From Acidobacteriota bacterium (GTDB lineage Bacteria > Acidobacteriota > Thermoanaerobaculia > Gp7-AA8), in assembly GCA_021325515.1 (NCBI GenBank), contig JAJPHC010000028.1, positions 1-64,000 on the forward strand: a stretch of DNA of 64,000 bases, in the 5' to 3' direction. This document shows positions 1 through 64,000 of this stretch, piece after piece. The notes below the pieces were generated by a model. That model ran no database searches and had not been told where the DNA came from. It saw nothing but the letters and a program-made list of their open reading frames with translations. The position numbers and the translations under genes were made by a program. Each line of letters opens with the position of its first letter. Within the stretch, counting starts at the first letter, position 1.

Positions 1-87
1 CTCCCGATAGTTCTCTTATGCGTTGTTCGGCATCGCCGCGGTGCTTGTGACGCTGGCGGCGAGGAGGAGTCCCTATTGACTCGCTCA
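1..87. other. left edge of window, probable tail of a preceding gene cassette
   Basis: No ORF can be supported here. The stretch lies directly upstream of an attC site, so it is probably the 3' part of a cassette whose body is outside the window. One frame reads a short hydrophobic tail (FGIAAVLVTLAARRSPY) ending at the TGA at 77-79, but a TAG at 8-10 interrupts that frame, so I do not call a gene. Confidence 0.3.
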
Positions 88-204
88 ACCTAAGAGTACG
101 GTGCACCCGACGCCGTGCCGTTCGCTGCCGTGTTCGGCGTATCATTGTCAAATAGCGCTCTTGCCGCGTGAAGCACGGCGCGGGTGAGCGTCAGGACGTT
201 GGGC
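88..204 (+). other. integron attC site 1
   Basis: The site has an R''-like box ACCTAAG (88-94), an imperfect long inverted repeat (GACGCCGTGC near 109, GCACGGCGCG near 174) and a canonical R' core GTTGGGC (198-204). The inner arm and variable loop (GTTCGCTGCC, TTCGGCGTATCATT) closely resemble those of the attC at 3771-3885, so the two belong to one attC family. The R'' box deviates at its last base from the RYYYAAC consensus. Integron integrases recombine the folded bottom strand of such sites at the R' core. Confidence 0.8.
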
Positions 205-274
205 GGACCGAGGACCACCGGTTGCTGTGCACGAGCCTACTCGCATAGACTTCCACCAAGCAAAGGAGATGAGT

Positions 275-712
275 ATGAGTCGTGGATATCCCTTTGTCGC
301 ACTTGTTCTAGCGAGCTTTGTGAGTTGTTCAACGGCATCCCACGTTATTGTTGGAAAGACGCGCCCACCGATAGCCGCCACACAGGTCAAGATCTATTTG
401 CATCCACCGGCGAACTACGAAGAGATCGCGATTCTCGAAGCGACAAGCGAAGGTTCACCGGCCATCACGGCCCAGGGCAAGACCAACAAGGTCATAGAGC
501 GACTGAAGAACGATGCAGCGCAACTTGGCGCCAATGGCATACTCCTGCAAGCTGTTGGTAATGAGACTGGCGGAGCTGTTGCGACAGGTCTTGGCTCGAG
601 CGTTACGACAGGGTCGTCGACCATCAGTTCCGGGACAATTGTAATGGCTGGGTCGCGTATAAAGACCGGGAACGCGATCGCAATCTTTGTTCCCGAGCAG
701 CCAGCTCCATAA
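275..712 (+). CDS. integron-cassette lipoprotein-like protein
   Basis: A 145-residue exported protein of unknown function. The N-terminus (MSRGYPFVALVLASFVSCST) is a short signal with a lipobox-like VSC, suggesting a lipoprotein, although Phe at -3 is not ideal. After it comes SHVIVGKTRPPI and QVKIYLHPPANYEEIAIL, a pattern I recognise from a widespread family of small uncharacterised bacterial lipoproteins. A conserved KVIERLKNDAAQLGANGILLQ helix follows, then a Gly/Ser/Thr-rich tail. ATG 275 is chosen over the in-frame ATGs at 227 and 269 because AAGGAG at 263-268 is spaced six bases from it. It is the only ORF of its cassette, between attC sites, and its stop codon lies inside the next attC-like hairpin. 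Low GC compared with the chromosome supports mobility. Function is unknown. Confidence 0.75.
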   Translation: MSRGYPFVALVLASFVSCSTASHVIVGKTRPPIAATQVKIYLHPPANYEEIAILEATSEGSPAITAQGKTNKVIERLKNDAAQLGANGILLQAVGNETGGAVATGLGSSVTTGSSTISSGTIVMAGSRIKTGNAIAIFVPEQPAP

Positions 713-751
713 ACGCCTTCGCGTTCATGGAGTGAGCGGCAAACGTTGGGC
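691..751 (+). other. degenerate integron attC site 2
   Basis: A 12-bp hairpin (CTCCATAAACGC at 705-716, loop CTTC, GCGTTCATGGAG at 721-732, one mismatch) is followed by an L'-like GAGCGGC and a canonical R' core GTTGGGC (745-751). GCCAGCTC before the hairpin could be L'' with one extra base. I see no acceptable R'' box, so this is a short or decayed attC. It separates the lipoprotein and PIN cassettes. Confidence 0.55.
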
Positions 752-760
752 GGCCAGACT

Positions 761-1492
761 GTGTACATCTTATTGGATGCTAACGTCACCGCGGCGTATT
801 ACCTGCCACGATCAACGACGAGCCAGAACATGGCTTCTCGCGCCACGACCCTTTTCGACTCCGTTCGATCAGGAGCCAGTCAGCACTTCTTTTATCTTCC
901 CAACTTCTGCGTTGCCGAAGTCTTCGGCGTCTTCATGAAGTACGCCTTCGGTGCATGGAACAAGCATGTGAAGAAGGCTGGTAAGCCGATCGACAAACGC
1001 GTCTATGGCTCGTTGCGGGCACAATTCGAGAAAGACATTCACAATGGAAAGTTCATCTACCATTACGAGTTGTCGCGTTACCACGTGCTCGCGATCAACC
1101 TCGTGGCACCAGTCGATCATTACTTTCAGGTGTCTCGTATCCGAAAGAAGGGCCAGAAGCCTGTGACACCCATGGGAACGTTCGATCACTTGATCATCGC
1201 CATGGGAATCCATCTCGCTCACATTCATGGTGCGGACAATGTTGCAATCGTCTCCGGCGACCGCCGGCTGACCGACATATTGGCAAAGTGCAAATCTGGT
1301 CTGCCGGCGGCAACGATTCGGAAACTCAAACTGGATCAGGCCGAGGAGATCACGGGGAGGAAGTTTCGGCCAAACCTGTTCCCGAAACACATCAACCTCG
1401 TGACCGCAACCAAGGGCGAGCTGACGACACTCTTCGGCGCATGGCCGCTGCCGGTCGCCAGCGTTCCCAATGTGTATCGCTGGCTCAAGTAA
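761..1492 (+). CDS. PIN-domain-like protein (cassette gene)
   Basis: A 243-residue PIN-like (putative Mg-dependent ribonuclease) protein. Acidic positions typical of the PIN fold are visible: an N-terminal strand YILLDANV, a mid-protein CVAEVFG, then TFDHLIIAMGIHLA and VAIVSGDRRLTDIL near residues 150-170. PIN domains are the toxins of VapBC modules, but they average 130-150 residues and are normally paired with an antitoxin; this one is longer and no antitoxin gene is adjacent. GTG 761 is used as start because the longer frame would begin with a TTG inside the attC core; there is no Shine-Dalgarno, as is common for genes placed right after R'. It could be a solo nuclease rather than a toxin. 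Confidence 0.7.
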   Translation: MYILLDANVTAAYYLPRSTTSQNMASRATTLFDSVRSGASQHFFYLPNFCVAEVFGVFMKYAFGAWNKHVKKAGKPIDKRVYGSLRAQFEKDIHNGKFIYHYELSRYHVLAINLVAPVDHYFQVSRIRKKGQKPVTPMGTFDHLIIAMGIHLAHIHGADNVAIVSGDRRLTDILAKCKSGLPAATIRKLKLDQAEEITGRKFRPNLFPKHINLVTATKGELTTLFGAWPLPVASVPNVYRWLK

Positions 1493-1498
1493 TCGGCC

Positions 1499-1602
1499 GC
1501 CCAACTCTGCGCTGCACCGGACTCCGACCCGCTCGCTGCAGCCTTCCGAGAGCTATACTTCTCGCGTGCGGGTCGGAGCCGGTGAGCGCTGATCCGTTAG
1601 GC
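1499..1602 (+). other. integron attC site 3
   Basis: A textbook attC of 104 bp: R'' GCCCAAC (1499-1505), L'' GCGCTGCA, long complementary arms (CCGGACTCCGACCCGC against GCGGGTCGGAGCCGG), L' TGAGCGC and R' GTTAGGC (1596-1602). R'' and R' are near-perfect complements. It follows the PIN gene stop by six bases, the usual cassette geometry. Confidence 0.92.
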
Positions 1603-1777
1603 CGTCCGTGGATCAGCCGCCACCCGTCCCCGTCGACAACTCCGGCGTCACGCCGTTTGCAGTTCGCTCACGCCGAATCTCTCGTTCCTCGCGGCAAACG
1701 GCGCGCCGCTGGTCCAACCCAGCGGCCGCACAATCGCGGCTTGCGGTATACTCATCTCGAAACGCGAGGTCGTCACC
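1603..1777 (+). other. 5' non-coding part of the protease cassette
   Basis: No ORF. It contains a strong 8-bp hairpin (GCCGCTGG, six-base loop, CCAGCGGC) near 1707-1730 and a -10-like TATACT near 1747, about 25 bases before the protease start, with no clear -35. The segment GTTCGCTCACGCC near 1663 loosely resembles the inner arm of the attC sites, but lacks R boxes. Confidence 0.35.
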
Positions 1778-2881
1778 GTGAAAGCCTTTCTTGCTGCCTT
1801 GGGCATCACCATGGCCGCGTGCGTAACCGCGTTCTGCGCGCCTACCGACGCTCCGATTGAGAGCAAGCTTCCGGCCATAATTGAGATACGAACCAAGACT
1901 CCCGAGGGCGTGTCCTCTGGAACTGGGTTTGTTATCGAGCCTTCCGGGACCGCTGTCACCTGTTTCCACGTTATCAGTCACGCGCAGGAGGTGGCGCTCA
2001 AAACAACATCGGGCGAAACATACGGCGACATACGCGTGCTCGCGTTCGACGTGACACGCGACCTCGCGATCATCAAGTTCGCCGCTTTTGGTTCGCCGAT
2101 AATCCCGCTGGCAGACTCTGACGCCATTCATGTTGGTGATGCGGTGTTTGCCGTCGGGCACCCGAAGGGCCTCGAAAACAGTGTAACCAAGGGAATCGTG
2201 AGCGCCATCCGGACCGTGGACGGCGTCAGAGTTATTCAGACGGACTCCGCCGCATCGCCTGGCAGCTCTGGTGGACCGCTTCTAAACGAGAAGGGCGAGT
2301 GCATCGGAGTGGTCTCGTTCAAGATCTCCGGAGAAGGACTCAATTTCGCCCTCCCTTCAAACTACGTCCGAGGCCTTCTGGGCATGCAGAGCGCGATGAC
2401 TCTCGAGCAGTTCAACGCCGCCGCGAGCAAGAAGACGGCCGACGCATCCATGTTCACTGCCGGCAGCGGCGACACCATTACCGGAAAATGGCGCTCCCTC
2501 GATTCAAACACGATCAAGGTTCTTCGTCAGGATGGTGACTACGTATCAGGTGAGTCCTTCACAAGGGATGAGAAACAATCCCTGGGCAGTTACGACCTCC
2601 GAAAGCAGGCGGACGGCTCTTACGCTGGGCGCATAAAAGGCTCTTGGGCATGCCGCTGGTGGAGCGTCTGGGCTTTTCCATACCCCGACTGGCGCGAAAA
2701 CCAATGCAACACCGAAGACCAAGTCTTCTTTACCAAGGTAGACGCCAACCGTATCGAGGGCTACATTTACGGTCCGAAGGCACCGCCACAAAACGATCGA
2801 AATTTTGCCGCATTCTGCAAGACGTGCGGAGCTACATTTCCGAAGGTCAAGGCCAACTTCGTCTGGGTCCGAGCCGAATGA
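1778..2881 (+). CDS. secreted trypsin-like (S1C/HtrA-type) serine protease
   Basis: A 367-residue protein with a signal peptide (MKAFLAALGITMAACVTAFCAP) and a chymotrypsin-fold protease domain from about residue 30 to 205. The catalytic triad is visible: His in TCFHVIS, Asp in RDLAIIKF and Ser in GSSGGPLL, with the HtrA-like GTGFVI and GEGLNFALPS segments around it. Unlike HtrA/DegP it has no PDZ domain. Instead a C-terminal region of about 150 residues (GDTITGKWRSLDSNTIKVLRQ, many Trp and Cys) may be a substrate or glycan-binding part. GTG 1778 is the start that preserves the signal peptide. The gene lies in an integron cassette. Whether it is a regulator protease or a general exported protease cannot be told. 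Confidence 0.85.
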   Translation: MKAFLAALGITMAACVTAFCAPTDAPIESKLPAIIEIRTKTPEGVSSGTGFVIEPSGTAVTCFHVISHAQEVALKTTSGETYGDIRVLAFDVTRDLAIIKFAAFGSPIIPLADSDAIHVGDAVFAVGHPKGLENSVTKGIVSAIRTVDGVRVIQTDSAASPGSSGGPLLNEKGECIGVVSFKISGEGLNFALPSNYVRGLLGMQSAMTLEQFNAAASKKTADASMFTAGSGDTITGKWRSLDSNTIKVLRQDGDYVSGESFTRDEKQSLGSYDLRKQADGSYAGRIKGSWACRWWSVWAFPYPDWRENQCNTEDQVFFTKVDANRIEGYIYGPKAPPQNDRNFAAFCKTCGATFPKVKANFVWVRAE

Positions 2882-2931
2882 AGCGAGTCGACGAGGGACC
2901 ACGTGCCTCCCTTATCTCGAAAGGACGACCG

Positions 2932-3234
2932 ATGAGACAGTGGCTCGGCGACGCGCCAGATTGGCTTGTCGACCAGTACCGGGCATTAGAACCAGCGGTG
3001 AAGGCGCACGCCGAACAGTTTGCCCGAGCATATTTCGAACAATTCAAGAAGAGCGAGCAACAGCTCGTCCGTGGTCCCGACGCGAATGCATGCTTCGCGG
3101 CATTCACGAAAGACAACACGTTACCCGACTGGGGTGAGGAGAATCGTTTGTATGTGGAGATGGCCGTCCTCGAACTCTATCGGGAATATCAAGACCAAGA
3201 GTTTCATCGCTTGTTGCTGCGTGAGATGCTATGA
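2932..3234 (+). CDS. small cassette protein of unknown function
   Basis: A 100-residue, mostly helical soluble protein (MRQWLGDAPDWLVDQYRALE at the start, LYREYQDQEFHRLLLREML at the end). I recognise no family. ATG 2932 is chosen because AAAGGA lies about eight bases upstream; an alternative ATG at 2878 overlaps the protease stop and would add 18 residues. It shares the protease cassette, since no attC is visible between the two genes, and its stop is 15 bases before the next R''. Two-gene cassettes are less common than single-gene ones, so the two products may work together, but this is inference. Confidence 0.6.
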   Translation: MRQWLGDAPDWLVDQYRALEPAVKAHAEQFARAYFEQFKKSEQQLVRGPDANACFAAFTKDNTLPDWGEENRLYVEMAVLELYREYQDQEFHRLLLREML

Positions 3235-3248
3235 CACGCGCACCGGCG

Positions 3249-3367
3249 GCCTAACTCGGCGTTGCAGCCGACGGGGCGCCGTTCGCTGCCACGTTTCGCG
3301 CAAGTTGCACGTTCATCGCTCTTGCCGTGTGGAGGCGCCCCGCGGCTGAACGCCCGCTCCGTTATGC
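3249..3367 (+). other. integron attC site 4
   Basis: R'' GCCTAAC (3249-3255), L'' CGTTGCAGCCG, inner arm GACGGGGCGCCGTTCGC, opposing arm GGCGCCCCGCGGC, L' TGAACGC and R' GTTATGC (3361-3367). It is 119 bp long. The conserved GTTCGCTGCC and CGCTCTTGCCG blocks are shared with attC site 1. The downstream DUF3024 gene begins 12 bases after R'. Confidence 0.92.
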
Positions 3368-3379
3368 GGCTGAGATCGA

Positions 3380-3721
3380 ATGAACGAACTGCAGAGAATG
3401 CGAGTTGAAAGGACCGTCGCGACGTTCATCGAGCAACGTCGTCCGCCAGCTCACCTTCGTGATCGGGTCGATCTCGCATTTCGGTTCGACGGTCGATACG
3501 TGGAGATCTTCGAGGTCCGACCAAGTTGGAATGAACCGACGGAAAAGATCGAGGAGTCAGTGGCAAGAGCTCGGTACTTGAAGTCTCGTGACGAGTGGCT
3601 CGTTTACTGGAAGAGGGCAGACCTTCGTTGGCACAAGTACCAACCCGCGCCGGCAGTCAACACGGTAGAGGCATTCCTTAAGCTCGTCGATCAAGACGAG
3701 TACTGCTATTTCTTCGGCTAG
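3380..3721 (+). CDS. DUF3024 family protein (cassette gene)
   Basis: A 113-residue protein matching my recollection of the DUF3024 family along its whole length: a first helix ending FIEQRRPPAHLRDRVDLAF, a beta segment YVEIFEVRPSWNEPTEK, a conserved VYWKRADLRWHKYQP, and the terminal EAFLKLVDQDEYCYFFG. The family is uncharacterised and is often found in integron cassettes. Start ATG 3380 is close to the attC R' core with no strong Shine-Dalgarno, as expected for a cassette read from an upstream promoter. No membrane segment or signal is present. Confidence 0.88.
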   Translation: MNELQRMRVERTVATFIEQRRPPAHLRDRVDLAFRFDGRYVEIFEVRPSWNEPTEKIEESVARARYLKSRDEWLVYWKRADLRWHKYQPAPAVNTVEAFLKLVDQDEYCYFFG

Positions 3722-3770
3722 GCTGTCTGAGCGCCGCCGGCTTGTCACCGGACCCGTGGTCGTGGCCGCC

Positions 3771-3885
3771 GCCTAACTCGCCGGTGCAACCGTCGCGCCG
3801 TTCGCTGCCATTCTCGGCGTATCATTCACGCGTATCGTTCCTCCCTCGTCCAAGCACGGCGCGGCTGAGCGTTACGACGTTCGAC
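3771..3885 (+). other. integron attC site 5 (last intact site)
   Basis: R'' GCCTAAC (3771-3777), L'' GGTGCAACCG, inner arm CGTCGCGCCGTTCGC, loop with CGGCGTATCATTC, opposing arm GCACGGCGCGGC, L' TGAGCGTTACGAC and R' GTTCGAC (3879-3885). It is 115 bp. The terminal C of R' deviates from the R' of the other sites, as is usual where the last cassette meets unrelated sequence. Confidence 0.85.
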
Positions 3886-3893
3886 GCTGTGAA

Positions 3894-3955
3894 GGGGAAT
3901 GTCGTCTGCGCTGCACCGGCCTCCGGCCCGATGGACGGCTCGCCGGTCCGCGCAG
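3894..3955 (+). other. attC-like relic at the array boundary
   Basis: TCTGCGCTGCACCGGCCTCCGGCCCG at this position is nearly identical to the L'' and left arm of attC site 3 (TCTGCGCTGCACCGGACTCC...), and GCCGGTCCGCGCAGCG downstream can pair back to it. No R'' or R' core is present. It looks like the eroded end of a lost cassette, placed just before the oppositely oriented chromosomal gene. Confidence 0.4.
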
Positions 3956-3961
3956 CGCGAA

Positions 3962-4666
3962 TCAGTCGCCGGAAACGAACGCGCTCATCTTCCACGCTCC
4001 TTTCGCCTGGCGAAAGCCGGCGCGATAGGCGATCGGGCTGCGAAGATCGGCTGCGCGGATCCAGCCGCTGGCTCCATCCGCGGTGCGGACGTGCCGCCAG
4101 GCCGGGTCCTTCGAGCCGGCGGCAATCAACTCGACGATTGCCCAATCGAGCATTCGCATCACAGGGGCATTCGCCGCAGGACTCCGGCGCAATGGAGCAT
4201 CATTACGAACGACGGCCATGTGCGTGAACGCATCGAGCTTCTCGGGCCAGGCCGAGTAGACGTACGGCGCCCAGAACATCCGTTCCGGACCAACGCCTCG
4301 AAAGGTCCCGCCCAGTGCGATCGCATCGGAAATCTCCTGCCACACGCGCGCGCCTGACTCCTGATCACTCAAGAGTTTCCGGAAGGCATCTCTCCCTCCC
4401 CCAGCTCCGAAGCTCGTCCGGATTGCGGGATCCACCAGCTCGAGAAGTGCATTGGCATCGCGCCGCTTCACGGCCGCACGAAGCTGCCGGCGATAACTCG
4501 CGAACGAAGCATCACGGTCCCCCTCGTCGATAGGGCAGAGTGTCGTCTCATTGGGCATGCAGCGCGAGGCCACGGCGGGCGTCGCGGAAGCAGAGATCGA
4601 AGCAGGAGGAACTTCCCGGCGACAACTCAGCAGAATCGCAATGGAAAGAATCGTGATCGTTCTCAT
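3962..4666 (-). CDS. lipoprotein with SH3-like domain
   Basis: A 234-residue exported protein. The N-terminus MRTITILSIAILLSC has a lipobox (LLSC), so it is probably a lipoprotein. A low-complexity linker is followed by a helical region (SYRRQLRAAVKRRDANALLELVDPAIRTSFG) resembling domains that hold a small pocket near residues 55-100. The C-terminal third (DAPLRRSPAANAPVMRML, WRHVRTADGASGWIRAADLRS) has the pattern of bacterial SH3-like domains that often bind peptidoglycan or stem peptides. It runs against the cassette array and its GC matches the chromosome, so it marks the array's right boundary. The specific function is unknown. Confidence 0.7.
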   Translation of the reverse strand: MRTITILSIAILLSCRREVPPASISASATPAVASRCMPNETTLCPIDEGDRDASFASYRRQLRAAVKRRDANALLELVDPAIRTSFGAGGGRDAFRKLLSDQESGARVWQEISDAIALGGTFRGVGPERMFWAPYVYSAWPEKLDAFTHMAVVRNDAPLRRSPAANAPVMRMLDWAIVELIAAGSKDPAWRHVRTADGASGWIRAADLRSPIAYRAGFRQAKGAWKMSAFVSGD

Positions 4667-4758
4667 TGCCGTCTGCCGGTGCGAAAGCCTGGCCAGAAAT
4701 CAAGCAGCGGCTCGCGCCCAACACGAAACCCGCCGACACCTAACCTTCCGTTACACCC

Positions 4759-6591
4759 TCACCGGCTCCTCATGATCTCGCTCAACAGGTCCGCCTTCGC
4801 TTCGATCCGCTCGAGATGCGGATACTGCGCTCCGCCGCGATACTCGATTCGATACGTTCCTACGTGCTCGCCGTAGCCGGCGATCAACTCGAGCGGCTTT
4901 TTCGCGGCGATCTCCTCCTTCACGACCTCGCCGGAAAACTTGCGGCCGTTGATCGACGACACGGTCATGCCCGGCATGAGGCCGGCCTCCGCCGCAGGTG
5001 TTCCCGGCGTGAGATCGTCGATCTTTCCATCATCGTGAAAGAGGATGCCAATGGAGAACGTCGCGTCGATCCTGTGCGAGGAGTAATCGCGCGGCTTCAT
5101 GTAGTCGTTCGGCTGATCGTTGTAGACGAGTCTCCAGCCGGCCGCCTCGAGTGCGCCGAGGGGAGGATGGGGCGTGATGCGATCGACGCGCTCGCGCAGG
5201 AACGACGCCCAGTCATTGGCCACGACGCCGTTCAACGCCGCGACCACATCATCGAAGGTGTACGGCTTCACCATCGGCGCCGTCGACGGAGGGCCGTAGA
5301 ACGCGCGGGCGAAATCGTCGAGCGACTTCGTGCCGCCGCTCTTCCGGCGGATCGTCGTGTCGGCATCGAGCCAGATGAGAAGCGACTCGTCGTAGTAATC
5401 GAACGCGCGGCGATAGGCGGTCCACGCAAAGGGCGCATCGCCGATCGACGCCGCACCGAGCGCGGTATCGGAGAGCGGGCGCCAGTTGCGCCCCGTGCGA
5501 TTGCGATCGAGATTCGCGGCGACGAACGCGACATGCTCGCGCACCAGCTCGGGCGAGCGCACTCCGCTGCGCGACACGAGCACGAAGTCGCCGAGGTAGC
5601 GCGTCATGCCCTCATAGACCCAGAGCAGCTCGCCGAGCATCGGCTTCTGATAGTCGGGCGTGGCGAGACCGGCGGGACGGCGGTACTTGCCATTCCAGGA
5701 GTGCGTGAGCTCATGCGTCAACGTGCCGATCGTCAGCTTCTGCAATTCAGGATCGGTGAATCCATGCTCGGCGAAACGGTTGTCGCTCGACTCGTGATGC
5801 TCGAGGCCCTGCGATCCAACCAGATCGCTCAGCGTGACGAGCCAGCGGTACGTGCGGTAGTGGCGCGCGCCGAAAAGCGCGTCGGTCTGCGCGACGAGCT
5901 TCGTCAGTTGCGCGATCCGATCCTGAGGAAGCGCCAGCGCGGCATCGGTGTCGGCGACGATTCCCATCCTCACGTCGTTCGTGAACGGGATCTCGCGGAA
6001 GTGCTCTCCCGCAATCACCGGCGAGTCGACGAGTGTGGTCAGCGATACGGGAGAGAACTCGATCGTGTCTCCCCGTTTCGAAGCCACCGGCAGCGCGGTC
6101 TCGAACATCCATCCCTGCGGCAACTGCAGGCTGGCCTGAACGGGGATCGCATCGGTGCGCGGCCCTGCCGGATAAACGACCACGTGATTCCACGGCAGAT
6201 CGAGGAGGTGCTGCGTAGCGTTAGGACTCTCGCCATAGCCCGACCCGTAGCTCGCGGGCGGCGAAACGTAATCGAACGAGACATCGACCTGCGCAGCATC
6301 CTTCGGCACTTCGATGTCGAAGGCGAACATGTCGGCCGGATCGCGGTGCCAGACGAGCGTCTGTCCGGCGGCCGTGACGCGCAGGCCCATCATCTCTTCG
6401 ATGGGGCCGCTCGGCAGGTGCTCGCCCGGGATCCACTTCGGATAGACGAAGCGCATCGCGCCGGCGTGCGCCGGCATCGTGACCGTGGTGTGGAAGAGCC
6501 CGCGGCGCGCGTCACGCGCATCGACGGCGACCGTCATCGGCTGCTGCTGCAGAGCTGCGGCGAAGAGAAGAACGGCGGCGAGCGATTGCAT
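4759..6591 (-). CDS. M61 family metallopeptidase with PDZ domain
   Basis: A 610-residue exported peptidase of the M61 (glycyl aminopeptidase) type. A short signal sequence opens the protein. The zinc-binding HELTHSW lies near residue 290, with WVYEGMTRYLGD as the third-ligand region, typical of gluzincins. The N-terminal 200 residues form the beta-rich M61 propeptide-like domain (FVYPKWIPGEHLPSGPIEEM). A C-terminal PDZ-like domain includes GIGILFHDDGKIDDLTPGTPAAEAGLMPGMTV split over residues 510-560. An AGATTA/TAATCT -10 box is only six bases before the start codon and overlaps the stop of the downstream-numbered TVP38 gene, suggesting a leaderless transcript. Substrate is unknown. Confidence 0.9.
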   Translation of the reverse strand: MQSLAAVLLFAAALQQQPMTVAVDARDARRGLFHTTVTMPAHAGAMRFVYPKWIPGEHLPSGPIEEMMGLRVTAAGQTLVWHRDPADMFAFDIEVPKDAAQVDVSFDYVSPPASYGSGYGESPNATQHLLDLPWNHVVVYPAGPRTDAIPVQASLQLPQGWMFETALPVASKRGDTIEFSPVSLTTLVDSPVIAGEHFREIPFTNDVRMGIVADTDAALALPQDRIAQLTKLVAQTDALFGARHYRTYRWLVTLSDLVGSQGLEHHESSDNRFAEHGFTDPELQKLTIGTLTHELTHSWNGKYRRPAGLATPDYQKPMLGELLWVYEGMTRYLGDFVLVSRSGVRSPELVREHVAFVAANLDRNRTGRNWRPLSDTALGAASIGDAPFAWTAYRRAFDYYDESLLIWLDADTTIRRKSGGTKSLDDFARAFYGPPSTAPMVKPYTFDDVVAALNGVVANDWASFLRERVDRITPHPPLGALEAAGWRLVYNDQPNDYMKPRDYSSHRIDATFSIGILFHDDGKIDDLTPGTPAAEAGLMPGMTVSSINGRKFSGEVVKEEIAAKKPLELIAGYGEHVGTYRIEYRGGAQYPHLERIEAKADLLSEIMRSR

Positions 6592-6600
6592 CCGCGAAGA

Positions 6601-7269
6601 TTACTCTTCGATGCCTGCTTTTCGAATCGCCTGGATGGCGACGCGCCCGACGAACCAGCTCGCGATGAGCGCCACGACCGCGCCCACCACGTAGACCGCG
6701 ATCTTCACCGTCCCCGCCGTTGCTTCCGCCGCCGCGGCTCCGATGTACACGAACGCAACCGTCGCCGGCATGATCCCGAAGAACGTCGCGAGCGCATACG
6801 GCAGGACGCCGACTCCGGTCAGTCCGAACACGTAGTTCGTGTAAGTGAACGGGAAGACGACGGCAAGGCGGACGAGAAAGACGATCTTCGCCCCTTCTTT
6901 CGCAATCGCGCGATCGAGTGCGCGAAAGCGCTTGTCGTCCGCGGCCATCGCCTCGACCCGCTTGCGCGCGATCGTACGCGCCACGATGAAGGCGAGCGTC
7001 GCGCCCGTCGTTGCACCGATCACGACGACGATGCTCCCCTTCACCACGCCGAACGTGGCGCCGGCGCCGAGTGTGAGGATCGAGGCCGGGATGAAGAGCA
7101 CGATGCACGCGGCGTAGACCGCCGTGTAGAGCACGTAGCCGAGGAATCCGAGCCCCGCGACGTAGGCGCGGAATGCATTCAGCCATTGCGCGACGGGAAG
7201 CACGCGGAACGCGATCACGATCGCAGCGAGGGCCACGATCGCCAGGCCGATCTTCAGAATCCGGGACAA
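6601..7269 (-). CDS. TVP38/TMEM64 family membrane protein
   Basis: A 222-residue integral membrane protein of the DedA/VTT superfamily. Six or so hydrophobic segments are visible. The family signature region is present: a re-entrant helix with FIPASILTLGAGATFGVVKGS near residues 60-80, GATTGATLAFIVAR, and the second conserved block LVRLAVVFPFTYTNYVFGLTGVG near residues 135-160. Members are proposed lipid scramblases or transporters. It ends ten bases before the M61 start and begins 22 bases after the YihY stop on the same strand, so the three genes may be co-transcribed. Confidence 0.88.
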   Translation of the reverse strand: MSRILKIGLAIVALAAIVIAFRVLPVAQWLNAFRAYVAGLGFLGYVLYTAVYAACIVLFIPASILTLGAGATFGVVKGSIVVVIGATTGATLAFIVARTIARKRVEAMAADDKRFRALDRAIAKEGAKIVFLVRLAVVFPFTYTNYVFGLTGVGVLPYALATFFGIMPATVAFVYIGAAAAEATAGTVKIAVYVVGAVVALIASWFVGRVAIQAIRKAGIEE

Positions 7270-7290
7270 GCTCGCGGATTCTAACCGCGC

Positions 7291-8319
7291 TCAGTGGAAC
7301 ATCACGAGCTTCCTGATCGACTTGACGACCATCACCGTCGCGCCCACGCCGCCGACGATCGCTCCGATGACGATGCCCGCGATGCCGCCGATCGCGAGCT
7401 TCCATCCGCCGCCGCTCTTCGCGGGGGCGGGCCGCAACGGCGGATACGCAACCGCCGGACGAACCGCAGGCGCCTCGCCGGTCTTGGCCGGCTCTCTCGA
7501 AAATCGCGCATGCACCTGCGTGAACTCCGCTCCGAACAGCACGATCTGTGCGGCGTAGTAGACCCACAGCAGCACGAGCACCAGCGATCCCGCCGCGCCG
7601 TAGCTCGATCCGACGGCGCTCTTGCCGAGGTAGAGCCCGAGGGCGAACTTTCCGATGACGAAGAGGATCGACGTGAAAACCGCGCCCAGCCACACTTCGC
7701 GCCATTCGATTTTCAGATCGGGGAGGAAGCGGAAGATCGCCGCAAAGAGAACGGTGATCACTCCCAACGAAACGACGACTTGCAGGATCTGCCACAGCGC
7801 CTCGCCGCCGGGCAGGTGATTCCCGGCGAACTTGCCGGCGGCCGCGATGGCGGAGTCGAGGACGAGAGAGACGAGCAGGAGGAAGCCGATGCCGAGCACC
7901 ATCGCCCAGTTCATCACATACTCGAGAATCGTCTTCTTCACATTCATCTTCTGCGGCTTTACATCCCAGATCGTGTTGAGCGCGTCCTTCAACTGGCCGA
8001 CGACGCCGGCTGCGCCGAGGAGCAGGGTGATGATGCCGACGATGGTGGCAATCGTTCCGGACTTCGGTTTCGCCGCGGCCTCGACCATCTTCTGAATCAT
8101 CTCCGCCGACTGCGGCCCGAGGACGCCACGAAGCTGCGCGTAGATCTGGCCGCTCGCCGCTTCGCGTCCGAACGCGAGGCCGGCGACGGAGATCGCGATC
8201 AGCAGCAGCGGTGCGATGGAGAAGATCGTGTAGTACGCGAGCGCGGCGCCGAGGCGCGGCACTTTGTCCGAGGTGAACTCCTGGATGGTTTGCCTGAAGA
8301 CAGCGAACGTGCGCTTCAT
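7291..8319 (-). CDS. YihY/BrkB family inner membrane protein
   Basis: A 342-residue membrane protein. The YihY/BrkB hallmark is clear: DKVPRLGAALAYYTIFSIAPLL in the first membrane segment, then GLAFGREAA, LLLGAAGVVGQLKDALNTIWDV, a central FLPDLKIEWREVWLGA and GSLVLVLLWVYYAAQIVLFGAEFTQVHA. The family was once called ribonuclease BN in error; its real role is unknown, though envelope transport is likely. A C-terminal extension ends in a further hydrophobic segment (IAGIVIGAIVGGVGATVMVV) that is not usual for the core family. Confidence 0.9.
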   Translation of the reverse strand: MKRTFAVFRQTIQEFTSDKVPRLGAALAYYTIFSIAPLLLIAISVAGLAFGREAASGQIYAQLRGVLGPQSAEMIQKMVEAAAKPKSGTIATIVGIITLLLGAAGVVGQLKDALNTIWDVKPQKMNVKKTILEYVMNWAMVLGIGFLLLVSLVLDSAIAAAGKFAGNHLPGGEALWQILQVVVSLGVITVLFAAIFRFLPDLKIEWREVWLGAVFTSILFVIGKFALGLYLGKSAVGSSYGAAGSLVLVLLWVYYAAQIVLFGAEFTQVHARFSREPAKTGEAPAVRPAVAYPPLRPAPAKSGGGWKLAIGGIAGIVIGAIVGGVGATVMVVKSIRKLVMFH

Positions 8320-8347
8320 GCTCTCAGGGAACGAGCAACGCGCGCGC

Positions 8348-9205
8348 CTATCTGCTCTTCATCCAGGCGATGCAACGCTCCAGCTCGGCGCGCATCTGCG
8401 CGGCGGGGAACCGGATCGGGCGGCCGTGTCCCGGCAGCACCCACTCGAAACGAACGTCGAGCAGACGCTCCATCGACTGGATCTGCTCGCTCCACGAATA
8501 CCAGCACGCGCTGCGGAATGCGTAGAGGTGTCCGCGATCGGGACTCCAGGCGAGGTGATCGCCGGTGAAGAGGAAGCGCTCTTTCCAGAGAAAGACGGCA
8601 TGTCCTTTGGTGTGCCCCGGCGTCGGAATCATCACGAGGTCCGGCTCCAGCTCGATCGGATCGCGGCCTTCCGGTTTCGATTCGACTGCCGCCGTTCGCG
8701 TGCGCACATCATCGCGACGCAGCACGCGCTCGCATCCGAATCGCGCGTGAAATTTCTCGTGATCGGCGACGTCGTCCTGATGCGTGAGGAGCATCCGGCG
8801 CACACCTCCGAGCGCTTCGAGGTTCTTCACGAGCGGCGCGGTGAAGCGCGGAGAGTCGACGAGGATGCCGTCGAACCAGTAGCTGATCGCGCCGAAGCTC
8901 GACTCCGAGGTGTAGCCGCAGCGATAGACGCCGCCGTCGATGTGCTCGGGAAGCGAGGCGAGCGCCGCGGTCATGTCGTGTCTGGCGATCGAGCCGATGG
9001 AGGCAGTTGGACAGGAGATGAGCGCGCGCTGCGCGGCGAGAAGCTCGTCAGGAGTTTCCGGCTGATGCCACACCGCCGACTGCTCGCCCGCTTCGCGAAA
9101 GACCGCCGGAGCAATCACGCGGCAGGCATCACAGTCGATGCAGGAGGAGTCGACAAAAAAATCGCCGGGCGCGTTCGCAGGGAGGGCAAGGGCAGGGGTT
9201 GCCAT
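8348..9205 (-). CDS. ferredoxin-domain metallo-beta-lactamase fold hydrolase
   Basis: A 285-residue fusion. The first 75 residues form a single-cluster ferredoxin-like domain: CIDCDACRVIAPAVF, with a distant partner Cys in LISCPTASIG. The rest is a metallo-beta-lactamase fold: THQDDVADHEKFH replaces the usual HxHxDH motif in the way seen in this subfamily, then PTPGHTKGH, FTGDHLAW and VLPGHGRP supply further metal ligands. Proteins of this architecture are annotated as MBL-fold hydrolases without known substrate. ATG 9205 is the start because upstream sequence is a palindromic repeat, whose translation (collagen-like Gly-Pro-Ile) is an artefact. It is divergent from ffh. Confidence 0.85.
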   Translation of the reverse strand: MATPALALPANAPGDFFVDSSCIDCDACRVIAPAVFREAGEQSAVWHQPETPDELLAAQRALISCPTASIGSIARHDMTAALASLPEHIDGGVYRCGYTSESSFGAISYWFDGILVDSPRFTAPLVKNLEALGGVRRMLLTHQDDVADHEKFHARFGCERVLRRDDVRTRTAAVESKPEGRDPIELEPDLVMIPTPGHTKGHAVFLWKERFLFTGDHLAWSPDRGHLYAFRSACWYSWSEQIQSMERLLDVRFEWVLPGHGRPIRFPAAQMRAELERCIAWMKSR

Positions 9206-9245
9206 TGGACTCGAGAACAGATTGAAGGGGCTTGGGAGTTCCCTG

Positions 9246-9361
9246 ATGGGACGAATGGGAGCATGGGACCTATAGGACCTATGGGACCTATGGGTGGAGT
9301 TGGGTTTCCGCCTATAGGTCCTATAGGTCCTATAGGTCCCATACTCCCATCCATCCCCATC
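9246..9361. repeat. family A palindrome with GGACCTAT tandem arms
   Basis: The left arm (9246-9294) repeats GGACCTATG/GGACCTATA in tandem, the right arm (9311-9350) is its reverse complement, and a 16-base loop (TGGAGTTGGGTTTCCG) separates them. It fills the divergent gap between the MBL gene and ffh. Other copies are at 12587, 23053 and 62359. Confidence 0.9.
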
Positions 9362-9400
9362 CGGGACTATCGTGCGCTCCTCGGCCGTTACCACTACGCC

Positions 9401-10744
9401 ATGTTCGACAACCTTCAGGACAAAATGGATCGCGTCTTCAAGACGCTGCGCGGCGAGGCCAGCCTCAACGAGTGGCATATCGACAACGCGCTCAAGGAGA
9501 TCCGCGTCGCACTGCTCGAGGCGGACGTCCACTTCAAGACGGTCAAGGAGTTCACGAACCGCGTTCGGGAGAAGGCGGTGGGACAGGATGTTCTGACCGC
9601 GTTCTCACCGGCCCAGCAAGTCACCAAGATCGTCCGCGACGAGCTGCAAAACCTCCTCGGCGGCAACGAAGTGGGGCTCGCTCTCGTCGGCAGTCCGGCC
9701 GTCATCATGATGGTGGGTCTGCAGGGCTCGGGCAAAACGACGACGTCGGGCAAGCTCGCGCTACATCTCAAGAATCGCGGACGGCGGCCGCTGCTGGTTC
9801 CGTGCGACGTCTATCGTCCCGCTGCAATCGATCAGCTTCGCATCGTCGCGAAGAATGTCGGCGTGCCGTTCTTCGAGCTCGGTGACGAGCGCAATCCGCT
9901 GAAGATCGCGGAGCGCGCGGTCGCGGATGCGAAGACGCTGCTCTACGACACCGTGATCCTCGACACCGCAGGCCGTCTCCACATCGATGAAGAGCTGATG
10001 AAGGAGCTGGATGCGATCAAGCGCGATACGCGTCCGAGCGAAATCCTCTTCGTCGCCGATTCGATGACCGGCCAGGACGCGGTGAAGTCGGCGAAGGAAT
10101 TCGACGATCGCCTGCAGGTCACCGGCATCGTGCTGACGAAGCTCGACGGCGATGCGCGGGGCGGTGCGGCGCTGTCGATCAAGTCCGTCGTCAACCGGCC
10201 GATCAAGCTGGTCGGCGTCGGCGAGAAGTACACCGACCTCGACGTCTTCTATCCCGACCGGATGGCCTCGCGCATCCTCGGCATGGGCGATGTGCTGTCG
10301 CTGATCGAGAAGGTCGAAGCGGAAGTCGACAAGAAGGAAGCGGCGCGGCTGGCGCAGCGCGTCGCGAAGGACAAGTTCACGCTCGAGGATCTCCGCTCGC
10401 AGTTGCAGCAGGTGCGGAAGATGGGGCCGCTGTCGCAACTGGTCAACATGTTGCCGGGCGTCGGCGGCAAGGTGACGGAAGAGGACATCGACGAGAAGTC
10501 GGTCGTCCGCATGCAGGCGATTCTCGATTCGATGACGATCAAGGAACGCGAGTTCCCGCAGATCATCGACGGCAAGAGGAAGAAGCGCATCGCCCGCGGG
10601 TCGGGCACGTCGGTGCAGGAGATCAATCGTCTGCTGAAGCAGTACCTGCAGATGAAGAAGATGATGCGGACGTTCTCGAAAGGCTTCGGCGCGCGGAAGT
10701 TCGGAAAGATGATGAAGGGGCTGCCGCCGGAATTGCTGGGGTAG
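9401..10744 (+). CDS. ffh: signal recognition particle protein Ffh
   Basis: A 447-residue SRP54-type GTPase that, with 4.5S RNA, delivers nascent membrane proteins to FtsY. The N domain begins MFDNLQDKMDRVFKTLRGEA. The G domain has P-loop GLQGSGKTTTSGKLA near residue 107, DTAGRLHIDEEL near 188 and TKLDGDARGGAAL near 246. The methionine-rich M domain follows, with GPLSQLVNMLPG and a C-terminal MKKMMRTFSKGFG. ATG 9401 is the normal family start; longer reading frames enter the palindrome. It precedes rpsP, as in many bacteria. Confidence 0.98.
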   Translation: MFDNLQDKMDRVFKTLRGEASLNEWHIDNALKEIRVALLEADVHFKTVKEFTNRVREKAVGQDVLTAFSPAQQVTKIVRDELQNLLGGNEVGLALVGSPAVIMMVGLQGSGKTTTSGKLALHLKNRGRRPLLVPCDVYRPAAIDQLRIVAKNVGVPFFELGDERNPLKIAERAVADAKTLLYDTVILDTAGRLHIDEELMKELDAIKRDTRPSEILFVADSMTGQDAVKSAKEFDDRLQVTGIVLTKLDGDARGGAALSIKSVVNRPIKLVGVGEKYTDLDVFYPDRMASRILGMGDVLSLIEKVEAEVDKKEAARLAQRVAKDKFTLEDLRSQLQQVRKMGPLSQLVNMLPGVGGKVTEEDIDEKSVVRMQAILDSMTIKEREFPQIIDGKRKKRIARGSGTSVQEINRLLKQYLQMKKMMRTFSKGFGARKFGKMMKGLPPELLG

Positions 10745-10745
10745 C

Positions 10746-10828
10746 TGTGTACGACAGGCGCCCTTGCCTGTCGTGGCCCTCGCCTGTCGAAAATCGAGGG
10801 GGACAGGCGGGGCGCCTGTCCTACACAG
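10746..10828. repeat. family B palindrome (GACAGGCGCC type)
   Basis: The outer arms TGTGTACGACAGGCGCCC and GGGCGCCTGTCCTACACA pair almost completely, and inner copies of CTCGCCTGTC add a second stem. It begins three bases after the ffh stop. Other copies lie at 26076, 28215 (inside metH), 50160 and 52083. Confidence 0.9.
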
Positions 10829-10846
10829 GAATTGCCGGGTACCACC

Positions 10847-10876
10847 TTGCTGTTCAGGCCCGCGTTCCAGTAGTAT
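10847..10876 (+). promoter_or_regulatory. probable sigma-70 promoter of the rpsP operon
   Basis: TTGCTG (10847-10852) and TAGTAT (10871-10876) are separated by 18 bases. Transcription would start near 10883, giving a leader of about 26 bases that includes the strong Shine-Dalgarno GAAGGAAGG at 10892-10900. Confidence 0.5.
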
Positions 10877-10908
10877 TTTGCGCCCTTAAACGAAGGAAGG
10901 TCAGTCAA

Positions 10909-11142
10909 ATGCTTAAGATTCGCCTGCGCCGTGGCGGCGCGACCCATGCCCCGTTCTACCGCGTCGTCGTCTCCGACTCACTGAAGACGCCGAGCGCGTC
11001 GACGGTGGAACAGATCGGTCACTACGACCCGAAGAAGAATCCCGCCGACGTGAAGATCGATCGCGAGCGCGTCGACTATTGGGTCAGCAAGGGCGCACAG
11101 CTCTCGCCGACGGTCAAGTCGCTCATCAAGAAGCTGAAATAG
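10909..11142 (+). CDS. rpsP: 30S ribosomal protein bS16
   Basis: A 77-residue bS16. The start MLKIRLRRGGATHAPFYRVV and the internal IGHYDPKKNPADVKIDRERVDYWVSKGAQLSPTVKSLIKK match the family closely. Length is typical of short bS16 proteins. GAAGGAAGG lies eight bases before ATG 10909. It leads the conserved cluster rpsP-khpA-rimM-trmD-rplS, which links ribosome assembly factors with ribosomal proteins. Confidence 0.98.
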   Translation: MLKIRLRRGGATHAPFYRVVVSDSLKTPSASTVEQIGHYDPKKNPADVKIDRERVDYWVSKGAQLSPTVKSLIKKLK

Positions 11143-11143
11143 C

Positions 11144-11374
11144 GTGAAAGAGCTGGTCGAGTTCCTCGCCAAGTCGCTCGTGGATGAACCGGGCGCGGTC
11201 GAGGTGCACTCCTACGATCGCGAGGGAACGACCGTGCTCGAGCTCGAGGTGGCGCCAGCCGACCTCGGCAAAGTCATCGGGCGGCAGGGACGCACCGCCC
11301 GCGCGATCCGCACCGTCCTGGCTGCGGCGGGACAGAAAACCCGCCGCCGCTACATTCTCGATATCGTCGACTGA
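11144..11374 (+). CDS. khpA: KH-domain RNA-binding protein KhpA
   Basis: A 76-residue single KH-domain protein. The GXXG RNA-binding loop is visible as GKVIGRQGRTARAIR in the middle. KhpA usually pairs with KhpB/Jag as a small-RNA chaperone that affects cell division and envelope growth; khpB is not in this window. The start is GTG 11144, one base after the rpsP stop, and the stop overlaps the rimM start (TGATG), so translation is likely coupled. Confidence 0.95.
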   Translation: MKELVEFLAKSLVDEPGAVEVHSYDREGTTVLELEVAPADLGKVIGRQGRTARAIRTVLAAAGQKTRRRYILDIVD

Positions 11375-11886
11375 TGGCGGACCGGATTGCGGTCGGCATC
11401 ATCCGCAAGCCTCACGGGATCCGCGGCGAGGCGAGCGTCGAGCCGTGGACGGATGATGCCGAGCGATTCAGCGAGCTGACCTCCGTCACGCTCGTCGCGC
11501 CCGACAACGCCACCACGCGCGAAGGAACGATCGAGCACGCACGGCCGCACGGCGATCGCGTGCTCGTCAAGCTCGACGGACTCGACACGCCTGAAGCAGT
11601 CGATCTGCTGCGCAACTGGACGATCGAGATTCCGGAGAGCGAAGCGAAAGCGCTCGAGGAGAACGAATATTTTCTCCACGATCTCATCGGCTTGACGCTG
11701 ATCGACGCGGAAGGGCGGGAGCGCGGCAAGGTCGTGGACGTGCTGGAAGGCGGCGGCGGACTGCTGCTCGACGTGCAGCGCGGGACCCATCGGTTCGACG
11801 TGCCCTTCGCGGAAGAGATCTGCACGAAGATCGATCTCGAAGCGAAGACGATGCTGGTGAAGCTGCCGGAAGGACTGGACGAGTGA
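11374..11886 (+). CDS. rimM: ribosome maturation factor RimM
   Basis: A 170-residue 16S rRNA processing protein. The N-terminal RimM domain starts ADRIAVGIIRKPHGIRGEASVEP, the family signature, and the C-terminal PRC-barrel contains YFLHDLIGLTLIDAEGRERGKVVDVLE. RimM binds uS19 and assists maturation of the 30S head. Its start overlaps the khpA stop and trmD begins seven bases after its stop. Confidence 0.96.
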   Translation: MADRIAVGIIRKPHGIRGEASVEPWTDDAERFSELTSVTLVAPDNATTREGTIEHARPHGDRVLVKLDGLDTPEAVDLLRNWTIEIPESEAKALEENEYFLHDLIGLTLIDAEGRERGKVVDVLEGGGGLLLDVQRGTHRFDVPFAEEICTKIDLEAKTMLVKLPEGLDE

Positions 11887-11893
11887 GCTCTCG

Positions 11894-12604
11894 ATGAGGA
11901 TCGACTTCGTCACGATTTTCCCCCGCATGTTCGATCCGCTCATCGCGGAGGGAGTGATCGCGCGCGGCGTGAAGCAGGGGCTGCTCGATGTGAAGGCGTG
12001 GGACCTGCGCGACTACACAACGGACAAACATCGCTCCACGGATGACGAAGCGTACGGCGGCGGGCCGGGCATGGTGATGCTCGCCGAGCCGGTGCTGCGC
12101 TGCGTCGAAGCGATCGGCGGCGGGCACATCGTGCTCACTTCCCCGCAGGGCCGGCGCTTCGATCAGAACATCGCGCGCGAGCTCGCCGCGAAAGAGTGGG
12201 TCGTGTTTCTCTGCGGGAGATATGAAGGATTCGATCATCGCGTGATCGAGGCACTGCAGCCCGATGAGATCTCGATCGGCGACTTCGTCGTCTCCGGCGG
12301 CGAGCTGCCGGCGATGCTGATGGCGGACGCAATCGGCCGCATGGTGGAAGGCGTCGTCGGCAACACAGGATCCGTGGAAGAAGACTCGTTCTTCAAGGGA
12401 CTGCTCGACTATCCGCACTACACGAGGCCGGAAGAGCTGCGCGGGATGCGGGTGCCCGACGTTCTCCTCAGCGGACATCACGAGAAGATCCGCAAGTGGC
12501 GCAAGGAGCAGGCGCTCCGCGCAACGCGAGAGCGGAGGCCGGATCTGCTGGAGAAGGCAGAGCTCGATAAAGAGGCGAAGAAAATGATGGGATGGGACGA
12601 ATAG
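11894..12604 (+). CDS. trmD: tRNA (guanine-37-N1)-methyltransferase TrmD
   Basis: A 236-residue SPOUT-class methyltransferase that makes m1G37 in tRNAs and prevents +1 frameshifts. Landmarks: MRIDFVTIFPRMF at the start, YGGGPGMVML near residue 56, the trefoil-knot SAM site LCGRYEGFDHRVIE and ISIGDFVVSGGELPAM near residues 108-140, and the flexible DSFFKGLLDYPHYTRP with LLSGHHEKIRKWR. The last codons (MMGWDE) run into the left arm of a family A palindrome, so its extreme C-terminus may have been altered by the repeat. Confidence 0.97.
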   Translation: MRIDFVTIFPRMFDPLIAEGVIARGVKQGLLDVKAWDLRDYTTDKHRSTDDEAYGGGPGMVMLAEPVLRCVEAIGGGHIVLTSPQGRRFDQNIARELAAKEWVVFLCGRYEGFDHRVIEALQPDEISIGDFVVSGGELPAMLMADAIGRMVEGVVGNTGSVEEDSFFKGLLDYPHYTRPEELRGMRVPDVLLSGHHEKIRKWRKEQALRATRERRPDLLEKAELDKEAKKMMGWDE

Positions 12605-12700
12605 GACGGATGGGACCTATGGGACCTATGGGACCTATGGGCGGAACCACCTATAGGTCCCATAGGTCCCATCCGTCCCATAGTCCCATCCCCATCCCAC
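12587..12700. repeat. family A palindrome between trmD and rplS
   Basis: The left arm has three tandem GGGACCTAT units, the loop is GGCGGAACCA, and the right arm repeats ATAGGTCCC and CCATCCGTCCC. The trmD stop codon (12602-12604) lies inside the left arm. The element separates two genes that are adjacent in most bacteria. Confidence 0.88.
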
Positions 12701-12800
12701 CCAGGAATGCAATCCTCCTGGCCTTGGTTCTCCGCCTTGCCAAATCGCTGAAAATACGCGATCCTAAGCGGCTCGCAAGAAATTCTTAGAAGGTACAGCC

Positions 12801-13151
12801 ATGCCAGAAATCATGAAAATCGTCGAGTCGCGCGAGTCGCGGACCGACATTCCCAACTTCTCCCCCGGCGACACCGTCAAGGTCCATGTGAAGGTCAAGG
12901 AAGGCGACAAAGAGCGCATCCAGATCTTCCAGGGCGTGGTGATCTCGCGCAAGGGTGGTGGTACGCGCCAGATGTTCACAGTGCGTAAGATCTCCGGTGG
13001 TATCGGCGTGGAGCGCATGTTCCCGCTCTATTCGCCGACGATCGATCGCATCGAGGTTGAACGCCATGGCCGGGTCCGCCGCGCAAAGCTCTACTACCTC
13101 CGGGATCTCCGCGGTAAAGCAGCGCGCATCGAAGAGAAGCGCAAAGCCTAA
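12801..13151 (+). CDS. rplS: 50S ribosomal protein bL19
   Basis: A 116-residue bL19, located at the 30S-50S interface. [29 protein letters not shown] and [42 protein letters not shown] are near-consensus. AGAAGGTA precedes ATG 12801 by six bases. It is separated from trmD by a palindromic element, so it may use an additional promoter, but I see only a weak TTGCCA without a good -10. Confidence 0.98.
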
Positions 13152-13212
13152 AGCCACACCCGCCGAAAAGCTCCAGACCTCATTGTTCGCGGAGCTGGCG
13201 CGCGTCGCCGAG

Positions 13213-13845
13213 ATGTCGGTGATCGAGCGCCGGCTCCGCGATTTCGGTTTTCGAGCCATCGCAGGAACGGACGAAGTGGGCCGCGGATGTCTCGCAGGCC
13301 CGGTCGTTGCTGCATGCGTCATCCTGGACAGCGAGCCGACGCTCTTCGGAGTCAACGACTCGAAACTCGTCGACCACGAGCAGCGCGTGTCGCTGTGCCG
13401 GTGGATCCTCTCGCATGCGCGAGCCGTAGCGATCGGTGTCATGGAAAGCGCAACGATCGACCGCATCAACATTCTTCGAGCGAGCAAAGCCGCGATGCTC
13501 GAAGCCGTCGAAAATCTGCCGGTGCGCCCCGACATCCTCCTCCTCGACGCTGTGACACTCGAGCAGCTGGAGATGCCGCAGGTTCCTCTGATCGGGGGAG
13601 ACCGGCGAAGTATTACCATCGCAGCGGCGTCGATTGTTGCGAAGGTCTATCGCGATCTGCTGATGGAGTCGTATCATGAGCAATACCCCGTTTACGATTT
13701 CAAGCACAATCGGGGATATGCAACTGAAAGTCACGTTTCAGCCCTGAAGGTGTACGGCCCGAGCCCCATTCACCGGAGATCGTTCGAAGGGGTCGATCTG
13801 CCGATGACGTTGTTCAGCAAAAAACATGGCGGTCCAACGAGATAA
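13213..13845 (+). CDS. rnhB: ribonuclease HII
   Basis: A 210-residue RNase HII, which removes ribonucleotides from DNA. The catalytic acidic residues are in AGTDEVGRGCLAGPVVAACV (DE), DSKLVDHEQR and LLLDAVTL, and the conserved KVYRDLLMESYHEQYP and NRGYATESH blocks follow. The start is uncertain: ATG 13213 gives the usual spacing to DEVGRG, while TTG 13183 or an ATG inside rplS (13067) would add 10-49 residues. It overlaps the TPR gene by 20 bases. Confidence 0.93.
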   Translation: MSVIERRLRDFGFRAIAGTDEVGRGCLAGPVVAACVILDSEPTLFGVNDSKLVDHEQRVSLCRWILSHARAVAIGVMESATIDRINILRASKAAMLEAVENLPVRPDILLLDAVTLEQLEMPQVPLIGGDRRSITIAAASIVAKVYRDLLMESYHEQYPVYDFKHNRGYATESHVSALKVYGPSPIHRRSFEGVDLPMTLFSKKHGGPTR

Positions 13846-16768
13846 AGTCATTGCAAGCGCTGAGAAGCTGGTCGCGAAGGGGAAGATCGAACCCGCGATC
13901 AAGGAGTACGAGCGTCTTCTCGACGACAACCCAAATGACGTCAATACGCTGAATCGCATCGGCGACCTCTGGGTCCGTATCAACCGGAACGACGAGGGCG
14001 TCAAGGTGTTCGGCCGGATCGCCGATCACTACGCGAAGGATGGCTTCTTCCTCAAAGCCATCGCGATCTACAAGAAGATCAACAAGCTCGATCCCTCGAA
14101 GCTGGAGGTCTACGCGAAGCTGGCGGACCTCTATGCGAAGCAGGGACTGGCGATGGAAGCGAAGAGCCAGTATCAGGTTCTCGCCGACTACTACCTGAAG
14201 CATGGCGATCCCGGCAACGCGCTGGGGATCTACAAGAAGATCTCGGAGCTCGACCCGAACTCGATCAACGTTCACGTCAAGCTCGCCGATCTCTACTCGC
14301 AGAACAATCAGATGGCGGAGGCGCTCAAGGAGTACGACCGCGTCGGCCGGATGCTGCTCAAGCGCGGCATGCTCGACGAGGCGGTGCAGGTCTTCCGCAA
14401 AGCGCTGAAGGTCGACGCGTCGAACGTCGAGCTGGTCGACTCACTCGTCACGGCACTGCTCGAGGCGAAGGAGTACGACAACGCGATCTCGCTCGTCGGC
14501 TCCGCGCTCGAGACGGCGCCATCGAATCCGCGGCTGCTCGCGCTGATGGGCCGCATTCACCTCGCCAAGGGTGAGATTCAGGGCGCGCGCTCGTTTCTCG
14601 AGCGCGGCCTCGCCGCCAATCCTGACGATGCCGCGATCCGCGACGGCCTCGGCGATCTCGCACTGAAGCAGGGCAATGCCGACCGGGCGCTCGAGATGCT
14701 CGCGCCACTCGTCGAGAAAGCGCTGTCTCGCGGCGAGCGTGGAACAGCCGTCGACATGCTCAGCCGCGTGCTTCGTGTCGACTCCGGCCACACGCCGACA
14801 CTCGAGCGCCTCGTCGCGCTCTACACGCGTCTGAACGAAGAGACGAACATCATCAGCTCGATGAACAGCCTCGCCGAGGCGCACATCGCCAGAGGCCAGT
14901 TCGATCAGGCATCGAAGGTTCTCGAGAAGCTGATTCAGCGCGAGCCGCAGAACGCGCAGCATCGCAACAAGCTGCAGTTCGTTCGCTCGCAGATGGGCGG
15001 CATCGACACGGTGCCGGCTCAGCGCTCCCAGGCCGCGCCTCCCGCACCAACACCGGCACCACCACCGCCGAAGTTCGATCTCGAGATCGAGGAACCACCT
15101 CCATCCTTCGACCTTACCGACGATTCGCCCGGACTCGCGCTCGATCTCGACGCCTCGGAGCCGATCGATCTCGACATGTCGCTCGAGCCTGAGCCTGAGC
15201 CAGCGCCGCCGCCACGGCGTCCGCCGACTGCTGCGCAGCAGATTCCGACGCCGATCGTTCCCGCGGCGCCGGTGAAGCTGCCGGCCGCAGTCGATCTCGC
15301 AGCGACGGAGCTCGCACAGGAAGGCGGCGACGATCTCGACTTCATCACGGAGCACCTGACGGAAGCCGAGGTCTTCGCGAAGTACGGCCTTGCCGAGAAG
15401 GCGCAGGAACATCTGCGCGCCGTCATCGATCGCGCGCCGAAGCATCTTCAGGCACACGAACGGCTCTATCGCATTCTTATCGACGAAGGCGACACCGCCG
15501 CGGCGAAGATCGTCGCGACGCAGTACATCGGCCTGCTCGAGGAGAAGGGCGACACCTCTCTCGCCGACAGCGTGCGCAACGAGTTCATCACGCGCGGGAT
15601 CTCGCTCGGCGCAGCAGCAGCGCCCCGCCCGAAGCCGGCAGCGCCCGAGCCTCCTCCAGCGGCACCGCAGCCGGCGATCTCCATCGCCGATCTCGACGCC
15701 GAGGAAGTCTCCTTCGATCTGGATGCGGGGCCGACCGAGCTGACGCTCGATCTCGAGCCGGAGCCTGAGCCGATCGTCGCCACGTCGATCGAGGATTCGT
15801 TCTCGTTCGATACCGGCGCCGCGGATCTCACGGAGGAACCTTCCTTCGAGATGCCGGAGACGACTGCCGAGCCGTTCTTCGGCGTCGAAGCGACGGGCCC
15901 GGCGATGGAGGAGATCGGCGAGATCGACTTCTACATCGAACAGGAATTGTTCGATGAGGCGCGCGAGAAACTGGGAGCACTCCAGACTCGCTACCCCGGC
16001 AACGCCGAGCTCGCGGAACGGCAGCAGCGCCTCGATCGCGCCGCCGCTCCCCCACCACCGGCTGCACCTCCGGTGATGCCGAAGTTCACGCCGCCGATCA
16101 TCACGCGGGACGAGATCGAGAGCGAGCTCCTTTCGGCGATTCCGGATGATGACGACTTCGGCGAGCCGGCACCTCCGCCCGCGCCCGTCGAGGCAGCGCC
16201 GCCTCCGATGCCCGCCGTCCCGATGGACGCGGAAGAGAGTCTCTTCGACGAGGAAGACAACTTCTTCGATCTCGCCGCCGAGCTCGAGTCCGAGCTCGAA
16301 GAAGACGCGGAGCAGATTCCGCTCGGCGAGGAAGAGCAGTCGCTGGAAGAGATCTTCAAGGAGTTCAAGAAGGGCGTCGAGCAACAGCTCGACTCCGAAG
16401 ACTACGACACGCACTACAACCTCGGCATCGCCTACAAGGAGATGGGTCTCATCGACGAGGCGATCGGCGAGTTCCAACTGGCATCGAAGGATCCCAAGCG
16501 CGCCGTCGAATGCGCGTCGATGCTCGGGCTCTGCTTCCTCGAGAAAGGCATGCCGCAGCTTGCGGTCAAGTGGTACCGCAAGGGACTCGAGATCCCCGAG
16601 ATCACGGAAGAAGAACACATCGGACTGCTCTACGACCTCGGCTCGGCCTATGTCGAAGTGGGAGACACGGACAACGCGCAGAAGGTGTTCATGGAGGTCT
16701 ACGGCATGAACTCGAACTACCGCGATGTCGTGAGCAGAATCAAGCAACTGGAAGACGCGAGGAAGTGA
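13826..16768 (+). CDS. large tetratricopeptide-repeat protein
   Basis: A 980-residue TPR protein with no signal peptide, so probably cytoplasmic. About twelve TPR-like helical pairs occupy residues 1-390 (for example IEPAIKEYERLLDDNPNDVN and GNALGIYKKISELDPNSINV). A proline- and acid-rich linker follows (PAPTPAPPPPKFDLEIEEPP and repeated SFDLD/ALDLD motifs). Shorter TPR blocks sit near residues 510-590 and 840-980 (EDYDTHYNLGIAYKEMGLID). The repeated acidic FDL motifs may bind partners. Similar proteins are annotated only as TPR proteins. It follows rnhB with overlap, and the DUF1772-like gene starts three bases after its stop. Confidence 0.85.
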   Translation: MAVQRDKVIASAEKLVAKGKIEPAIKEYERLLDDNPNDVNTLNRIGDLWVRINRNDEGVKVFGRIADHYAKDGFFLKAIAIYKKINKLDPSKLEVYAKLADLYAKQGLAMEAKSQYQVLADYYLKHGDPGNALGIYKKISELDPNSINVHVKLADLYSQNNQMAEALKEYDRVGRMLLKRGMLDEAVQVFRKALKVDASNVELVDSLVTALLEAKEYDNAISLVGSALETAPSNPRLLALMGRIHLAKGEIQGARSFLERGLAANPDDAAIRDGLGDLALKQGNADRALEMLAPLVEKALSRGERGTAVDMLSRVLRVDSGHTPTLERLVALYTRLNEETNIISSMNSLAEAHIARGQFDQASKVLEKLIQREPQNAQHRNKLQFVRSQMGGIDTVPAQRSQAAPPAPTPAPPPPKFDLEIEEPPPSFDLTDDSPGLALDLDASEPIDLDMSLEPEPEPAPPPRRPPTAAQQIPTPIVPAAPVKLPAAVDLAATELAQEGGDDLDFITEHLTEAEVFAKYGLAEKAQEHLRAVIDRAPKHLQAHERLYRILIDEGDTAAAKIVATQYIGLLEEKGDTSLADSVRNEFITRGISLGAAAAPRPKPAAPEPPPAAPQPAISIADLDAEEVSFDLDAGPTELTLDLEPEPEPIVATSIEDSFSFDTGAADLTEEPSFEMPETTAEPFFGVEATGPAMEEIGEIDFYIEQELFDEAREKLGALQTRYPGNAELAERQQRLDRAAAPPPPAAPPVMPKFTPPIITRDEIESELLSAIPDDDDFGEPAPPPAPVEAAPPPMPAVPMDAEESLFDEEDNFFDLAAELESELEEDAEQIPLGEEEQSLEEIFKEFKKGVEQQLDSEDYDTHYNLGIAYKEMGLIDEAIGEFQLASKDPKRAVECASMLGLCFLEKGMPQLAVKWYRKGLEIPEITEEEHIGLLYDLGSAYVEVGDTDNAQKVFMEVYGMNSNYRDVVSRIKQLEDARK

Positions 16769-16770
16769 GC

Positions 16771-17247
16771 GTGAACAGGAATCTCGAGTCGGTCCTCCGC
16801 TTCGTGAATCTCACAACGTCCGGCTTGCTGGCCGGCTCTCTCGGTTTCGGAGAAGCGGCGCTGGTGCCGGGCTGGAAGGAAGAGCTTCCTCACGACGAAT
16901 CGCGCCGCGCGCTCGACGCGTTGCGCGAGCTCGACTACTTCAACGCGATCGGTCCGCTCGCACTCGGGACGGCGGTCACACTCGCGGTGGCATCGAGCGG
17001 AGTGAATCCGATGCGGCGCCTTCTCGACGCAGCCGCGGCAGTGGCGCTCGCCGGCGTGGTCGGCTCGACGATCATGATCACAGTTCCGATCAACAGGGAG
17101 CTGGAGAATCATCCGCGCGCCGATTATCCGAGCGACAGCGCGCAGTCGCTGACCCGCAACTGGAGCCGCGCCCACGCGGTCCGCACGAGCCTCGGCGTCG
17201 GCGCGTTTTTCTGCGCCGTCGCGTCGAGTGTGGCCGGGAAGAAGTAG
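16771..17247 (+). CDS. DUF1772-like membrane protein
   Basis: A 158-residue protein with about four hydrophobic segments (TTSGLLAGSLGFGEAALVPG, GPLALGTAVTLAVASSG, AAVALAGVVGSTIMITVPIN, SLGVGAFFCAVASSV). The order VPINRELE...NWSRAHAVRTSLG, that is an Asn-Arg-containing loop followed by W-x-x-x-H-x-x-R, resembles DUF1772/anthrone oxygenase-like proteins. GTG 16771 is the only start close to the previous stop. Function is unknown. Confidence 0.6.
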   Translation: MNRNLESVLRFVNLTTSGLLAGSLGFGEAALVPGWKEELPHDESRRALDALRELDYFNAIGPLALGTAVTLAVASSGVNPMRRLLDAAAAVALAGVVGSTIMITVPINRELENHPRADYPSDSAQSLTRNWSRAHAVRTSLGVGAFFCAVASSVAGKK

Positions 17248-17253
17248 TTTGAC

Positions 17254-17318
17254 CAGTACTGAGTACTGAGTCGCAAGTTCGTCACTCAGTACTCAGCACT
17301 CAGCACTCAGTACTCGGA
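17254..17318. repeat. family C palindrome (ACTCAGTACTCAG type)
   Basis: The left arm repeats AGTACTGAGT and the right arm repeats ACTCAGTACTCAGCACTCAG, with a loop near CGCAAGTTCG. It lies between convergent genes and includes the thiL stop codon. A second copy is at 41032. Confidence 0.88.
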
Positions 17319-18225
17319 AGTGATCCCACCCCTTCGCTTCGATCGCGGCGCCGTCCAGCCGCATCCCCGGCTCGCGTGACATCCGTCCGATCGAATACAC
17401 CGGACGCTTCAGCCGCGAGCTGAGCTCCGCTTCGCGCAGCGACGAGGTGAAGAGCAGCGCGTATTCCTCGCCGCCGTTCATCACGCAGTTCGCGATGTCG
17501 ACATTCGCGAGGTGCAGCTCGGGAAACACCGGGATGCGCGCTTTCTCGAGCTCCGCGCCGCAATTCGACTCCGCGCAGAGATGCGCGAGATCGCTCGAGA
17601 GCCCGTCGCTGATGTCGATGCAGGACGTGACTTCGGGAATCTGCGCGAGCAGCATGCCGAGCGCGACTTCCGGCTCCGGATCGATGTGACGCCGGATCAC
17701 CGCGTTCGCGAGCTCGCGGTTCAGATATGCGAGACCGGCGGGCGGCTCGATCGATCCGTAGCGTTGAATCAGCGCGAGTCCCGCGGCCGATGCGCCGAGA
17801 GGACGGCTGACGTAAAGACGATCGCCGGGCTTCGCAGTCGAGCGCAGCAGCGGCCGCGAGACACGGCCGGCCGCGGTCACGGAGATCACGAGCTTTTCGG
17901 CGCGCGAGAGATCGCCGCCGGCGATCTCGATGCCGTGATGCTTCGCCGCTTCGGCCATCGCGTCGATGAGCTGCTCCGAATCGACATGGGAAGGAATCCC
18001 GAGGGCAACGACGCAGAACGAAGGCGTGGCCCCCATCGCAGCCAGGTCCGAAAGGTTGACGGCGAGGCTCTTGCGCGCGATGAAGCGCAGAGGGATCACC
18101 GTCGTGAAGTCGACATCCTCCACGAGCATGTCGGTCGTGATGGCCTGCTCACCGATGATCGCCGCGTCGTCGCCGGCCTTCGGAAAATGCTTTCGCAACC
18201 GCTCGATGAGTGCCGCCTCGGTCAT
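17293..18225 (-). CDS. thiL: thiamine-monophosphate kinase
   Basis: A 310-residue ThiL that phosphorylates thiamine phosphate to thiamine diphosphate. Motifs: GDDAAIIG near residue 17, TTDMLVEDVDF, KSLAVNLSDLAAMGATP, GGDLSRAEKLVISVTAAGRV, RPGD-like KPGDRLYVSRPLGASAAGL and the C-terminal CIDISDGLSSDLAHL and NGGEEYALLFT. These are the PurM-like ATP- and Mg-binding residues. Its start overlaps the truA stop by four bases (ATGA). The last residues (RVLSAEC) are encoded by the family C palindrome, so the natural C-terminus may be slightly shorter. Confidence 0.96.
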   Translation of the reverse strand: MTEAALIERLRKHFPKAGDDAAIIGEQAITTDMLVEDVDFTTVIPLRFIARKSLAVNLSDLAAMGATPSFCVVALGIPSHVDSEQLIDAMAEAAKHHGIEIAGGDLSRAEKLVISVTAAGRVSRPLLRSTAKPGDRLYVSRPLGASAAGLALIQRYGSIEPPAGLAYLNRELANAVIRRHIDPEPEVALGMLLAQIPEVTSCIDISDGLSSDLAHLCAESNCGAELEKARIPVFPELHLANVDIANCVMNGGEEYALLFTSSLREAELSSRLKRPVYSIGRMSREPGMRLDGAAIEAKGWDHFRVLSAEC

Positions 18226-18995
18226 GTCCGAAGTTTATCCGGATAGACCGGCGCGACCGGCACGATCGGCTCGAGCGGGCGGTCGAATGGTTCGCCGTAG
18301 GTGATGGCCTCGAGAAAGAGTCCCGACGGCGGCGCGGTCGGCTGCCACGGCTCGCGATGCGCGAGCACGTTCACACCGGCGCTGCCGCGGCCCACTTCGA
18401 CGAGGTACGCGACGAGCTTGCGCACCATCTTCCAGAGAAAATGCGAGGCCTGGATGCGAAAGAGGATGAGATCGCCGCTGCGCGCAAGCTCGCAGCGCTC
18501 GACGACGACGATGCGCGAGTCTTCTTCCTTCATTCGCTTGTCGGCGAACGCGGTGAAGTCATGGCGTCCGGCGAGCGTCGCCGCGGCCTTCGACATCGCG
18601 GCGACATCGAGCTTGTCCTTCACCCACCAGACGAACGGCTTCGCGAATGCCGAGCGGCGTGTCGAGATCTGGTAGAGGTAGACGCGAGAGACCGCATCGT
18701 GGCGCGCGTGAAAGCGATCGCTGGCGCGCTCGGCGCGGATGATGTGAATGTCGTGCGGCAGGAGATCGTTGATCTTCCGGATGTCGATCGCCTTGTGCGC
18801 GCGGAGATGGGCGACCTGCGCCGCGGCGTGAACCCCGGCATCGGTGCGCCCAGCGCCGCCGATGTCGACTTCGCCGAGCACGCTTTGCGCGGCGCGCAGC
18901 AGATGTCCCTGGATCGTTTTCTGCGTGTTACCCTGCGCCTGCCAACCGGAGTAGCGAGTGCCTTCGTATTCGATGGTCAGCTTGTAAGTCGGCAT
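18222..18995 (-). CDS. truA: tRNA pseudouridine synthase TruA
   Basis: A 257-residue enzyme that makes pseudouridine at tRNA positions 38-40. The catalytic Asp is in GGAGRTDAGVHAAAQVAHL near residue 52. TIEYEGTRYSGWQAQ at the start and SHFLWKMVRKLVAYLVEVGRG near residue 205 are family hallmarks. ATG 18995 is the normal family start. The DUF971 gene starts only three bases away on the opposite strand, and a TGATAAGAC extended -10 for truA lies inside that gene's coding region. Confidence 0.96.
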   Translation of the reverse strand: MPTYKLTIEYEGTRYSGWQAQGNTQKTIQGHLLRAAQSVLGEVDIGGAGRTDAGVHAAAQVAHLRAHKAIDIRKINDLLPHDIHIIRAERASDRFHARHDAVSRVYLYQISTRRSAFAKPFVWWVKDKLDVAAMSKAAATLAGRHDFTAFADKRMKEEDSRIVVVERCELARSGDLILFRIQASHFLWKMVRKLVAYLVEVGRGSAGVNVLAHREPWQPTAPPSGLFLEAITYGEPFDRPLEPIVPVAPVYPDKLRT

Positions 18996-18997
18996 GC

Positions 18998-19297
18998 ATG
19001 CGCCCAACGTCTTATCAGGTTCTCGGTGATCTGCTCGTCGTCGTATGGGACGACGGCCACGAATCATACTATCCGCTCGAAGAGCTGCGGCGCGCATGCC
19101 CGTGCGCATCGTGCAGCGGCGAACCGGATCTGTTCGGCCGCATGTATGGCGGCGGCCCGCAGCGATACCGCCCCGATTCCTTTCACGTCGCGTCGATCGA
19201 GCCCATCGGCAACTACGCGCTGCAGATCAACTGGGCCGACGGGCACACCTACGGGATCTGGACGTTCGATCGATTGCGCGCCTTCTCCGCGGAATAG
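18998..19297 (+). CDS. DUF971 domain protein
   Basis: A 99-residue protein of the DUF971 family (GBBH-like N-terminal domain), which resembles the N-terminal domain of gamma-butyrobetaine hydroxylase and is sometimes linked to Fe-S metabolism. VVWDDGHESYYPLEELRRACPCASC carries the Cys motif, and IEPIGNYALQINWADGHTYGIWTFDRLRA is the conserved C-terminal core. A possible -10 (TAAGTC) lies seven bases before ATG 18998, inside truA, implying a leaderless mRNA. Confidence 0.9.
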   Translation: MRPTSYQVLGDLLVVVWDDGHESYYPLEELRRACPCASCSGEPDLFGRMYGGGPQRYRPDSFHVASIEPIGNYALQINWADGHTYGIWTFDRLRAFSAE

Positions 19298-19322
19298 GAG
19301 CGCGGACGTCCCGTCCGCTCCT
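19296..19322. terminator. hairpin between convergent genes (family G)
   Basis: AGGAGCGCGGACG pairs with CGTCCGCTCCT with one unpaired base and a loop of three. It fills the space between the DUF971 and arcC stop codons and could terminate both. There is no T-run. The same GGAGCGCGGACG sequence recurs at 22501, 31630 and 39376. Confidence 0.55.
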
Positions 19323-20278
19323 CAGCCTACGATCAGCGTTCCGTCCTGGCCTTCGAGTGCTTCACGCAGGTGCTCGACGTCCGTGATCAGCACTTCCTTC
19401 TTCGTGCGGCGGACGAACTGCACCGCCGCTTCGATCTTCGGCCCCATCGAACCGGGCGGAAATTGCCCGTCGGCGAGATGCTTCTCCGCCTCCTCGACGG
19501 TCATCCGGTCGAGGAAGCGTTGCGAAGGCTTGCCCCAGTCGATCGCGACCTTGTTCACACCCGTGAGCACGATATAGACATCGGCGTTCAGCTCCGCGGC
19601 GATGAGCGCCGACGAGAAGTCCTTGTCGATCACCGCTTCGATGCCGCGCCACTGGCCATCGCGTCCGCGCACGACCGGGATGCCGCCGCCGCCGCAGGCA
19701 ATGATCACAGGGGCGACGTCGAGCATCTTCTCGACGGTGTGAATGTTGAGAATGTGCAGCGGCCGCGGCGAAGGGACGACGTGCCGCCATCCGCGTCCGG
19801 CATCCTCACGCATCGTCCAGCCGAGATCGCGCTCGAGCGCTTCCGCGCGATAGCGGGTGAAGAACGGCCCGATCGGTTTCGTGGGGCGCTTGAATGCGGG
19901 ATCGTTCGGATCGACTTCGACTTCGGTCAGCACGCTGACGACTTCGCCGCCGAGGGAAATCGTCTCGAGGCGATTGCGAATCGCCTGCTGCAGCATGAAG
20001 CCCATCGAACCTTCGGTCTGCGCGACGGCGACGTCGAGCGACTGCGGCGGAATCTTCGTCGAGGCCTCTTCCGCCTGCACGAGGATGTTGCCGACCTGCG
20101 GACCGTTTCCATGCACGACGATCATCCGGTAGCCGTGACGGACGATCTCCGCGAGCCAGCGCGCAGCCTGCTTCGCACGCGCGATCTGTTCTTCCTGGGT
20201 ACCGCGGTCTTCGGGTCGGAGCATCGCGTTGCCGCCGAAGGCGACGACCGCGAGTTTCGGTTTTTCTTTCTGCGTCAC
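19322..20278 (-). CDS. arcC: carbamate kinase
   Basis: A 318-residue carbamate kinase, which makes ATP from carbamoyl phosphate. Motifs: LAVVAFGGNAMLRPEDRGTQEEQ at the start, VVHGNGPQVGNIL, the VAQTEGSMGFMLQQ block, VIACGGGGIPVV near residue 200, VIDKDFSSALIAAEL, LTGVNKVAIDWG and the terminal PPGSMGPKIEAAVQFV. The GTG start overlaps the arcA stop by four bases, so the two are translationally coupled. Ornithine carbamoyltransferase (arcB) and the arginine/ornithine antiporter (arcD), usual members of the pathway, are not next to it. Confidence 0.97.
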   Translation of the reverse strand: MTQKEKPKLAVVAFGGNAMLRPEDRGTQEEQIARAKQAARWLAEIVRHGYRMIVVHGNGPQVGNILVQAEEASTKIPPQSLDVAVAQTEGSMGFMLQQAIRNRLETISLGGEVVSVLTEVEVDPNDPAFKRPTKPIGPFFTRYRAEALERDLGWTMREDAGRGWRHVVPSPRPLHILNIHTVEKMLDVAPVIIACGGGGIPVVRGRDGQWRGIEAVIDKDFSSALIAAELNADVYIVLTGVNKVAIDWGKPSQRFLDRMTVEEAEKHLADGQFPPGSMGPKIEAAVQFVRRTKKEVLITDVEHLREALEGQDGTLIVG

Positions 20279-21537
20279 ACGTCCTCGCGCTCGAGCGGCA
20301 TCGTCATACAACGCGGACCGCCGCGCGCGCGTGACAGCTCGTTGCCCTGAATCTGCAGCGCGTACTTCTTGTCCGTCCACGTCTCGAGCTCGGTGCGGCC
20401 GAGGAGGAGATCGTCTTCGTAAACGATGTTGTAGCCGTGACTGTTCAGCTCTTCCGCAGTGCGCACGTTGCGCTCGTAGAGGAGGATGATGCCCGGCGCG
20501 AGCGTGAACGCGTTCGCGCCGTCGGTCCACTGCTCGCGCTGCTGATCGACGACGGCGCTGCCGCCGCAGTAGATCGGCTCGAGATCGATGCCCTCGCGCT
20601 TCAGCGCGCCGAGGAGCGATTTCTGCGGAGAGAAGCTGATGTTTCGTTTGGTTAGATCAATGCGCGACACCGTCGCCGCCTGGCTGCCGCGCGGCAGGAT
20701 CACCGGCGGATAGATCAGACATTCGTGGCGGTTCGTGATCGTGAAGACGGTGTCGAGGTGCATGAACGAACGCTGCTTCGGAAGCTCGACGACGATGATC
20801 GTCTTCACGGCGGAATTCGATTTCTTCAAGGCGCGCGCGATCTGCTGCACGCTCGCTTTGTTCGTCCGCTCCGTGACGCCGATGAGAATCACATCGCGCC
20901 GCGGCACGAGGAGATCGCCCCCTTCGATCGTCGGCGCATTGCGCGCGGGCTTCTCCGCGCCCGACTCCATGAAGTCGACCCAGAAGAGATCGCGGCCGCG
21001 AAATGCCTTGTGATACTGGAACACGTACTTCGACAGCAGCGACTCGCGCCGGCGAGCCTGCGTGGCCATCGAGGAGATGATCACGCCGTCGCCGAGGACG
21101 ATCTGCGGATCGCGCATGAAGAAGTAGTTGGGAACAGGGAACAGCTCGAACTTCGGCAGCTCACCCGACTCCTGATCTTTGGCGATTCCGCCGATCAGCA
21201 CTTCCGCCAGTGCACCCGGCGGCTGTTCGAGAAGCCAGGAGGTGAGCTGGCGCTTGAAGCCGTTGCGCGATGCGAGATCGCGCACGATCAGCTCCTTCAC
21301 CTCGTCGTACTCGAGCGTCTCCTCGAGCAGATCCTGGATGTCGTGGACATCGGTCGCGATGTAGCGGAGCAACTGCTGAAAGCGCCGATGTTCTTCGCGC
21401 GCGACCTGGCCATACAGGATGTCGTCGAAGAGAAGCTGCGCCATCATCGGCGGCACCATCATGTCGATCTCGCGGCCTGGCAGATGAACCAGCACGCTCT
21501 TGAGCCTGCCGATTTCACTCGTAACGTTGAGTCTCAT
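20275..21537 (-). CDS. arcA: arginine deiminase
   Basis: A 420-residue arginine deiminase that converts arginine to citrulline and ammonia. Catalytic positions are visible: Asp in NYFFMRDPQI, Glu/His in RSFMHLDTVFT and the nucleophilic Cys in GGPRCMTMPLER near the C-terminus. MRLNVTSEIGRLKSVLVHLPG is the family start. It forms an operon with arcC. A -10-like TAGAAT lies nine bases before the ATG, so the mRNA may be leaderless. Together arcA-arcC could give ATP and ammonia from arginine if a carbamoyltransferase is encoded elsewhere. Confidence 0.97.
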   Translation of the reverse strand: MRLNVTSEIGRLKSVLVHLPGREIDMMVPPMMAQLLFDDILYGQVAREEHRRFQQLLRYIATDVHDIQDLLEETLEYDEVKELIVRDLASRNGFKRQLTSWLLEQPPGALAEVLIGGIAKDQESGELPKFELFPVPNYFFMRDPQIVLGDGVIISSMATQARRRESLLSKYVFQYHKAFRGRDLFWVDFMESGAEKPARNAPTIEGGDLLVPRRDVILIGVTERTNKASVQQIARALKKSNSAVKTIIVVELPKQRSFMHLDTVFTITNRHECLIYPPVILPRGSQAATVSRIDLTKRNISFSPQKSLLGALKREGIDLEPIYCGGSAVVDQQREQWTDGANAFTLAPGIILLYERNVRTAEELNSHGYNIVYEDDLLLGRTELETWTDKKYALQIQGNELSRARGGPRCMTMPLEREDV

Positions 21538-21546
21538 GCGCGCGGC

Positions 21547-21595
21547 ATTCTATCCGACGGGCGCGACGGGCTGAGCAGGAGTGCCGTAGTAGAAT
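21547..21595. promoter_or_regulatory. divergent -10 boxes for arcA and the TPR lipoprotein-like gene
   Basis: The minus-strand TAGAAT occupies 21552-21547, nine bases before the arcA ATG. The plus-strand TAGAAT is at 21590-21595, thirteen bases before ATG 21609. Neither has a clear -35. The short distances imply very short 5' leaders. Confidence 0.4.
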
Positions 21596-21608
21596 GAAAG
21601 AACGCCCC

Positions 21609-22499
21609 ATGATCCGCCGAAGCGCCGCTCTGCTGATGGCGGTGCTGCTGCCGGTGCTTGCTGCAGCCGCACCCCGCCTCAACTTCATACGCTCCATTCC
21701 GCCATTGCATCCGCTTGGGGGGGAGCGAGCCGCAATCCTCTACGCGATGGGTGACAGCGAGAAGATCGAAACGTTTCTCGACGAGCTGACCGATCACGCC
21801 AATCGGGCCGGCACTCTCAAGATGGAGAACGCCGTCGAGCACCACCAGCACATGGTGAGCGCGACGACCGACGAGGCCACACTCCGCCGCATCCGCCGCG
21901 ATCATCCCGCCGACGTTTACCTCGGCATCAACGCCTTCACCTGCACGATGACCGATCACTCCGGCGAAGGAAGTGAGCGCGACAGCGCCGGGGAGCGGGT
22001 GAAACGGCACCACGTCTGGACGGATGCCGTCTGCAGCGCGCGCATCGACGTGCTCGACGCGAGCGCGAAGAAGCTCCTGTCGTTCACGGTACGTGGGGAA
22101 GGAACCTCACCGCGCGTCTCGGAGATGACGCCGGAAGAGCGCGGGATCGCGCTGGAGCAGGCAGCGCGCTATGCGGCGATCAGCGCCGCCGAATCGATGA
22201 CGCCGCGCCGCGTGCGGGAGTCGATCGAGCTCGACGACACGGCCCCGTCCTTTCATGAAGCGATGGCCATGATCGACGCGGAGCGGCTCGCGGATGCCAG
22301 GGCGATTCTGCAGACCGCGGTGCGCCAGCATCCGGATTCAGCCGCCCTGCACTTCAACCTCGGCGCGGTCTCGGAGGCGCTGGGAGATCTGCAGAGCGCG
22401 CGCGATCATTTCCACGAAGCGCTGCGCCTCTCTCCCGCGCATCCGCAATACCGGTCGGAGCTCGATCTCTTCCGCCGGAGAAACGAGAAGCTCAAATAG
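21609..22499 (+). CDS. exported protein with C-terminal TPR
   Basis: A 296-residue protein with a good signal peptide (MIRRSAALLMAVLLPVLAAAAP). Residues 25-190 form an unrecognised domain (ERAAILYAMGDSEKIETFLDEL, HPADVYLGINAFTCTMTD, HHVWTDAVCSARIDVLDA). Residues 215-290 contain one or two TPRs (DARAILQTAVRQHPDSAALHF and SARDHFHEALRLSPAHPQYRS). ATG 21609 is preferred over ATG 21594 because the latter lies inside the -10 box. The central domain might be a curli/FlgT-like fold, but I cannot support this. Confidence 0.65.
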   Translation: MIRRSAALLMAVLLPVLAAAAPRLNFIRSIPPLHPLGGERAAILYAMGDSEKIETFLDELTDHANRAGTLKMENAVEHHQHMVSATTDEATLRRIRRDHPADVYLGINAFTCTMTDHSGEGSERDSAGERVKRHHVWTDAVCSARIDVLDASAKKLLSFTVRGEGTSPRVSEMTPEERGIALEQAARYAAISAAESMTPRRVRESIELDDTAPSFHEAMAMIDAERLADARAILQTAVRQHPDSAALHFNLGAVSEALGDLQSARDHFHEALRLSPAHPQYRSELDLFRRRNEKLK

Positions 22500-22500
22500 A

Positions 22501-22528
22501 GGAGTGCGGACGGATGGCCCGCACTCCC
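22501..22528. terminator. hairpin between convergent genes (family G)
   Basis: GGAGTGCGG (22501-22509) pairs with CCGCACTCC (22519-22527). It lies just after the stop of the TPR gene and before the hsp20 stop, so it could act in both directions. No T-tract follows. Confidence 0.5.
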
Positions 22529-22544
22529 CTGCTGCAACGCCGGG

Positions 22545-22961
22545 TTAGGCGTTGATCATGATCTGGCGCGGCTTGGCTTCGTCCTTCTTCGGGATCTCGA
22601 TCTCGAGAATGCCGTTGCGGTAGCTGGCCTTGATCGCATTGGCATCCACGCTGCGCGGCAGCGTGAACGTGCGCACGAACGAGCCGTACGAGCGCTCGAT
22701 GCGGTGATAGCTCTGCTCTTCCTTCCGCTCGAACTGGCGCTCGCCGCTGACCGTGAGCAGCCCGTCCTCGAAGTTGACGCGGAGATCCTTCTCCTCGATG
22801 CCCGGAACCTCGATCTTCACGACGATCTTGTCCTTCTCCTCCAGGATGTCGACCGGCGGAGCCCAGGTACCCGTGCTCATCTGATCATCGAGGAAGTTGA
22901 AACGGCCAAAGAACGGCTCAAAGAAACGCGACGTCGGGTTGTAACGAGTGAGAAACGTCAT
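22545..22961 (-). CDS. small heat shock protein Hsp20
   Basis: A 138-residue alpha-crystallin-type chaperone that holds unfolding proteins. The alpha-crystallin domain spans residues 30-125: WAPPVDILEEKDKIVVKIEVPGIEEKDLRV, then GLLTVSGERQ and ASYRNGILEIEIPKKDE (the A-x-x-x-N-G-I/V-L motif). The N-terminal arm MTFLTRYNPTSRFFEPFFGRFN is typical of the class found in many environmental bacteria. ATG 22961 is preceded by a perfect AGGAGG nine bases upstream. A 9-bp inverted repeat 67 bases upstream might be an operator. Confidence 0.95.
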   Translation of the reverse strand: MTFLTRYNPTSRFFEPFFGRFNFLDDQMSTGTWAPPVDILEEKDKIVVKIEVPGIEEKDLRVNFEDGLLTVSGERQFERKEEQSYHRIERSYGSFVRTFTLPRSVDANAIKASYRNGILEIEIPKKDEAKPRQIMINA

Positions 22962-23027
22962 TTTTGATGCCCTCCTGAGTGTGATCTGAGCCATTGGGGC
23001 TCATATTCGACCTCTGTAACTCGGGAG

Positions 23028-23052
23028 AATCTGCGTTTATTTCACGCAGATT
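23028..23052. promoter_or_regulatory. inverted repeat upstream of hsp20, possible operator
   Basis: AATCTGCGT and ACGCAGATT form a perfect 9-bp inverted repeat around a 7-base AT-rich loop (TTATTTC). Geometry is similar to CIRCE (9-bp arms, 9-base spacer) but the sequence is different. It lies in the divergent hsp20/prfC region, outside the family A palindrome. Confidence 0.4.
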
Positions 23053-23305
23053 TGGATGGGACGATAGGACCTATGGGACCTATAGGACCTATAGGTGGAT
23101 CCGGGCTCCGCGCGTTACTGCTGGGGTTCCACCCATAGGTCCCTTAGGTCCTCCCACCCATGGTCCCTCAGGTCCTATAGGTCCCCGAATGGGACGGATG
23201 CGACTATAGGACCCTATAGGTGGATCCGGGCTCCGCGCGTTACTGCTGGGGTTCCACCCATAGGTCCCATAGGTCCTATAGGTCCCATCCGTCCCATCCT
23301 TGGAA
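23053..23305. repeat. family A palindrome, compound double copy
   Basis: Two family A elements lie in tandem. A segment of about 54 bases (starting CCTATAGGTGGATCCGGGCT at 23088) recurs almost exactly at 23213, about 125 bases later, with GGACCTATA-type arms on both sides. The 376-base hsp20-prfC gap holds only this and the 9-bp inverted repeat. Confidence 0.88.
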
Positions 23306-23337
23306 TTGCCTTTCGCGCTGCTTGTTCATCACCTCGC

Positions 23338-24927
23338 ATGACTGCTCTTCCCGAACAGGCCACCACGCTCGAGGCGGAAGTTGCCCGGCGGCGGACATTT
23401 GCGATCATTTCGCACCCCGACGCCGGCAAGACGACGCTCACGGAGAAGCTGCTTCTCTATGGCGGCGCGATCGAGGTCGCCGGGGCGGTCCGTTCGCGGC
23501 GGGCTGGACGGCACACGACATCGGACTGGATGGCCATCGAGCAGAGCCGCGGGATCTCGATCACTTCGACCGTGCTGCAGTTCGAGTACGAGGGCTTCTG
23601 TCTCAATCTGCTCGACACGCCCGGCCACGAAGACTTTTCGGAAGACACCTATCGCACGCTCGCCGCAACCGACAGCGCGGTGATGGTGCTCGACAGCGCC
23701 AAAGGCATCGAGCCGCAGACGCGCAAGCTGTTCGAGGTCTGCCGCATGCGGCAGATTCCGATCATCTGCTTCATCAACAAGCTCGATCACCCGGGGAGGG
23801 ATCCGTTCGATCTGATCGCGGAGATCGAGCGCGAGCTTCACGTGAACGCGATGCCGGTGAACTGGCCGATCGGCAACGGTCCGAATTTCCAGGGCGTCTT
23901 CGATCTGCGCACGCGCGAGGTGCTCCGCTTCGAGCGCACCTCACACGGCGCGCATATCGCGCCGGTGACCGTGAGCGGTCTGCAGGACCCGCAGCTCGAA
24001 GACATGCTCGGCCCTACCGCAACGACCGATCTCCGCGAAGCTGCGGAGCTGCTCGAAGGAGCCGGCACGAACTTCGATCATGACGAGTTCGCGCACGGAC
24101 GGCTGATCCCGGTCTTCTTCGGAAGCGCGATCAACAACTTCGGCGTCGAGCCATTCCTCCGTGCGATTCTCGAGTTCGCGCCCGCCCCGGTTTCGCGCGG
24201 CGGCGTCGATCCGTGCGATCCCACCTTCACCGGCTTCGTCTTCAAGATTCAGGCGAACATGGACAAGCGCCATCGCGATCGCCTGGCATTCATGCGCGTG
24301 ACGTCGGGCGTCTTCGAGAAAGACATGCTCGTTCACCACACGCGTCTCGATCGCGAAGTGCGCATGACGCGCCCTCACCGCCTCTTCGCCCGCGAGCGCG
24401 AGACGATCGAGCGCGCTTATCCGGGCGATGTGATCGGCTTCGTCAATCCGGGTCTCTTCCGCATCGGCGATGCCGTTTCATCCGGTGCGCCGGTGCAGTT
24501 CGAGCGCATTCCGCGCTTCGCGCCGGAGCACTTCGGCATGCTGCGCGCGAAACAGGTGACGCGTCAGAAGCAGTTCCAGAAGGGACTCGAGCAGCTCGAG
24601 GAAGAAGGCGTCATGCAGGTGCTGACGCTGCACGAAGGTTTGAAGTCCGAGCCGATCCTCGCGGTCGTCGGCGAGCTGCAGTTCGACGTGCTGCGCTCGC
24701 GCCTCGAGACGGAGTACGACGTCGAGACGACGATCAACGTGCTGCCGTACAAGATCGCGCGCTGGGTCGATCGCGATGTGGACGAAGTCGCGAAGATGAC
24801 GCTGCCGTCGAAGTCGCGCCTCGCGGTCGACACCGACGGAAAGCCCGTCGTTCTCTTCACCTCGTCGTGGGAGCTCGAGTACGCCGAGAAAGAAAATCCC
24901 GGCGTCGTGTTCAGCTCCGCGAGCTGA
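23338..24927 (+). CDS. prfC: peptide chain release factor 3
   Basis: A 529-residue translational GTPase that recycles RF1/RF2. The P-loop is ISHPDAGKTTLTEKLLLYGG, switch I has RGISITSTVLQFEY, DTPGHEDFSEDTYRTL is G3, and FINKLDHPGRDPFDL is G4. The RF3-specific SDWMAIEQSRGIS and the C-terminal FAPEHFGMLR and GVMQVLTLHEG blocks distinguish it from EF-G. ATG 23338 gives the standard length. Its 3' end overlaps the convergent Lrp-like gene by 17 bases. Confidence 0.97.
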   Translation: MTALPEQATTLEAEVARRRTFAIISHPDAGKTTLTEKLLLYGGAIEVAGAVRSRRAGRHTTSDWMAIEQSRGISITSTVLQFEYEGFCLNLLDTPGHEDFSEDTYRTLAATDSAVMVLDSAKGIEPQTRKLFEVCRMRQIPIICFINKLDHPGRDPFDLIAEIERELHVNAMPVNWPIGNGPNFQGVFDLRTREVLRFERTSHGAHIAPVTVSGLQDPQLEDMLGPTATTDLREAAELLEGAGTNFDHDEFAHGRLIPVFFGSAINNFGVEPFLRAILEFAPAPVSRGGVDPCDPTFTGFVFKIQANMDKRHRDRLAFMRVTSGVFEKDMLVHHTRLDREVRMTRPHRLFARERETIERAYPGDVIGFVNPGLFRIGDAVSSGAPVQFERIPRFAPEHFGMLRAKQVTRQKQFQKGLEQLEEEGVMQVLTLHEGLKSEPILAVVGELQFDVLRSRLETEYDVETTINVLPYKIARWVDRDVDEVAKMTLPSKSRLAVDTDGKPVVLFTSSWELEYAEKENPGVVFSSAS

Positions 24928-26059
24928 TCGGCCGCATCGCGGCCGGATCGATTCCCTGCTTCGCGCACCACTCGCGATACTCGAACGGGCTGATCTCGCT
25001 CGGCTTGATCTCGCTGCGGCCGCCCCAGAAGACGTTCGTGTAGAGCAGTGGAATGCCGGCGTTCACGAGATGCTCGTCGATTGCCTTCTTGTGCGCGAGC
25101 ACGGTCTCTTTCTCCGTGCCGTGCGCGACGGCCATGATGTTCACGTTGCGGAACTCCTCGCCGCCTTCGCGCCAGTAGCAGTGCGTGAGGATGTGAAAGC
25201 GGCCAACTTCACGCCCCGCTTCGATCTCGCGTCCCTTCGGCACGGCCCAATGAAAGAGCGCATTGAAGCGCGTCACACGCTCGCCGCTCTCCAGCGGCTT
25301 CACATGCTCGAGGAACGTGGAAAAGCGGCCGATCACACCCCGCTGGTTCAGCGACTCCGCCACTTCGTAGAACGTCTCCAGCGGGATGCCTGCTTCGCTC
25401 GCGCGGCGCTGCCACAGCTCGCGGCGCACTTCTTCCGGCTCGAGCTCGCGCTTCAGCGCCGTCAGCACCTGCCACTCGAGATCCGTCAGCTCCGCCTTCG
25501 TCGTGTCCTTCACCTCGGCGAGCTCGTCCGACTTCGACCCCGGCTCCATCCCCTTGCGGCGCACATGACCGACACCGAGGGCGAAGATGCGATTCGCAGG
25601 CATCACGCGAAAATGCTCGGCGCCGGTGAGCTTCGCCAGGACCGCGCAGTGCTTGTCGATCGAGTAACCCTGCGGAACTTTGACCGTGGTCCAGAGCCTG
25701 TAGCGCGAACCCGGCGTCGCCGGATCGGCGCTGCGCACGACGACATGTCCCGAGAACGGATCCTGCTGGAACATGAAGTCGAAGGCCTTGTTGATGTCGG
25801 CGTCTTCCGGAAACTGCCACGCGACGAGCGCACCTTCCGCGAGATTCGTCGCCATTAGCGTCTGGCGGACGCGGCGGATCGTCCCCGCGCGCAACATCGC
25901 CTGAATCCGCTCCAGCACGGTGTCGATGCCGATGCCCGACAACTCTGCGATCGTCCCGAACGGATCGCGGACAAAGCCCTGAATCCGATCCTCGGAGATC
26001 GAGAGAATCGCTGCGTTGACGGGATCGGTGTGGAGTGTGGGGACGGAAGTGGTGGGCAT
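24911..26059 (-). CDS. fused AsnC/Lrp-type protein, siroheme-decarboxylase-like
   Basis: A 382-residue protein with two tandem units, each a winged helix plus an AsnC-type alpha/beta domain. Unit one: FGTIAELSGIGIDTVLERIQAMLRAGTIRRVRQTL, then VAWQFPEDADINKAFDFM. Unit two: LTDLEWQVLTALKRELE with VAESLNQRGVIGRFSTFLEHV, then RFNALFHWAVPKG. This arrangement resembles a fusion of the two siroheme decarboxylase subunits (AhbA/AhbB, NirD/NirL type), which are Lrp relatives that have become enzymes of alternative heme or heme d1 synthesis. No heme gene lies nearby, so a regulator role remains possible. Its start is divergent from metH. Confidence 0.7.
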   Translation of the reverse strand: MPTTSVPTLHTDPVNAAILSISEDRIQGFVRDPFGTIAELSGIGIDTVLERIQAMLRAGTIRRVRQTLMATNLAEGALVAWQFPEDADINKAFDFMFQQDPFSGHVVVRSADPATPGSRYRLWTTVKVPQGYSIDKHCAVLAKLTGAEHFRVMPANRIFALGVGHVRRKGMEPGSKSDELAEVKDTTKAELTDLEWQVLTALKRELEPEEVRRELWQRRASEAGIPLETFYEVAESLNQRGVIGRFSTFLEHVKPLESGERVTRFNALFHWAVPKGREIEAGREVGRFHILTHCYWREGGEEFRNVNIMAVAHGTEKETVLAHKKAIDEHLVNAGIPLLYTNVFWGGRSEIKPSEISPFEYREWCAKQGIDPAAMRPISSRS

Positions 26060-26075
26060 GGTTGACGGATCATAA

Positions 26076-26169
26076 TGTACGACAGGCGCCCTCGCCTGTC
26101 GCTCCCGGCGGCCAGGCGGTGGACAGGCGAGGGCGCCGCGGTGGACAGGCGAGGGCGCCTGTCCTACAC
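26076..26169. repeat. family B palindrome upstream of metH
   Basis: Outer arms TGTACGACAGGCGCCCTCGC and GCGAGGGCGCCTGTCCTACA pair, with an extra internal copy of GGACAGGCGAGGGCGCC. Its right end TACACT (26165-26170) would serve as a -10 box placing the transcript start at the first stem of the riboswitch. Confidence 0.88.
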
Positions 26170-26173
26170 TGCC

Positions 26174-26231
26174 GGTACCTGGAATGATTTGGGGCTGCTT
26201 GCAACCAGGTTAAAAAAAGCTAAAGAGCCGG
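26174..26231 (+). promoter_or_regulatory. SAM-II riboswitch (metH leader)
   Basis: The sequence matches the SAM-II pseudoknot consensus as I know it. P1 is ACCTGG (26177-26182) with CCAGGT (26205-26210). Between them is the conserved TGATTTGG followed by GCTGCTTGCAA. After P1 comes the A-rich TTAAAAAAAGCTAAAGAGCC, which contains the invariant GCTAAA. SAM-II elements control methionine-synthesis genes such as metA, metX and metH, mostly in proteobacteria. Here a terminator follows at 26255, so SAM binding should stop transcription of metH. Confidence 0.85.
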
Positions 26232-26254
26232 AACGAAATCGATTCTCGATCCGA

Positions 26255-26283
26255 AGCCCCGCTTGTGCGGGGCTTTTTCTTTC
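26255..26283 (+). terminator. intrinsic terminator of the metH riboswitch
   Basis: AGCCCCGC, loop TTGT, GCGGGGCT followed by TTTTCTTT: a clear rho-independent terminator 20 bases before metH. GGGGCT inside the riboswitch (26190-26195) is the perfect complement of AGCCCC in the terminator's left arm, so an antiterminator can form when SAM is absent. Confidence 0.92.
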
Positions 26284-26302
26284 CGGCGGAAACGGAGATC
26301 CG

Positions 26303-29967
<3,665 letters not shown>

Positions 29968-29971
<4 letters not shown>

Positions 29972-30034
29972 GACAACGTAGGACAACCTCTCAGGTTGTC
30001 CTGAACTGCAAGAGTTGGTCGTTGTTGTCCTACA
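29968..30034. repeat. nested GGACAACC palindrome after metH
   Basis: GTAGGACAAC twice, then GGACAACCT/AGGTTGTCC as an inner hairpin and GTTGTTGTCCTAC as the outer arm. It lies between convergent metH and a lipoprotein gene, includes the metH stop, and may serve as a terminator in both directions. The GTAGGACA ends resemble those of family B. Confidence 0.75.
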
Positions 30035-30535
30035 TCAGTTTGGCTGACTTTCGGAGCCGGGACGGTCGTGCACCTGCTGGACCGTCACGTTTTCGAACTG
30101 GCCGACCGGCGAGTCGAAGTGCGCGACGGTGCGGATCGTCACCGGACCATTCGCTCCGTAGACGGTCGGATCATCGATGAAGGCAGGCGCCCAGAAGTCG
30201 ACGATCTCATAGCCGGACGGCGCGATCTTCTGTTTGAACGGGTGCGTTTGCGACGTGAGCGTGTACGCCCCCTGCCCGATGGACCTCACTTCGATCCGCG
30301 TGAGCGTGATCGGCTCGCCCGAGCGATTCGCCACACGCACCTGATAGTGAATCGGGATATTGCCGGTCATATCGCGCGCGATCATCGGCAGAACGCTCAA
30401 CTGCGTGATGATCACTTCCGGCTCGACCAGTTTCACCGTTGCTTTTCCCAGGCCGCTCTCGGACTGCGATGAGGCACAAGCGCTCAGGATTGCCGCTGCT
30501 GCGAGTGAGACGAACATCCCCTGCTTCTTCATCAT
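30035..30535 (-). CDS. lipoprotein of unknown function
   Basis: A protein of about 166 residues with signal and lipobox (MKKQGMFVSLAAAAILSACASS; SAC). The mature part is beta-rich (VRVANRSGEPITLTRIEVRSIGQGAYTL, EIVDFWAPAFI, PVTIRTVAHFDSPVGQFENVTVQQV) and reads like an immunoglobulin-like or late-embryogenesis-type fold. Two start codons are adjacent (30535 and 30532); GAGGA favours the second. It follows the TPR gene on the same strand with a terminator between them. Confidence 0.65.
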   Translation of the reverse strand: MMKKQGMFVSLAAAAILSACASSQSESGLGKATVKLVEPEVIITQLSVLPMIARDMTGNIPIHYQVRVANRSGEPITLTRIEVRSIGQGAYTLTSQTHPFKQKIAPSGYEIVDFWAPAFIDDPTVYGANGPVTIRTVAHFDSPVGQFENVTVQQVHDRPGSESQPN

Positions 30536-30545
30536 GACGTCCTCA

Positions 30546-30580
30546 ACAAAAAATATAGGGCAGGCGCTTCCGCCTGCCCT
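30546..30580 (-). terminator. intrinsic terminator after the TPR/CarboxypepD gene
   Basis: On the minus strand AGGGCAGGCG, loop GAAG, CGCCTGCCCT is followed by ATATTTTTT. The stem is perfect over ten pairs. It lies between the TPR gene and the lipoprotein gene, so the latter needs its own promoter or read-through. Confidence 0.85.
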
Positions 30581-30605
30581 GGTGCAGTTGCGACAAAACG
30601 GTGTC

Positions 30606-31535
30606 TTACTGAACGTACTTGAGCATTTCCTTCGCCGTGCCGGCATCCTTGCCGTTCGGATCGAGCTCGAGGTACTTGTTCAGATTCGCCTTCGCGTCGG
30701 CGCTCTTGCCGGAGCGAACGTAGATCATGCCGAGCTCGTAATACGACTGCGGGAATGCGGGATCAGCCGCGATCGCCTGCTTCAGCACCTTCTCCGCTTC
30801 CCCATCCTTGCCTGCATTGATGAGCTTCGCCGCATCGTTGAAGAGGCTGGTCGCGTTTGCCGGCAGCTTCGCCTTCGCAGCCGCGGCCTTCTCCTTGTCT
30901 CCCGTGGCCGTGTACGCCTCGAAGAGAACCTGGTACATCTCCATCTCATCGTCCGCCAGCGCGAGCGCCTTGTTCGCAGATTCGACCGCGCTCTTGTAGT
31001 TCTTGGTCCGGAGATAGATCTTGGCGAGAGCTTCCCAGCCGGCGACGAGCTCAGGCTTTTCGGTCACGGCCTGCGTGAACTTCTTGATCGCCCCGTCGTT
31101 GTCGCCCGCGTTCGCCAGCGCCGCACCCTCGTTGAAGGCTGCAACCGACGTGTCGACCTTTGCGACGGCAGCCTGAGCACCCTGGCTCGCGGCCGCGGAA
31201 CCGGTGTTGAGGAAGACATCCTTCTCGTTCTTCTCGCCACCGATCTTCAGCTTCATGTCTTCGATGTAGGGCTGATAGCCCGGCGCCGAATAGGTGAACT
31301 TGTACTTGATCGTTCCATCGAGCAGGAAGATCGCGTAGGTGCCGTCGTCCTTCGCCTTGAAATCCTGCTTGAAAGTTCTGCCCGAGAGCGCCACGACATT
31401 GACGACTGCACCCTTGATCGGCTGCTTGGTCGCTCCATCGAGCACCTTGCCAGTAATGCGTGCTTCGGCACCGGCGAACGCGTTCGAGGCCACGGCCATG
31501 ATCGCGAGCAGGGCGAGCGCAAGTGTTCTACGCAT
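30606..31535 (-). CDS. exported TPR protein with carboxypeptidase-regulatory-like domain
   Basis: A 309-residue exported protein. The signal is MRRTLALALLAIMAVASNAFA. Residues 27-100 (ARITGKVLDGATKQPIKGAVVNVVALSG ... YKFTYSAPGYQPYIEDMKL) form a beta-sandwich like the carboxypeptidase regulatory domain. Residues 125-309 hold TPRs (AGDNDGAIKKFTQAVTEKPE, RTKNYKSAVESANKALALAD, DGEAEKVLKQAIAADPAFPQ, SGKSADAKANLNKYLELDPN). AGGAG lies six bases before ATG 31535. It probably acts as a periplasmic or outer-envelope scaffold. Confidence 0.8.
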   Translation of the reverse strand: MRRTLALALLAIMAVASNAFAGAEARITGKVLDGATKQPIKGAVVNVVALSGRTFKQDFKAKDDGTYAIFLLDGTIKYKFTYSAPGYQPYIEDMKLKIGGEKNEKDVFLNTGSAAASQGAQAAVAKVDTSVAAFNEGAALANAGDNDGAIKKFTQAVTEKPELVAGWEALAKIYLRTKNYKSAVESANKALALADDEMEMYQVLFEAYTATGDKEKAAAAKAKLPANATSLFNDAAKLINAGKDGEAEKVLKQAIAADPAFPQSYYELGMIYVRSGKSADAKANLNKYLELDPNGKDAGTAKEMLKYVQ

Positions 31536-31629
31536 GTTGTCTCCTGTCATTTGTTGATTCGTCCGTTCTGTAACGAATCGTCAAAGATCGCCATTCCGAA
31601 ACGCGGTGACGGTCGTCACCTCAGGTGTA

Positions 31630-31655
31630 GGAGTGCGGACGTCTCCTCCGCACTC
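31630..31655. terminator. hairpin after speA (family G)
   Basis: GGAGTGCGGA and TCCGCACTC pair around a short loop. It lies 12 bases after the speA stop codon on the minus strand. No T-run follows. Confidence 0.45.
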
Positions 31656-31667
31656 GGTTGCGTATGC

Positions 31668-33605
31668 CTACTCAAAGCTGAGGTATGTCTGATCCTTCAG
31701 CCCCCGCTCGTAGTCCTGAAGCAGGCGCATCCCTTCGGTCGGCTTGAGGACATCGGCCTTGATCGCCGCATCGATCTGGCTCTTCATTCTCTTTTCCATG
31801 TCGCGCCAGTCGTACTGCGTCATCGCCAGCACCTCGCCGATCGAATTGCCGGGTATCTCTTCCTCGATGTAGAAACCGCTGTCTTCATCCGGATCCAGGA
31901 AGACGTGGACCTCATTGACGCGGCCGAAGAGGTTGTGGATGTCGCCCATGATGTCCTGATACGCGCCGGTGAGGAAGATGCCGAGGTAGTAGGGCTCGTT
32001 GCGGATCTCGTGGAGGGGAAGCGTGTCGCGCGTGTCCTTGCGGTCGATGTACTTCTGGACTTTGCCGTCGGAGTCGCAGGTGATGTCGACGAGGGTCGAC
32101 TCGAATTGCGGCTTCTCGTTGAGGCGGTGAATCGGCATGATGGGAAAGAGCTGGCCGAGCGCCCAGTGATCGAGCAGCGATTGAAAGACGGAGAAGTTGC
32201 AGATGTGCTGATCGGCGAGCTCGTTGTCGAGATCGCGCAGATCCTCCGGCACCTCCTCGGGATCCATCGTCTTGACGATGCCTTCGATCTTCTCCGCGGT
32301 CTGCCAGTAGAGCGATTCGAGCCGCGCCTTCACGTCGAGCGGCAGCACGCCGACCTCGAACTTCGTCTGCGCCTGCTCTTTGATCTGCACGAGGTCGTGC
32401 CACGCCTCGTTCAGATTCTCCGGCGTCAGCCGCTGATCGATGTCGAGAAGCTCGCGCACGAGCTTGTGATCCGCCGCATGAATCGCGAGCGGCTCGAGCG
32501 GCGTCTTCTCGATGGCACCGAAGGCCTGCACGACGAGCACGGAGTGATGCGCGACGATCGCGCGCCCCGACTCCGAGACGATGTTCGGATGCGGGACCTT
32601 CTCATCCTCGCAGACGTCCATGATGTTGTAGACGACGTCGCTGGCGTACTCCTCGACCGTGTAGTTCATCGACGAGTGAAACGTCGAGCGCGAGCCGTCG
32701 TAGTCGATCGCCAGACCGCCGCCGACATCGAGGTATTCGAGCTGATGCCCCATCTTGTAGAGCTTCGCGTAATACATCGCCGCCTCGCGGACGGCGCGCT
32801 TGATCGTGAGGATGTCGGGAATCTGCGAGCCGATGTGGAAGTGGAGAAGCTTGAACGAATTCTCCATCTTCGCTTCGCGCAGAATCTGAATCGCCTCGAG
32901 AATCTCCGCGGTCGACAGCCCGAACTTCGCATGCTCGCCGCCTGACGTCGCCCACTTGCCGGCGCCTTTCGACAGCAGCCGGACGCGCATGCCGATCCAC
33001 GGCTCGACATTCATCTCCGCCGCCACCCGCGTGATCGCGCGGATCTCGGAGAGCTTCTCGGCGATCACGATGACTTTCTTGCCGAGCTTGCGGCCGAGCA
33101 TCGCCATCCGGATGAACGTCGTGTCCTTGTAGCCGTTGCAGACGATCAGCGAGTCGGGATCGGTGTGGATCGCGAGGCCGGCGAACATCTCCGGCTTCGA
33201 GCCGACCTCGACGCCGTAGTTGAACGGCTTCCCTGCATCGAGGATCTCCTCGACCACTTCCCGCAGTTGATTGACCTTGATGGGAAAGACGCCGCGATAC
33301 GAGCCGGTGTACTTGTGGTCGGCGATCGCCTGGTTGAACGCGTTGTTCAGCGTCTCGACGCGATGGCGGAGCAGATCCTGAAAACGGATCAGCAGCGGCG
33401 CCTTCAGATCGAGCGCATGCGCTTCCTGCAGCACATCGACGATGGGCACGGCGGCACCGGCTTCCTTCTGCGGAGAGACGGTGAGATCACCGTTGGCGTT
33501 GATGTCGAAATAGCCGCCGCCCCAGCGGTCGACCATGTAAAGCGCGGACGCGTCTTCGATCGTCCACGGCTGCGATTCTTCGAACTGATCCGGGTGTGCT
33601 TCCAT
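31668..33605 (-). CDS. speA: biosynthetic arginine decarboxylase
   Basis: A 645-residue PLP enzyme that converts arginine to agmatine, the first step to putrescine and spermidine. The PLP Lys is in YRGVFPIKVNQLREVVEEI near residue 110. The fold III glycine loop is LEYLDVGGGLAIDYDGS near residue 300, and LLHFHIGSQIPDI near 270 is a cofactor-binding segment. The C-terminal RNEPYYLGIFLTGAYQDIMGDIHNLFG block includes the substrate-contacting residues. Length is typical. An upstream terminator-like structure may limit read-through from the amidase operon. Confidence 0.96.
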   Translation of the reverse strand: MEAHPDQFEESQPWTIEDASALYMVDRWGGGYFDINANGDLTVSPQKEAGAAVPIVDVLQEAHALDLKAPLLIRFQDLLRHRVETLNNAFNQAIADHKYTGSYRGVFPIKVNQLREVVEEILDAGKPFNYGVEVGSKPEMFAGLAIHTDPDSLIVCNGYKDTTFIRMAMLGRKLGKKVIVIAEKLSEIRAITRVAAEMNVEPWIGMRVRLLSKGAGKWATSGGEHAKFGLSTAEILEAIQILREAKMENSFKLLHFHIGSQIPDILTIKRAVREAAMYYAKLYKMGHQLEYLDVGGGLAIDYDGSRSTFHSSMNYTVEEYASDVVYNIMDVCEDEKVPHPNIVSESGRAIVAHHSVLVVQAFGAIEKTPLEPLAIHAADHKLVRELLDIDQRLTPENLNEAWHDLVQIKEQAQTKFEVGVLPLDVKARLESLYWQTAEKIEGIVKTMDPEEVPEDLRDLDNELADQHICNFSVFQSLLDHWALGQLFPIMPIHRLNEKPQFESTLVDITCDSDGKVQKYIDRKDTRDTLPLHEIRNEPYYLGIFLTGAYQDIMGDIHNLFGRVNEVHVFLDPDEDSGFYIEEEIPGNSIGEVLAMTQYDWRDMEKRMKSQIDAAIKADVLKPTEGMRLLQDYERGLKDQTYLSFE

Positions 33606-33622
33606 TGGCGCGAAGAATAAAG

Positions 33623-33671
33623 CAAAAACCCCTCACCTCTTATCCCTCTCCCCGCTTTGCGGGGCGAGGGG
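33623..33671 (-). terminator. terminator-like structure before speA
   Basis: On the minus strand CCCCTCGCCCCGC, loop AAA, GCGGGGAGAGGG is enclosed by outer arms CCCCTC and GAGGGG, followed by TTTTTGCTTTATT. It lies between the amidase stop and the speA start, and could terminate the amidase operon or attenuate speA. Confidence 0.6.
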
Positions 33672-33689
33672 ACCGCGGCAAGACCGCAC

Positions 33690-35114
33690 CTACGCAAACA
33701 AAGGCGGCGTCTTCCTGTGCTCGTTCGTCGCCGCCTGATAGTTCACGGCTGCGTTGAGCAATGCAATTTCGTTGGCAGGCGCCGCGATCAACTGGAGCGC
33801 CGTCGGGAGCCCGTGCTCGCCGAATCCGTTCGGCATCGAGATCGCCGGCGCGCCCGCGAGATTCATCCCCCCGATGAGCGACGGACCGCTGCTGACGTCC
33901 TTGTACGCTTCGTCGAAATTCTTTCCGATGGGATACGCAACCGTCGCGCGCGACGGCGCCGCGATGAGATCGGCCGCGTCGAACAGCGCGAGCAGTTCAC
34001 GCCGGATCTGCGTCCGGATCCGCTGCGCCCGGAGGTAATCGACAGCGGGCGTCGTGATCGCCTCGAAACCGCCGAGGCGATCGCTCGGGTCGCGCAGCAG
34101 CTTTGCCTTCCCGCTTCGGATCAGCTCCTCGAACGCGCTCGCCGCCTCGGCGTCCACGATCACGCCGACCGTCGCGCTGACCGGCAGGTCCGGCCACGGC
34201 AGATTCTCCACGATCGTGTGCCCCTGACTGCGGAGCACTTCGATCGAGCGGAAGAAGTTCTCGCGCACTTCCTTCTGCACGTGCTCGTGCGAACCTTTGA
34301 CGATGCCGATGCGCAGCTTGCGCGGATGATCGGCCATCATGCTGCTCGCGATGTACGTCGCGCGTCCGGATACGTAGACACCGATGGTCGTCGCATCGCG
34401 CTCGTCCTCGCCGGAGATCGCATGCAGAACGCTGTTGCAATCGGCGGCGGTGCGGCACATCGGTCCCAGCTTGTCGAGCGTCCATGCACATGCCATCGCG
34501 CCGTAGCGGCTCACGCGTCCGTACGTGGGGCGCAAGCCGGTGACGCCGGAGAACGCGCTCGGCGTGATGATCGAGCCCGAGGTCTCGCTGCCGATCGCGA
34601 AGGGGAGCAGCCCGGCTCCGACTGCAGCGCCGGGACCGCTCGAGGAGCCGCCGGACCAGAACTCGAGATTCCAGGGAGTCTTTCCCGGTCCGGTAAACGA
34701 CGCGTCGGCGTTGTTGTATCCAAAGGCACCTGCGAGCTCGACCATCGCCAGCTTGGCGCAGAGCACCGCGCCCGCTTCGGTCAACTTGTTGACTACCGTC
34801 GCGTCGTAGTCCAGGAGCTGATGACGGAACGGCTCGGCGCCCCAGGTCGTCGGAATGCCCTTGGTCGCGAGCAGATCCTTGACTCCATACGGAATGCCGA
34901 GGAGGGGCCGGTTCTGCGTTTTGCCGGCGGCGATGTCGGCGTCGGCGCGCTTCGCCTCCGCCTCCGCCCGTTCGCGCGTCACCGTAACGACGGCGTTCAG
35001 AGCCGGCCCATGTTTCTCCAGCCGGTCGAGGTAGAAGCGCGTCAGCTCGAGCGAGCTGACCTCCTTCTTGCGGAGCATCGCGCCGAGCTCGTCGATCGTG
35101 GCGTAGGGATTCAC
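33690..35114 (-). CDS. amidase signature enzyme
   Basis: A 474-residue hydrolase of the amidase signature family. The Ser-cisSer-Lys triad is visible: Lys in GIPYGVKDLLATKG near residue 79, cis-Ser in SGGSSSGPGAAVGAG near 152, and the nucleophile in AIGSETSGSIITPSAFSG near 176. The block GVTGLRPTYGRVSRYG is typical. There is no export signal. It lies 10 bases after a small Tat-signal protein, in an operon with a GrdB-like gene. The substrate is unknown; it is more like stand-alone amidases than GatA because of the altered T/S-S-G-S context and the absence of gatB and gatC. Confidence 0.9.
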   Translation of the reverse strand: MNPYATIDELGAMLRKKEVSSLELTRFYLDRLEKHGPALNAVVTVTRERAEAEAKRADADIAAGKTQNRPLLGIPYGVKDLLATKGIPTTWGAEPFRHQLLDYDATVVNKLTEAGAVLCAKLAMVELAGAFGYNNADASFTGPGKTPWNLEFWSGGSSSGPGAAVGAGLLPFAIGSETSGSIITPSAFSGVTGLRPTYGRVSRYGAMACAWTLDKLGPMCRTAADCNSVLHAISGEDERDATTIGVYVSGRATYIASSMMADHPRKLRIGIVKGSHEHVQKEVRENFFRSIEVLRSQGHTIVENLPWPDLPVSATVGVIVDAEAASAFEELIRSGKAKLLRDPSDRLGGFEAITTPAVDYLRAQRIRTQIRRELLALFDAADLIAAPSRATVAYPIGKNFDEAYKDVSSGPSLIGGMNLAGAPAISMPNGFGEHGLPTALQLIAAPANEIALLNAAVNYQAATNEHRKTPPLFA

Positions 35115-35124
35115 GGCCGCTCCT

Positions 35125-35391
35125 TCATCGCTTCGCCAGCGCCGAGAACGTCCAATCCGGTTCGTCGCCGTTCGCGAGTTTCACCGCGCGGAATTTCTCG
35201 AGCAGCGGCGCGGAATCTGCGAAATCCTTCCGGATCTTCTCCAGCTCCTCTGCGCTGAGGTGCTGTCCGAACTCCGCATTCACCAGCGCGGCTCCGGCAT
35301 CCGAAGGCTTCGTCTCCGCATGCGCCACCGGCGCGATCAAGGCCGCAGCGGCGCCCATGCTCTTCGCGAACTGCCGTCGTGTCGTCTTCAT
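35125..35391 (-). CDS. small Tat-signal protein
   Basis: An 88-residue protein with a twin-arginine signal (TTRRQFAKSMGAAAALIAPVAHA). The mature part (EFGQHLSAEELEKIRKDFADSAPLLEKFRAVKLANGDEPDW) is a short helical segment with no metal motif. ATG 35391 overlaps the stop of the GrdB-like gene by four bases. Small proteins of this kind sometimes accompany gluconate or other dehydrogenases as an exported subunit; here the neighbour is an amidase, so the role is unclear. Confidence 0.7.
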   Translation of the reverse strand: MKTTRRQFAKSMGAAAALIAPVAHAETKPSDAGAALVNAEFGQHLSAEELEKIRKDFADSAPLLEKFRAVKLANGDEPDWTFSALAKR

Positions 35392-36074
35392 CCGGCGATC
35401 GTCTTTCTCACGACGCGGCCGGGCGGCGTGTCGTGCATGAACATTTCGAGTGCGGCGCGGATCACGTTGTTCTGAAATGCGCGATTGCCGGCGCGCCCGA
35501 CGATGCGTCCGACCATCGAGCCTTCGAACGTCATCGCGCGCGGCGGACGCACGGACTCGGTGGCGGCAGGAGACGCGCTGAGGATCAGCGTCGGCACTCC
35601 GCGCGATTCGATCTCGCGCGCGAGATTCGCGATCGTCCGATGGCAGGTCTCCGGACATCCCGCCGTCAGCAGCACGAGGCGCGTGCGCGACCGCTCGATC
35701 TTGTCCGCGATGTCCGGAAACGTCGACTCGTACAGTTCCTTCAGCTTCGTCGTGAAGCCGTAGCTGTAGTGCTTGTCGTTGACCGCTCCGATGAATCCTT
35801 CCCGCGCGAGCTCCTGCAGCGACGCCAGCGGAAAGACGATGTTCGGATCGGTGTCCGCTTCGGAATGATCGTAATGGTGATGGGTGAGCCGGAACTGGCT
35901 GACGTCCGCATCGCCGGGAATGATGCGATACGTCGTGTCCCCCGGATCTTCTTCAGGAAACGGATCCTGATCCGGAAGATGCACGCCGGTCGCCGAGGCA
36001 ATCGTGACGACCGCGGAAACGAGGTCTTTGTCGTAGGGAGTGAAGGGAACGCATTTGCGGGCGATACTCAGCAA
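35388..36074 (-). CDS. GrdB-family (glycine/sarcosine/betaine reductase B-like) protein
   Basis: A 228-residue protein related to the selenoprotein B subunit of glycine/sarcosine/betaine and proline reductases. The shared core is VLLTAGCPETCHRTIANLAREIESRGVPTLILSAS, where the reductases have a selenocysteine-containing motif; here the motif is C-P-E-T-C, with no in-frame stop. The N-terminal FRLTHHHYDHSEADTDPNIVFPL block and the C-terminal NRAFQNNVIRAALEMF also fit. TTG 36074 is the start because a perfect AGGAGG lies five bases upstream. It begins an operon with the Tat protein and the amidase. The reaction is unknown. Confidence 0.75.
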   Translation of the reverse strand: MLSIARKCVPFTPYDKDLVSAVVTIASATGVHLPDQDPFPEEDPGDTTYRIIPGDADVSQFRLTHHHYDHSEADTDPNIVFPLASLQELAREGFIGAVNDKHYSYGFTTKLKELYESTFPDIADKIERSRTRLVLLTAGCPETCHRTIANLAREIESRGVPTLILSASPAATESVRPPRAMTFEGSMVGRIVGRAGNRAFQNNVIRAALEMFMHDTPPGRVVRKTIAG

Positions 36075-36092
36075 TGGGTCCTCCTTGGGAGG

Positions 36093-36185
36093 AAATTGAA
36101 ATTGAAAATTGAAAATTGAAAATGAATGGGTGAAGCGAAGGCCGTCGCTTTTCATTTTCAATTTTCAATTTTCAATTTTCAATTT
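36093..36185. repeat. family E palindrome (TTGAAAA tandem arms)
   Basis: The left arm is tandem AAATTGAA/AAAATTG units and the right arm tandem TTTTCAATTTTCAA, with an inner stem GCGAAGGCCGTCGC. It is strikingly AT-rich compared with its surroundings. It lies between the peroxiredoxin stop and the GrdB-like start, upstream of the AGGAGG. Confidence 0.88.
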
Positions 36186-36194
36186 CGGGAAACC

Positions 36195-36220
36195 GGCGGC
36201 CGCCCGTGGACGGCGGCCGC
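36195..36220 (-). terminator. hairpin after the peroxiredoxin gene
   Basis: On the minus strand GCGGCCGCC, loop of about seven bases, GGCGGCCGC. It begins eight bases after the peroxiredoxin stop. The run after it is CGGTTTCCC, a weak T-tract. Confidence 0.5.
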
Positions 36221-36227
36221 GAAGAAA

Positions 36228-36740
36228 TCAATCGAGCTCGCGCAGGACGTCGAGAAGCTGTGCGTTCTCGGGCGCCTCTGAGATGTCATGCACGTCGATG
36301 TAGCGGACGATGCCCTTCTTGTCGACGATGACGATCGCGCGTTCGCAGATCCCTTTGTCGTCCTTCCAGACGCCGTATTTCTTCGAGACTTCGCCCTTCG
36401 GATGAAAGTCAGCGAGAAGCGGATACTTCTCGATCCCTCCGAGCGATTTTGCAAACGCAACATGACTGGGAACACTGTCTACCGATATGCCCACGACCTG
36501 GGCGTCATACCGTTCAAAGTCGGCCATCTCGGCCTCATATCCCGGCATCTGAACCGTTCAAACAGGTGTCCAGTCGAGCGGGTAGAACACGAGGACTACG
36601 TTCTTCTTGCCACGGGCATCACTCAGCTTGAACTTCTCACCGCCACGGTGGCCCGGAAGCTCGAAGTCAGGAGCGGCGTCGCCGACTTTGAGCGTCTGGG
36701 TCCTGTCTGCGGTGGACGTTCTTCCAACGGTTACTGCCAT
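36228..36740 (-). CDS. selenocysteine-containing peroxiredoxin
   Basis: A 170-residue thioredoxin-fold peroxidase (AhpC/TSA, BCP-like) with an in-frame TGA at codon 61 (36558-36560). Reading through gives [12 protein letters not shown][14 protein letters not shown], so the TGA sits exactly at the peroxidatic cysteine of the F/W-T-P-V-C-T motif. Both halves are fully conserved in the family and in the same frame, so this is not a frameshift. A SECIS-like hairpin follows at 36512-36554. The only later Cys is in [18 protein letters not shown] 36740 has GGGAGG seven bases upstream. It should reduce peroxides using thioredoxin or glutaredoxin. Function depends on selAB/selC elsewhere in the genome, which are not visible here. 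Confidence 0.85.
36512..36554 (-). promoter_or_regulatory. candidate bacterial SECIS element
   Basis: Downstream of the UGA, GUUCAGA pairs with UUUGAAC (seven pairs including one G-U) and an apical GGCC/GGCC stem holds the five-base loop GAGAU, 28-32 bases after the UGA. Bacterial SECIS hairpins lie in this range within the coding region and carry a G in a small apical loop. Confidence 0.5.
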
Positions 36741-36816
36741 GGAAGTTCCTCCCTTTCGCAACATCGCAATCGCCGTGTCCACGACGGCCATCGCGGCGTC
36801 ATTCTATGACGTCGTT

Positions 36817-37113
36817 TCAGTGATGCGTCGATGTCTTCGTCACGGTGGTCGCAGTCCCGTCGCTCGATGTGCTCGTCGTACTTGTCGTGCTCGTCGTCTC
36901 GGTGTGCTGGGTCTCGGTCTTGATCTTCTCCCCGAGCCTGGCAGCCTCTTCCTTGAGCTTTTCCCCCGCGACCTTCGCCTGCGCCTTCGCTTCCGCTCCC
37001 GCCTTCTTCGCCTCAGGAGTCGGCGCCACCACCTTGTACGTATCCTGCCCGGTCTTCTCGACCTTGCACGCCGCAAGAGCCAGGACAATGCCCGCAATGA
37101 TCAGTCTCTTCAT
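36817..37113 (-). CDS. small lipoprotein with Ala/Lys coiled coil
   Basis: A 98-residue lipoprotein. Signal and lipobox: MKRLIIAGIVLALAAC. The mature chain has YKVVAPTPEAKKAGAEAKAQ and AGEKLKEEAARLGEKIKTE, a probable helix, followed by a Thr/Ser-rich tail (TTSTTSTTSTSS). ATG 37113 follows AGGAGG. It precedes the selenoprotein on the same strand. Function is unknown. Confidence 0.7.
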   Translation of the reverse strand: MKRLIIAGIVLALAACKVEKTGQDTYKVVAPTPEAKKAGAEAKAQAKVAGEKLKEEAARLGEKIKTETQHTETTSTTSTTSTSSDGTATTVTKTSTHH

Positions 37114-37131
37114 CGGAACCTCCTATGTTTC

Positions 37132-37240
37132 AGTGACGAGTGACGAGTGAAGAGTGACGAGTGAAGAGTGACGGGAGCGGGCGCACTCGTCACTCGTAAC
37201 TCACTCATCACTCATCACTCATCACTCGTCACTCGTCACT
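37132..37240. repeat. family D palindrome (GACGAGTGA tandem arms)
   Basis: The left arm is tandem GTGACGAGTGA/AGAGTGACGAG units and the right arm tandem CACTCGTCACTCATCACTC units, around a GGGAGCGGGCG centre. It lies in the divergent gap between the lipoprotein and hslO. Confidence 0.88.
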
Positions 37241-37304
37241 AAGCTAAGCAATTAGGATTCCTTCCGGAATGCTTCATGCCAATGCCACCGTTTAGGCCAT
37301 GACC

Positions 37305-38186
37305 ATGAGTGACCGTGACAGGCTGATCCAGGGGATGGCGGGCGGCGGAGACTTCCGCATTCTCGCGGCGCAGACGACGAACACCGTCGAGACTGCGCGG
37401 CAACTGCTCGACTTGTCTCCGGTGGCCGCTGACGCACTCGGCCGTGCGCTGACCGGCTCGCTGCTGCTTGCGCGGCTCCTCGACAAGGATGTGCGCAATC
37501 AATACGTGACGCTCCGATTCCAGGGCGACGGTCCGCTCGGAATCATCATCGCCGAGGGCAACATCACGGGCGGAGCGCGGGGCTTCGTCGGGAATCCGAT
37601 CCCGCAGGACGCCTCGCTCGACGTGCCTCGCGCGATCGGATCGGGCGTCCTCACCGTCGTGCGCGGCACACCGCCGGAAGGCAAGCCGTACACGTCGGCG
37701 ATCACGCTCGAAGGGAGCGGAGTGGCGCAGGAGCTGACGCGCTACCTCGCCAAGTCCGAGCAGATCGCTTCCGCGGTCCTCCTCGGCGTGCTCAATCGGC
37801 GCGAAGGCGTCGCCGCGGCCGGCGGCATCATCATCCAGGCGTTTCCGCACGCCACGGAAGAAGCGATCGCCGCAGTCGAATCGCGCATCAAAGAAGCGCC
37901 AGCGCTCTCGACCCTGCTGGAGAAGATGCCGATCGAAGATGTGGTCGCGCAGGTTCTGCACGGCATGGACTACAAGCAGATCGACTCCAGCTTCGATGTC
38001 CCGCTCAGCTACACCTGCACCTGCAGCGCGGAGCGCGCGCTCGCGCCGCTCGCCCTCTTTCCGCAGGAAGAGCTGCAGGAGATGATCCGGCAGGGCGGCT
38101 CGGACGTCGTCTGCCAGTTCTGCGGCCGGAAGTATTCGTTCTCGGCAGAAGATCTGCTGCCGCTGACGGCGAAGCACGATTCGTGA
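37305..38186 (+). CDS. hslO: redox-regulated chaperone Hsp33
   Basis: A 293-residue cytosolic chaperone activated by oxidation. The zinc-binding redox switch is at the C-terminus: YTCTCSAERAL (CxC) near residue 233 and VVCQFCGRKYSF (CxxC) near 268. The N-terminal chaperone domain includes TVETARQLLDLSPVAADALGRALTG and GARGFVGNP. ATG 37305 and the in-frame ATG 37299 are both possible; the first has AGG eight bases upstream. Confidence 0.96.
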   Translation: MSDRDRLIQGMAGGGDFRILAAQTTNTVETARQLLDLSPVAADALGRALTGSLLLARLLDKDVRNQYVTLRFQGDGPLGIIIAEGNITGGARGFVGNPIPQDASLDVPRAIGSGVLTVVRGTPPEGKPYTSAITLEGSGVAQELTRYLAKSEQIASAVLLGVLNRREGVAAAGGIIIQAFPHATEEAIAAVESRIKEAPALSTLLEKMPIEDVVAQVLHGMDYKQIDSSFDVPLSYTCTCSAERALAPLALFPQEELQEMIRQGGSDVVCQFCGRKYSFSAEDLLPLTAKHDS

Positions 38187-38192
38187 CGTTCA

Positions 38193-38303
38193 TCCTGAGC
38201 GCAGCGAAGGATCAACCAAAGCGCCGGGAGACTCATGCTTCAGGGACGGCGCCTGAAGAACGCGCAGCGCGGCGCCTTGGCTGACGCTTCGCTACGCTCA
38301 GCG
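38193..38303. repeat. family H palindrome (CCTGAGCGAAGCGAAGGATC type)
   Basis: CATCCTGAGCGCAGCGAAGG with ATCAACCAAAGCGCC on the left pairs with GGCGCCTTGGCTGACGCTTCG and CTACGCTCAGCG on the right. It fills the hslO-fabH gap. The same sequence occurs four times in tandem at 63230-63657. Confidence 0.85.
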
Positions 38304-38309
38304 TAAACT
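38281..38309 (+). promoter_or_regulatory. probable fabH promoter
   Basis: CTGACG (38281-38286) and TAAACT (38304-38309) are spaced 17 bases. The -10 ends eight bases before the fabH ATG, so the mRNA would start at or next to the start codon. The -35 is supplied by the family H repeat. Confidence 0.5.
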
Positions 38310-38317
38310 ACGCGCGC

Positions 38318-39373
38318 ATGCGCACAGTGATCACCGGGACCGGGATCGGCATCCCGAAGAACGTCGTCGTCAACGATGCACTCGCGAAGATCATGGATAC
38401 GTCCGACGAGTGGATCCGCACGCGCAGCGGCGTGGAGCAGAGGCGCTACGCCGATCCGGGTGAAGGCTCGGCCGAGCTCGGGATGAAAGCCGCGGAAGCC
38501 GCACTCGCGGCCGCGAAGCGGACCACCGCTGATATTGACGCGGTGATCTTCGCGACGATGACGCCGAACTATTACTTTCCCGGCAATGGCCCTGTGCTGC
38601 AGGCGAAGATGGGGTTCGGCGAGATCCCGACGTTCGACATCCGCCAGCAGTGCTCCGGCTTCGTCTACGGTCTCGATCTCGCGGACTCATTGATTCGCAG
38701 CGGCAAGTACAACCGCATCCTTCTCATCGGTGCGGATGTCCACACGCCGCTCATGCCGTGGCAGCTCGGCTGGGACATCGTCCTCGGGCTCGAGGAGCGC
38801 GAGATCACGCCGGAGGAATACGCGGTCAACACGAAGTATCGCGATCGGACGGTGTTGTTCGGCGATGGCGCGGGTGCGGTGGTGATCGAGCGCAGCGAGA
38901 ACGGCACGCGCGGCTTCGAAGCGTTCAAGCTGTTCACGAATGGCTCGAACATCGAAGCGCTCTACATGAAAGGCGGTACGGCGCAGCGCCCCTGGGTTCG
39001 CAGCGAACAGGTCGACGAGGGCTATCTGATTCCTGTGATGGAAGGGCGCCAGGTGTTCAAGGAAGCCGTGTCGCGCATGCCCGAATCCGTTCGTGCGGTG
39101 TGCAAGGAGGCGGGAGTCGAAGTCGAGCAGATCGACGTGCTGCTGATTCACCAGGCGAATCTGCGAATCGTCGAAGGAGTCGCCAAACAGCTCGGAATGC
39201 CGCCGGAGAAAGTGCCGCACAACATCGAGAAGTATGCGAACACGACCGCCGGCACGCTGCCGATCCTCTTCCACGAGTGCCTCGCCGACGGCCGGATCAA
39301 GCCCGGCATGCTCGTCTGCTTCACCGCGCTCGGCTCCGGATTGCACTGGGGCGCCGCGCTCTACCGCGTGTAG
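38318..39373 (+). CDS. fabH: 3-oxoacyl-ACP synthase III
   Basis: A 351-residue KAS III that condenses acetyl-CoA (or another starter) with malonyl-ACP to begin fatty acid synthesis. The Cys-His-Asn triad is visible: QQCSGFVYGLDLA near residue 112, LLIHQANLRIVEG near 277 and IEKYANTTAGTLPI near 308. The start MRTVITGTGIGIPKNVVVND is typical. The insert MPWQLGWDIVLGLEEREITPEEY near residue 145 is longer than in E. coli FabH and may shape starter-unit choice. Confidence 0.95.
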   Translation: MRTVITGTGIGIPKNVVVNDALAKIMDTSDEWIRTRSGVEQRRYADPGEGSAELGMKAAEAALAAAKRTTADIDAVIFATMTPNYYFPGNGPVLQAKMGFGEIPTFDIRQQCSGFVYGLDLADSLIRSGKYNRILLIGADVHTPLMPWQLGWDIVLGLEEREITPEEYAVNTKYRDRTVLFGDGAGAVVIERSENGTRGFEAFKLFTNGSNIEALYMKGGTAQRPWVRSEQVDEGYLIPVMEGRQVFKEAVSRMPESVRAVCKEAGVEVEQIDVLLIHQANLRIVEGVAKQLGMPPEKVPHNIEKYANTTAGTLPILFHECLADGRIKPGMLVCFTALGSGLHWGAALYRV

Positions 39374-39375
39374 CG

Positions 39376-39481
39376 TGGAGCGCGGACGTCTCGTCCGCAG
39401 CCGTCGGGCGTCCCGCCCGATGGCCTCTCATCGTGACCGGGCGGGACGCCCGTTCACTGCGGGCGGGACGCCCGCGCTCCG
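39376..39481. repeat. family G palindrome cluster after fabH
   Basis: GGAGCGCGGACG/CGTCCGC, CGTCGGGCG/CGCCCGATGG and two copies of CGGGCGGGACGCCCG form several nested stems, closed by GCGCTCC. It lies between convergent genes and encodes the last residues (GARASRPQ) of the membrane protein on the opposite strand. Confidence 0.8.
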
Positions 39482-39936
39482 TCTTCGTCCTTCAGATACC
39501 GCTCCATCAGCCGCGCGTTCTCGTCCATCGCGCGCAGCTCGATCCAATAGGCGCGCGCGAACATCACCAGCGTCGTGAACGCCATCACGTCGTGCAGCCA
39601 GCGCGGCGTCTTGCCGAGCCGCACGCCGCCGCCCATGATGAACGTGATCATGATCGCGGTCAGCGCCCACATCGCCGCGGGAAAGACGCGCGACTTGAAT
39701 GCCTTCGTCTGCTGCACCGCCGCGGTGTCCTGATTCGACTTCTCCTTGATCTCTTTTCCGGTGCCGATGAAGAAGAACATCGTCATCGATTGTGAAAAGA
39801 GGCCGACGAAGGTCGTAGCCATCGCGAGAAAGATGTGTTGCGAGACGTGCAGCGGGTTGGCGAGAAAGCCGGCGATCATCGTCGCGATCAATCCGGCGAT
39901 CGTCAGAAGGGTCGTCATCAGCAGAAACGCGGCCAT
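39454..39936 (-). CDS. four-helix membrane protein of unknown function
   Basis: A protein of about 160 residues with four hydrophobic segments (LLMTTLLTIAGLIATMIAGFL, HIFLAMATTFVGLFSQSMTM, AAMWALTAIMITFIMGGG, WLHDVMAFTTLVMFARAYW). His residues in LHVSQHIF and WLHDVM could bind heme or a metal, but no known motif is present. ATG 39936 is preferred over GTG 39945, because a -10-like TAGCAT lies nine bases upstream of it. The C-terminal residues come from a repeat. Confidence 0.6.
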   Translation of the reverse strand: MAAFLLMTTLLTIAGLIATMIAGFLANPLHVSQHIFLAMATTFVGLFSQSMTMFFFIGTGKEIKEKSNQDTAAVQQTKAFKSRVFPAAMWALTAIMITFIMGGGVRLGKTPRWLHDVMAFTTLVMFARAYWIELRAMDENARLMERYLKDEDGARASRPQ

Positions 39937-39945
39937 GGGCGCCAC

Positions 39946-39955
39946 ATGCTAGACT
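39946..39955. promoter_or_regulatory. overlapping bidirectional -10 element
   Basis: ATGCTAGACT reads TAGACT on the plus strand (39950-39955), preceded by TGC, eight bases before the purM GTG. On the minus strand the same stretch reads TAGCAT (39951-39946), nine bases before ATG 39936. One symmetrical element therefore appears to serve both genes. Confidence 0.45.
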
Positions 39956-39963
39956 CCGCCGCC

Positions 39964-41028
39964 GTGAGCGACAAGACGAGTTATCGCGATTCCGGCGTCG
40001 ACATCGACGCGCAGGACGAAGCCCTGCGCGAAGTTCGCCGGATCGCGCGAGGCACCTTTACCCCCAATGTCATTTCCGACATCGGGCTCTTCGGCGGCCT
40101 TTTCCGGGCCGATTTCGAAGGGATCACGAAGCCGGTGCTCGTCTCCTCCACCGATGGCGTCGGAACGAAGCTCCGCGTCGCTCAGGCGATGCGGATTCAC
40201 GACACCGTCGGCTACGACCTCGTGTCGCACTGCGTGAACGACATCCTCGTGCAGGGCGCAAAGCCGCTCTTCTTCCTCGACTATTTCGCGACCGGCAAGC
40301 TCCGGCCATCCGTCATGACGGATGTGATCCGCGGAATGGCGCGCGCCTGCAGCGAGAATCAGTGCGCGCTGATCGGCGGCGAAACGGCGGAAATGCCGGG
40401 CTTTTACGGCGACGACGACTACGACATCGCCGGCTTCATCGTCGGCGTCGTCGACGAGACGCTCCTCCTCGACGGCAAGCAGGTCCAGGAAGGCGACGTC
40501 CTCATCGGCCTTCCCTCGGCCGGACTGCACACGAACGGTTACTCGCTTGCGCGCCGCGTGCTGATCGACAAGATGGGCCACGACTTCCAGACCGTGCTGC
40601 CGGAGATCGGCAAGATCGGCGAGGCGCTGCTCGCGCCGCATATCTCCTACCTTCGCCCGCTGATGCCGCTCGTCGAGAAGCGCGCTCTTCATGCGATGGC
40701 GCACATCACAGGCGGCGGCCTCACCGACAACGTGCCGCGAATTCTCCCCGACTCGCTCGATGCGCACATCAAGCTCGGCTCGTGGCCGGTGCTGCCGATC
40801 TTCAAGATGATCTTCGACGGCGGCAACGTCGCGGCCGCCGAGATGCTGCGCGTGTTCAACATGGGCATCGGAATGGTGCTGGTGATCGGCCGGGAACATG
40901 TGGACACGGTCACGAAGCACCTCACGCAGATCGGCGAGAAGTTCTTCTTCATCGGCAACATCGTGCGCGGCTCGGGCAAGGTCGTCTACGACGCGCCTCC
41001 CACGGGCTTCGCATCGTGGATCGAATGA
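39964..41028 (+). CDS. purM: phosphoribosylformylglycinamidine cyclo-ligase
   Basis: A 354-residue AIR synthetase, step five of purine synthesis. SYRDSGVDIDAQDEAL is the family start, VSSTDGVGTKLRVAQ holds the ATP-binding DGVGTK, and CVNDILVQGAKPLFFLDYFA, GGETAEMPGFY, GLHTNGYSLAR and HITGGGLTDNVPRIL are conserved blocks. GTG 39964 matches the normal start; ATG 39946 would overlap the -10 box. The downstream purN gene is separated by a family C palindrome. Confidence 0.97.
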   Translation: MSDKTSYRDSGVDIDAQDEALREVRRIARGTFTPNVISDIGLFGGLFRADFEGITKPVLVSSTDGVGTKLRVAQAMRIHDTVGYDLVSHCVNDILVQGAKPLFFLDYFATGKLRPSVMTDVIRGMARACSENQCALIGGETAEMPGFYGDDDYDIAGFIVGVVDETLLLDGKQVQEGDVLIGLPSAGLHTNGYSLARRVLIDKMGHDFQTVLPEIGKIGEALLAPHISYLRPLMPLVEKRALHAMAHITGGGLTDNVPRILPDSLDAHIKLGSWPVLPIFKMIFDGGNVAAAEMLRVFNMGIGMVLVIGREHVDTVTKHLTQIGEKFFFIGNIVRGSGKVVYDAPPTGFASWIE

Positions 41029-41031
41029 GGG

Positions 41032-41126
41032 AAGTGCTGAGTGCCGAGTACCGAGTACTGAGTGAGCACTGAGCAATGTCCGGCGAAGATTCCAACTCAG
41101 CACTCAGCACTCAGGACCCAGCACTG
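41032..41126. repeat. family C palindrome between purM and purN
   Basis: The left arm repeats GTGCTGAGTGCCGAGTACCGAGTACTGAGTG and the right arm repeats CTCAGCACTCAGCACTCAGG in shorter units. The purN start codon (41076) is in its loop, and its right arm is translated as SALSTQDPALT. Confidence 0.85.
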
Positions 41127-41738
41127 ACACTTCGTCTGGCCGTTCTTCTTTCCGGCCGCGGCTCCAACTTCCTCTCGATTCACAACGCGATCACCAGCGG
41201 CACGCTGAAGGGGGAGATCGTCTGCGTGATCTCGAATCGTCCCGGCGTGCCGGGCATCGTCCGCGCGCGGGAGCTCGGCTTGCCGGCGCACGAGATCGAT
41301 CACAAGGCGCATCCGAGCAGACTCGATCACGAGAGCGAGGTTCTTCGCGTCCTCAGGGAAGCAAAGCCCGACTACATCGTGCTCGCCGGCTACATGCGTC
41401 TGCTCTCCTCGAGCTTCATCGACGAGTGGCGGCACCGCATCATCAACATTCACCCGTCGCTGCTGCCGGCGTTTCCGGGAGTCGACGCGCAGAAGCAGGC
41501 GCTCGACTACGGCGTGAAGATCAGCGGCTGCACCGTCCACTTCGTCGACGAGAACCTCGACGCCGGTCCGATCCTGGTGCAGCGCTCGGTTGAGGTGCGC
41601 GGCGATGACACCGCCGAAACACTCAGCGCAAGGATCCTCGAGCAGGAGCACCAGGCGTATGTCGAAGCCCTCGTCAAACTGGCGGAGAGCCGTTTCCGGA
41701 TCGAAGGCCGCCGGGTCATCTTCGATGCGGCACGCTGA
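41076..41738 (+). CDS. purN: phosphoribosylglycinamide formyltransferase
   Basis: A 220-residue GAR transformylase that uses 10-formyltetrahydrofolate. LRLAVLLSGRGSNFLSI holds the phosphate-binding GRGSN, DYIVLAGYMRLLSSSF and IINIHPSLLPAFPGVDAQKQAL contain the catalytic Asn-His and following loop, and GCTVHFVDENLDAGPILVQ has the catalytic Asp. The first 18 residues (MSGEDSNSALSTQDPALT) are atypical and come from the palindrome; no alternative start exists between them and the core. Confidence 0.96.
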   Translation: MSGEDSNSALSTQDPALTLRLAVLLSGRGSNFLSIHNAITSGTLKGEIVCVISNRPGVPGIVRARELGLPAHEIDHKAHPSRLDHESEVLRVLREAKPDYIVLAGYMRLLSSSFIDEWRHRIINIHPSLLPAFPGVDAQKQALDYGVKISGCTVHFVDENLDAGPILVQRSVEVRGDDTAETLSARILEQEHQAYVEALVKLAESRFRIEGRRVIFDAAR

Positions 41739-41747
41739 GCCTGCTGC

Positions 41748-42929
41748 CTAGAACGGCCAGAACATCTTCCACCACGGCTGCTTCGCCACCGCGGCGGATG
41801 CGATTGCCGGAACGCGCGCAATCACCTGACCGTTCTGCGTCACGTTGACCGCTCCGATCGGCTGACCTGCGGACACCGGCGCGGTCACCGCGCCTCCGCT
41901 GTACGCCACGGCAACGCTCTTTTCTTCGCCGCGCTTCACGAGCGCGAAAGCGTCGCCGGCAGCGACGACCGGAACCGTCTTCGCCTGCCCGTCGCGCACC
42001 GTAGCCTGTCCGACTCCCTGGCCCTTCTTCAGCACTGGAATGCGGCGATACTGCGCGAACGCCTCGCTCATCAATCTCGATGCGATTCCGAATGAGCTCA
42101 GCGGGCCGTGATTCGCGCGCGCGCCCATGACGACGGCCACGAGCTCCATCTCGCCTCGCTTCGCGGATGCGGTCACGCAATAGCCGGCCGGACCCGAGTA
42201 GCCGGTCTTGATTCCGGTGGCATCGGCGAAGTAGTCGACCTTGTGCGGATTGATGAGGTGATTCGGATTCGTGAGGCCCGACGTGAACGTGCCGTTGGAG
42301 AACGGCATCGTCGCGGTCTTCGCATACTCGCGCATCAGCGGATACTTCATCAGCTCCATACCCAGCAGCGCGAGGTCGCGCGCCGAGGCCATGTTGATGT
42401 GCGAAGGATTCTGGGGATTGGGAAGACCGTGCGGATCGACGAACGTCGTGTGCGTCATTCCCAATGCCTTCGCCCGGTCATTCATCTGATCCGCAAACGC
42501 TTCCGGCGACCCTCCGATTTTCTCGGCGAGCATCTCGGCCGCGTCGTTCGCCGACTGGATCATCGTCGCCGCGAGCAGCGTCTGCACCGGGAACGACTGT
42601 CCTTCTTTCGCGTAGATCTGCGAGCCGCCCATCTTGCTGGCGCGCGCCGAGGTCGTGACCTGGTCGGTCAGCTTGAGGCGGCCGGCCTGAATCTCTTCCA
42701 TCGCGATGAGGCAGGTCATCATCTTCGCCATCGACGCCGTGGGATACGGCGTATCCGCGTTTTCCGCGAACAGCACGCGCCTGGTCGCAGGCTCGATTAC
42801 GAACGCCGCGGTGTAGCCCTTGCCGGTCTTGTCGACCTCGGTGCCTTTGGCAGTGGCGGGACCTTCTTCCTGCGCGAGCAGCGGCAGCGCAACCATGACC
42901 GCAAACAGAACAGACAGATATCGCTTCAT
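41748..42929 (-). CDS. dacC: D-alanyl-D-alanine carboxypeptidase (PBP5/6 type)
   Basis: A 393-residue exported low-molecular-weight penicillin-binding protein that trims peptidoglycan stem peptides. Signal: MKRYLSVLFAVMVALPLLA. Active site motifs: SMAKMM (SxxK) near residue 66, QSANDAAE (SxN) near 126 and IKTGYSGPAG (KTG) near 229. The C-terminal PBP5-type beta domain ends with KQPWWKMFWPF, an amphipathic helix that anchors to the membrane. It is convergent with purN. Confidence 0.93.
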   Translation of the reverse strand: MKRYLSVLFAVMVALPLLAQEEGPATAKGTEVDKTGKGYTAAFVIEPATRRVLFAENADTPYPTASMAKMMTCLIAMEEIQAGRLKLTDQVTTSARASKMGGSQIYAKEGQSFPVQTLLAATMIQSANDAAEMLAEKIGGSPEAFADQMNDRAKALGMTHTTFVDPHGLPNPQNPSHINMASARDLALLGMELMKYPLMREYAKTATMPFSNGTFTSGLTNPNHLINPHKVDYFADATGIKTGYSGPAGYCVTASAKRGEMELVAVVMGARANHGPLSSFGIASRLMSEAFAQYRRIPVLKKGQGVGQATVRDGQAKTVPVVAAGDAFALVKRGEEKSVAVAYSGGAVTAPVSAGQPIGAVNVTQNGQVIARVPAIASAAVAKQPWWKMFWPF

Positions 42930-42969
42930 CAACGTGCACTCCAGAGAATTTGAAATTGGGAGCGAATGA

Positions 42970-43269
42970 TCAAGAGGCGGTCGCCCGTTTTACGCGCTTT
43001 CGCGTCGAGCGCGTCGTGCGGGGAATCGACCCGATCACAGTCCAGTCGTGTTTGTGCACGACGACGGGCTCTTTCGATTTCGGCCAGAGATCCAGTGGGA
43101 TGTAGTAGTAACCATCGCCCAGAACCCGGGACTTGATCGCGAGATCGCGCATCGATTTGCACAATCCCTTCTTACCGCGAATCGCGCTGCGCTCGACGAC
43201 GACGCCCGTGGGCTCGCCGACGCCCTGATAGATGCTGATTTCCGCACAAAGTGAATTCACCAACGTCAT
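42970..43269 (-). CDS. hypothetical basic protein
   Basis: A 99-residue protein without recognised domains. It has GLCKSMRDLAIKSRVLGDGYYYIPLDLWPKS and a basic tail (RTTRSTRKRVKRATAS), suggesting nucleic-acid contact. ATG 43269 has GGAG upstream. It lies between the carboxypeptidase and a divergent ABC exporter. Confidence 0.5.
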   Translation of the reverse strand: MTLVNSLCAEISIYQGVGEPTGVVVERSAIRGKKGLCKSMRDLAIKSRVLGDGYYYIPLDLWPKSKEPVVVHKHDWTVIGSIPRTTRSTRKRVKRATAS

Positions 43270-43323
43270 CTCGCCACTCCAGGTTGACCTAATAGCAAGT
43301 TCGGTTCCCGATTGTTGAGCACG

Positions 43324-43329
43324 TACAAT
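43324..43329 (+). promoter_or_regulatory. -10 box of the ABC exporter gene
   Basis: TACAAT ends seven bases before ATG 43337. No convincing -35 precedes it and there is no Shine-Dalgarno, so a leaderless transcript is expected. Confidence 0.4.
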
Positions 43330-43336
43330 CGCGGCA

Positions 43337-45160
43337 ATGGACAGACCGAAACGAAAGATGGACCGGGCGCGCGCGACCGCACTTCTCAAGGATGCGGGCG
43401 AGCTCATCTGGCGAGCGCGAAGACGCCTGCTGATCGGCATTCCGATCATGCTCGTCAATCGCCTCTGCGGCATCGTCATCCCCGGAACATCGAAGTACGT
43501 CATCGATCTCGTCATCGGCAAACACCGGCTCGACCTGCTGTGGAAGCTCACGCTCCTCGCGGGCGCCGCATCACTCCTCGGCGGCCTCACCGAATACCTC
43601 CTCTCCCAGCTTCTCGGTCAGGCGGCACAGCGCTCGATCACGGAGCTGCGGAGGAGAATCCACGAGCACGTTCAGCGGCTTCCGGTGCGCTACTTCGATT
43701 CCACGAAGACGGGCGTGATCGTCTCGCGGGTGATGAGCGACGCGGAAGGGATCCGCAACCTCATCGGCACAGGACTAGTGCAGATGTTCGGCGGCCTCGT
43801 CACGGCCGCGATCTCGATCGTCATCCTCTTCTGGCTGAGTGCGAAGCTGGCGATCTACATCGTCGCCGCGCTCCTCTTCTTCGCGATCATCCTCTGGAAG
43901 GCGTTCAACAAAGCGAGGCCTCTGTTTCGCGAACGTGGCGAGATCAATGCGCAGGTCACCGGCCGCCTGACGGAAGGCCTGAGCGGCATCCGAATCGTCA
44001 AGGCCTACCGTGCGGAGAAGCATGAAGAGCGCGTCTTCACGACGGGAGCGCACCGGCTGCTGCGTCTCGTCATCGCGACGATGAACACGGTGTCCACGGT
44101 CGGCGGACTGACGACGATGCTCGCCGGCATCGTCGGCGTCATCATCCTGCTCGTCGGCGCGCGCGAGGTGGTCGCCGCGCACATGACGCTCGGCGATCTC
44201 GTCTCCTTCATCGTCTACCTCGGGCTCGTGATCGGTCCGATCGCGCAGATCGTCGCCATCGGAACGCAGTTGTCGGAAGCATTCGCCGGCCTGGAGCGGA
44301 TCCGGGAGATTCTCTCCGAGACGACGGAAGATGCCGGCGACGCGGAGAAGGGACACACGGCCTCGATTCGCGGCGACGTCGAGTTCCGCGACGTCTGGTT
44401 CGAGTACAGCGAAGGCGTCCCTGTTCTGAAGGGAGTCAGCTTCGTCTCACCCGCCGGAAAATCGACCGCGCTGGTCGGCCCGTCGGGGTCGGGCAAGAGC
44501 ACGCTCATCGGACTCGTGGCGGCATTCAACCGCCCGACCGCGGGGGCGATCCTGATCGACGGGCAGAATCTCGACGACCTCCGGCTCGCCGACTATCGAA
44601 GCCACATCGGCCTCGTGCCGCAGGAGTCGTTCCTCTTCGCCGACTCGATCTACGACAACATCCATATGGGCAATCCGAAGGCCTCGCGCGAGGAGGTGAT
44701 CCGCGCGGCGCAGATTGCACATGTCGACGAGTTCGCCGAGTCGTTCGCGGAGAAGTACGACACGATCGTCGGCGAGCGCGGCGTGAAGCTCTCCGGCGGA
44801 CAGCGGCAGCGCGTCGCGATCGCGCGGGCGATCGTCGCCGATCCGCGCATTCTCATTCTCGACGAGGCGACGTCATCGCTCGACAGCGAGAGCGAAGCGC
44901 TGATCCAGGACGGCCTCAACAAACTGATGAAGGGCCGTACGACCTTCGTCATCGCGCACCGCCTCTCCACGATCCGCAACGCCGATCAGATCCTGTTCCT
45001 CGAGGACGGAAAGATCATCGAGCGCGGCACCCATCCGGAACTGATGGCCTCCGGCGGCCGCTATCGCGCGCTTTACGAGAAGCAGTACGGAGTCGTGCTG
45101 AACCGCTTCATCAATCCGGGCGAGGAAGTCGCGGATTTCGATGAAGCAGCGGGGGCGTGA
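43337..45160 (+). CDS. ABC-type exporter, MsbA-like
   Basis: A 607-residue half transporter with an N-terminal six-helix membrane domain (about 30-340) and a C-terminal ATPase. Walker A is ALVGPSGSGKSTLIG near residue 380, the Q-loop is GLVPQESFLFADS, the signature is VKLSGGQRQRVAIARAI near 485, Walker B is ILILDEATSSLDSES near 505 and the H-loop is VIAHRLSTI. The closest type is MsbA-like lipid or drug exporters acting as homodimers, but sequence alone cannot give the substrate. Confidence 0.92.
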   Translation: MDRPKRKMDRARATALLKDAGELIWRARRRLLIGIPIMLVNRLCGIVIPGTSKYVIDLVIGKHRLDLLWKLTLLAGAASLLGGLTEYLLSQLLGQAAQRSITELRRRIHEHVQRLPVRYFDSTKTGVIVSRVMSDAEGIRNLIGTGLVQMFGGLVTAAISIVILFWLSAKLAIYIVAALLFFAIILWKAFNKARPLFRERGEINAQVTGRLTEGLSGIRIVKAYRAEKHEERVFTTGAHRLLRLVIATMNTVSTVGGLTTMLAGIVGVIILLVGAREVVAAHMTLGDLVSFIVYLGLVIGPIAQIVAIGTQLSEAFAGLERIREILSETTEDAGDAEKGHTASIRGDVEFRDVWFEYSEGVPVLKGVSFVSPAGKSTALVGPSGSGKSTLIGLVAAFNRPTAGAILIDGQNLDDLRLADYRSHIGLVPQESFLFADSIYDNIHMGNPKASREEVIRAAQIAHVDEFAESFAEKYDTIVGERGVKLSGGQRQRVAIARAIVADPRILILDEATSSLDSESEALIQDGLNKLMKGRTTFVIAHRLSTIRNADQILFLEDGKIIERGTHPELMASGGRYRALYEKQYGVVLNRFINPGEEVADFDEAAGA

Positions 45161-45164
45161 GTGG

Positions 45165-45423
45165 TGTCGCGGGCTCGCGGGCTCGCGGGCTCGCGGTGGG
45201 GAGAGACGACGATGGGAGATACCGGCTAACCATTCGCTGCGCAACGGCGCCTAACTATTCGCTGCACCTTCACGGACACCGCGGGCTCGCGGGCACGCGG
45301 GCTCGCGGGCTCGCGGCGGGGAGAGACGACGATGGGAGATGCCGGCTAACCTCGCTGCGCAACGGCGCCTAACAATTCGCTGCACCTTCACGGACACCGC
45401 GAGCCCGCGGGCCCGCAAACCCG
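45165..45423. repeat. family F: GGCTCGCGG arms with a duplicated 125-base unit
   Basis: Arms of tandem GGGCTCGCG (left) and CCGCGAGCCCGCGGG (right) enclose two copies of a unit that reads GGGGAGAGACGACGATGGG, then CCGGCTAACC..., GCGCAACGGCGCCTAAC, and ATTCGCTGCACCTTCACGG. The copies are about 125 bases apart and nearly identical. It fills the space between the ABC exporter and the HNH gene. Confidence 0.85.
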
Positions 45424-45428
45424 CGAAA

Positions 45429-46016
45429 CTACTCCACCCGCAGTTCCACGCTCCAATACGCCTCGTCCAGAAAGTTCTTCCAGATCTCGGGGAACGAGCG
45501 TCCCTGAATGCGGTGGAGCGGATGCCACTTCGGGCGGTGCGGATGCCGGATCAACTGCATGCCCGACTCGTGCAGGAGCTTGTTGCCCTTGCGCACGTTG
45601 CACGGCAGGCAGGCGCAGACGACGTTCTCCCACGTCGACTTTCCGCCGCGGGAGATCGGAATGACGTGATCGAGCGACAACTCGGATGAAGGGAACTTCT
45701 TCCCGCAGTACTGGCAGCGGTTCTGATCGCGCAGATAGATGTTGCCGCGCGAGAACTTCACTTCCTGCCGCGGCATCCGGTCGAACGCGAGGAGCTGCAC
45801 CACGTGCGGGATGAGGATGTTCCGGCTCGGCGTGACCACGTAGTGATCGTCCGGCTGCACCGGGATGTCCATCCAGTTCTCGAAGTCGTAGGTGCGGTAC
45901 TCCGAATCGACGGCGCGAACCTGTCCCTTATAGAGAAGCGTAAGAGCACGCCTCACCGAAGTTACCTGAATCGCCTGGAACACGCGATTCAGCACCAGAA
46001 CGTGTCCGTCGAGCAT
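45429..46016 (-). CDS. HNH endonuclease family protein
   Basis: A 195-residue HNH nuclease-like protein. The treble-clef zinc site is RCQYCGKKF (CxxC) and CACLPCNVRK (CxxC), and the catalytic ELSLDHVIPISRGGKSTWENV provides His and Asn. The N-terminal 90 residues (MLDGHVLVLNRVFQAIQV, VRRALTLLYKGQVRAVD) are a conserved extra domain of this HNH subfamily. Such genes are widespread as chromosomal single copies; their role is not established. Confidence 0.9.
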   Translation of the reverse strand: MLDGHVLVLNRVFQAIQVTSVRRALTLLYKGQVRAVDSEYRTYDFENWMDIPVQPDDHYVVTPSRNILIPHVVQLLAFDRMPRQEVKFSRGNIYLRDQNRCQYCGKKFPSSELSLDHVIPISRGGKSTWENVVCACLPCNVRKGNKLLHESGMQLIRHPHRPKWHPLHRIQGRSFPEIWKNFLDEAYWSVELRVE

Positions 46017-46276
46017 AGCCGTTCACTCACCCAACACTCCGGATCACGCCCAATGTTCCTCGAGCTGGCGCTCCTGGAGGGGCGAGTCCATGATAGCACT
46101 CGGGCGAATTGGGGCGTCCCGGAGCCCTGTCACGCGCGGGCCGGAAAGCCCTCACTTGCCAAGAAGTCCCGATTTGAGGGATATTTAAGCGCTAAGACGA
46201 ACTCGAACCGGCTGGAGAAATACGCTTCGCGCGCGAGATCGCCGGGCGTTAACGGGTGTGGTTTTGGGAGGCTTGA
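46017..46276. other. intergenic region before the secreted beta-propeller-like gene
   Basis: No gene is visible in these 260 bases. The local AT content rises near 46165-46185 (GGGATATTTAAGCGC), and CCCTCA/TGAGGG can form a small stem around 46150-46176. GGGAGG lies six bases before the downstream ATG. I could not match it to a known riboswitch. Confidence 0.4.
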
Positions 46277-47770
46277 ATGCGCGTTTTTTCTCGATTCGCT
46301 CTGGTCGTCATCCTCGCTGTCGCTGTTGTTCCCTCGCTTTACGCTGACCATTTGACGGGCGACTGTCCCCTGACGCTCGTTGGCCAGTCTGCGCCGCCAG
46401 CGACGTCATTCGCGCTTTCGCCGCACGGGGTCTGGCGTTTCGGCTCGCAGGTCTACGTGCTGCGCGGCCAGACGTTGTCCACCTACACGATTACCGATGT
46501 CGGCGACATGCAGCTCGCTCGCGAAGACTTCGTCGGCTCGATGGCATCGCGCGAATCGAATGGCGGGACGGCGTTCCAGAACGGATTCCTCTTCCTCAGC
46601 AGCGAAGCCGGACTGGAGGTCTATGACCTTCGCGCCGTGCGCGCCGGCGGCAATGCTCCGATCCTGATCAGCCGCATGCCCGGCGTTCACTATCGCCGGC
46701 TCGCGGTGAGCGGAAACATGCTCGCCGCTCTCTATCCGTCGACGGATCTGCCGTGCTATCCGACCGGCACTTCCTACTGCTCGAATCAGATCGATCTGTA
46801 CAGCATCAACAACGTCTTCACGCCGATTCGCGTCGGCTCGATCTCTTCGCTCGGCAGCTTCCTTCTCGGATACAACGACATCGCATTCAACTACGGCTTC
46901 CTCGTCGCGACTGCCGAAGGCGGCACGATCGTCTACGACATCTCGAATCCGGCGATCCCGGGATTCGTCAGCTCGCTCGGCACGCCGGGCAAGTTCCTCG
47001 CCAGCGACGGCGCCGGATTCCTCGGCATCGGCAACGATGGTGCGATCGAGATGTGCACGATCACGACCGGCGGCGCGCTCTCGCCGTTCATCACCTACAC
47101 GCTGCCTGCGCTCACCGTCGAACATTCGAATCCGATCGCGTTCCACTGGCAGGCCTGGATCGACAATCAGACGTATCGCCTGATCACGCTCGTCGAAGAG
47201 CGCGATCCGCAGAAGATCTACACGCCGGCGCGCACGATCGCGTTCGACGTCTTCGATTTCACGGCGCCCCAATACGAAGGCAGCGATCCGCGGCTCTATG
47301 AGGCCGTCTCGCGCGTCGACGATGACGAAGTGAAGTGGAATCCCGTTGCGGTCGGCCCGCTCGTTTACGTCGTCGGCGAAACCACGGGACTCGAGACATA
47401 CGGCGCCTGCGGCCAGATGACCGGTCACATCGACTGGGACGGCACCTTCGCACTCAGCTGCGGCGGCGCGGAACTGCGGGGCTGGGTGACAGGAGATCAG
47501 AAGATCGCCAACGTCGAGATCTTCCTCGACAACGGCTCGCTCGGCGCCGCTTCGATCAACACGGTCGTTCGCCCCGACGTCTCCTCGCGTACGCCTGTGT
47601 CGAACTGGCGCATCGGCGTGAATCTCGATCAGACGCCGCGCGGCGTGCACACGCTGCGTGCCGTGGCGACCGACACGTTCGGCAATCGCCGGCAGTTCGC
47701 GAGCGTGAACGTCTTCTTCAACGGCCCGGGCGGCAACTGCGTCAGCCGCCGGCGGACGGCAGGGAAGTAG
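46277..47770 (+). CDS. secreted protein with beta-propeller-like repeats and Ig-like C-terminus
   Basis: A 497-residue exported protein (signal MRVFSRFALVVILAVAVVPSLYA). Residues 40-370 contain recurring strand patterns such as SAPPATSFALSPHGVWRFG, GLEVYDLRAV, DLYSINNVFTPIRVGSI and GTIVYDISNPAIPGFVSSLG, which resemble LVIVD-type propeller repeats. The end (GGAELRGWVTGDQKIANVEIFLDNGSLG ... GVHTLRAVATDTFGNRRQF) looks like a bacterial immunoglobulin-like domain. Adhesion or surface binding is a guess. The 3' end overlaps the convergent pyrF gene by 29 bases. Confidence 0.7.
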   Translation: MRVFSRFALVVILAVAVVPSLYADHLTGDCPLTLVGQSAPPATSFALSPHGVWRFGSQVYVLRGQTLSTYTITDVGDMQLAREDFVGSMASRESNGGTAFQNGFLFLSSEAGLEVYDLRAVRAGGNAPILISRMPGVHYRRLAVSGNMLAALYPSTDLPCYPTGTSYCSNQIDLYSINNVFTPIRVGSISSLGSFLLGYNDIAFNYGFLVATAEGGTIVYDISNPAIPGFVSSLGTPGKFLASDGAGFLGIGNDGAIEMCTITTGGALSPFITYTLPALTVEHSNPIAFHWQAWIDNQTYRLITLVEERDPQKIYTPARTIAFDVFDFTAPQYEGSDPRLYEAVSRVDDDEVKWNPVAVGPLVYVVGETTGLETYGACGQMTGHIDWDGTFALSCGGAELRGWVTGDQKIANVEIFLDNGSLGAASINTVVRPDVSSRTPVSNWRIGVNLDQTPRGVHTLRAVATDTFGNRRQFASVNVFFNGPGGNCVSRRRTAGK

Positions 47771-48443
47771 CCATCTCATCAACGATTCGAAGAGCCGCCT
47801 CACGGCGGCTCTTCGCGTTTGTGATCGGCCTTCCCACGACGATGTAGTCCGCGCCGGCGCGCACCGCTTCAGCGGGTGTCATCGTGCGGCGCTGATCTCC
47901 CGCCGCTTCGCCTGCGGGGCGGATGCCCGGCGTCAGGATGACGAACTGATCGCCGCACGCCTTGCGAATCGCGCCGATCTCATGCGGCGACGCCACGACG
48001 CCGCGCAACCCCGCGGCCTGCGCGACCGCCGCGAGACGCACCGCGCTTTCCATCGCGCTTCCCCGGTAACCAACACTCGCAACCTCGGCATCATCGAGGC
48101 TCGTCAGAATCGTGACGCCGAGGACGAGAGCGCCGGGATGCGCGCAGGCGCGAAGCATGGAGGCGCCTCCTGACGTATGCACCGTGATGATCGACGCACC
48201 GAGCGCTGCCGCCTCGGCCACGGCATGCTCGGCGGTGTTCGGAATGTCGTGAATCTTCAGATCGAGAAATACTTTCTCGCCGCCGGCCACGATCTCGCGC
48301 ACGATCTCCGGGCCGTTCGCGACGAACGCCTGCAGGCCGATCTTGATGACTCCCACGGCGCCGCGCAGCTCGTCGACGAGCCGGAGAAGCTCATCGCGCG
48401 AGGAGAGATCGGCGGCGACGACGAGACGGTCACGTGCTTGCAT
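47742..48443 (-). CDS. pyrF: orotidine 5'-phosphate decarboxylase
   Basis: A 233-residue TIM-barrel enzyme, last step of UMP synthesis. RLVVAADLSSRDELL carries the first catalytic Asp, GVIKIGLQAF the substrate Lys, VFLDLKIHDIPNTAEHAV the D-x-K-x-x-D motif near residue 60, and LTPGIRP and YIVVGRPIT close the phosphate site. A -10-like TAAACT lies 12 bases before the ATG. Confidence 0.96.
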   Translation of the reverse strand: MQARDRLVVAADLSSRDELLRLVDELRGAVGVIKIGLQAFVANGPEIVREIVAGGEKVFLDLKIHDIPNTAEHAVAEAAALGASIITVHTSGGASMLRACAHPGALVLGVTILTSLDDAEVASVGYRGSAMESAVRLAAVAQAAGLRGVVASPHEIGAIRKACGDQFVILTPGIRPAGEAAGDQRRTMTPAEAVRAGADYIVVGRPITNAKSRREAALRIVDEMATSLPSAGG

Positions 48444-48503
48444 GTTCGGTTTCGCAGTTTATCCTGAGGGGCGAAGCAACAAAGCTCGGGATCATTCGAA
48501 GAC

Positions 48504-50165
48504 ATGGACAATTTCACCGTCGCGCGGGTTCTCGACGAAATCGCGCATTACATTCAGCTCAGCGAGACCACGCCGTTCAAGTCGCGCGCGTTCGAGCGCG
48601 CGGCGCGCAGCGTCGAGAAACTCGAGCAGGACGTCAACGCGCTCGTCGCGTCGCACAAGCTGCTCGACACACCCGGAATCGGCAAAGGCATCGGACCCGT
48701 CATCGAAGAGCTCGTGAAGAGCGGCAAGTCGAGCTACCTCGAGGAGCTGCGCGCGCAGTATCCGCCCGGAATCTTCGATCTGCTCCGCGTTCCCAATCTC
48801 GGGCTGAAGAAAATCGGCGTCCTGTACGAGCGGCTCGCCATCACGAGCATCGATGAGCTCGAGCGCGCCGCGAAGGACAACCTCGTCGCGGCATTGCCGG
48901 GCTTCGGCGCGAAGACGCAGCAGAAGATCCTTCAGGGGATCGAGTTCGCGCGAAAGCGTGAATCGCAGTTCCTGCTTCCGGCGGGACTCGAAGTCGGAGA
49001 GCTCGTTCGCGAACAGCTCGCGGCGATCGAGGAGATCGAAGACGCCGAAGTCGCGGGCAGCGTGCGCCGCCGTCTCGAGGTGATTCGCAATGTGAACATC
49101 GTCATCGCCACGCGCGCGCCGGAGCGCGTGATCGCGCAGTTGTCCAGGATCGTGGCCGATGTCGAAGTGATCGACGAGACGACGGTGAAGGGCATCGCGC
49201 GCAGCGAGGTGCCTGTCGTTTTCCATCTCGCCTATCCCGATCAGTTCGGCCTCGCGGTGCTGCGCGCCACCGGAACGCGCGAGTTCGCCGAGGCCTTCGA
49301 GGCGAAAGCGGGAAGGGATCTCGCGGCGCGGAATGAGGAGCAGTTGTTCGAGAAGGCGGGAATCGCGTTCGTCGAGCCCGAGCTGCGCGAAAACGCCGAT
49401 GAGCTGAAGCGGAAAAAGCGGCCGAAGCTCATCCACCCCTCCGATCTGCGCGGCACGTTCCATGTACACACGACCTACTCCGACGGCCGCAACTCCGTCG
49501 CCGAGATGCTGGCCGCAGCGCGCGACCGCGGCTTCGATTACTGCGGCATCTCCGATCACTCTCCCGCTGCCTATTACGCCGGCGGCCTTCCGAAGGAGCG
49601 GGTGAAGGAACAACAGGCGGACATCGCGCGCGAGTCGAAGAAGCTCGCCCCGCTGCGCGTCTTTCGCGGCACGGAAGCCGACATCCTTCCCGACGGAACG
49701 ATGGACTACGGCGACGATCTCGACATGTTCGATTTCGTCGTGGCGTCGATCCACTCACGCTTCCAGATGACGGAAGACGAGATGACGGAGCGCATCCTCA
49801 CCGCTCTCGACGATCCCCGCGTCACGATCCTCGGGCACCTCACCGGACGCCGCCTGCTGACGCGAAACGGCTACCTCGTGAACTACGACCGCATCTTCGA
49901 CAAATGCGCCGAGCGTGGCGTGCTGATGGAGATCAACGGCAATCCGCAGCGCCTCGATCTCGACTGGCGCCATCTGCGCAAAGCAGCAAGCCGCGGCGTG
50001 ATGTTCGTGATCAATCCCGACGCCCACTCCGTGCGCGAGATGAGCCACGTCATCAGCGGCACGTGGGTCGCCCGCAAAGGTGGAATCGGCGCGAAGGAAA
50101 TCTTCAACACTCGCGGCGTGGACGAAGTGGCGGAGTGGCTGGAGAAGCGCGCAACAAAAGTGTAG
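48504..50165 (+). CDS. PolX-like protein with PHP domain, polymerase site lost
   Basis: A 553-residue protein with the layout of bacterial family X DNA polymerases: helix-hairpin-helix N-terminus (TPGIGKGIGPVIEELV near residue 54), polymerase palm (about 100-300), and C-terminal PHP domain with metal ligands in GTFHVHTTYSDGRN near 318, ISDHSPAAYY and VINPDAHSV. In the palm, the usual G-S-x-R-R...D-I-D motif is AGSVRRRLEVIRNVNIVI near 184, with both Asp replaced by Asn, and the third Asp region (VDLRVV in relatives) reads VVFHLAY. Polymerase activity is therefore unlikely, whereas the PHP phosphoesterase looks intact. Confidence 0.88.
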   Translation: MDNFTVARVLDEIAHYIQLSETTPFKSRAFERAARSVEKLEQDVNALVASHKLLDTPGIGKGIGPVIEELVKSGKSSYLEELRAQYPPGIFDLLRVPNLGLKKIGVLYERLAITSIDELERAAKDNLVAALPGFGAKTQQKILQGIEFARKRESQFLLPAGLEVGELVREQLAAIEEIEDAEVAGSVRRRLEVIRNVNIVIATRAPERVIAQLSRIVADVEVIDETTVKGIARSEVPVVFHLAYPDQFGLAVLRATGTREFAEAFEAKAGRDLAARNEEQLFEKAGIAFVEPELRENADELKRKKRPKLIHPSDLRGTFHVHTTYSDGRNSVAEMLAAARDRGFDYCGISDHSPAAYYAGGLPKERVKEQQADIARESKKLAPLRVFRGTEADILPDGTMDYGDDLDMFDFVVASIHSRFQMTEDEMTERILTALDDPRVTILGHLTGRRLLTRNGYLVNYDRIFDKCAERGVLMEINGNPQRLDLDWRHLRKAASRGVMFVINPDAHSVREMSHVISGTWVARKGGIGAKEIFNTRGVDEVAEWLEKRATKV

Positions 50166-50222
50166 GACAGGCGCCCTCGCCTGTCATCGCGCAAAGGACA
50201 GGCGAGGGCGCCTGTCCTACAC
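50160..50222. repeat. family B palindrome, minimal copy
   Basis: GTAGGACAGGCGCCCTCGCC (from 50162) and its reverse complement pair perfectly around a loop of about 11 bases (ATCGCGCAAAG). It lies between convergent genes, includes the PolX-like stop codon, and shows the family consensus most clearly. Confidence 0.92.
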
Positions 50223-50224
50223 CG

Positions 50225-50896
50225 CTAACGCTTCGCGGTTACCACGATCATCAGCGCGCGCTGGCTGTTCGCCACCTTCGTCGCGCCGAGGATCACCGTC
50301 TGATTCAGCTTGAGGTTCATCGACATCTTGAGAACCTGCGTCAGCTGATCGCCCGCGACCTTCGACAGCTTGAAGTCGTTGATGCGCAGTGTATCGGTCG
50401 CCGGATCGAACTCCCCGATGCGGAACTCCGCCTTGTAGCTCGGCAGAGTCAGAATTCCGGGATCGCCTTCGCGGCCCTGCATGTCGGCAGATCCAAGATT
50501 CTCGACGCTGTTGAAGCGCAGCAGCGCGAGCTTTCCGGCGATGTCCTTCAGCTCGTCGGGCACTTTGCCCGCGCCGTCGCGCGAGGCGCCGACGAGGCGT
50601 ACGTCGAGGTGGAACGTCTGCGGTGCGGTGTCGAACTTCGCGAGTGCCGCGGCGATGTCCTTCAGATTCTCTGCGCGATCGGTGATGACGAGCGCGTTGG
50701 AGCCGGCCTGAATCGAGATCGATCCATCCGCGCTGAGTAGAGGCTTGATGACGGCCGTCGCCTTGTCCGCCTCCTTGTACTTGAACTGGAACGTGCGGAC
50801 GGTCAGCGATTTTTCGCCATCGCGCGGCTCGGCAATCGCGCCACCGCAGAGGACAAGAAGAGCAACGAACGTAAGTGCAATGCGTTTGAAATTCAT
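50225..50896 (-). CDS. exported secretin-N-domain-like protein
   Basis: A 223-residue exported protein (signal MNFKRIALTFVALLVLCGGAIA). VRTFQFKYKEADKATAVIKPLLSADGSISIQ and ALVITDRAENLKDIAAALAKFDT match the N1-type (NolW-like) domain of secretins. The C-terminal half (LDVRLVGASRDG ... LNQTVILGATK) resembles the start of a secretin barrel but is too short to form one. Its start overlaps the stop of the anti-sigma gene by four bases, so it is the third gene of a sigma operon. Confidence 0.8.
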   Translation of the reverse strand: MNFKRIALTFVALLVLCGGAIAEPRDGEKSLTVRTFQFKYKEADKATAVIKPLLSADGSISIQAGSNALVITDRAENLKDIAAALAKFDTAPQTFHLDVRLVGASRDGAGKVPDELKDIAGKLALLRFNSVENLGSADMQGREGDPGILTLPSYKAEFRIGEFDPATDTLRINDFKLSKVAGDQLTQVLKMSMNLKLNQTVILGATKVANSQRALMIVVTAKR

Positions 50897-51405
50897 AAAT
50901 TCGCCGGAAGCTTCTCGTCGATGATCATGACGATCTGCGCATCATTCGCGCCTGCCGCCGGCATCTCGACGATGGTTGCTGAGTCGGAGTCGTATTTCTC
51001 GATCACGGGCTTGCTCGCGGCCGGAACGACGGCCGCCAGGTGATGCTGAATCACGGGATGAACCGCCGGCGCCACCGGAGCCATGCTGCGCTCCCACATC
51101 AGCGCGCCGCCGGTGATCCCGGCCATGAGCGTCGCGGCGACGGCAAGCCGGCGCGGCCAGCTGATGACGCGATGCGTGGTCTTCTCGGTCGCGCGGAGGC
51201 GAACCTCGCGCATCACGTCGCCGACGAATGCATCGACGCCGCCCGGCGGAATGAGCTCACCGCCGCCGATCGCGCGGAACATGATGTCCGGGTCGATCGA
51301 GGCAGCGTAGTCGAGACAGGCGTCGCAGGCGCGGACGTGCTCGAGGATCGACGGGATCTCCGTCGCCGGCTCGAAGTTCGCGCGGAATTGAGTGCAGTTG
51401 ATCAT
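50893..51405 (-). CDS. probable anti-sigma factor (zinc-finger type)
   Basis: A 170-residue protein with an N-terminal H-x3-C-x2-C motif (EHVRACDACLDY), the zinc-associated anti-sigma signature, a membrane segment (RRLAVAATLMAGITGGALMW) near residue 90 and a periplasmic Ala/Pro-rich tail. Its start overlaps the sigma factor stop by four bases (ATGA), so the two are co-translated and should bind each other. Confidence 0.8.
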   Translation of the reverse strand: MINCTQFRANFEPATEIPSILEHVRACDACLDYAASIDPDIMFRAIGGGELIPPGGVDAFVGDVMREVRLRATEKTTHRVISWPRRLAVAATLMAGITGGALMWERSMAPVAPAVHPVIQHHLAAVVPAASKPVIEKYDSDSATIVEMPAAGANDAQIVMIIDEKLPANL

Positions 51406-52022
51406 CGATCATTTCTCCACAGGCGCGCGTACTCCGGGAAGCGCTTCATCAATTGCTGCTGCATGAGCTTGCGTGCGTTGAACAGATGATTGCGAACCGT
51501 CGACTCGCGGCAGCCGAGGACTTTCGCGATGTCGGCCGAGGCCATGTCGTCCATCTCCCGCATGACGAAGATCGTCTTCTGCTTCGGCGAGAGGACCTGC
51601 GAAACGGCGTTGAAGACCGACTCGATCTCTTTCCGCTGTACGGCAACGCCCTGGTCGGCTTCGGCCGCGGTCCTGACCAGGCGGAGATTCGAGTTCACGG
51701 CATTGTCGCGGGACTGCTTGTTCCGCATGAAGTCGATCGCGACGTTCGTGACCATGCGGTACAGCCAGGTATCGAAGGCGTACTGCGGGTCATACTTTTC
51801 GAGGTTCTCCCACAGCTTGATGAAGACGAGCTGCGAGATGTCCTTCGCATCTTCCGCGTTCCCGATGATGCGGTAGCAAAGCGCGTAAACCTTTGACGTC
51901 TTTCGACGTACGAGCGTCTCGAACGCTTCGGCGTCACCTTCCCGAATCGTCTGCACCAGTTGCCGGTCGTCGGGCTCGACTGCGTCGTTCGTCGGGATCA
52001 TCAGGCGGAGTTCCGCTGCCAT
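51402..52022 (-). CDS. ECF RNA polymerase sigma factor
   Basis: A 206-residue ECF sigma. Region 2 runs from DDRQLVQTIREGDAEAFETLVRR to YRIIGNAEDAKDISQLVFIKLWENL and FDTWLYRMVTNVAIDFMRNK. Region 4 is VFNAVSQVLSPKQKTIFVMREMDDMASADIAKVLGCRESTVRNHLFNARKLM in shorter blocks. ATG 52022 is the first start after the divergent palindrome. Partner genes are an anti-sigma factor and a secretin-like protein, suggesting an envelope stress or secretion signal. Confidence 0.92.
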   Translation of the reverse strand: MAAELRLMIPTNDAVEPDDRQLVQTIREGDAEAFETLVRRKTSKVYALCYRIIGNAEDAKDISQLVFIKLWENLEKYDPQYAFDTWLYRMVTNVAIDFMRNKQSRDNAVNSNLRLVRTAAEADQGVAVQRKEIESVFNAVSQVLSPKQKTIFVMREMDDMASADIAKVLGCRESTVRNHLFNARKLMQQQLMKRFPEYARLWRNDR

Positions 52023-52082
52023 CGTGTCACAAATACGGCAGCCGTCCTCAAAACGTCTAGGGCTGTGGCTGCAATCCCGAGG

Positions 52083-52173
52083 TGTAGGACAGGCGCCCTC
52101 GCCTGTCCATCGAAGCCGGCAGGCGCCCTCGCCTGTCGGCGGGCGGGGACAGGCGAGGGCGCCTGTCCTACAC
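52083..52173. repeat. family B palindrome between ECF sigma and purD
   Basis: GTGTAGGACAGGCGCCCTCG on the left, an internal second CAGGCGCCCTCGCCTGTC copy, and CGAGGGCGCCTGTCCTACAC on the right. It occupies most of the divergent gap. Confidence 0.9.
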
Positions 52174-52178
52174 TCTGC

Positions 52179-52184
52179 TAGAAT
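52179..52184 (+). promoter_or_regulatory. extended -10 of purD
   Basis: TGCTAGAAT (TGn plus TAGAAT) ends ten bases before the purD ATG. The -35 region is within the palindrome and shows no consensus. No Shine-Dalgarno precedes the ATG. Confidence 0.45.
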
Positions 52185-52194
52185 CGCCGGATAC

Positions 52195-53502
52195 ATGCGG
52201 GTTCTTGTTGTGGGTCAGGGGGGGCGCGAGCATGCGATCTGCTGGAAGCTCAGGCAGTCGCCGCTCGTCAAAGAGATCTACGCCGCTCCCGGCAATGCCG
52301 GCATCGCTCAGGTCGCTGACTGCGTCGACATCGGTATCGCTGACATCATCGAGCTGGCCGATTTCGCTGACAGCCTGAAGATCGACCTCACGATCGTCGG
52401 GCCGGAGCTCCCGCTCACCCTCGGCATCGTCGACGAGTTTCAGAAACGCGGCCTTCCCATCTTCGGGCCGACCCGTCTGGCCGCTGAGCTCGAAGGCTCC
52501 AAGGTCTTCTCCAAAGAGTTCATGCGGAAGTACAACATCCCGACCGCGGAAGCGACCGCGTGCAACTCGCCGGACGAAGCGCGCGATGCGTTGAAGAAAA
52601 CGAAATTCCCCGCCGTCCTCAAGATCGATGGTCTCGCAGCCGGCAAAGGCGTGGTCATCGTCAATTCCGTCGACGAAGCGGATGCGTATCTCCGTCTCGT
52701 TTTCGAAGACAAGAAGTTCGGCAACGCCGCCTCGCGCATCCTCGTCGAGGAGTACCTGACCGGAGAAGAAGTCTCGTTCCTCGCGATCTCCGACGGCAAG
52801 CGCTGCATCCCGCTGGCGCCGGCGAAGGACTACAAGAAAGCGTTCGATCACGACGAAGGTCCGAACACCGGAGGCATGGGCTCGCATTCACCGGCGGTCG
52901 TCATCAGCGGCGAGACGGCCGCGGAAGTCATGAAGACGATCATGATTCCGACGATCAACGGGATGGCGGAGGAAGGACGAACGTACACCGGCGTCCTCTA
53001 TGCCGGCCTGATGCTGACGCAGAACGGCCCGAAGGTGCTCGAGTACAACTGCCGCTTCGGCGATCCCGAGACGCAGGTGCAGATGATGCGCCTCGAAGAC
53101 GACCTCGCCGAGGTCTGTCTCAAAGTCGCGCGCGGAAACCTCGGCGATACGACGAAGCTGTCGTGGAAGAAGGAAGCAGCGGCGTGCATCGTCACGTGTG
53201 TCGACGGATACCCCGAGGACTACATGAAGGGGCAGGAAGTCGCGCTGGATCCGATCGATGACGATTCGGTCATCGTCTTCCACGCCGGCATCTCGAAGAA
53301 GGATTCGAAATACATCGTCTGCGGCGGCCGTGTCGCGAATGTGTGCGCGCGCGCTGCAACTCTCACGGAAGCGCTGAGCCACGCCTACAACGCGGTCAAC
53401 AAAGTGCGCTACATCGGCGCGCGTTATCGCACCGACATCGGTCTGCGTGCGCTGCAGCAGAAGCGGGCCGACAGCGGCTCGTTCCCCACCTTCAACGGAT
53501 AG
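52195..53502 (+). CDS. purD: phosphoribosylamine-glycine ligase
   Basis: A 435-residue ATP-grasp enzyme making GAR. MRVLVVGQGGREHAICWKL is the PRA-binding start, IFGPTRLAAELEGSKVFSKEFMRKYNIPTA and FPAVLKIDGLAAGKGVVIV the ATP-grasp core, DHDEGPNTGGMGSHSP the glycine/ATP loop and LEYNCRFGDPETQ the Mg site. purE follows 48 bases downstream with its own -10 box. Confidence 0.97.
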   Translation: MRVLVVGQGGREHAICWKLRQSPLVKEIYAAPGNAGIAQVADCVDIGIADIIELADFADSLKIDLTIVGPELPLTLGIVDEFQKRGLPIFGPTRLAAELEGSKVFSKEFMRKYNIPTAEATACNSPDEARDALKKTKFPAVLKIDGLAAGKGVVIVNSVDEADAYLRLVFEDKKFGNAASRILVEEYLTGEEVSFLAISDGKRCIPLAPAKDYKKAFDHDEGPNTGGMGSHSPAVVISGETAAEVMKTIMIPTINGMAEEGRTYTGVLYAGLMLTQNGPKVLEYNCRFGDPETQVQMMRLEDDLAEVCLKVARGNLGDTTKLSWKKEAAACIVTCVDGYPEDYMKGQEVALDPIDDDSVIVFHAGISKKDSKYIVCGGRVANVCARAATLTEALSHAYNAVNKVRYIGARYRTDIGLRALQQKRADSGSFPTFNG

Positions 53503-53536
53503 CACGCCGTCCATCCGTCCCGTCCGTCCCATCCAT

Positions 53537-53542
53537 TACAAT
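53537..53542 (+). promoter_or_regulatory. -10 box of purE
   Basis: TACAAT ends eight bases before ATG 53551 (CCGCGCGC between). This resembles the fabH arrangement, where ACGCGCGC separates the -10 from the ATG. Confidence 0.4.
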
Positions 53543-53550
53543 CCGCGCGC

Positions 53551-54051
53551 ATGACGAAACCTTGGGTATTGATCATCATGGGTTCCGACTCCGACGCCGA
53601 GACGATGTCTCAGGCCGCCGCTGCGCTCGATGAAGCCGGCGTTCCTTACAGCATGACGGTCGCATCCGCGCACCGGTCGCCGGAGCGGACGAAGCAGATC
53701 ATCAACGACTCGGAGCGCGACGGCTGCCAGGTGTTCATCGCCGGCGCAGGAATGGCTGCACATCTTCCGGGCGTCGTCGCTTCGCTGACGACGAAGCCGG
53801 TCATCGGCGTGCCGCTCTCCGGCAGCGCGCTGCAGGGCGTCGATGCGCTGTACGCGGTGGTGCAGATGCCGCCGGGCATTCCTGTTGCGACGGTCGCCAT
53901 CGGCGGCGCGCGCAATGCGGGCGTGCTCGCCGCGCAGATCCTCGCGACCTCCGATGCAGCGCTCGCCGAGCGGCTGAAGCAGCAGCGGGTCTCGATGGCC
54001 GAAGCGGTTGCGCAGAAGTCGAAGAAAGTGGAGAGATCGACGCGGACGTAG
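53551..54051 (+). CDS. purE: 5-(carboxyamino)imidazole ribonucleotide mutase
   Basis: A 166-residue class I PurE. VLIIMGSDSDAETMSQAAAALDEAGVPY, VASAHRSPERTKQI (substrate His-Arg), FIAGAGMAAHLPGVVASLT and PLSGSALQGVDALYAVVQMPPGIPVATVAIGGARNAG in pieces are near-consensus. The class I sequence implies a PurK partner, which is not in the window. Confidence 0.97.
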   Translation: MTKPWVLIIMGSDSDAETMSQAAAALDEAGVPYSMTVASAHRSPERTKQIINDSERDGCQVFIAGAGMAAHLPGVVASLTTKPVIGVPLSGSALQGVDALYAVVQMPPGIPVATVAIGGARNAGVLAAQILATSDAALAERLKQQRVSMAEAVAQKSKKVERSTRT

Positions 54052-54057
54052 CCTCTC

Positions 54058-54969
54058 ATGCACCACCACCATCACGAATCGCAGCCGCACGGGGTCACAC
54101 GCAAACTCGTTGCGGCTTCGATCGCCACGATGGTGTTCGTGCTGCTGGAGCTCGGCGCGGGCATCCGCTCGAATTCGCTCTCGCTCATCGGCGACTCGCT
54201 GCACAACTTCACCGACACGCTTGCGCTCGTGATCGCGCTGGCCGCCGTGAAGCTGGAGCGGAAGCCGCCGACGAGCTCGCGCTCGTTCGGCTATCAACGC
54301 GCCGGCATCCTCGCGGCGTTCGTCAACTCCGGCGTCCTCGTCGCCTTCACGATCTACATCTTCGTCGAGGCGGCGCAGCGATTCCGCGTTCCGCACGCCG
54401 TCGACAGCCACGTCATGATGATCACAGCGGCCGCCGCGGTGCTGCTCAACGGAACGATCACGCTGTCGCTGCGGCGTGAGGGGAAGTCCGACGTCAACAT
54501 CCGCAGCGCGGTGCTGCACATGTTCGGCGACGCGCTGTCGAGCGCGGGCATCATCATCGCCGCGATCATGATCCGCACGACCGGCTCGACGCTGTGGGAT
54601 CCGGCGATGTCGATCGCAATCGGCGTTCTCATCCTCTGGTCGAGCTGGGGCATCTTCCGCGAGGCTGCGAATCTGCTGCTCGAAGGAACACCGGAGGGCA
54701 TCGACCCCGACGAAGTGTCACGGCAGCTCGCAGCGATCGAGGGAATCGCCGGCGTGCATCATCTGCACATCTGGGCGATCGGGCCGGCACGCCCGGCGCT
54801 CTCCTGCCATCTCATGGTCGGCGACGTGCCGCTGCGAACGACGTCGGCGATGCTGGCCAGCGTGAACGAGATGCTCCATCGCGACTTCGGAATCGTGCAC
54901 GCGACGGTGCAGTTCGAGTTCGCCGGCTGCTCAGAAGACGACCCGTACTGCCTCCCCTACAGCGACTGA
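54058..54969 (+). CDS. cation diffusion facilitator transporter
   Basis: A 303-residue CDF-family metal exporter, probably for zinc, cobalt or cadmium. Six membrane helices span residues 15-205; metal ligands are SLIGDSLHNFTDTLAL on helix 2 (H-x3-D) and VLHMFGDALSSAGI on helix 5 (H-x3-D). The N-terminus MHHHHHESQPH is a natural His cluster. The C-terminal domain (VSRQLAAIEGIAGVHHLHIWAI) is the ferredoxin-like dimer domain. It begins six bases after the purE stop. Confidence 0.93.
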   Translation: MHHHHHESQPHGVTRKLVAASIATMVFVLLELGAGIRSNSLSLIGDSLHNFTDTLALVIALAAVKLERKPPTSSRSFGYQRAGILAAFVNSGVLVAFTIYIFVEAAQRFRVPHAVDSHVMMITAAAAVLLNGTITLSLRREGKSDVNIRSAVLHMFGDALSSAGIIIAAIMIRTTGSTLWDPAMSIAIGVLILWSSWGIFREAANLLLEGTPEGIDPDEVSRQLAAIEGIAGVHHLHIWAIGPARPALSCHLMVGDVPLRTTSAMLASVNEMLHRDFGIVHATVQFEFAGCSEDDPYCLPYSD

Positions 54970-55003
54970 CCGGATCCACCCATCCGTCCCATCGTCCCAC
55001 CTC

Positions 55004-56650
55004 TCACTTCACCCGATAAGAATCGGGATAGGTGAAGGTCACGACCACATGCATCACGCCGTAGGGCACGGTCATCGCCAGGCTCGGCGCAACGGCATAC
55101 AGCGGACGCAGGTCGATCGGATTGCCGATGATGAGACCACCGCTCGTGGCGCAGTAGTCGCCGCGGTTGATTCCTTCCAGCGGCCGCCGCGTGCGCATCG
55201 AGGGATACAGCTTCGACGTCTCATCGCGGATCGCGCCGACGGGCCGCTGCGCATACACCTTCTGCATCGACGCCACGACGAGATCTTCCTTCACCACGCG
55301 CGCCTTGTCGTCGTACGCGAACGCGACATTCGCCTGCCACTCCATCTTCGGCAGACCCTCGACGGTGTAGCCGTCGTAGCCGCCTTTGATCGTCGCTGTC
55401 GTCAGGGCATCCGCGTTCCAGACATAGTCCGCATTGATCGTGATCAGATGATTGCAGCCCGCGAAGTTCTGATAGTCGACCTGCTGATGCGTGATGTGCG
55501 ATGAGGCATCGAACGTATACCGCACCGTGTACTTCTGTCCCTCGATGATGAGGTCTTCGCGATCGAGCAGCCAGGCATCGCCGGCTTTGTGCGCCGCGTA
55601 CTGCAGAACTTCTCCCGTACCGGTGGCGAGCACGTGATCGAGGTAGTCCGGCCCCTGCACGAACTTCACATCGGGACGCCCCTGAATGATCTCGCCGTTG
55701 TACGTCCACCCCTCCGCCTTGCGCGCATCCTGAATCGCCTTCTGCTTCGCCGGCGAATAGCGCAGCGACTCGAGCAGCGTGCCGGGGAACAGACACGGCA
55801 GCGATTCGTTCCCTTTGAATCGCTCGTCGGAAAAGTACATCGCGCGCGTAACCGACGCCCCATCGGTGCAGGGCATCGCGCTCCAGAGCGGTGAGGTCGC
55901 GGGATACGGTCCATGCCAGCAGCGCGGACACCATCCGCCTCCGATCGGCAGACGAAGCCCGCAGAACGGACAGACGATCTTCGTCTTCATATCCTCGATC
56001 TCGCTGTCGAGCGAGAAGACGCGTTGGTCGACGGCGGTCTTCAACTCCGGATCGGTCTCGAGCTCGGAATAGCGATGAAAGCGTTCCACGGCCTTCGCGA
56101 GCTCGCCCTGTTTCTCGTAGATCACGGCCTGGTTGTAGACGGCGGCAGGATCCGAGGGCCGCTGCTGCTCCGCCTGCTGTTCCAGCTTCAACGCTGATTC
56201 GAGCTCGCCCTTGCTGTAGAGAAAGCGAGCGCGATTGAAGAGGTCCGCGTAGTCCTCGTCCGCTTTGTGCTTCTTCTGCAACTCGCGCTGAAACTCGAGC
56301 TCGAGTTGCAGCTTGGAGATCAGCGCCTTCTCCGCTCCATTCGGATAGAGCTGCACGTACCGATCGACCTTCTGCTGCGCCTCGGACCACCGGCCTGCTT
56401 TCGCCAGCAGCACCGCCATGTCGTACAGAACGCCGGGATTGTCGGGCTGCAGCGCCTGCGCCTTCGCGAACTGTTCGTACGCCGCGGTGTAGTCGTTCAT
56501 GTCCGCGAACTTGCGGCCGAAGAAGACGGCCTTGGCGAAATCGTCGTTCGTGTTCGCGGGCGCCGGCGCTTCCTGGGCTCTTAGTGGCAACAGGCAGCAG
56601 GCAACAAACAGCAGAAGGAAAACGAGGCTCGAGGCTCGCGCAGATCGCAT
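55004..56650 (-). CDS. exported TPR protein with zinc ribbon
   Basis: A 548-residue exported protein. TPRs occupy residues 25-200 (NDYTAAYEQFAKAQALQPDN, KGELESALKLEQQAEQQRPS, QGELAKAVERFHRYSELETD). A zinc ribbon IVCPFCGLRLPIGGGWCPRCWHG follows near 225. The C-terminal 280 residues, including FVQGPDYLDHVLATGTGEVLQ and YTFDASSHITHQQVDYQ, look like a beta-rich binding domain. ATG 56650 is used because the signal peptide (MRSARASSLVFLLLFVACC) starts there; its hydrophobic core is encoded by a palindromic repeat arm. It follows another exported gene on the same strand. Confidence 0.75.
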   Translation of the reverse strand: MRSARASSLVFLLLFVACCLLPLRAQEAPAPANTNDDFAKAVFFGRKFADMNDYTAAYEQFAKAQALQPDNPGVLYDMAVLLAKAGRWSEAQQKVDRYVQLYPNGAEKALISKLQLELEFQRELQKKHKADEDYADLFNRARFLYSKGELESALKLEQQAEQQRPSDPAAVYNQAVIYEKQGELAKAVERFHRYSELETDPELKTAVDQRVFSLDSEIEDMKTKIVCPFCGLRLPIGGGWCPRCWHGPYPATSPLWSAMPCTDGASVTRAMYFSDERFKGNESLPCLFPGTLLESLRYSPAKQKAIQDARKAEGWTYNGEIIQGRPDVKFVQGPDYLDHVLATGTGEVLQYAAHKAGDAWLLDREDLIIEGQKYTVRYTFDASSHITHQQVDYQNFAGCNHLITINADYVWNADALTTATIKGGYDGYTVEGLPKMEWQANVAFAYDDKARVVKEDLVVASMQKVYAQRPVGAIRDETSKLYPSMRTRRPLEGINRGDYCATSGGLIIGNPIDLRPLYAVAPSLAMTVPYGVMHVVVTFTYPDSYRVK

Positions 56651-56684
56651 CCTGTTGCCTGTTGTCTTTCGACCGTTGCCTGTC
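56586..56684. repeat. family I palindrome (GGCAACAGGCA) overlapping a gene start
   Basis: The left arm GGCAACAGGCAGCAGGCAAC (56586 onward, then AAACAGCAG) pairs with CCTGTTGCCTGTTGTC (56651) and GTTGCCTGTC (56675). The start codon of the TPR gene is at the right-arm boundary, and the left arm encodes the hydrophobic VACCLLPL of its signal peptide. Confidence 0.8.
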
Positions 56685-57927
56685 ATTGCAGAAACCCATC
56701 GATCACCGTGGAGAGCCACAACTGCTGCTCTTCCGTCGGCTGGCTGCGTGCGAGAAGGAAGTAGAGCGCGCGGCGGCGATCCTTGTCGTCGGCCTGCCGG
56801 TCGCGCAGCAGCTTCTCCGGATCTTCAGGCGCCCCCTCGACGATCACCTCCGTCGCTTCCTTCGGCGCCCAGTGCGGCGCGATGTCGCTGCCGAAGAGCT
56901 TCGTCGCGAATGCGATGCGCTCGGCCTCACTCTTCGCTGCACCTGCGCCCGCCGCAAGGCGGCTGCGCGTTCCCGCGCCGACGATCAGCGCCCGCAGGTT
57001 CGACAGCAACTGCGTCCGCTGCAGACACGCTTCGAAGATTTTCGACTTCACATTCTCGTCGTTGATGGACGACGCGGCCTTCAGCACGTTCTGGATGCGC
57101 TGCGTCTCGTAGGCGATGAAGTTGTCCGCCGCTTCTTCCGCGGTGGTGTCCGGCTCGGCCGGTGCGGGCTCCGCCACCGGCTCGCTCTTCGGCGGCGCCT
57201 CGACGGTGACCGTCGGCAACTCCGCCGCCGCAGGATTGGCCGCAGGCGGCGGCGCGGGATTCGTCGCTGCGACCGCGGGCGTCTGCGTGCCCGCGGGAAG
57301 AGCGACATCGACGAGCGGCAGATCGATCGACGTGACGACCGGCTTCGACGTGTCGATCGCCTTCGTCTGCCGCAGATCCGTCGCCGCAGGCGGCGCGGTG
57401 ACCGGCGCACTCTGCGGCGGCGGCAGAACGCGCGGGCCGCCGATGACCGGATTCGGTACGGGCGGCGTGTACAGACTGCGCACGAGCTCCGCGTCGCTCA
57501 TCAGTCCCGTATCGATGAGCCGCTCGCGCACGCGCTGACGCACTTCCTCGTACGTTCGCAGTTGCGCGATCCGCTGCGCATCGGTGAGAAAGGTCGGCGA
57601 CGAACGTTCGATGCTCCCGTCACAATGACAGGGACCGAAGCGGTCCGCGTCGTAGTTGTTGTCGTTCACGACGCGCTTCATGTGATCGACGATCGCGAGA
57701 TTGCGCCTCATCGCCGCTTCGCGCGCGCGATCGCAGGAAGCCTGCGACGCGAACTGGTTCACACCCCACACCTCGACGAAGCCTCGCGTGTCGGGGCGGT
57801 AGAGCGCCTGGTGAAAGTGGTACAGCTCACATGCATGAGCCGCGGGGGACGTGGGAGGCGGGCAGGTGAGCAGTTGCGCTGCCGCCGGCACTGCGGCCGC
57901 TATCAGTATCAGGATCGACGATCTCAT
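56683..57927 (-). CDS. exported proline-rich protein of unknown function
   Basis: A 414-residue exported protein (signal MRSSILILIAAAVPAAAQ). The N-terminal part has several Cys (LLTCPPPTSPAAHACELYHFHQ, ASCDRAREAAM, FGPCHCDGS) and SPOR-like pieces (DTRGFVEVWGVNQFASQASCDRAR). A Pro/Ala-rich linker spans about 165-240. The C-terminal helical part (EEAADNFIAYETQRIQNVLKAASSINDENVKSKIF split in blocks) is unassigned. A TATAAT lies 21 bases before the ATG. It may be an envelope protein working with the downstream TPR protein. Confidence 0.6.
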   Translation of the reverse strand: MRSSILILIAAAVPAAAQLLTCPPPTSPAAHACELYHFHQALYRPDTRGFVEVWGVNQFASQASCDRAREAAMRRNLAIVDHMKRVVNDNNYDADRFGPCHCDGSIERSSPTFLTDAQRIAQLRTYEEVRQRVRERLIDTGLMSDAELVRSLYTPPVPNPVIGGPRVLPPPQSAPVTAPPAATDLRQTKAIDTSKPVVTSIDLPLVDVALPAGTQTPAVAATNPAPPPAANPAAAELPTVTVEAPPKSEPVAEPAPAEPDTTAEEAADNFIAYETQRIQNVLKAASSINDENVKSKIFEACLQRTQLLSNLRALIVGAGTRSRLAAGAGAAKSEAERIAFATKLFGSDIAPHWAPKEATEVIVEGAPEDPEKLLRDRQADDKDRRRALYFLLARSQPTEEQQLWLSTVIDGFLQ

Positions 57928-58023
57928 GCCGTTGAACGAAGCGAGGCGATTATACGACGCCGATTCAACGTTTCCCGCCTCTCCTCGTACTCGATACAAC
58001 GACATGAGAAAGGGCAAACAATC

Positions 58024-58488
58024 ATGAGCAAACGCAATCTGATCATCACTGCCATCGTGGCCGTGCTCACCCTGGCAGCCGTTCCATTCGTCTACGCACA
58101 GCATGAGCACGGAATGCACGCCGGCATGCACGCCGGTCCGTTCGCCGACCTCGGCTTCGGCCACCTGCAGCACGCGAAGGAATACCTCGGTCTCTCCGAC
58201 GCGCAGGTCGATCAACTGAAGTCAATCGCCGCCGATCTCCGCCAGCAGAACGCGCCGTATCGCAAGCAGATCCACGGCGGACTCCTGCAGATCGCACAGA
58301 CGCTCGTCAGCAATCCGAACGACACGGGCGCCGCGCAGTTGCTGATCGACCAGCAGGACGCAGCGGAAAAGGCGATGAAGACGAATGCATTGAACGCGGC
58401 GTCGAAGGCGCTCAACATCCTGACGCCCGATCAGCGCGCCAAGGTCGCCGACTTCATCGCGAAACGCGCCGCGATGCACCAGCAGTAA
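58024..58488 (+). CDS. Spy/CpxP-like periplasmic protein
   Basis: A 154-residue exported protein (signal ending FVYAQ). The N-terminus is His-rich (HEHGMHAGMHAG). LGLSDAQVDQLKSIAADLRQQNAPYRKQ and LNILTPDQRAKVADFIAKR carry the two LTxxQ-like motifs of the Spy/CpxP family, which are metal-sensing or chaperone-like periplasmic proteins. It precedes an ECF sigma gene on the same strand, suggesting it is a regulated partner. Confidence 0.85.
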   Translation: MSKRNLIITAIVAVLTLAAVPFVYAQHEHGMHAGMHAGPFADLGFGHLQHAKEYLGLSDAQVDQLKSIAADLRQQNAPYRKQIHGGLLQIAQTLVSNPNDTGAAQLLIDQQDAAEKAMKTNALNAASKALNILTPDQRAKVADFIAKRAAMHQQ

Positions 58489-58497
58489 AGGGCGGCG

Positions 58498-59142
58498 ATG
58501 TTCTCCTCTCCCGCACAAGCTGAGAGCGCGTTCTTCGGACGAGCTCTCAGCTCGTCTTCTCAGTCAGAATGGCAGCGATTGACGCACGATGATCCGTTCG
58601 AGGCACGAGCCATCGCGGCGGTCCGGAAGGGAGACTCCGGCCCGTACGACTACCTCGTGTCAAAATATTCGAAGCGGGTCGTCGCCATCGCCTGGAGCAT
58701 CGTCCGCAACGCTCATGACGCCGAAGATCTCGCGCAGGAAGCGTTCGTGAAGGCATTCGAGAACATCGGGCGATTCAAGGAAGGGGAACCGTTCGGCCCA
58801 TGGATCTACCGGATCGTGACGAATCTCGCGCTCGATGTGATGAAACACCGGACGCGCTTCCGGCACGAGGAGTTGAGTGAGAATCAGGAAGCGGCGAGAC
58901 GCGACAGCGCGGAGCTCGGCGCGGTGAGCAACGAGCTGGCGGCGCGCATCGACGCAGCGATCGGCTCGCTGCCGGAGAATCAACGGATCGTGGCGCGGCT
59001 CTATCTCGTGGAGCAGTTCGAGCATACGGAGATCGCGGCGATGATGAATCTGAGCGAAGGGACGGTGCGGTCGCACCTCTCGCTCGCCCGTAGAAAACTG
59101 CAGGAACAACTGGCGGACCTCTACGGAGGCGGCGATGACTGA
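58498..59142 (+). CDS. ECF RNA polymerase sigma factor
   Basis: A 214-residue ECF sigma. Region 2: PYDYLVSKYSKRVVAIAWSIVRNAHDAEDLAQEAFVKAF in shorter blocks and PFGPWIYRIVTNLALDVMKHR. Region 4: SLPENQRIVARLYLVEQFEHTEIAAMMNLSEGTVRSHLSLARRKL. The first 30 residues are encoded partly by a palindrome, so TTG 58579 is a plausible alternative start (MTHDDPFEARAIAAVR). Downstream genes are a small membrane protein and a second Spy-like protein, so this is a spy-sigma-antisigma-spy module, likely a metal or envelope stress response. Confidence 0.9.
   Translation: MFSSPAQAESAFFGRALSSSSQSEWQRLTHDDPFEARAIAAVRKGDSGPYDYLVSKYSKRVVAIAWSIVRNAHDAEDLAQEAFVKAFENIGRFKEGEPFGPWIYRIVTNLALDVMKHRTRFRHEELSENQEAARRDSAELGAVSNELAARIDAAIGSLPENQRIVARLYLVEQFEHTEIAAMMNLSEGTVRSHLSLARRKLQEQLADLYGGGDD
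58518..58552 (+). repeat. hairpin near the start of the ECF sigma gene
   Basis: AGCTGAGAGC (58518-58527) and GCTCTCAGCT (58543-58552) form a ten-pair stem around a 15-base loop. It is either the terminator of the spy gene or, if ATG 58498 is the real start, part of the sigma coding sequence. Confidence 0.6.
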
Positions 59143-59437
59143 AGACAAATTTTTCGAACGGCTGAGACACGATGCGAAGCCGCTGCGCTACGCGGGAGAC
59201 GACTTTCTCCCGGCACGCATGGCGGCGCGCGTTCGCGAGCGCCTGAACCGCCCTGCGACCGTCTCGCAGTTTCTCGCGGCGTGGTTCCGCCCGATCGCGG
59301 CATCGCTGGCCGCTATCATCCTGAGCCTCACGCTGGGACTCACGTGGTCGGCGAGCCATCACGACATCGCCGACTCGATCTCGCAGAACCCGATCGAGTT
59401 CGCAATGGCAGGAGAGACCTTCGGTGTCGGTGACTGA
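59135..59437 (+). CDS. small membrane protein, possible anti-sigma factor
   Basis: A 100-residue protein with one membrane segment (FRPIAASLAAIILSLTLGLTW) near residue 60, a soluble N-terminal part rich in Arg (DDFLPARMAARVRERLNRP) and a short periplasmic tail. It overlaps the sigma gene by eight bases and the next gene by 14. Position and topology suggest an anti-sigma factor, though no zinc motif is present. Confidence 0.6.
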   Translation: MTEDKFFERLRHDAKPLRYAGDDFLPARMAARVRERLNRPATVSQFLAAWFRPIAASLAAIILSLTLGLTWSASHHDIADSISQNPIEFAMAGETFGVGD

Positions 59438-59840
59438 TCCCATCCCTCCGCCGCCGTCCAACAGCTCGCGGACGAAGATCATCGCGGTGATCGTCGTTCT
59501 CGCCGCGTTCGGCTGCGGCATCGTCGCCGGCGCCGTGGGCGATCGCCTCTGGCTGTTTCACCACGGCCCGGCGCATGGAGCCGGCCGCTTCATCGCCGAG
59601 CGGATTCTCAAGCGTCTCGACCGTGAGCTGCATCTCACGCCGCAGCAGCACGACCAGGTGAAGAAGATCCTCGAAGCGCATCGCGTGCGGGTCGAGGGAG
59701 TGTTCGAAGCCGTGAAGCCGCAGGTGCACCACGAGATCGACGCCGCCAACAACGAGATCCGCGCCGTGCTCACGCCGGAGCAGCGTCAGAAGTACGAAGA
59801 GCTCCGGATGCGACTGCACCCGCATCGCGGAGAGTTCTGA
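59424..59840 (+). CDS. Spy/CpxP-like membrane-anchored protein
   Basis: A 138-residue protein with an N-terminal membrane anchor (IIAVIVVLAAFGCGIVAGAVG) and periplasmic helices. LDRELHLTPQQHDQVKKILEAHR and IRAVLTPEQRQKYEELR are the LTxxQ motifs. GTG 59424 has GGAGAG upstream. It closes the second ECF operon and overlaps the convergent dehydrogenase-like gene by 71 bases. Confidence 0.8.
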   Translation: MSVTDPIPPPPSNSSRTKIIAVIVVLAAFGCGIVAGAVGDRLWLFHHGPAHGAGRFIAERILKRLDRELHLTPQQHDQVKKILEAHRVRVEGVFEAVKPQVHHEIDAANNEIRAVLTPEQRQKYEELRMRLHPHRGEF

Positions 59841-60675
59841 GCAGCTCGTCATCGCTGATCGCGTCGGATGGCGCCAGCACACCGCGCAGTCCGGCTCCCT
59901 CGATCAGACGATTCGCGACCGCCGCGGCCGGCAGGATCGCGAGACGCTGACCGCGCGCATCGATGCGTGCCTTCGCTGTCGCGCTGACCGCCTCGACGTA
60001 GCTCGCATCCGTTCCGATTCGCGAGAACGGCTGCGCGAGGCGGCTCAACGCCGCCGGCTGCACGCCGAGCCTTTTCGCAAGACGAAGCAGCATCGCCGCG
60101 CCGGGAAGCTGAAACTTCACGAACGTCTCGACGTCGATGCCCTCGCGGGCAAAGAGCTCGCGATCGGGCGTGAGGATGGTGCGGCCATCGCTGCCCATCA
60201 CGCTGGCAATCGCACCCGGGCCCTTGCCGTTGCGATTGCCGATGCCGAGCGTCACGGCGATCCGCATGCGAGGAGACGGGCGATCGGGCGAGGCGCCCGC
60301 CAACTGCCGCACCAGCATTCCCGAGATCGCCGGCAGCGTCGACAATCCCGGCACGATCGCGACGCCGCGCTCGCGCGCATACGCGTCGAGCGCGCGATCA
60401 TCGAGCAGCGCGAAGAACCACGACGGATCGTCCGCGATGTCGAGCCAATGCGCTCCTTCTTCGGCCGCCGCACGCACGCAGCGCGGATCGAACGACTGAA
60501 ACGGCCCGGCGGCGCAGAGCACGGCGAACGCACCGCGCGCGACTCTGGCGATCGACTCCGGGTCGCGAAGGTCCGCGCCGGTCGCGCGGCTCGCGCCGAT
60601 CACCTCCCCGCGCAGTTCGCGCGAGAGCAGCGTCCCGAAGACTCCGCCGGCGCCGAGAACGATCAGGCGTCGCAT
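59770..60675 (-). CDS. saccharopine dehydrogenase-like NAD(P)-binding protein
   Basis: A 301-residue Rossmann-fold protein. MRRLIVLGAGGVFGTLLSREL has the GxGGxxG dinucleotide motif; VLCAAGPFQSFDPRCVRAA and YVDI-like HWLDIADDPSW follow the saccharopine dehydrogenase/Lys9 family pattern. ATG 60675 is the family-like start. Its 3' end overlaps the Spy-like gene on the other strand by 71 bases, so one of the two stops may be read differently; both frames look coding. Substrate is unknown. Confidence 0.75.
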   Translation of the reverse strand: MRRLIVLGAGGVFGTLLSRELRGEVIGASRATGADLRDPESIARVARGAFAVLCAAGPFQSFDPRCVRAAAEEGAHWLDIADDPSWFFALLDDRALDAYARERGVAIVPGLSTLPAISGMLVRQLAGASPDRPSPRMRIAVTLGIGNRNGKGPGAIASVMGSDGRTILTPDRELFAREGIDVETFVKFQLPGAAMLLRLAKRLGVQPAALSRLAQPFSRIGTDASYVEAVSATAKARIDARGQRLAILPAAAVANRLIEGAGLRGVLAPSDAISDDELLRTLRDAGAVASGALRTSDAAPA

Positions 60676-61196
60676 CGCGCAGCAAGAATGGCCCAGATCA
60701 CGAACAGCGGGAAGAGCACACCCGTCGACGCGATCTCCAGCCACGGAACCGAGAAGGCCGAACCGGCGCTCATCGCGAAGCCGGAGGCGACGACGAGCCA
60801 GCCGATCCGCTGCATGAGCGGCGGCAGATCGCGGCGTCTAACCAGCAACAGCAGCAAGCCCGCCGAGTAGAAACCGTTCGCGAAAACGCCGACCGCGATC
60901 TCCAGCCCTCGCGAAGGGCCGCTCAGGATGTAATGCCACTCGCTGGTGATGTCGATCGAAGCGCCGAGCGCGCCGATGACCGCCGCCGTCCGCGAGAACG
61001 TGGCGTACAACGCGACGAGCGTCACCGCTGCGAGCTGCCAGACCAGCCACGACGAAGTCCATGCAGCGCGATGCGCAGCGACGTACTCGCTCGCGTTTGC
61101 GCCGGTCAGGCCCGGCGCGAGAAACAGCGCCATCACGACGATGGCGATCGCGTGCACGATGGCACACGTGTACGCGATCGCTGCTCGTCTCGTCAT
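60663..61196 (-). CDS. membrane protein of unknown function
   Basis: A 177-residue protein with five to six hydrophobic segments (AIAYTCAIVHAIAIVVMALFLAP, SWLVWQLAAVTLVALYATF, TAAVIGALGASIDI, GLEIAVGVFANGFYSAGLLLLL, IGWLVVASGFAMSAGSAFSV, IASTGVLFPLFVIWAILAA). No family assigned. Its ATG overlaps the cysK stop by one base (TGATG), and its stop overlaps the next gene, so it is in the cysK operon. Confidence 0.65.
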   Translation of the reverse strand: MTRRAAIAYTCAIVHAIAIVVMALFLAPGLTGANASEYVAAHRAAWTSSWLVWQLAAVTLVALYATFSRTAAVIGALGASIDITSEWHYILSGPSRGLEIAVGVFANGFYSAGLLLLLVRRRDLPPLMQRIGWLVVASGFAMSAGSAFSVPWLEIASTGVLFPLFVIWAILAARCDA

Positions 61197-62191
61197 CAGG
61201 GTGCGGTGGGTGCAGGGGCGGCGGCAGGAGGCTGCGGCAGCGTCGGCGGCTGGTTCACGACATCGGTGTATTCGAACAGCGCCGTCGAGAGATACCGCTC
61301 GCCCGTATCCGGCAGCACAGCGACTACGCGCTTGCCCGCACCGAGCTCCTTCGCGATCTGCAGCGCGGCATACGCGACCGCACCGGAGGAAATCCCGACG
61401 AAGATTCCTTCTTCTTTCGCGAAGCGCCGGGCTGTCTGCACCGCCTGATCGAACGTCACATCGAAGATGCGGTCGACCACCGCCGCATCGTAGATCGCTG
61501 GAATGAACGTCGGCCCGATGCCCTGGATCTTGTGCGGTGCGGCGGGACCGCCCTTCAGCACCTGCACTTCGACCGGCATCACACCGACCGTGAGAATCGA
61601 GGAGAGCTCTTTCTTCAGCACCTGGCTCGTGCCCGAGATCGTTCCGCCCGTTCCGATGCCGGCCACGACCGCATCGAGTTTCCCGCCGGTGTCGCGCAGG
61701 ATCTCTCTCGCCGTCGTCTCGCGATGCACTTTCGGATTCGCAGGATTCTCGAATTGCTTCGACATCCAGGCATCCGGCGTCTTCTCCACGGTCTCGCGCG
61801 CGACGCGCAGCGCTTCCGGCAAACCGCCTGTCCCCGGCGTCAGAATCAGTTTCGCACCGAGGGCCTCGAGGAGCTTGCGGCGCTCGACGGACATCGTGTC
61901 CGGCATGATGAGAATGCACTTGTAGCCCTTCGCGGCGGCGACGAACGCGAGACCGATTCCGGTGTTGCCGCTCGTCGCTTCGACGATGACCGAGCCCGGG
62001 TGCAACTCGCCGCGCTGCTCCGCATCTTCGATCATCGACAACGCGATGCGATCCTTCACGGACGAAAGAGGATTGAACGCTTCGAGCTTGACGATCAGCT
62101 CCGCCGAGCCTTCCTCCGCAACGCGATTGACGCGCACCAGAGGCGTGTTCCCCACCAGCTCCGTGATGTTGTTGTAGATCCTGCCATGCAT
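61196..62191 (-). CDS. cysK: cysteine synthase A
   Basis: A 331-residue PLP enzyme that makes cysteine from O-acetylserine and sulfide. The PLP Lys is in NPLSSVKDRIALSMI near residue 46, TSGNTGIGLAFVAAAKGY near 78 binds substrate, GIGTGGTISGTSQVL near 185 is the phosphate loop and GISSGAVAYAAL near 272 closes the site. A Pro-rich C-terminal tail (PPTLPQPPAAAPAPTAP) is unusual. AAGGAG lies before ATG 62191. Expression appears to depend on an upstream cysteine attenuator. Confidence 0.96.
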   Translation of the reverse strand: MHGRIYNNITELVGNTPLVRVNRVAEEGSAELIVKLEAFNPLSSVKDRIALSMIEDAEQRGELHPGSVIVEATSGNTGIGLAFVAAAKGYKCILIMPDTMSVERRKLLEALGAKLILTPGTGGLPEALRVARETVEKTPDAWMSKQFENPANPKVHRETTAREILRDTGGKLDAVVAGIGTGGTISGTSQVLKKELSSILTVGVMPVEVQVLKGGPAAPHKIQGIGPTFIPAIYDAAVVDRIFDVTFDQAVQTARRFAKEEGIFVGISSGAVAYAALQIAKELGAGKRVVAVLPDTGERYLSTALFEYTDVVNQPPTLPQPPAAAPAPTAP

Positions 62192-62211
62192 GCTCTTTTC
62201 TCCTTGAAAGC

Positions 62212-62240
62212 AAAAAGACCCGCGCTGGATTGCGCGGGTC
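62212..62240 (-). terminator. intrinsic terminator in the cysK leader
   Basis: On the minus strand GACCCGCGC, loop AATCCA, GCGCGGGTC is followed by TTTTT. It lies 20 bases before cysK and 30 bases after the leader-peptide stop, which is the geometry of an attenuator rather than of a gene-end terminator. Confidence 0.9.
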
Positions 62241-62270
62241 CGGTTCGAAGACAAAGCGTTAGCCAGCCGC

Positions 62271-62315
62271 CTACGGCGCCTCGAACGGACCTGTCGACCG
62301 ACAACAGCGAGTCAT
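62271..62315 (-). CDS. cysteine-responsive leader peptide of cysK
   Basis: A 14-codon ORF encoding M-T-R-C-C-R-S-T-G-P-F-E-A-P, with tandem TGT-TGT cysteine codons. The segment GGTCCGTTCGAGG at codons 9-12 can pair with CTTCGAACCGGACC just upstream of the terminator, whose last bases are the left arm of the terminator. Ribosome stalling at Cys codons would free the first segment and form the antiterminator; normal translation to the stop would cover it and let the terminator form. No Shine-Dalgarno is seen; the predicted transcript starts about four bases before the ATG, so it is probably leaderless. Confidence 0.75.
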   Translation of the reverse strand: MTRCCRSTGPFEAP

Positions 62316-62325
62316 GAGTGAATGC

Positions 62326-62354
62326 AAGTTAATGTCGCAGAGAGCAGAGGTCAA
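62326..62354 (-). promoter_or_regulatory. promoter of the cysK leader
   Basis: On the minus strand TTGACC (62354-62349), a 17-base spacer and TAACTT (62331-62326). It is the clearest -35/-10 pair in the window and predicts a start near 62319, four bases from the leader ATG. Confidence 0.6.
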
Positions 62355-62358
62355 GGGG

Positions 62359-62465
62359 GATGGGATGGGAGTATGGGACCTATGGGACCTATAGGACCTA
62401 TAGGCGGAGCCACCGTTTCTCCCCATAGGTCCTATAGGTCCCATAGGTCCCATTAGTCCCATCCT
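62359..62465. repeat. family A palindrome between the response regulator and cysK
   Basis: Tandem GGGACCTATGGGACCTATAG on the left and tandem ATAGGTCC units on the right with loop GGCGGAGCCACCGTTTCTCCCC. It ends directly at the stop codon of the response regulator. Confidence 0.88.
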
Positions 62466-63176
62466 TCACCCCGCGACTGCCGCCCCCTGGCCTAGATACC
62501 GGTAGCCGATCTTCGCCACTGCCACGATGACCGCCGCGTCGGTTCCCACTGCTTTCTGCAGTTTGCGGCGGAGGCGCGTGACGTGCGTGTCGACGGTGCG
62601 GCTGTTGAGGTTGAGATCGACGCGATAGTTCCAGACACGCGAGAGCAGCTCGTCGCGCGGCACCACGCGCTCCTTGTTCTTGAAGAGATACATCAGCAGA
62701 TCGAACTCTTTCGGCGAGAGCTTCAACTTCTGGCGGTTCGCCGTCGCTTCGCGCGTCGCGGGATCGAGCCGGATGAGGTGATCCTCGCAAACCGCTTTCG
62801 CCGCGGTCGCGCCTGCATCGCTGCGGCGCATCACCGCGTCGATGCGCGCGAAGAGCTCCTGCACGCCGAACGGCTTCGTCACGTAATCGTCCGCGCCGCC
62901 GCGCAGACCGCGCACCTTGTCGGTCTCCTGCCCTCGCGCGGTGAGGAGAATGACCGGCACCTTCGAGATCTTTCGAATATGGTCGAGGACTTCGAAGCCG
63001 CTCTTCTTCGGCAACATCAGATCGAGCAGCACGAGATCGGGACTCTCGGAGTGAAAGAGGCGGATCGCCTCCTCACCATCGGCGGCCGTCGCCGTTTCAT
63101 AATTCTCGTGACGGAGATTGATCTCCAGCCCCTGCCGTAATCCCGCCTCATCCTCGACGATCAGAATGCGTGTCAT
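62466..63176 (-). CDS. OmpR/PhoB-type response regulator
   Basis: A 236-residue DNA-binding response regulator. The receiver domain has the acidic pair ILIVEDEAGL, the phosphorylated Asp in LVLLDLMLPKKSG near residue 52, the Thr in VILLTARGQ and the Lys in DDYVTKPFG near 101. The C-terminal winged helix includes KLKLSPKEFDLLMYLFKN, VVPRDELLSRVW and SRTVDTHVTRLRRKL. Its partner is the histidine kinase cut by the window end, separated by a 486-base repeat region. Confidence 0.95.
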   Translation of the reverse strand: MTRILIVEDEAGLRQGLEINLRHENYETATAADGEEAIRLFHSESPDLVLLDLMLPKKSGFEVLDHIRKISKVPVILLTARGQETDKVRGLRGGADDYVTKPFGVQELFARIDAVMRRSDAGATAAKAVCEDHLIRLDPATREATANRQKLKLSPKEFDLLMYLFKNKERVVPRDELLSRVWNYRVDLNLNSRTVDTHVTRLRRKLQKAVGTDAAVIVAVAKIGYRYLGQGAAVAG

Positions 63177-63229
63177 CCAATCCTCCCACCTACTCTACGT
63201 GTCTCGCTGCTCGTAGTTTCTTCCAACGG

Positions 63230-63657
63230 AATCCTGAGCGAAGCGAAGGATCAACCAAGGCGCCGCGCGGGATCCGTCGCGCTCTGCGTCCGCCGAACCA
63301 TCCTCCCGGCGCCTTCGTTGATGCTTCGCTTCGCTCAGCATGGGTTTGAAAAAGGATCAACCAAGGCGCCGCGCGGGATCCGTCGCGCTCTGCGTCTGCC
63401 GAACCATCCTCCCGGCGCCTTCGTTGATGCTTCGCTTCGCTCAGCATGACTTGGAAAGGGATCAACCAAGGCGCCGCGCGGGATCCGTCGCGCTCTGCGT
63501 CCGCCGAACCATCCTCCCGGCGCCTTCGTTGATGCTTCGCTTCGCTCAGCATGGCTTGAAAAAGGATCAACGAAGGCGCCGCGCGGGATCCGTCGCGCTC
63601 TGCGTCCGCCGAACCATCCTCCCGGCGCCTTGGTTGATGCTTCGCTTCGCTCAGCAT
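63230..63657. repeat. four tandem 105-base palindromic units (family H)
   Basis: GGATCAACCAAGGCGCCGCG starts units at 63248, 63354, 63459 and 63564, so the period is 105-106 bases. Each unit has its own inverted end, GGCGCCTTCGTTGATGCTTC, and a conserved centre (GGGATCCGTCGCGCTCTGCG). The copies differ at only a few positions. It occupies the whole gap between the histidine kinase and the response regulator. Confidence 0.92.
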
Positions 63658-63662
63658 GGGGG

Positions 63663-64000
63663 TCAAAAAGTCTGCGGTGCGTGTACGAGTCCCGGCACGG
63701 CAGCCGCCTCCTCCGGTTTCAGGCGCGGGAAGAGCAGCCGGAACGTCGAGCCCTTGCCGAGCTCCGACTCGACCTCGACCCGCCCTCCGTGCGACGCCAG
63801 GATCTGCTGCACGAGCGTGAGGCCGAGGCCGGCGCCGCGCCGCGTCTGCGTATCGCTGAACTGCGCACGAAAGTAGGGATCGAAAATCTTCTCGAGATCC
63901 TTCTGCGCGATTCCGATCCCGTGATCGCGCACCTCGACGATGATCGCCTCCTCGCTCTGGCGGAGGATGACATCGAGCGTCTTGTCCTCGGCCGAGTACT
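63663..64000 (-). CDS. sensor histidine kinase, C-terminal part (cut by window end)
   Basis: The last 112 residues of a HATPase_c domain; the N-terminal part lies beyond the window. VRDHGIGIAQKDLEKIFDPYF is the N/G1-region (DxGxGI then F box), GAGLGLTLVQQILASHGGRVEVESELGKGSTFRLLFP the G2 box and end. It should phosphorylate the response regulator at 62466-63176. The stimulus cannot be inferred. Confidence 0.92.
   Translation of the reverse strand, partial: YSAEDKTLDVILRQSEEAIIVEVRDHGIGIAQKDLEKIFDPYFRAQFSDTQTRRGAGLGLTLVQQILASHGGRVEVESELGKGSTFRLLFPRLKPEEAAAVPGLVHAPQTF

Follow-up and report, generated by a model that had tools for sequence, protein, structure and literature searches.

A Probable Distal End of a Sedentary Chromosomal Integron Array, Cut by an attC-Targeting Element, in a Draft Acidobacteriota Genome

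Introduction

The usual picture of an integron is that of a single integrase with a single attI and a single array. The integrase IntI recombines folded bottom-strand attC sites and inserts the cassettes at attI. Sedentary chromosomal integrons of the Vibrio type share with the genome studied here an IntI of the same family, homogeneous attC sites and chromosomal cassettes mostly without known function. Unlike in the Vibrio type, intI points here at the array, attI lies at its 3′ end, and at least five arrays appear to be present per intact intI. Compared with the inverted integrons of the Treponema denticola type (PMC3607928), the present ones occur in another bacterial class and include extra attI copies, and the IntIs of this class form a clade of their own among those compared.

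Two further systems are relevant. According to the available text of a study of Xanthomonas (PMC12444791), CALINs in genomes with one intI are groups of attC sites that occupy several places on the chromosome, apart from intI, and are open to IntI in trans. The attC clusters of the present genome similarly lie at multiple loci apart from intI; unlike those CALINs, several arrays here start with a recognisable attI copy, a feature not described in the available text of that study. The IS1111-attC insertion sequences land at a fixed point of attC and disrupt it (PMC11187229, PMC11616780), and their ends feature extensions of 7 bp and 3 bp around a repeat of 11–13 bp (PMC11187229). Here, we describe positions 1–3885 of a bacterial contig, which very probably form the far end of an array in a sedentary chromosomal integron, likely served in trans and cut by an attC-targeting element.

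General Features of the Cassette Array

The window, i.e., the whole stretch of DNA analysed, comprises 64,000 nucleotides and corresponds to bases 1–64000 of contig C16 in a draft genome of 5.38 Mb and 63 contigs. Base 1 of the window coincides with the start of the contig. A profile search found no integron integrase within the 64 kb window, and none to the right of the array; the integrase is missing from the window as an effect of the assembly, because base 1 is a contig end. The GC-content of positions 108–3885 is 57.8%, compared to a mean of 63.3% (sd 1.1, range 60.2–65.6%) for downstream windows of 3.8 kb, in agreement with the original prediction of a GC-content below that of the flank.

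A simple motif search, which combined the core R″ (RYYYAAC), the core R′ (GTTRRRY) and arms able to pair, gave attC candidates in the window and on other contigs. A covariance model, R1, was built from 15 candidate sites of the genome, including the four of the window. The features found in and next to the array are as follows:

1–102, strand not assigned: right-hand terminus of a mobile-looking repeat element inserted in an attC, ending in ...CCTATTGACTCGCTCAACCTAAGAGTACGGT, with identical copies on other contigs
103–204, plus strand: attC site 1, right part only (R1 match 88–204, 112.2 bits)
269–712, plus strand: cassette open frame, 147 aa, with a lipoprotein-like leader (phrog_27267, E 7e-14; weak DUF4156 match, E 0.03)
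732–751, plus strand: degenerate right-half attC remnant, GTGAGCGGCAAACGTTGGGC, resembling the L′–R′ halves of native sites
761–1492, plus strand: cassette open frame, 243 aa, PIN-nuclease-like by eye only
1499–1602, plus strand: attC site 3, intact (R1, 100.7 bits)
1778–2881, plus strand: trypsin/HtrA-like serine protease (PF13365, E 1e-31)
2932–3234, plus strand: second open frame of the protease cassette, 100 aa
3249–3367, plus strand: attC site 4 (R1, 105.7 bits)
3380–3721, plus strand: DUF3024 protein (PF11225, E 2e-35; PADLOC defence-candidate family PDC-S43, E 5e-43)
3771–3885, plus strand: attC site 5, the last, decayed (R1, 91.1 bits)
3906–3930, plus strand: fossil of another attC, left half only, CTGCGCTGCACCGGCCTCCGGCCCG; read by eye, 23 of its 25 positions match the left arm of site 3
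3962–4666, minus strand: SH3-domain protein, the first chromosomal gene past the array (PF06347)

Five plausible open frames, all on the plus strand, are separated by attC sites in the same direction, with an attC closing each cassette, which is the arrangement of an integron cassette array. Beyond the array the chromosomal genes start on the opposite strand. The sites are of a species type, with inner-arm types common to several chromosomal contigs, which identifies the array as part of a sedentary chromosomal integron.

Among the cassette products, family profile searches gave no match for the 243 aa protein (761–1492) or, with PADLOC models included, for the 100 aa protein (2932–3234). The degP_htrA_DO match of the protease was under the cut-off. 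The PADLOC label on the DUF3024 gene is a candidate listing and not a tested function.

Structure of the attC Sites

An outside check of R1 on other genomes was needed because the four window sites sat in its training set. When applied to arrays that neighbour integrases from other phyla, R1 placed the attC sites all on one strand, and it found further attC sites in related genomes of the same class. The next independent match in the 64 kb window scored 13.9 bits (E 0.16); the only additional match above 14 bits was to the reverse strand of one of the four sites.

The sites differ in their state of preservation. Site 3 has both cores and pairing arms, and its bottom strand folds strongly (z −5.5); it represents a second inner-arm type, recurring elsewhere in the genome. 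In site 4, the R′ core GTTATGC has one mismatch to GTTRRRY, and folding is moderate (z −2.2). The combination of both cores and pairing arms is incomplete at sites 1 and 5. Site 1 keeps the R′ core GTTGGGC, has lost R″ to the inserted element and folds weakly (z −1.6). Site 5 has a broken R′ core (GTTCGAC), has lost 3 nt from the left arm and folds no better than shuffled sequences (z +0.76). The remnant at 732–751 was not detected by R1; a short hairpin over 690–751 had a z of −2.6 against shuffles, and the region around the fossil half-site (3898–3960) folded with a z of −2.35. The array end is hence worn, since sites 1 and 5 fold poorly and half-sites persist at 732–751 and 3906–3930. An imperfect hairpin at 1630–1745 (z −2.75), between site 3 and the protease gene, is possibly another decayed site.

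The original prediction described a cassette array of chromosomal type without an integrase in the window. The array is borne out by the attC matches, and the 64 kb of the window, whose left side is missing from the assembly, hold no integrase. It also counted four convincing sites and one degenerate site, all in one direction. Four matches do lie on the plus strand, but site 1 is cut and site 5 is decayed. The proposal that sites 1, 4 and 5 share inner arms was correct, the common arm being GCCGTTCGCTGCC, and the idea of a species-type attC family as in chromosomal integrons is upheld by the recurrence of the inner-arm types on other contigs. A covariance-model scan, suggested then and now carried out, gave the four sites 91–112 bits with the model built from the genome's own sites. 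The cutting of site 1 by an element, the decay of site 5, the existence of two native attC subtypes and the presence of at least five array tails had been missed.

Integrase, attI Copies and Array Heads

The genome contains one intact integron integrase gene (C31:17384–18361), whose product scored 470.7 bits against TIGR02249 (cut-off 265), and which can be aligned from end to end with VchIntIA (2a3v, E 4e-97), the IntI-specific patch included. Directly 3′ of the intI stop codon lies attI, pointing toward the cassettes; the contig ends 300 bp past the stop, inside the first cassette, and the block between the stop and the contig end terminates in AATCAGCTTAGGACCAAGTT. The attI core AATCAGCTTAGGACCNAGTT is present on C31, C3 and C53 with 0 mismatches and on C14 with 3 mismatches, and a variant was found on C24. 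A control search with the reversed pattern gave zero matches. Five array heads thus carry the attI core, and the intact intI adjoins only one of them. On C3, a decayed piece of intI is located upstream of attI, and the heads on C53, C24 and C14 have a common upstream block, unlike the others, after unrelated chromosomal genes. A block made up of TAGATATCTACGGGTAGATG repeats was observed beside attI, directly after the ends of unrelated genes, on C53 (L055 5822–5922), C24 (L172 about 4110–4190) and C14 (L261 177–265).

On C31 and C14, the same first cassette stands behind two attI copies, and in both the junction falls precisely at G^TT. The two contigs are about 98% identical over 105 nt past this point and 35% identical over 60 nt before it, which indicates site-specific insertion at two attI copies. 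Five array tails were found, on C16 (the window), C2, C34, C54 and C6, and the genome appears to maintain five or more arrays alongside a single intact integrase, a count that assumes one head per tail in a draft assembly. Two small attC clusters with right-half sites, at the start of C24 (L171 1229–2421) and on C52 (L174 3564–4389), lie away from the heads found. A small contig, C63 (1–7118), encodes three tyrosine recombinases, all in the same orientation, possibly a recombinase-trio element.

Since contig C16 starts within the inserted element, the assembly gives no physical link from the window array to an attI or to intI. It could be a dead, stranded attC cluster (CALIN) at a locus of its own, never headed by attI and beyond the reach of the integrase. 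The unfolded last attC with its broken core, the half-site remnants and the cutting of site 1 by the element would all suit such a cluster, as would the two small clusters on C24 and C52 for which no head was found. However, site 3 is well formed and site 4 nearly so, the genome contains both an intact IntI and attI copies that match, and heads and tails are equal in number, at five each; we therefore consider a dead cluster unlikely. Still more doubtful is the suggestion that the array directly continues the C31 integron, with intI just to the left across an assembly gap. The genome's attC family fits, and C31 does stop within its first cassette, but all five heads vie for the five tails, nothing links C31 to C16, and no overlap joining C16 to a partner was found among the contig ends tested. 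A distal array end served in trans remains the preferred reading of the window.

Integrons in Related Genomes

IntI was found in 27 of the 61 genomes searched, own genome counted. In same-class genomes with R1 matches, 11 loci are inverted, with attC on the intI strand past the 3′ end of intI, and 1 is classic. In the tree, the IntIs of this class group together in a single clade (support 99/96), and every array typed in the sister clade is classic. The dispersed-attI layout is also present, in part, in relatives: in two genomes (G004 and G011), a second contig carries an additional attI head, with no intI match on the stretches holding these extra heads, and a third (G009) has a single head in the regions fetched.

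Comparison of gene neighbourhoods in search of an empty site showed the M61 peptidase alone to be common to relatives in the compared regions, with differing neighbours, and no significant attC was found at the M61 peptidase regions compared. None of the C31 neighbour genes queried beside intI are shared with relatives; the sole matches belong to an antisense frame of intI.

The Inserted Element

Positions 1–102 of the window recur identically at the start of C2 and, as far as these contigs reach, at the ends of C6 and C54. Each of the four copies adjoins a different attC body at the same attC position. On C53 and C24, the left end of an attC is intact, including R″, up to CGCT, and is followed by a shared sequence starting ACCTTTAGG. 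The attC break point is constant at the four right junctions and the two left junctions. Read together, the junctions suggest an element bounded by ACC...GGT and lying between CGCT and GCA of attC, in one orientation, in at least four arrays. Both ends probably belong to one element, judging by their position and the shared attC break; as inverted repeats, the two ends resemble each other weakly (p about 0.02). A single cassette present in several copies is a very improbable source of the repeat, since, even if 1–102 always directly precedes an attC body, these bodies differ and lack the R″ core, while duplicates of a single cassette would have their entire attC in common, and two other contigs keep R″ and then show another shared end at the same attC position.

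The body of the element is absent from the assembly. Searches for the end sequences in plasmids, viral contigs, 196 relatives and the fetched loci yielded chance-like short matches outside the genome itself. A group IIC-attC intron is not supported, as neither end seen has a match to an Rfam group II family (domain V). The element resembles IS1111-attC sequences in its repeated occurrence at a fixed insertion point in attC and in the disruption of the sites. No DEDD transposase was seen, the body of the element being unassembled, and the IS110 C-terminal domain PF02371 is absent from the assembly. Unlike in the IS1111-attC group, the ends do not fit the IS1111-attC geometry of subterminal inverted repeats with 7 bp and 3 bp extensions.

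Discussion

The array itself is ordinary; the novelty is the layout of one integrase with many attI copies, together with the attC-targeting element. We propose, with modest confidence, that a single integrase of the inverted type serves five or more separate arrays via dispersed copies of its own attI and that the element, landing at a fixed point of attC, freezes the arrays successively. IntI would act in trans on all arrays; cassettes would be captured at the attI copies and excised as folded bottom-strand attC hairpins. The cassettes of the window would then be old ones at the distal end, a region of attC decay, and their genes would likely be silent or reliant on their own promoters. Landing in the left arm of attC, the element has cut the window array and probably three others, and its insertion would likely lock the preceding cassette in place.

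Were attI able to spread by itself, leaving the integrase behind, a genome could have several independent capture points, and arrays now classed as orphan clusters of attC might still be active. The same cassette behind two attI copies would offer a natural test of whether the integrase acts in trans.
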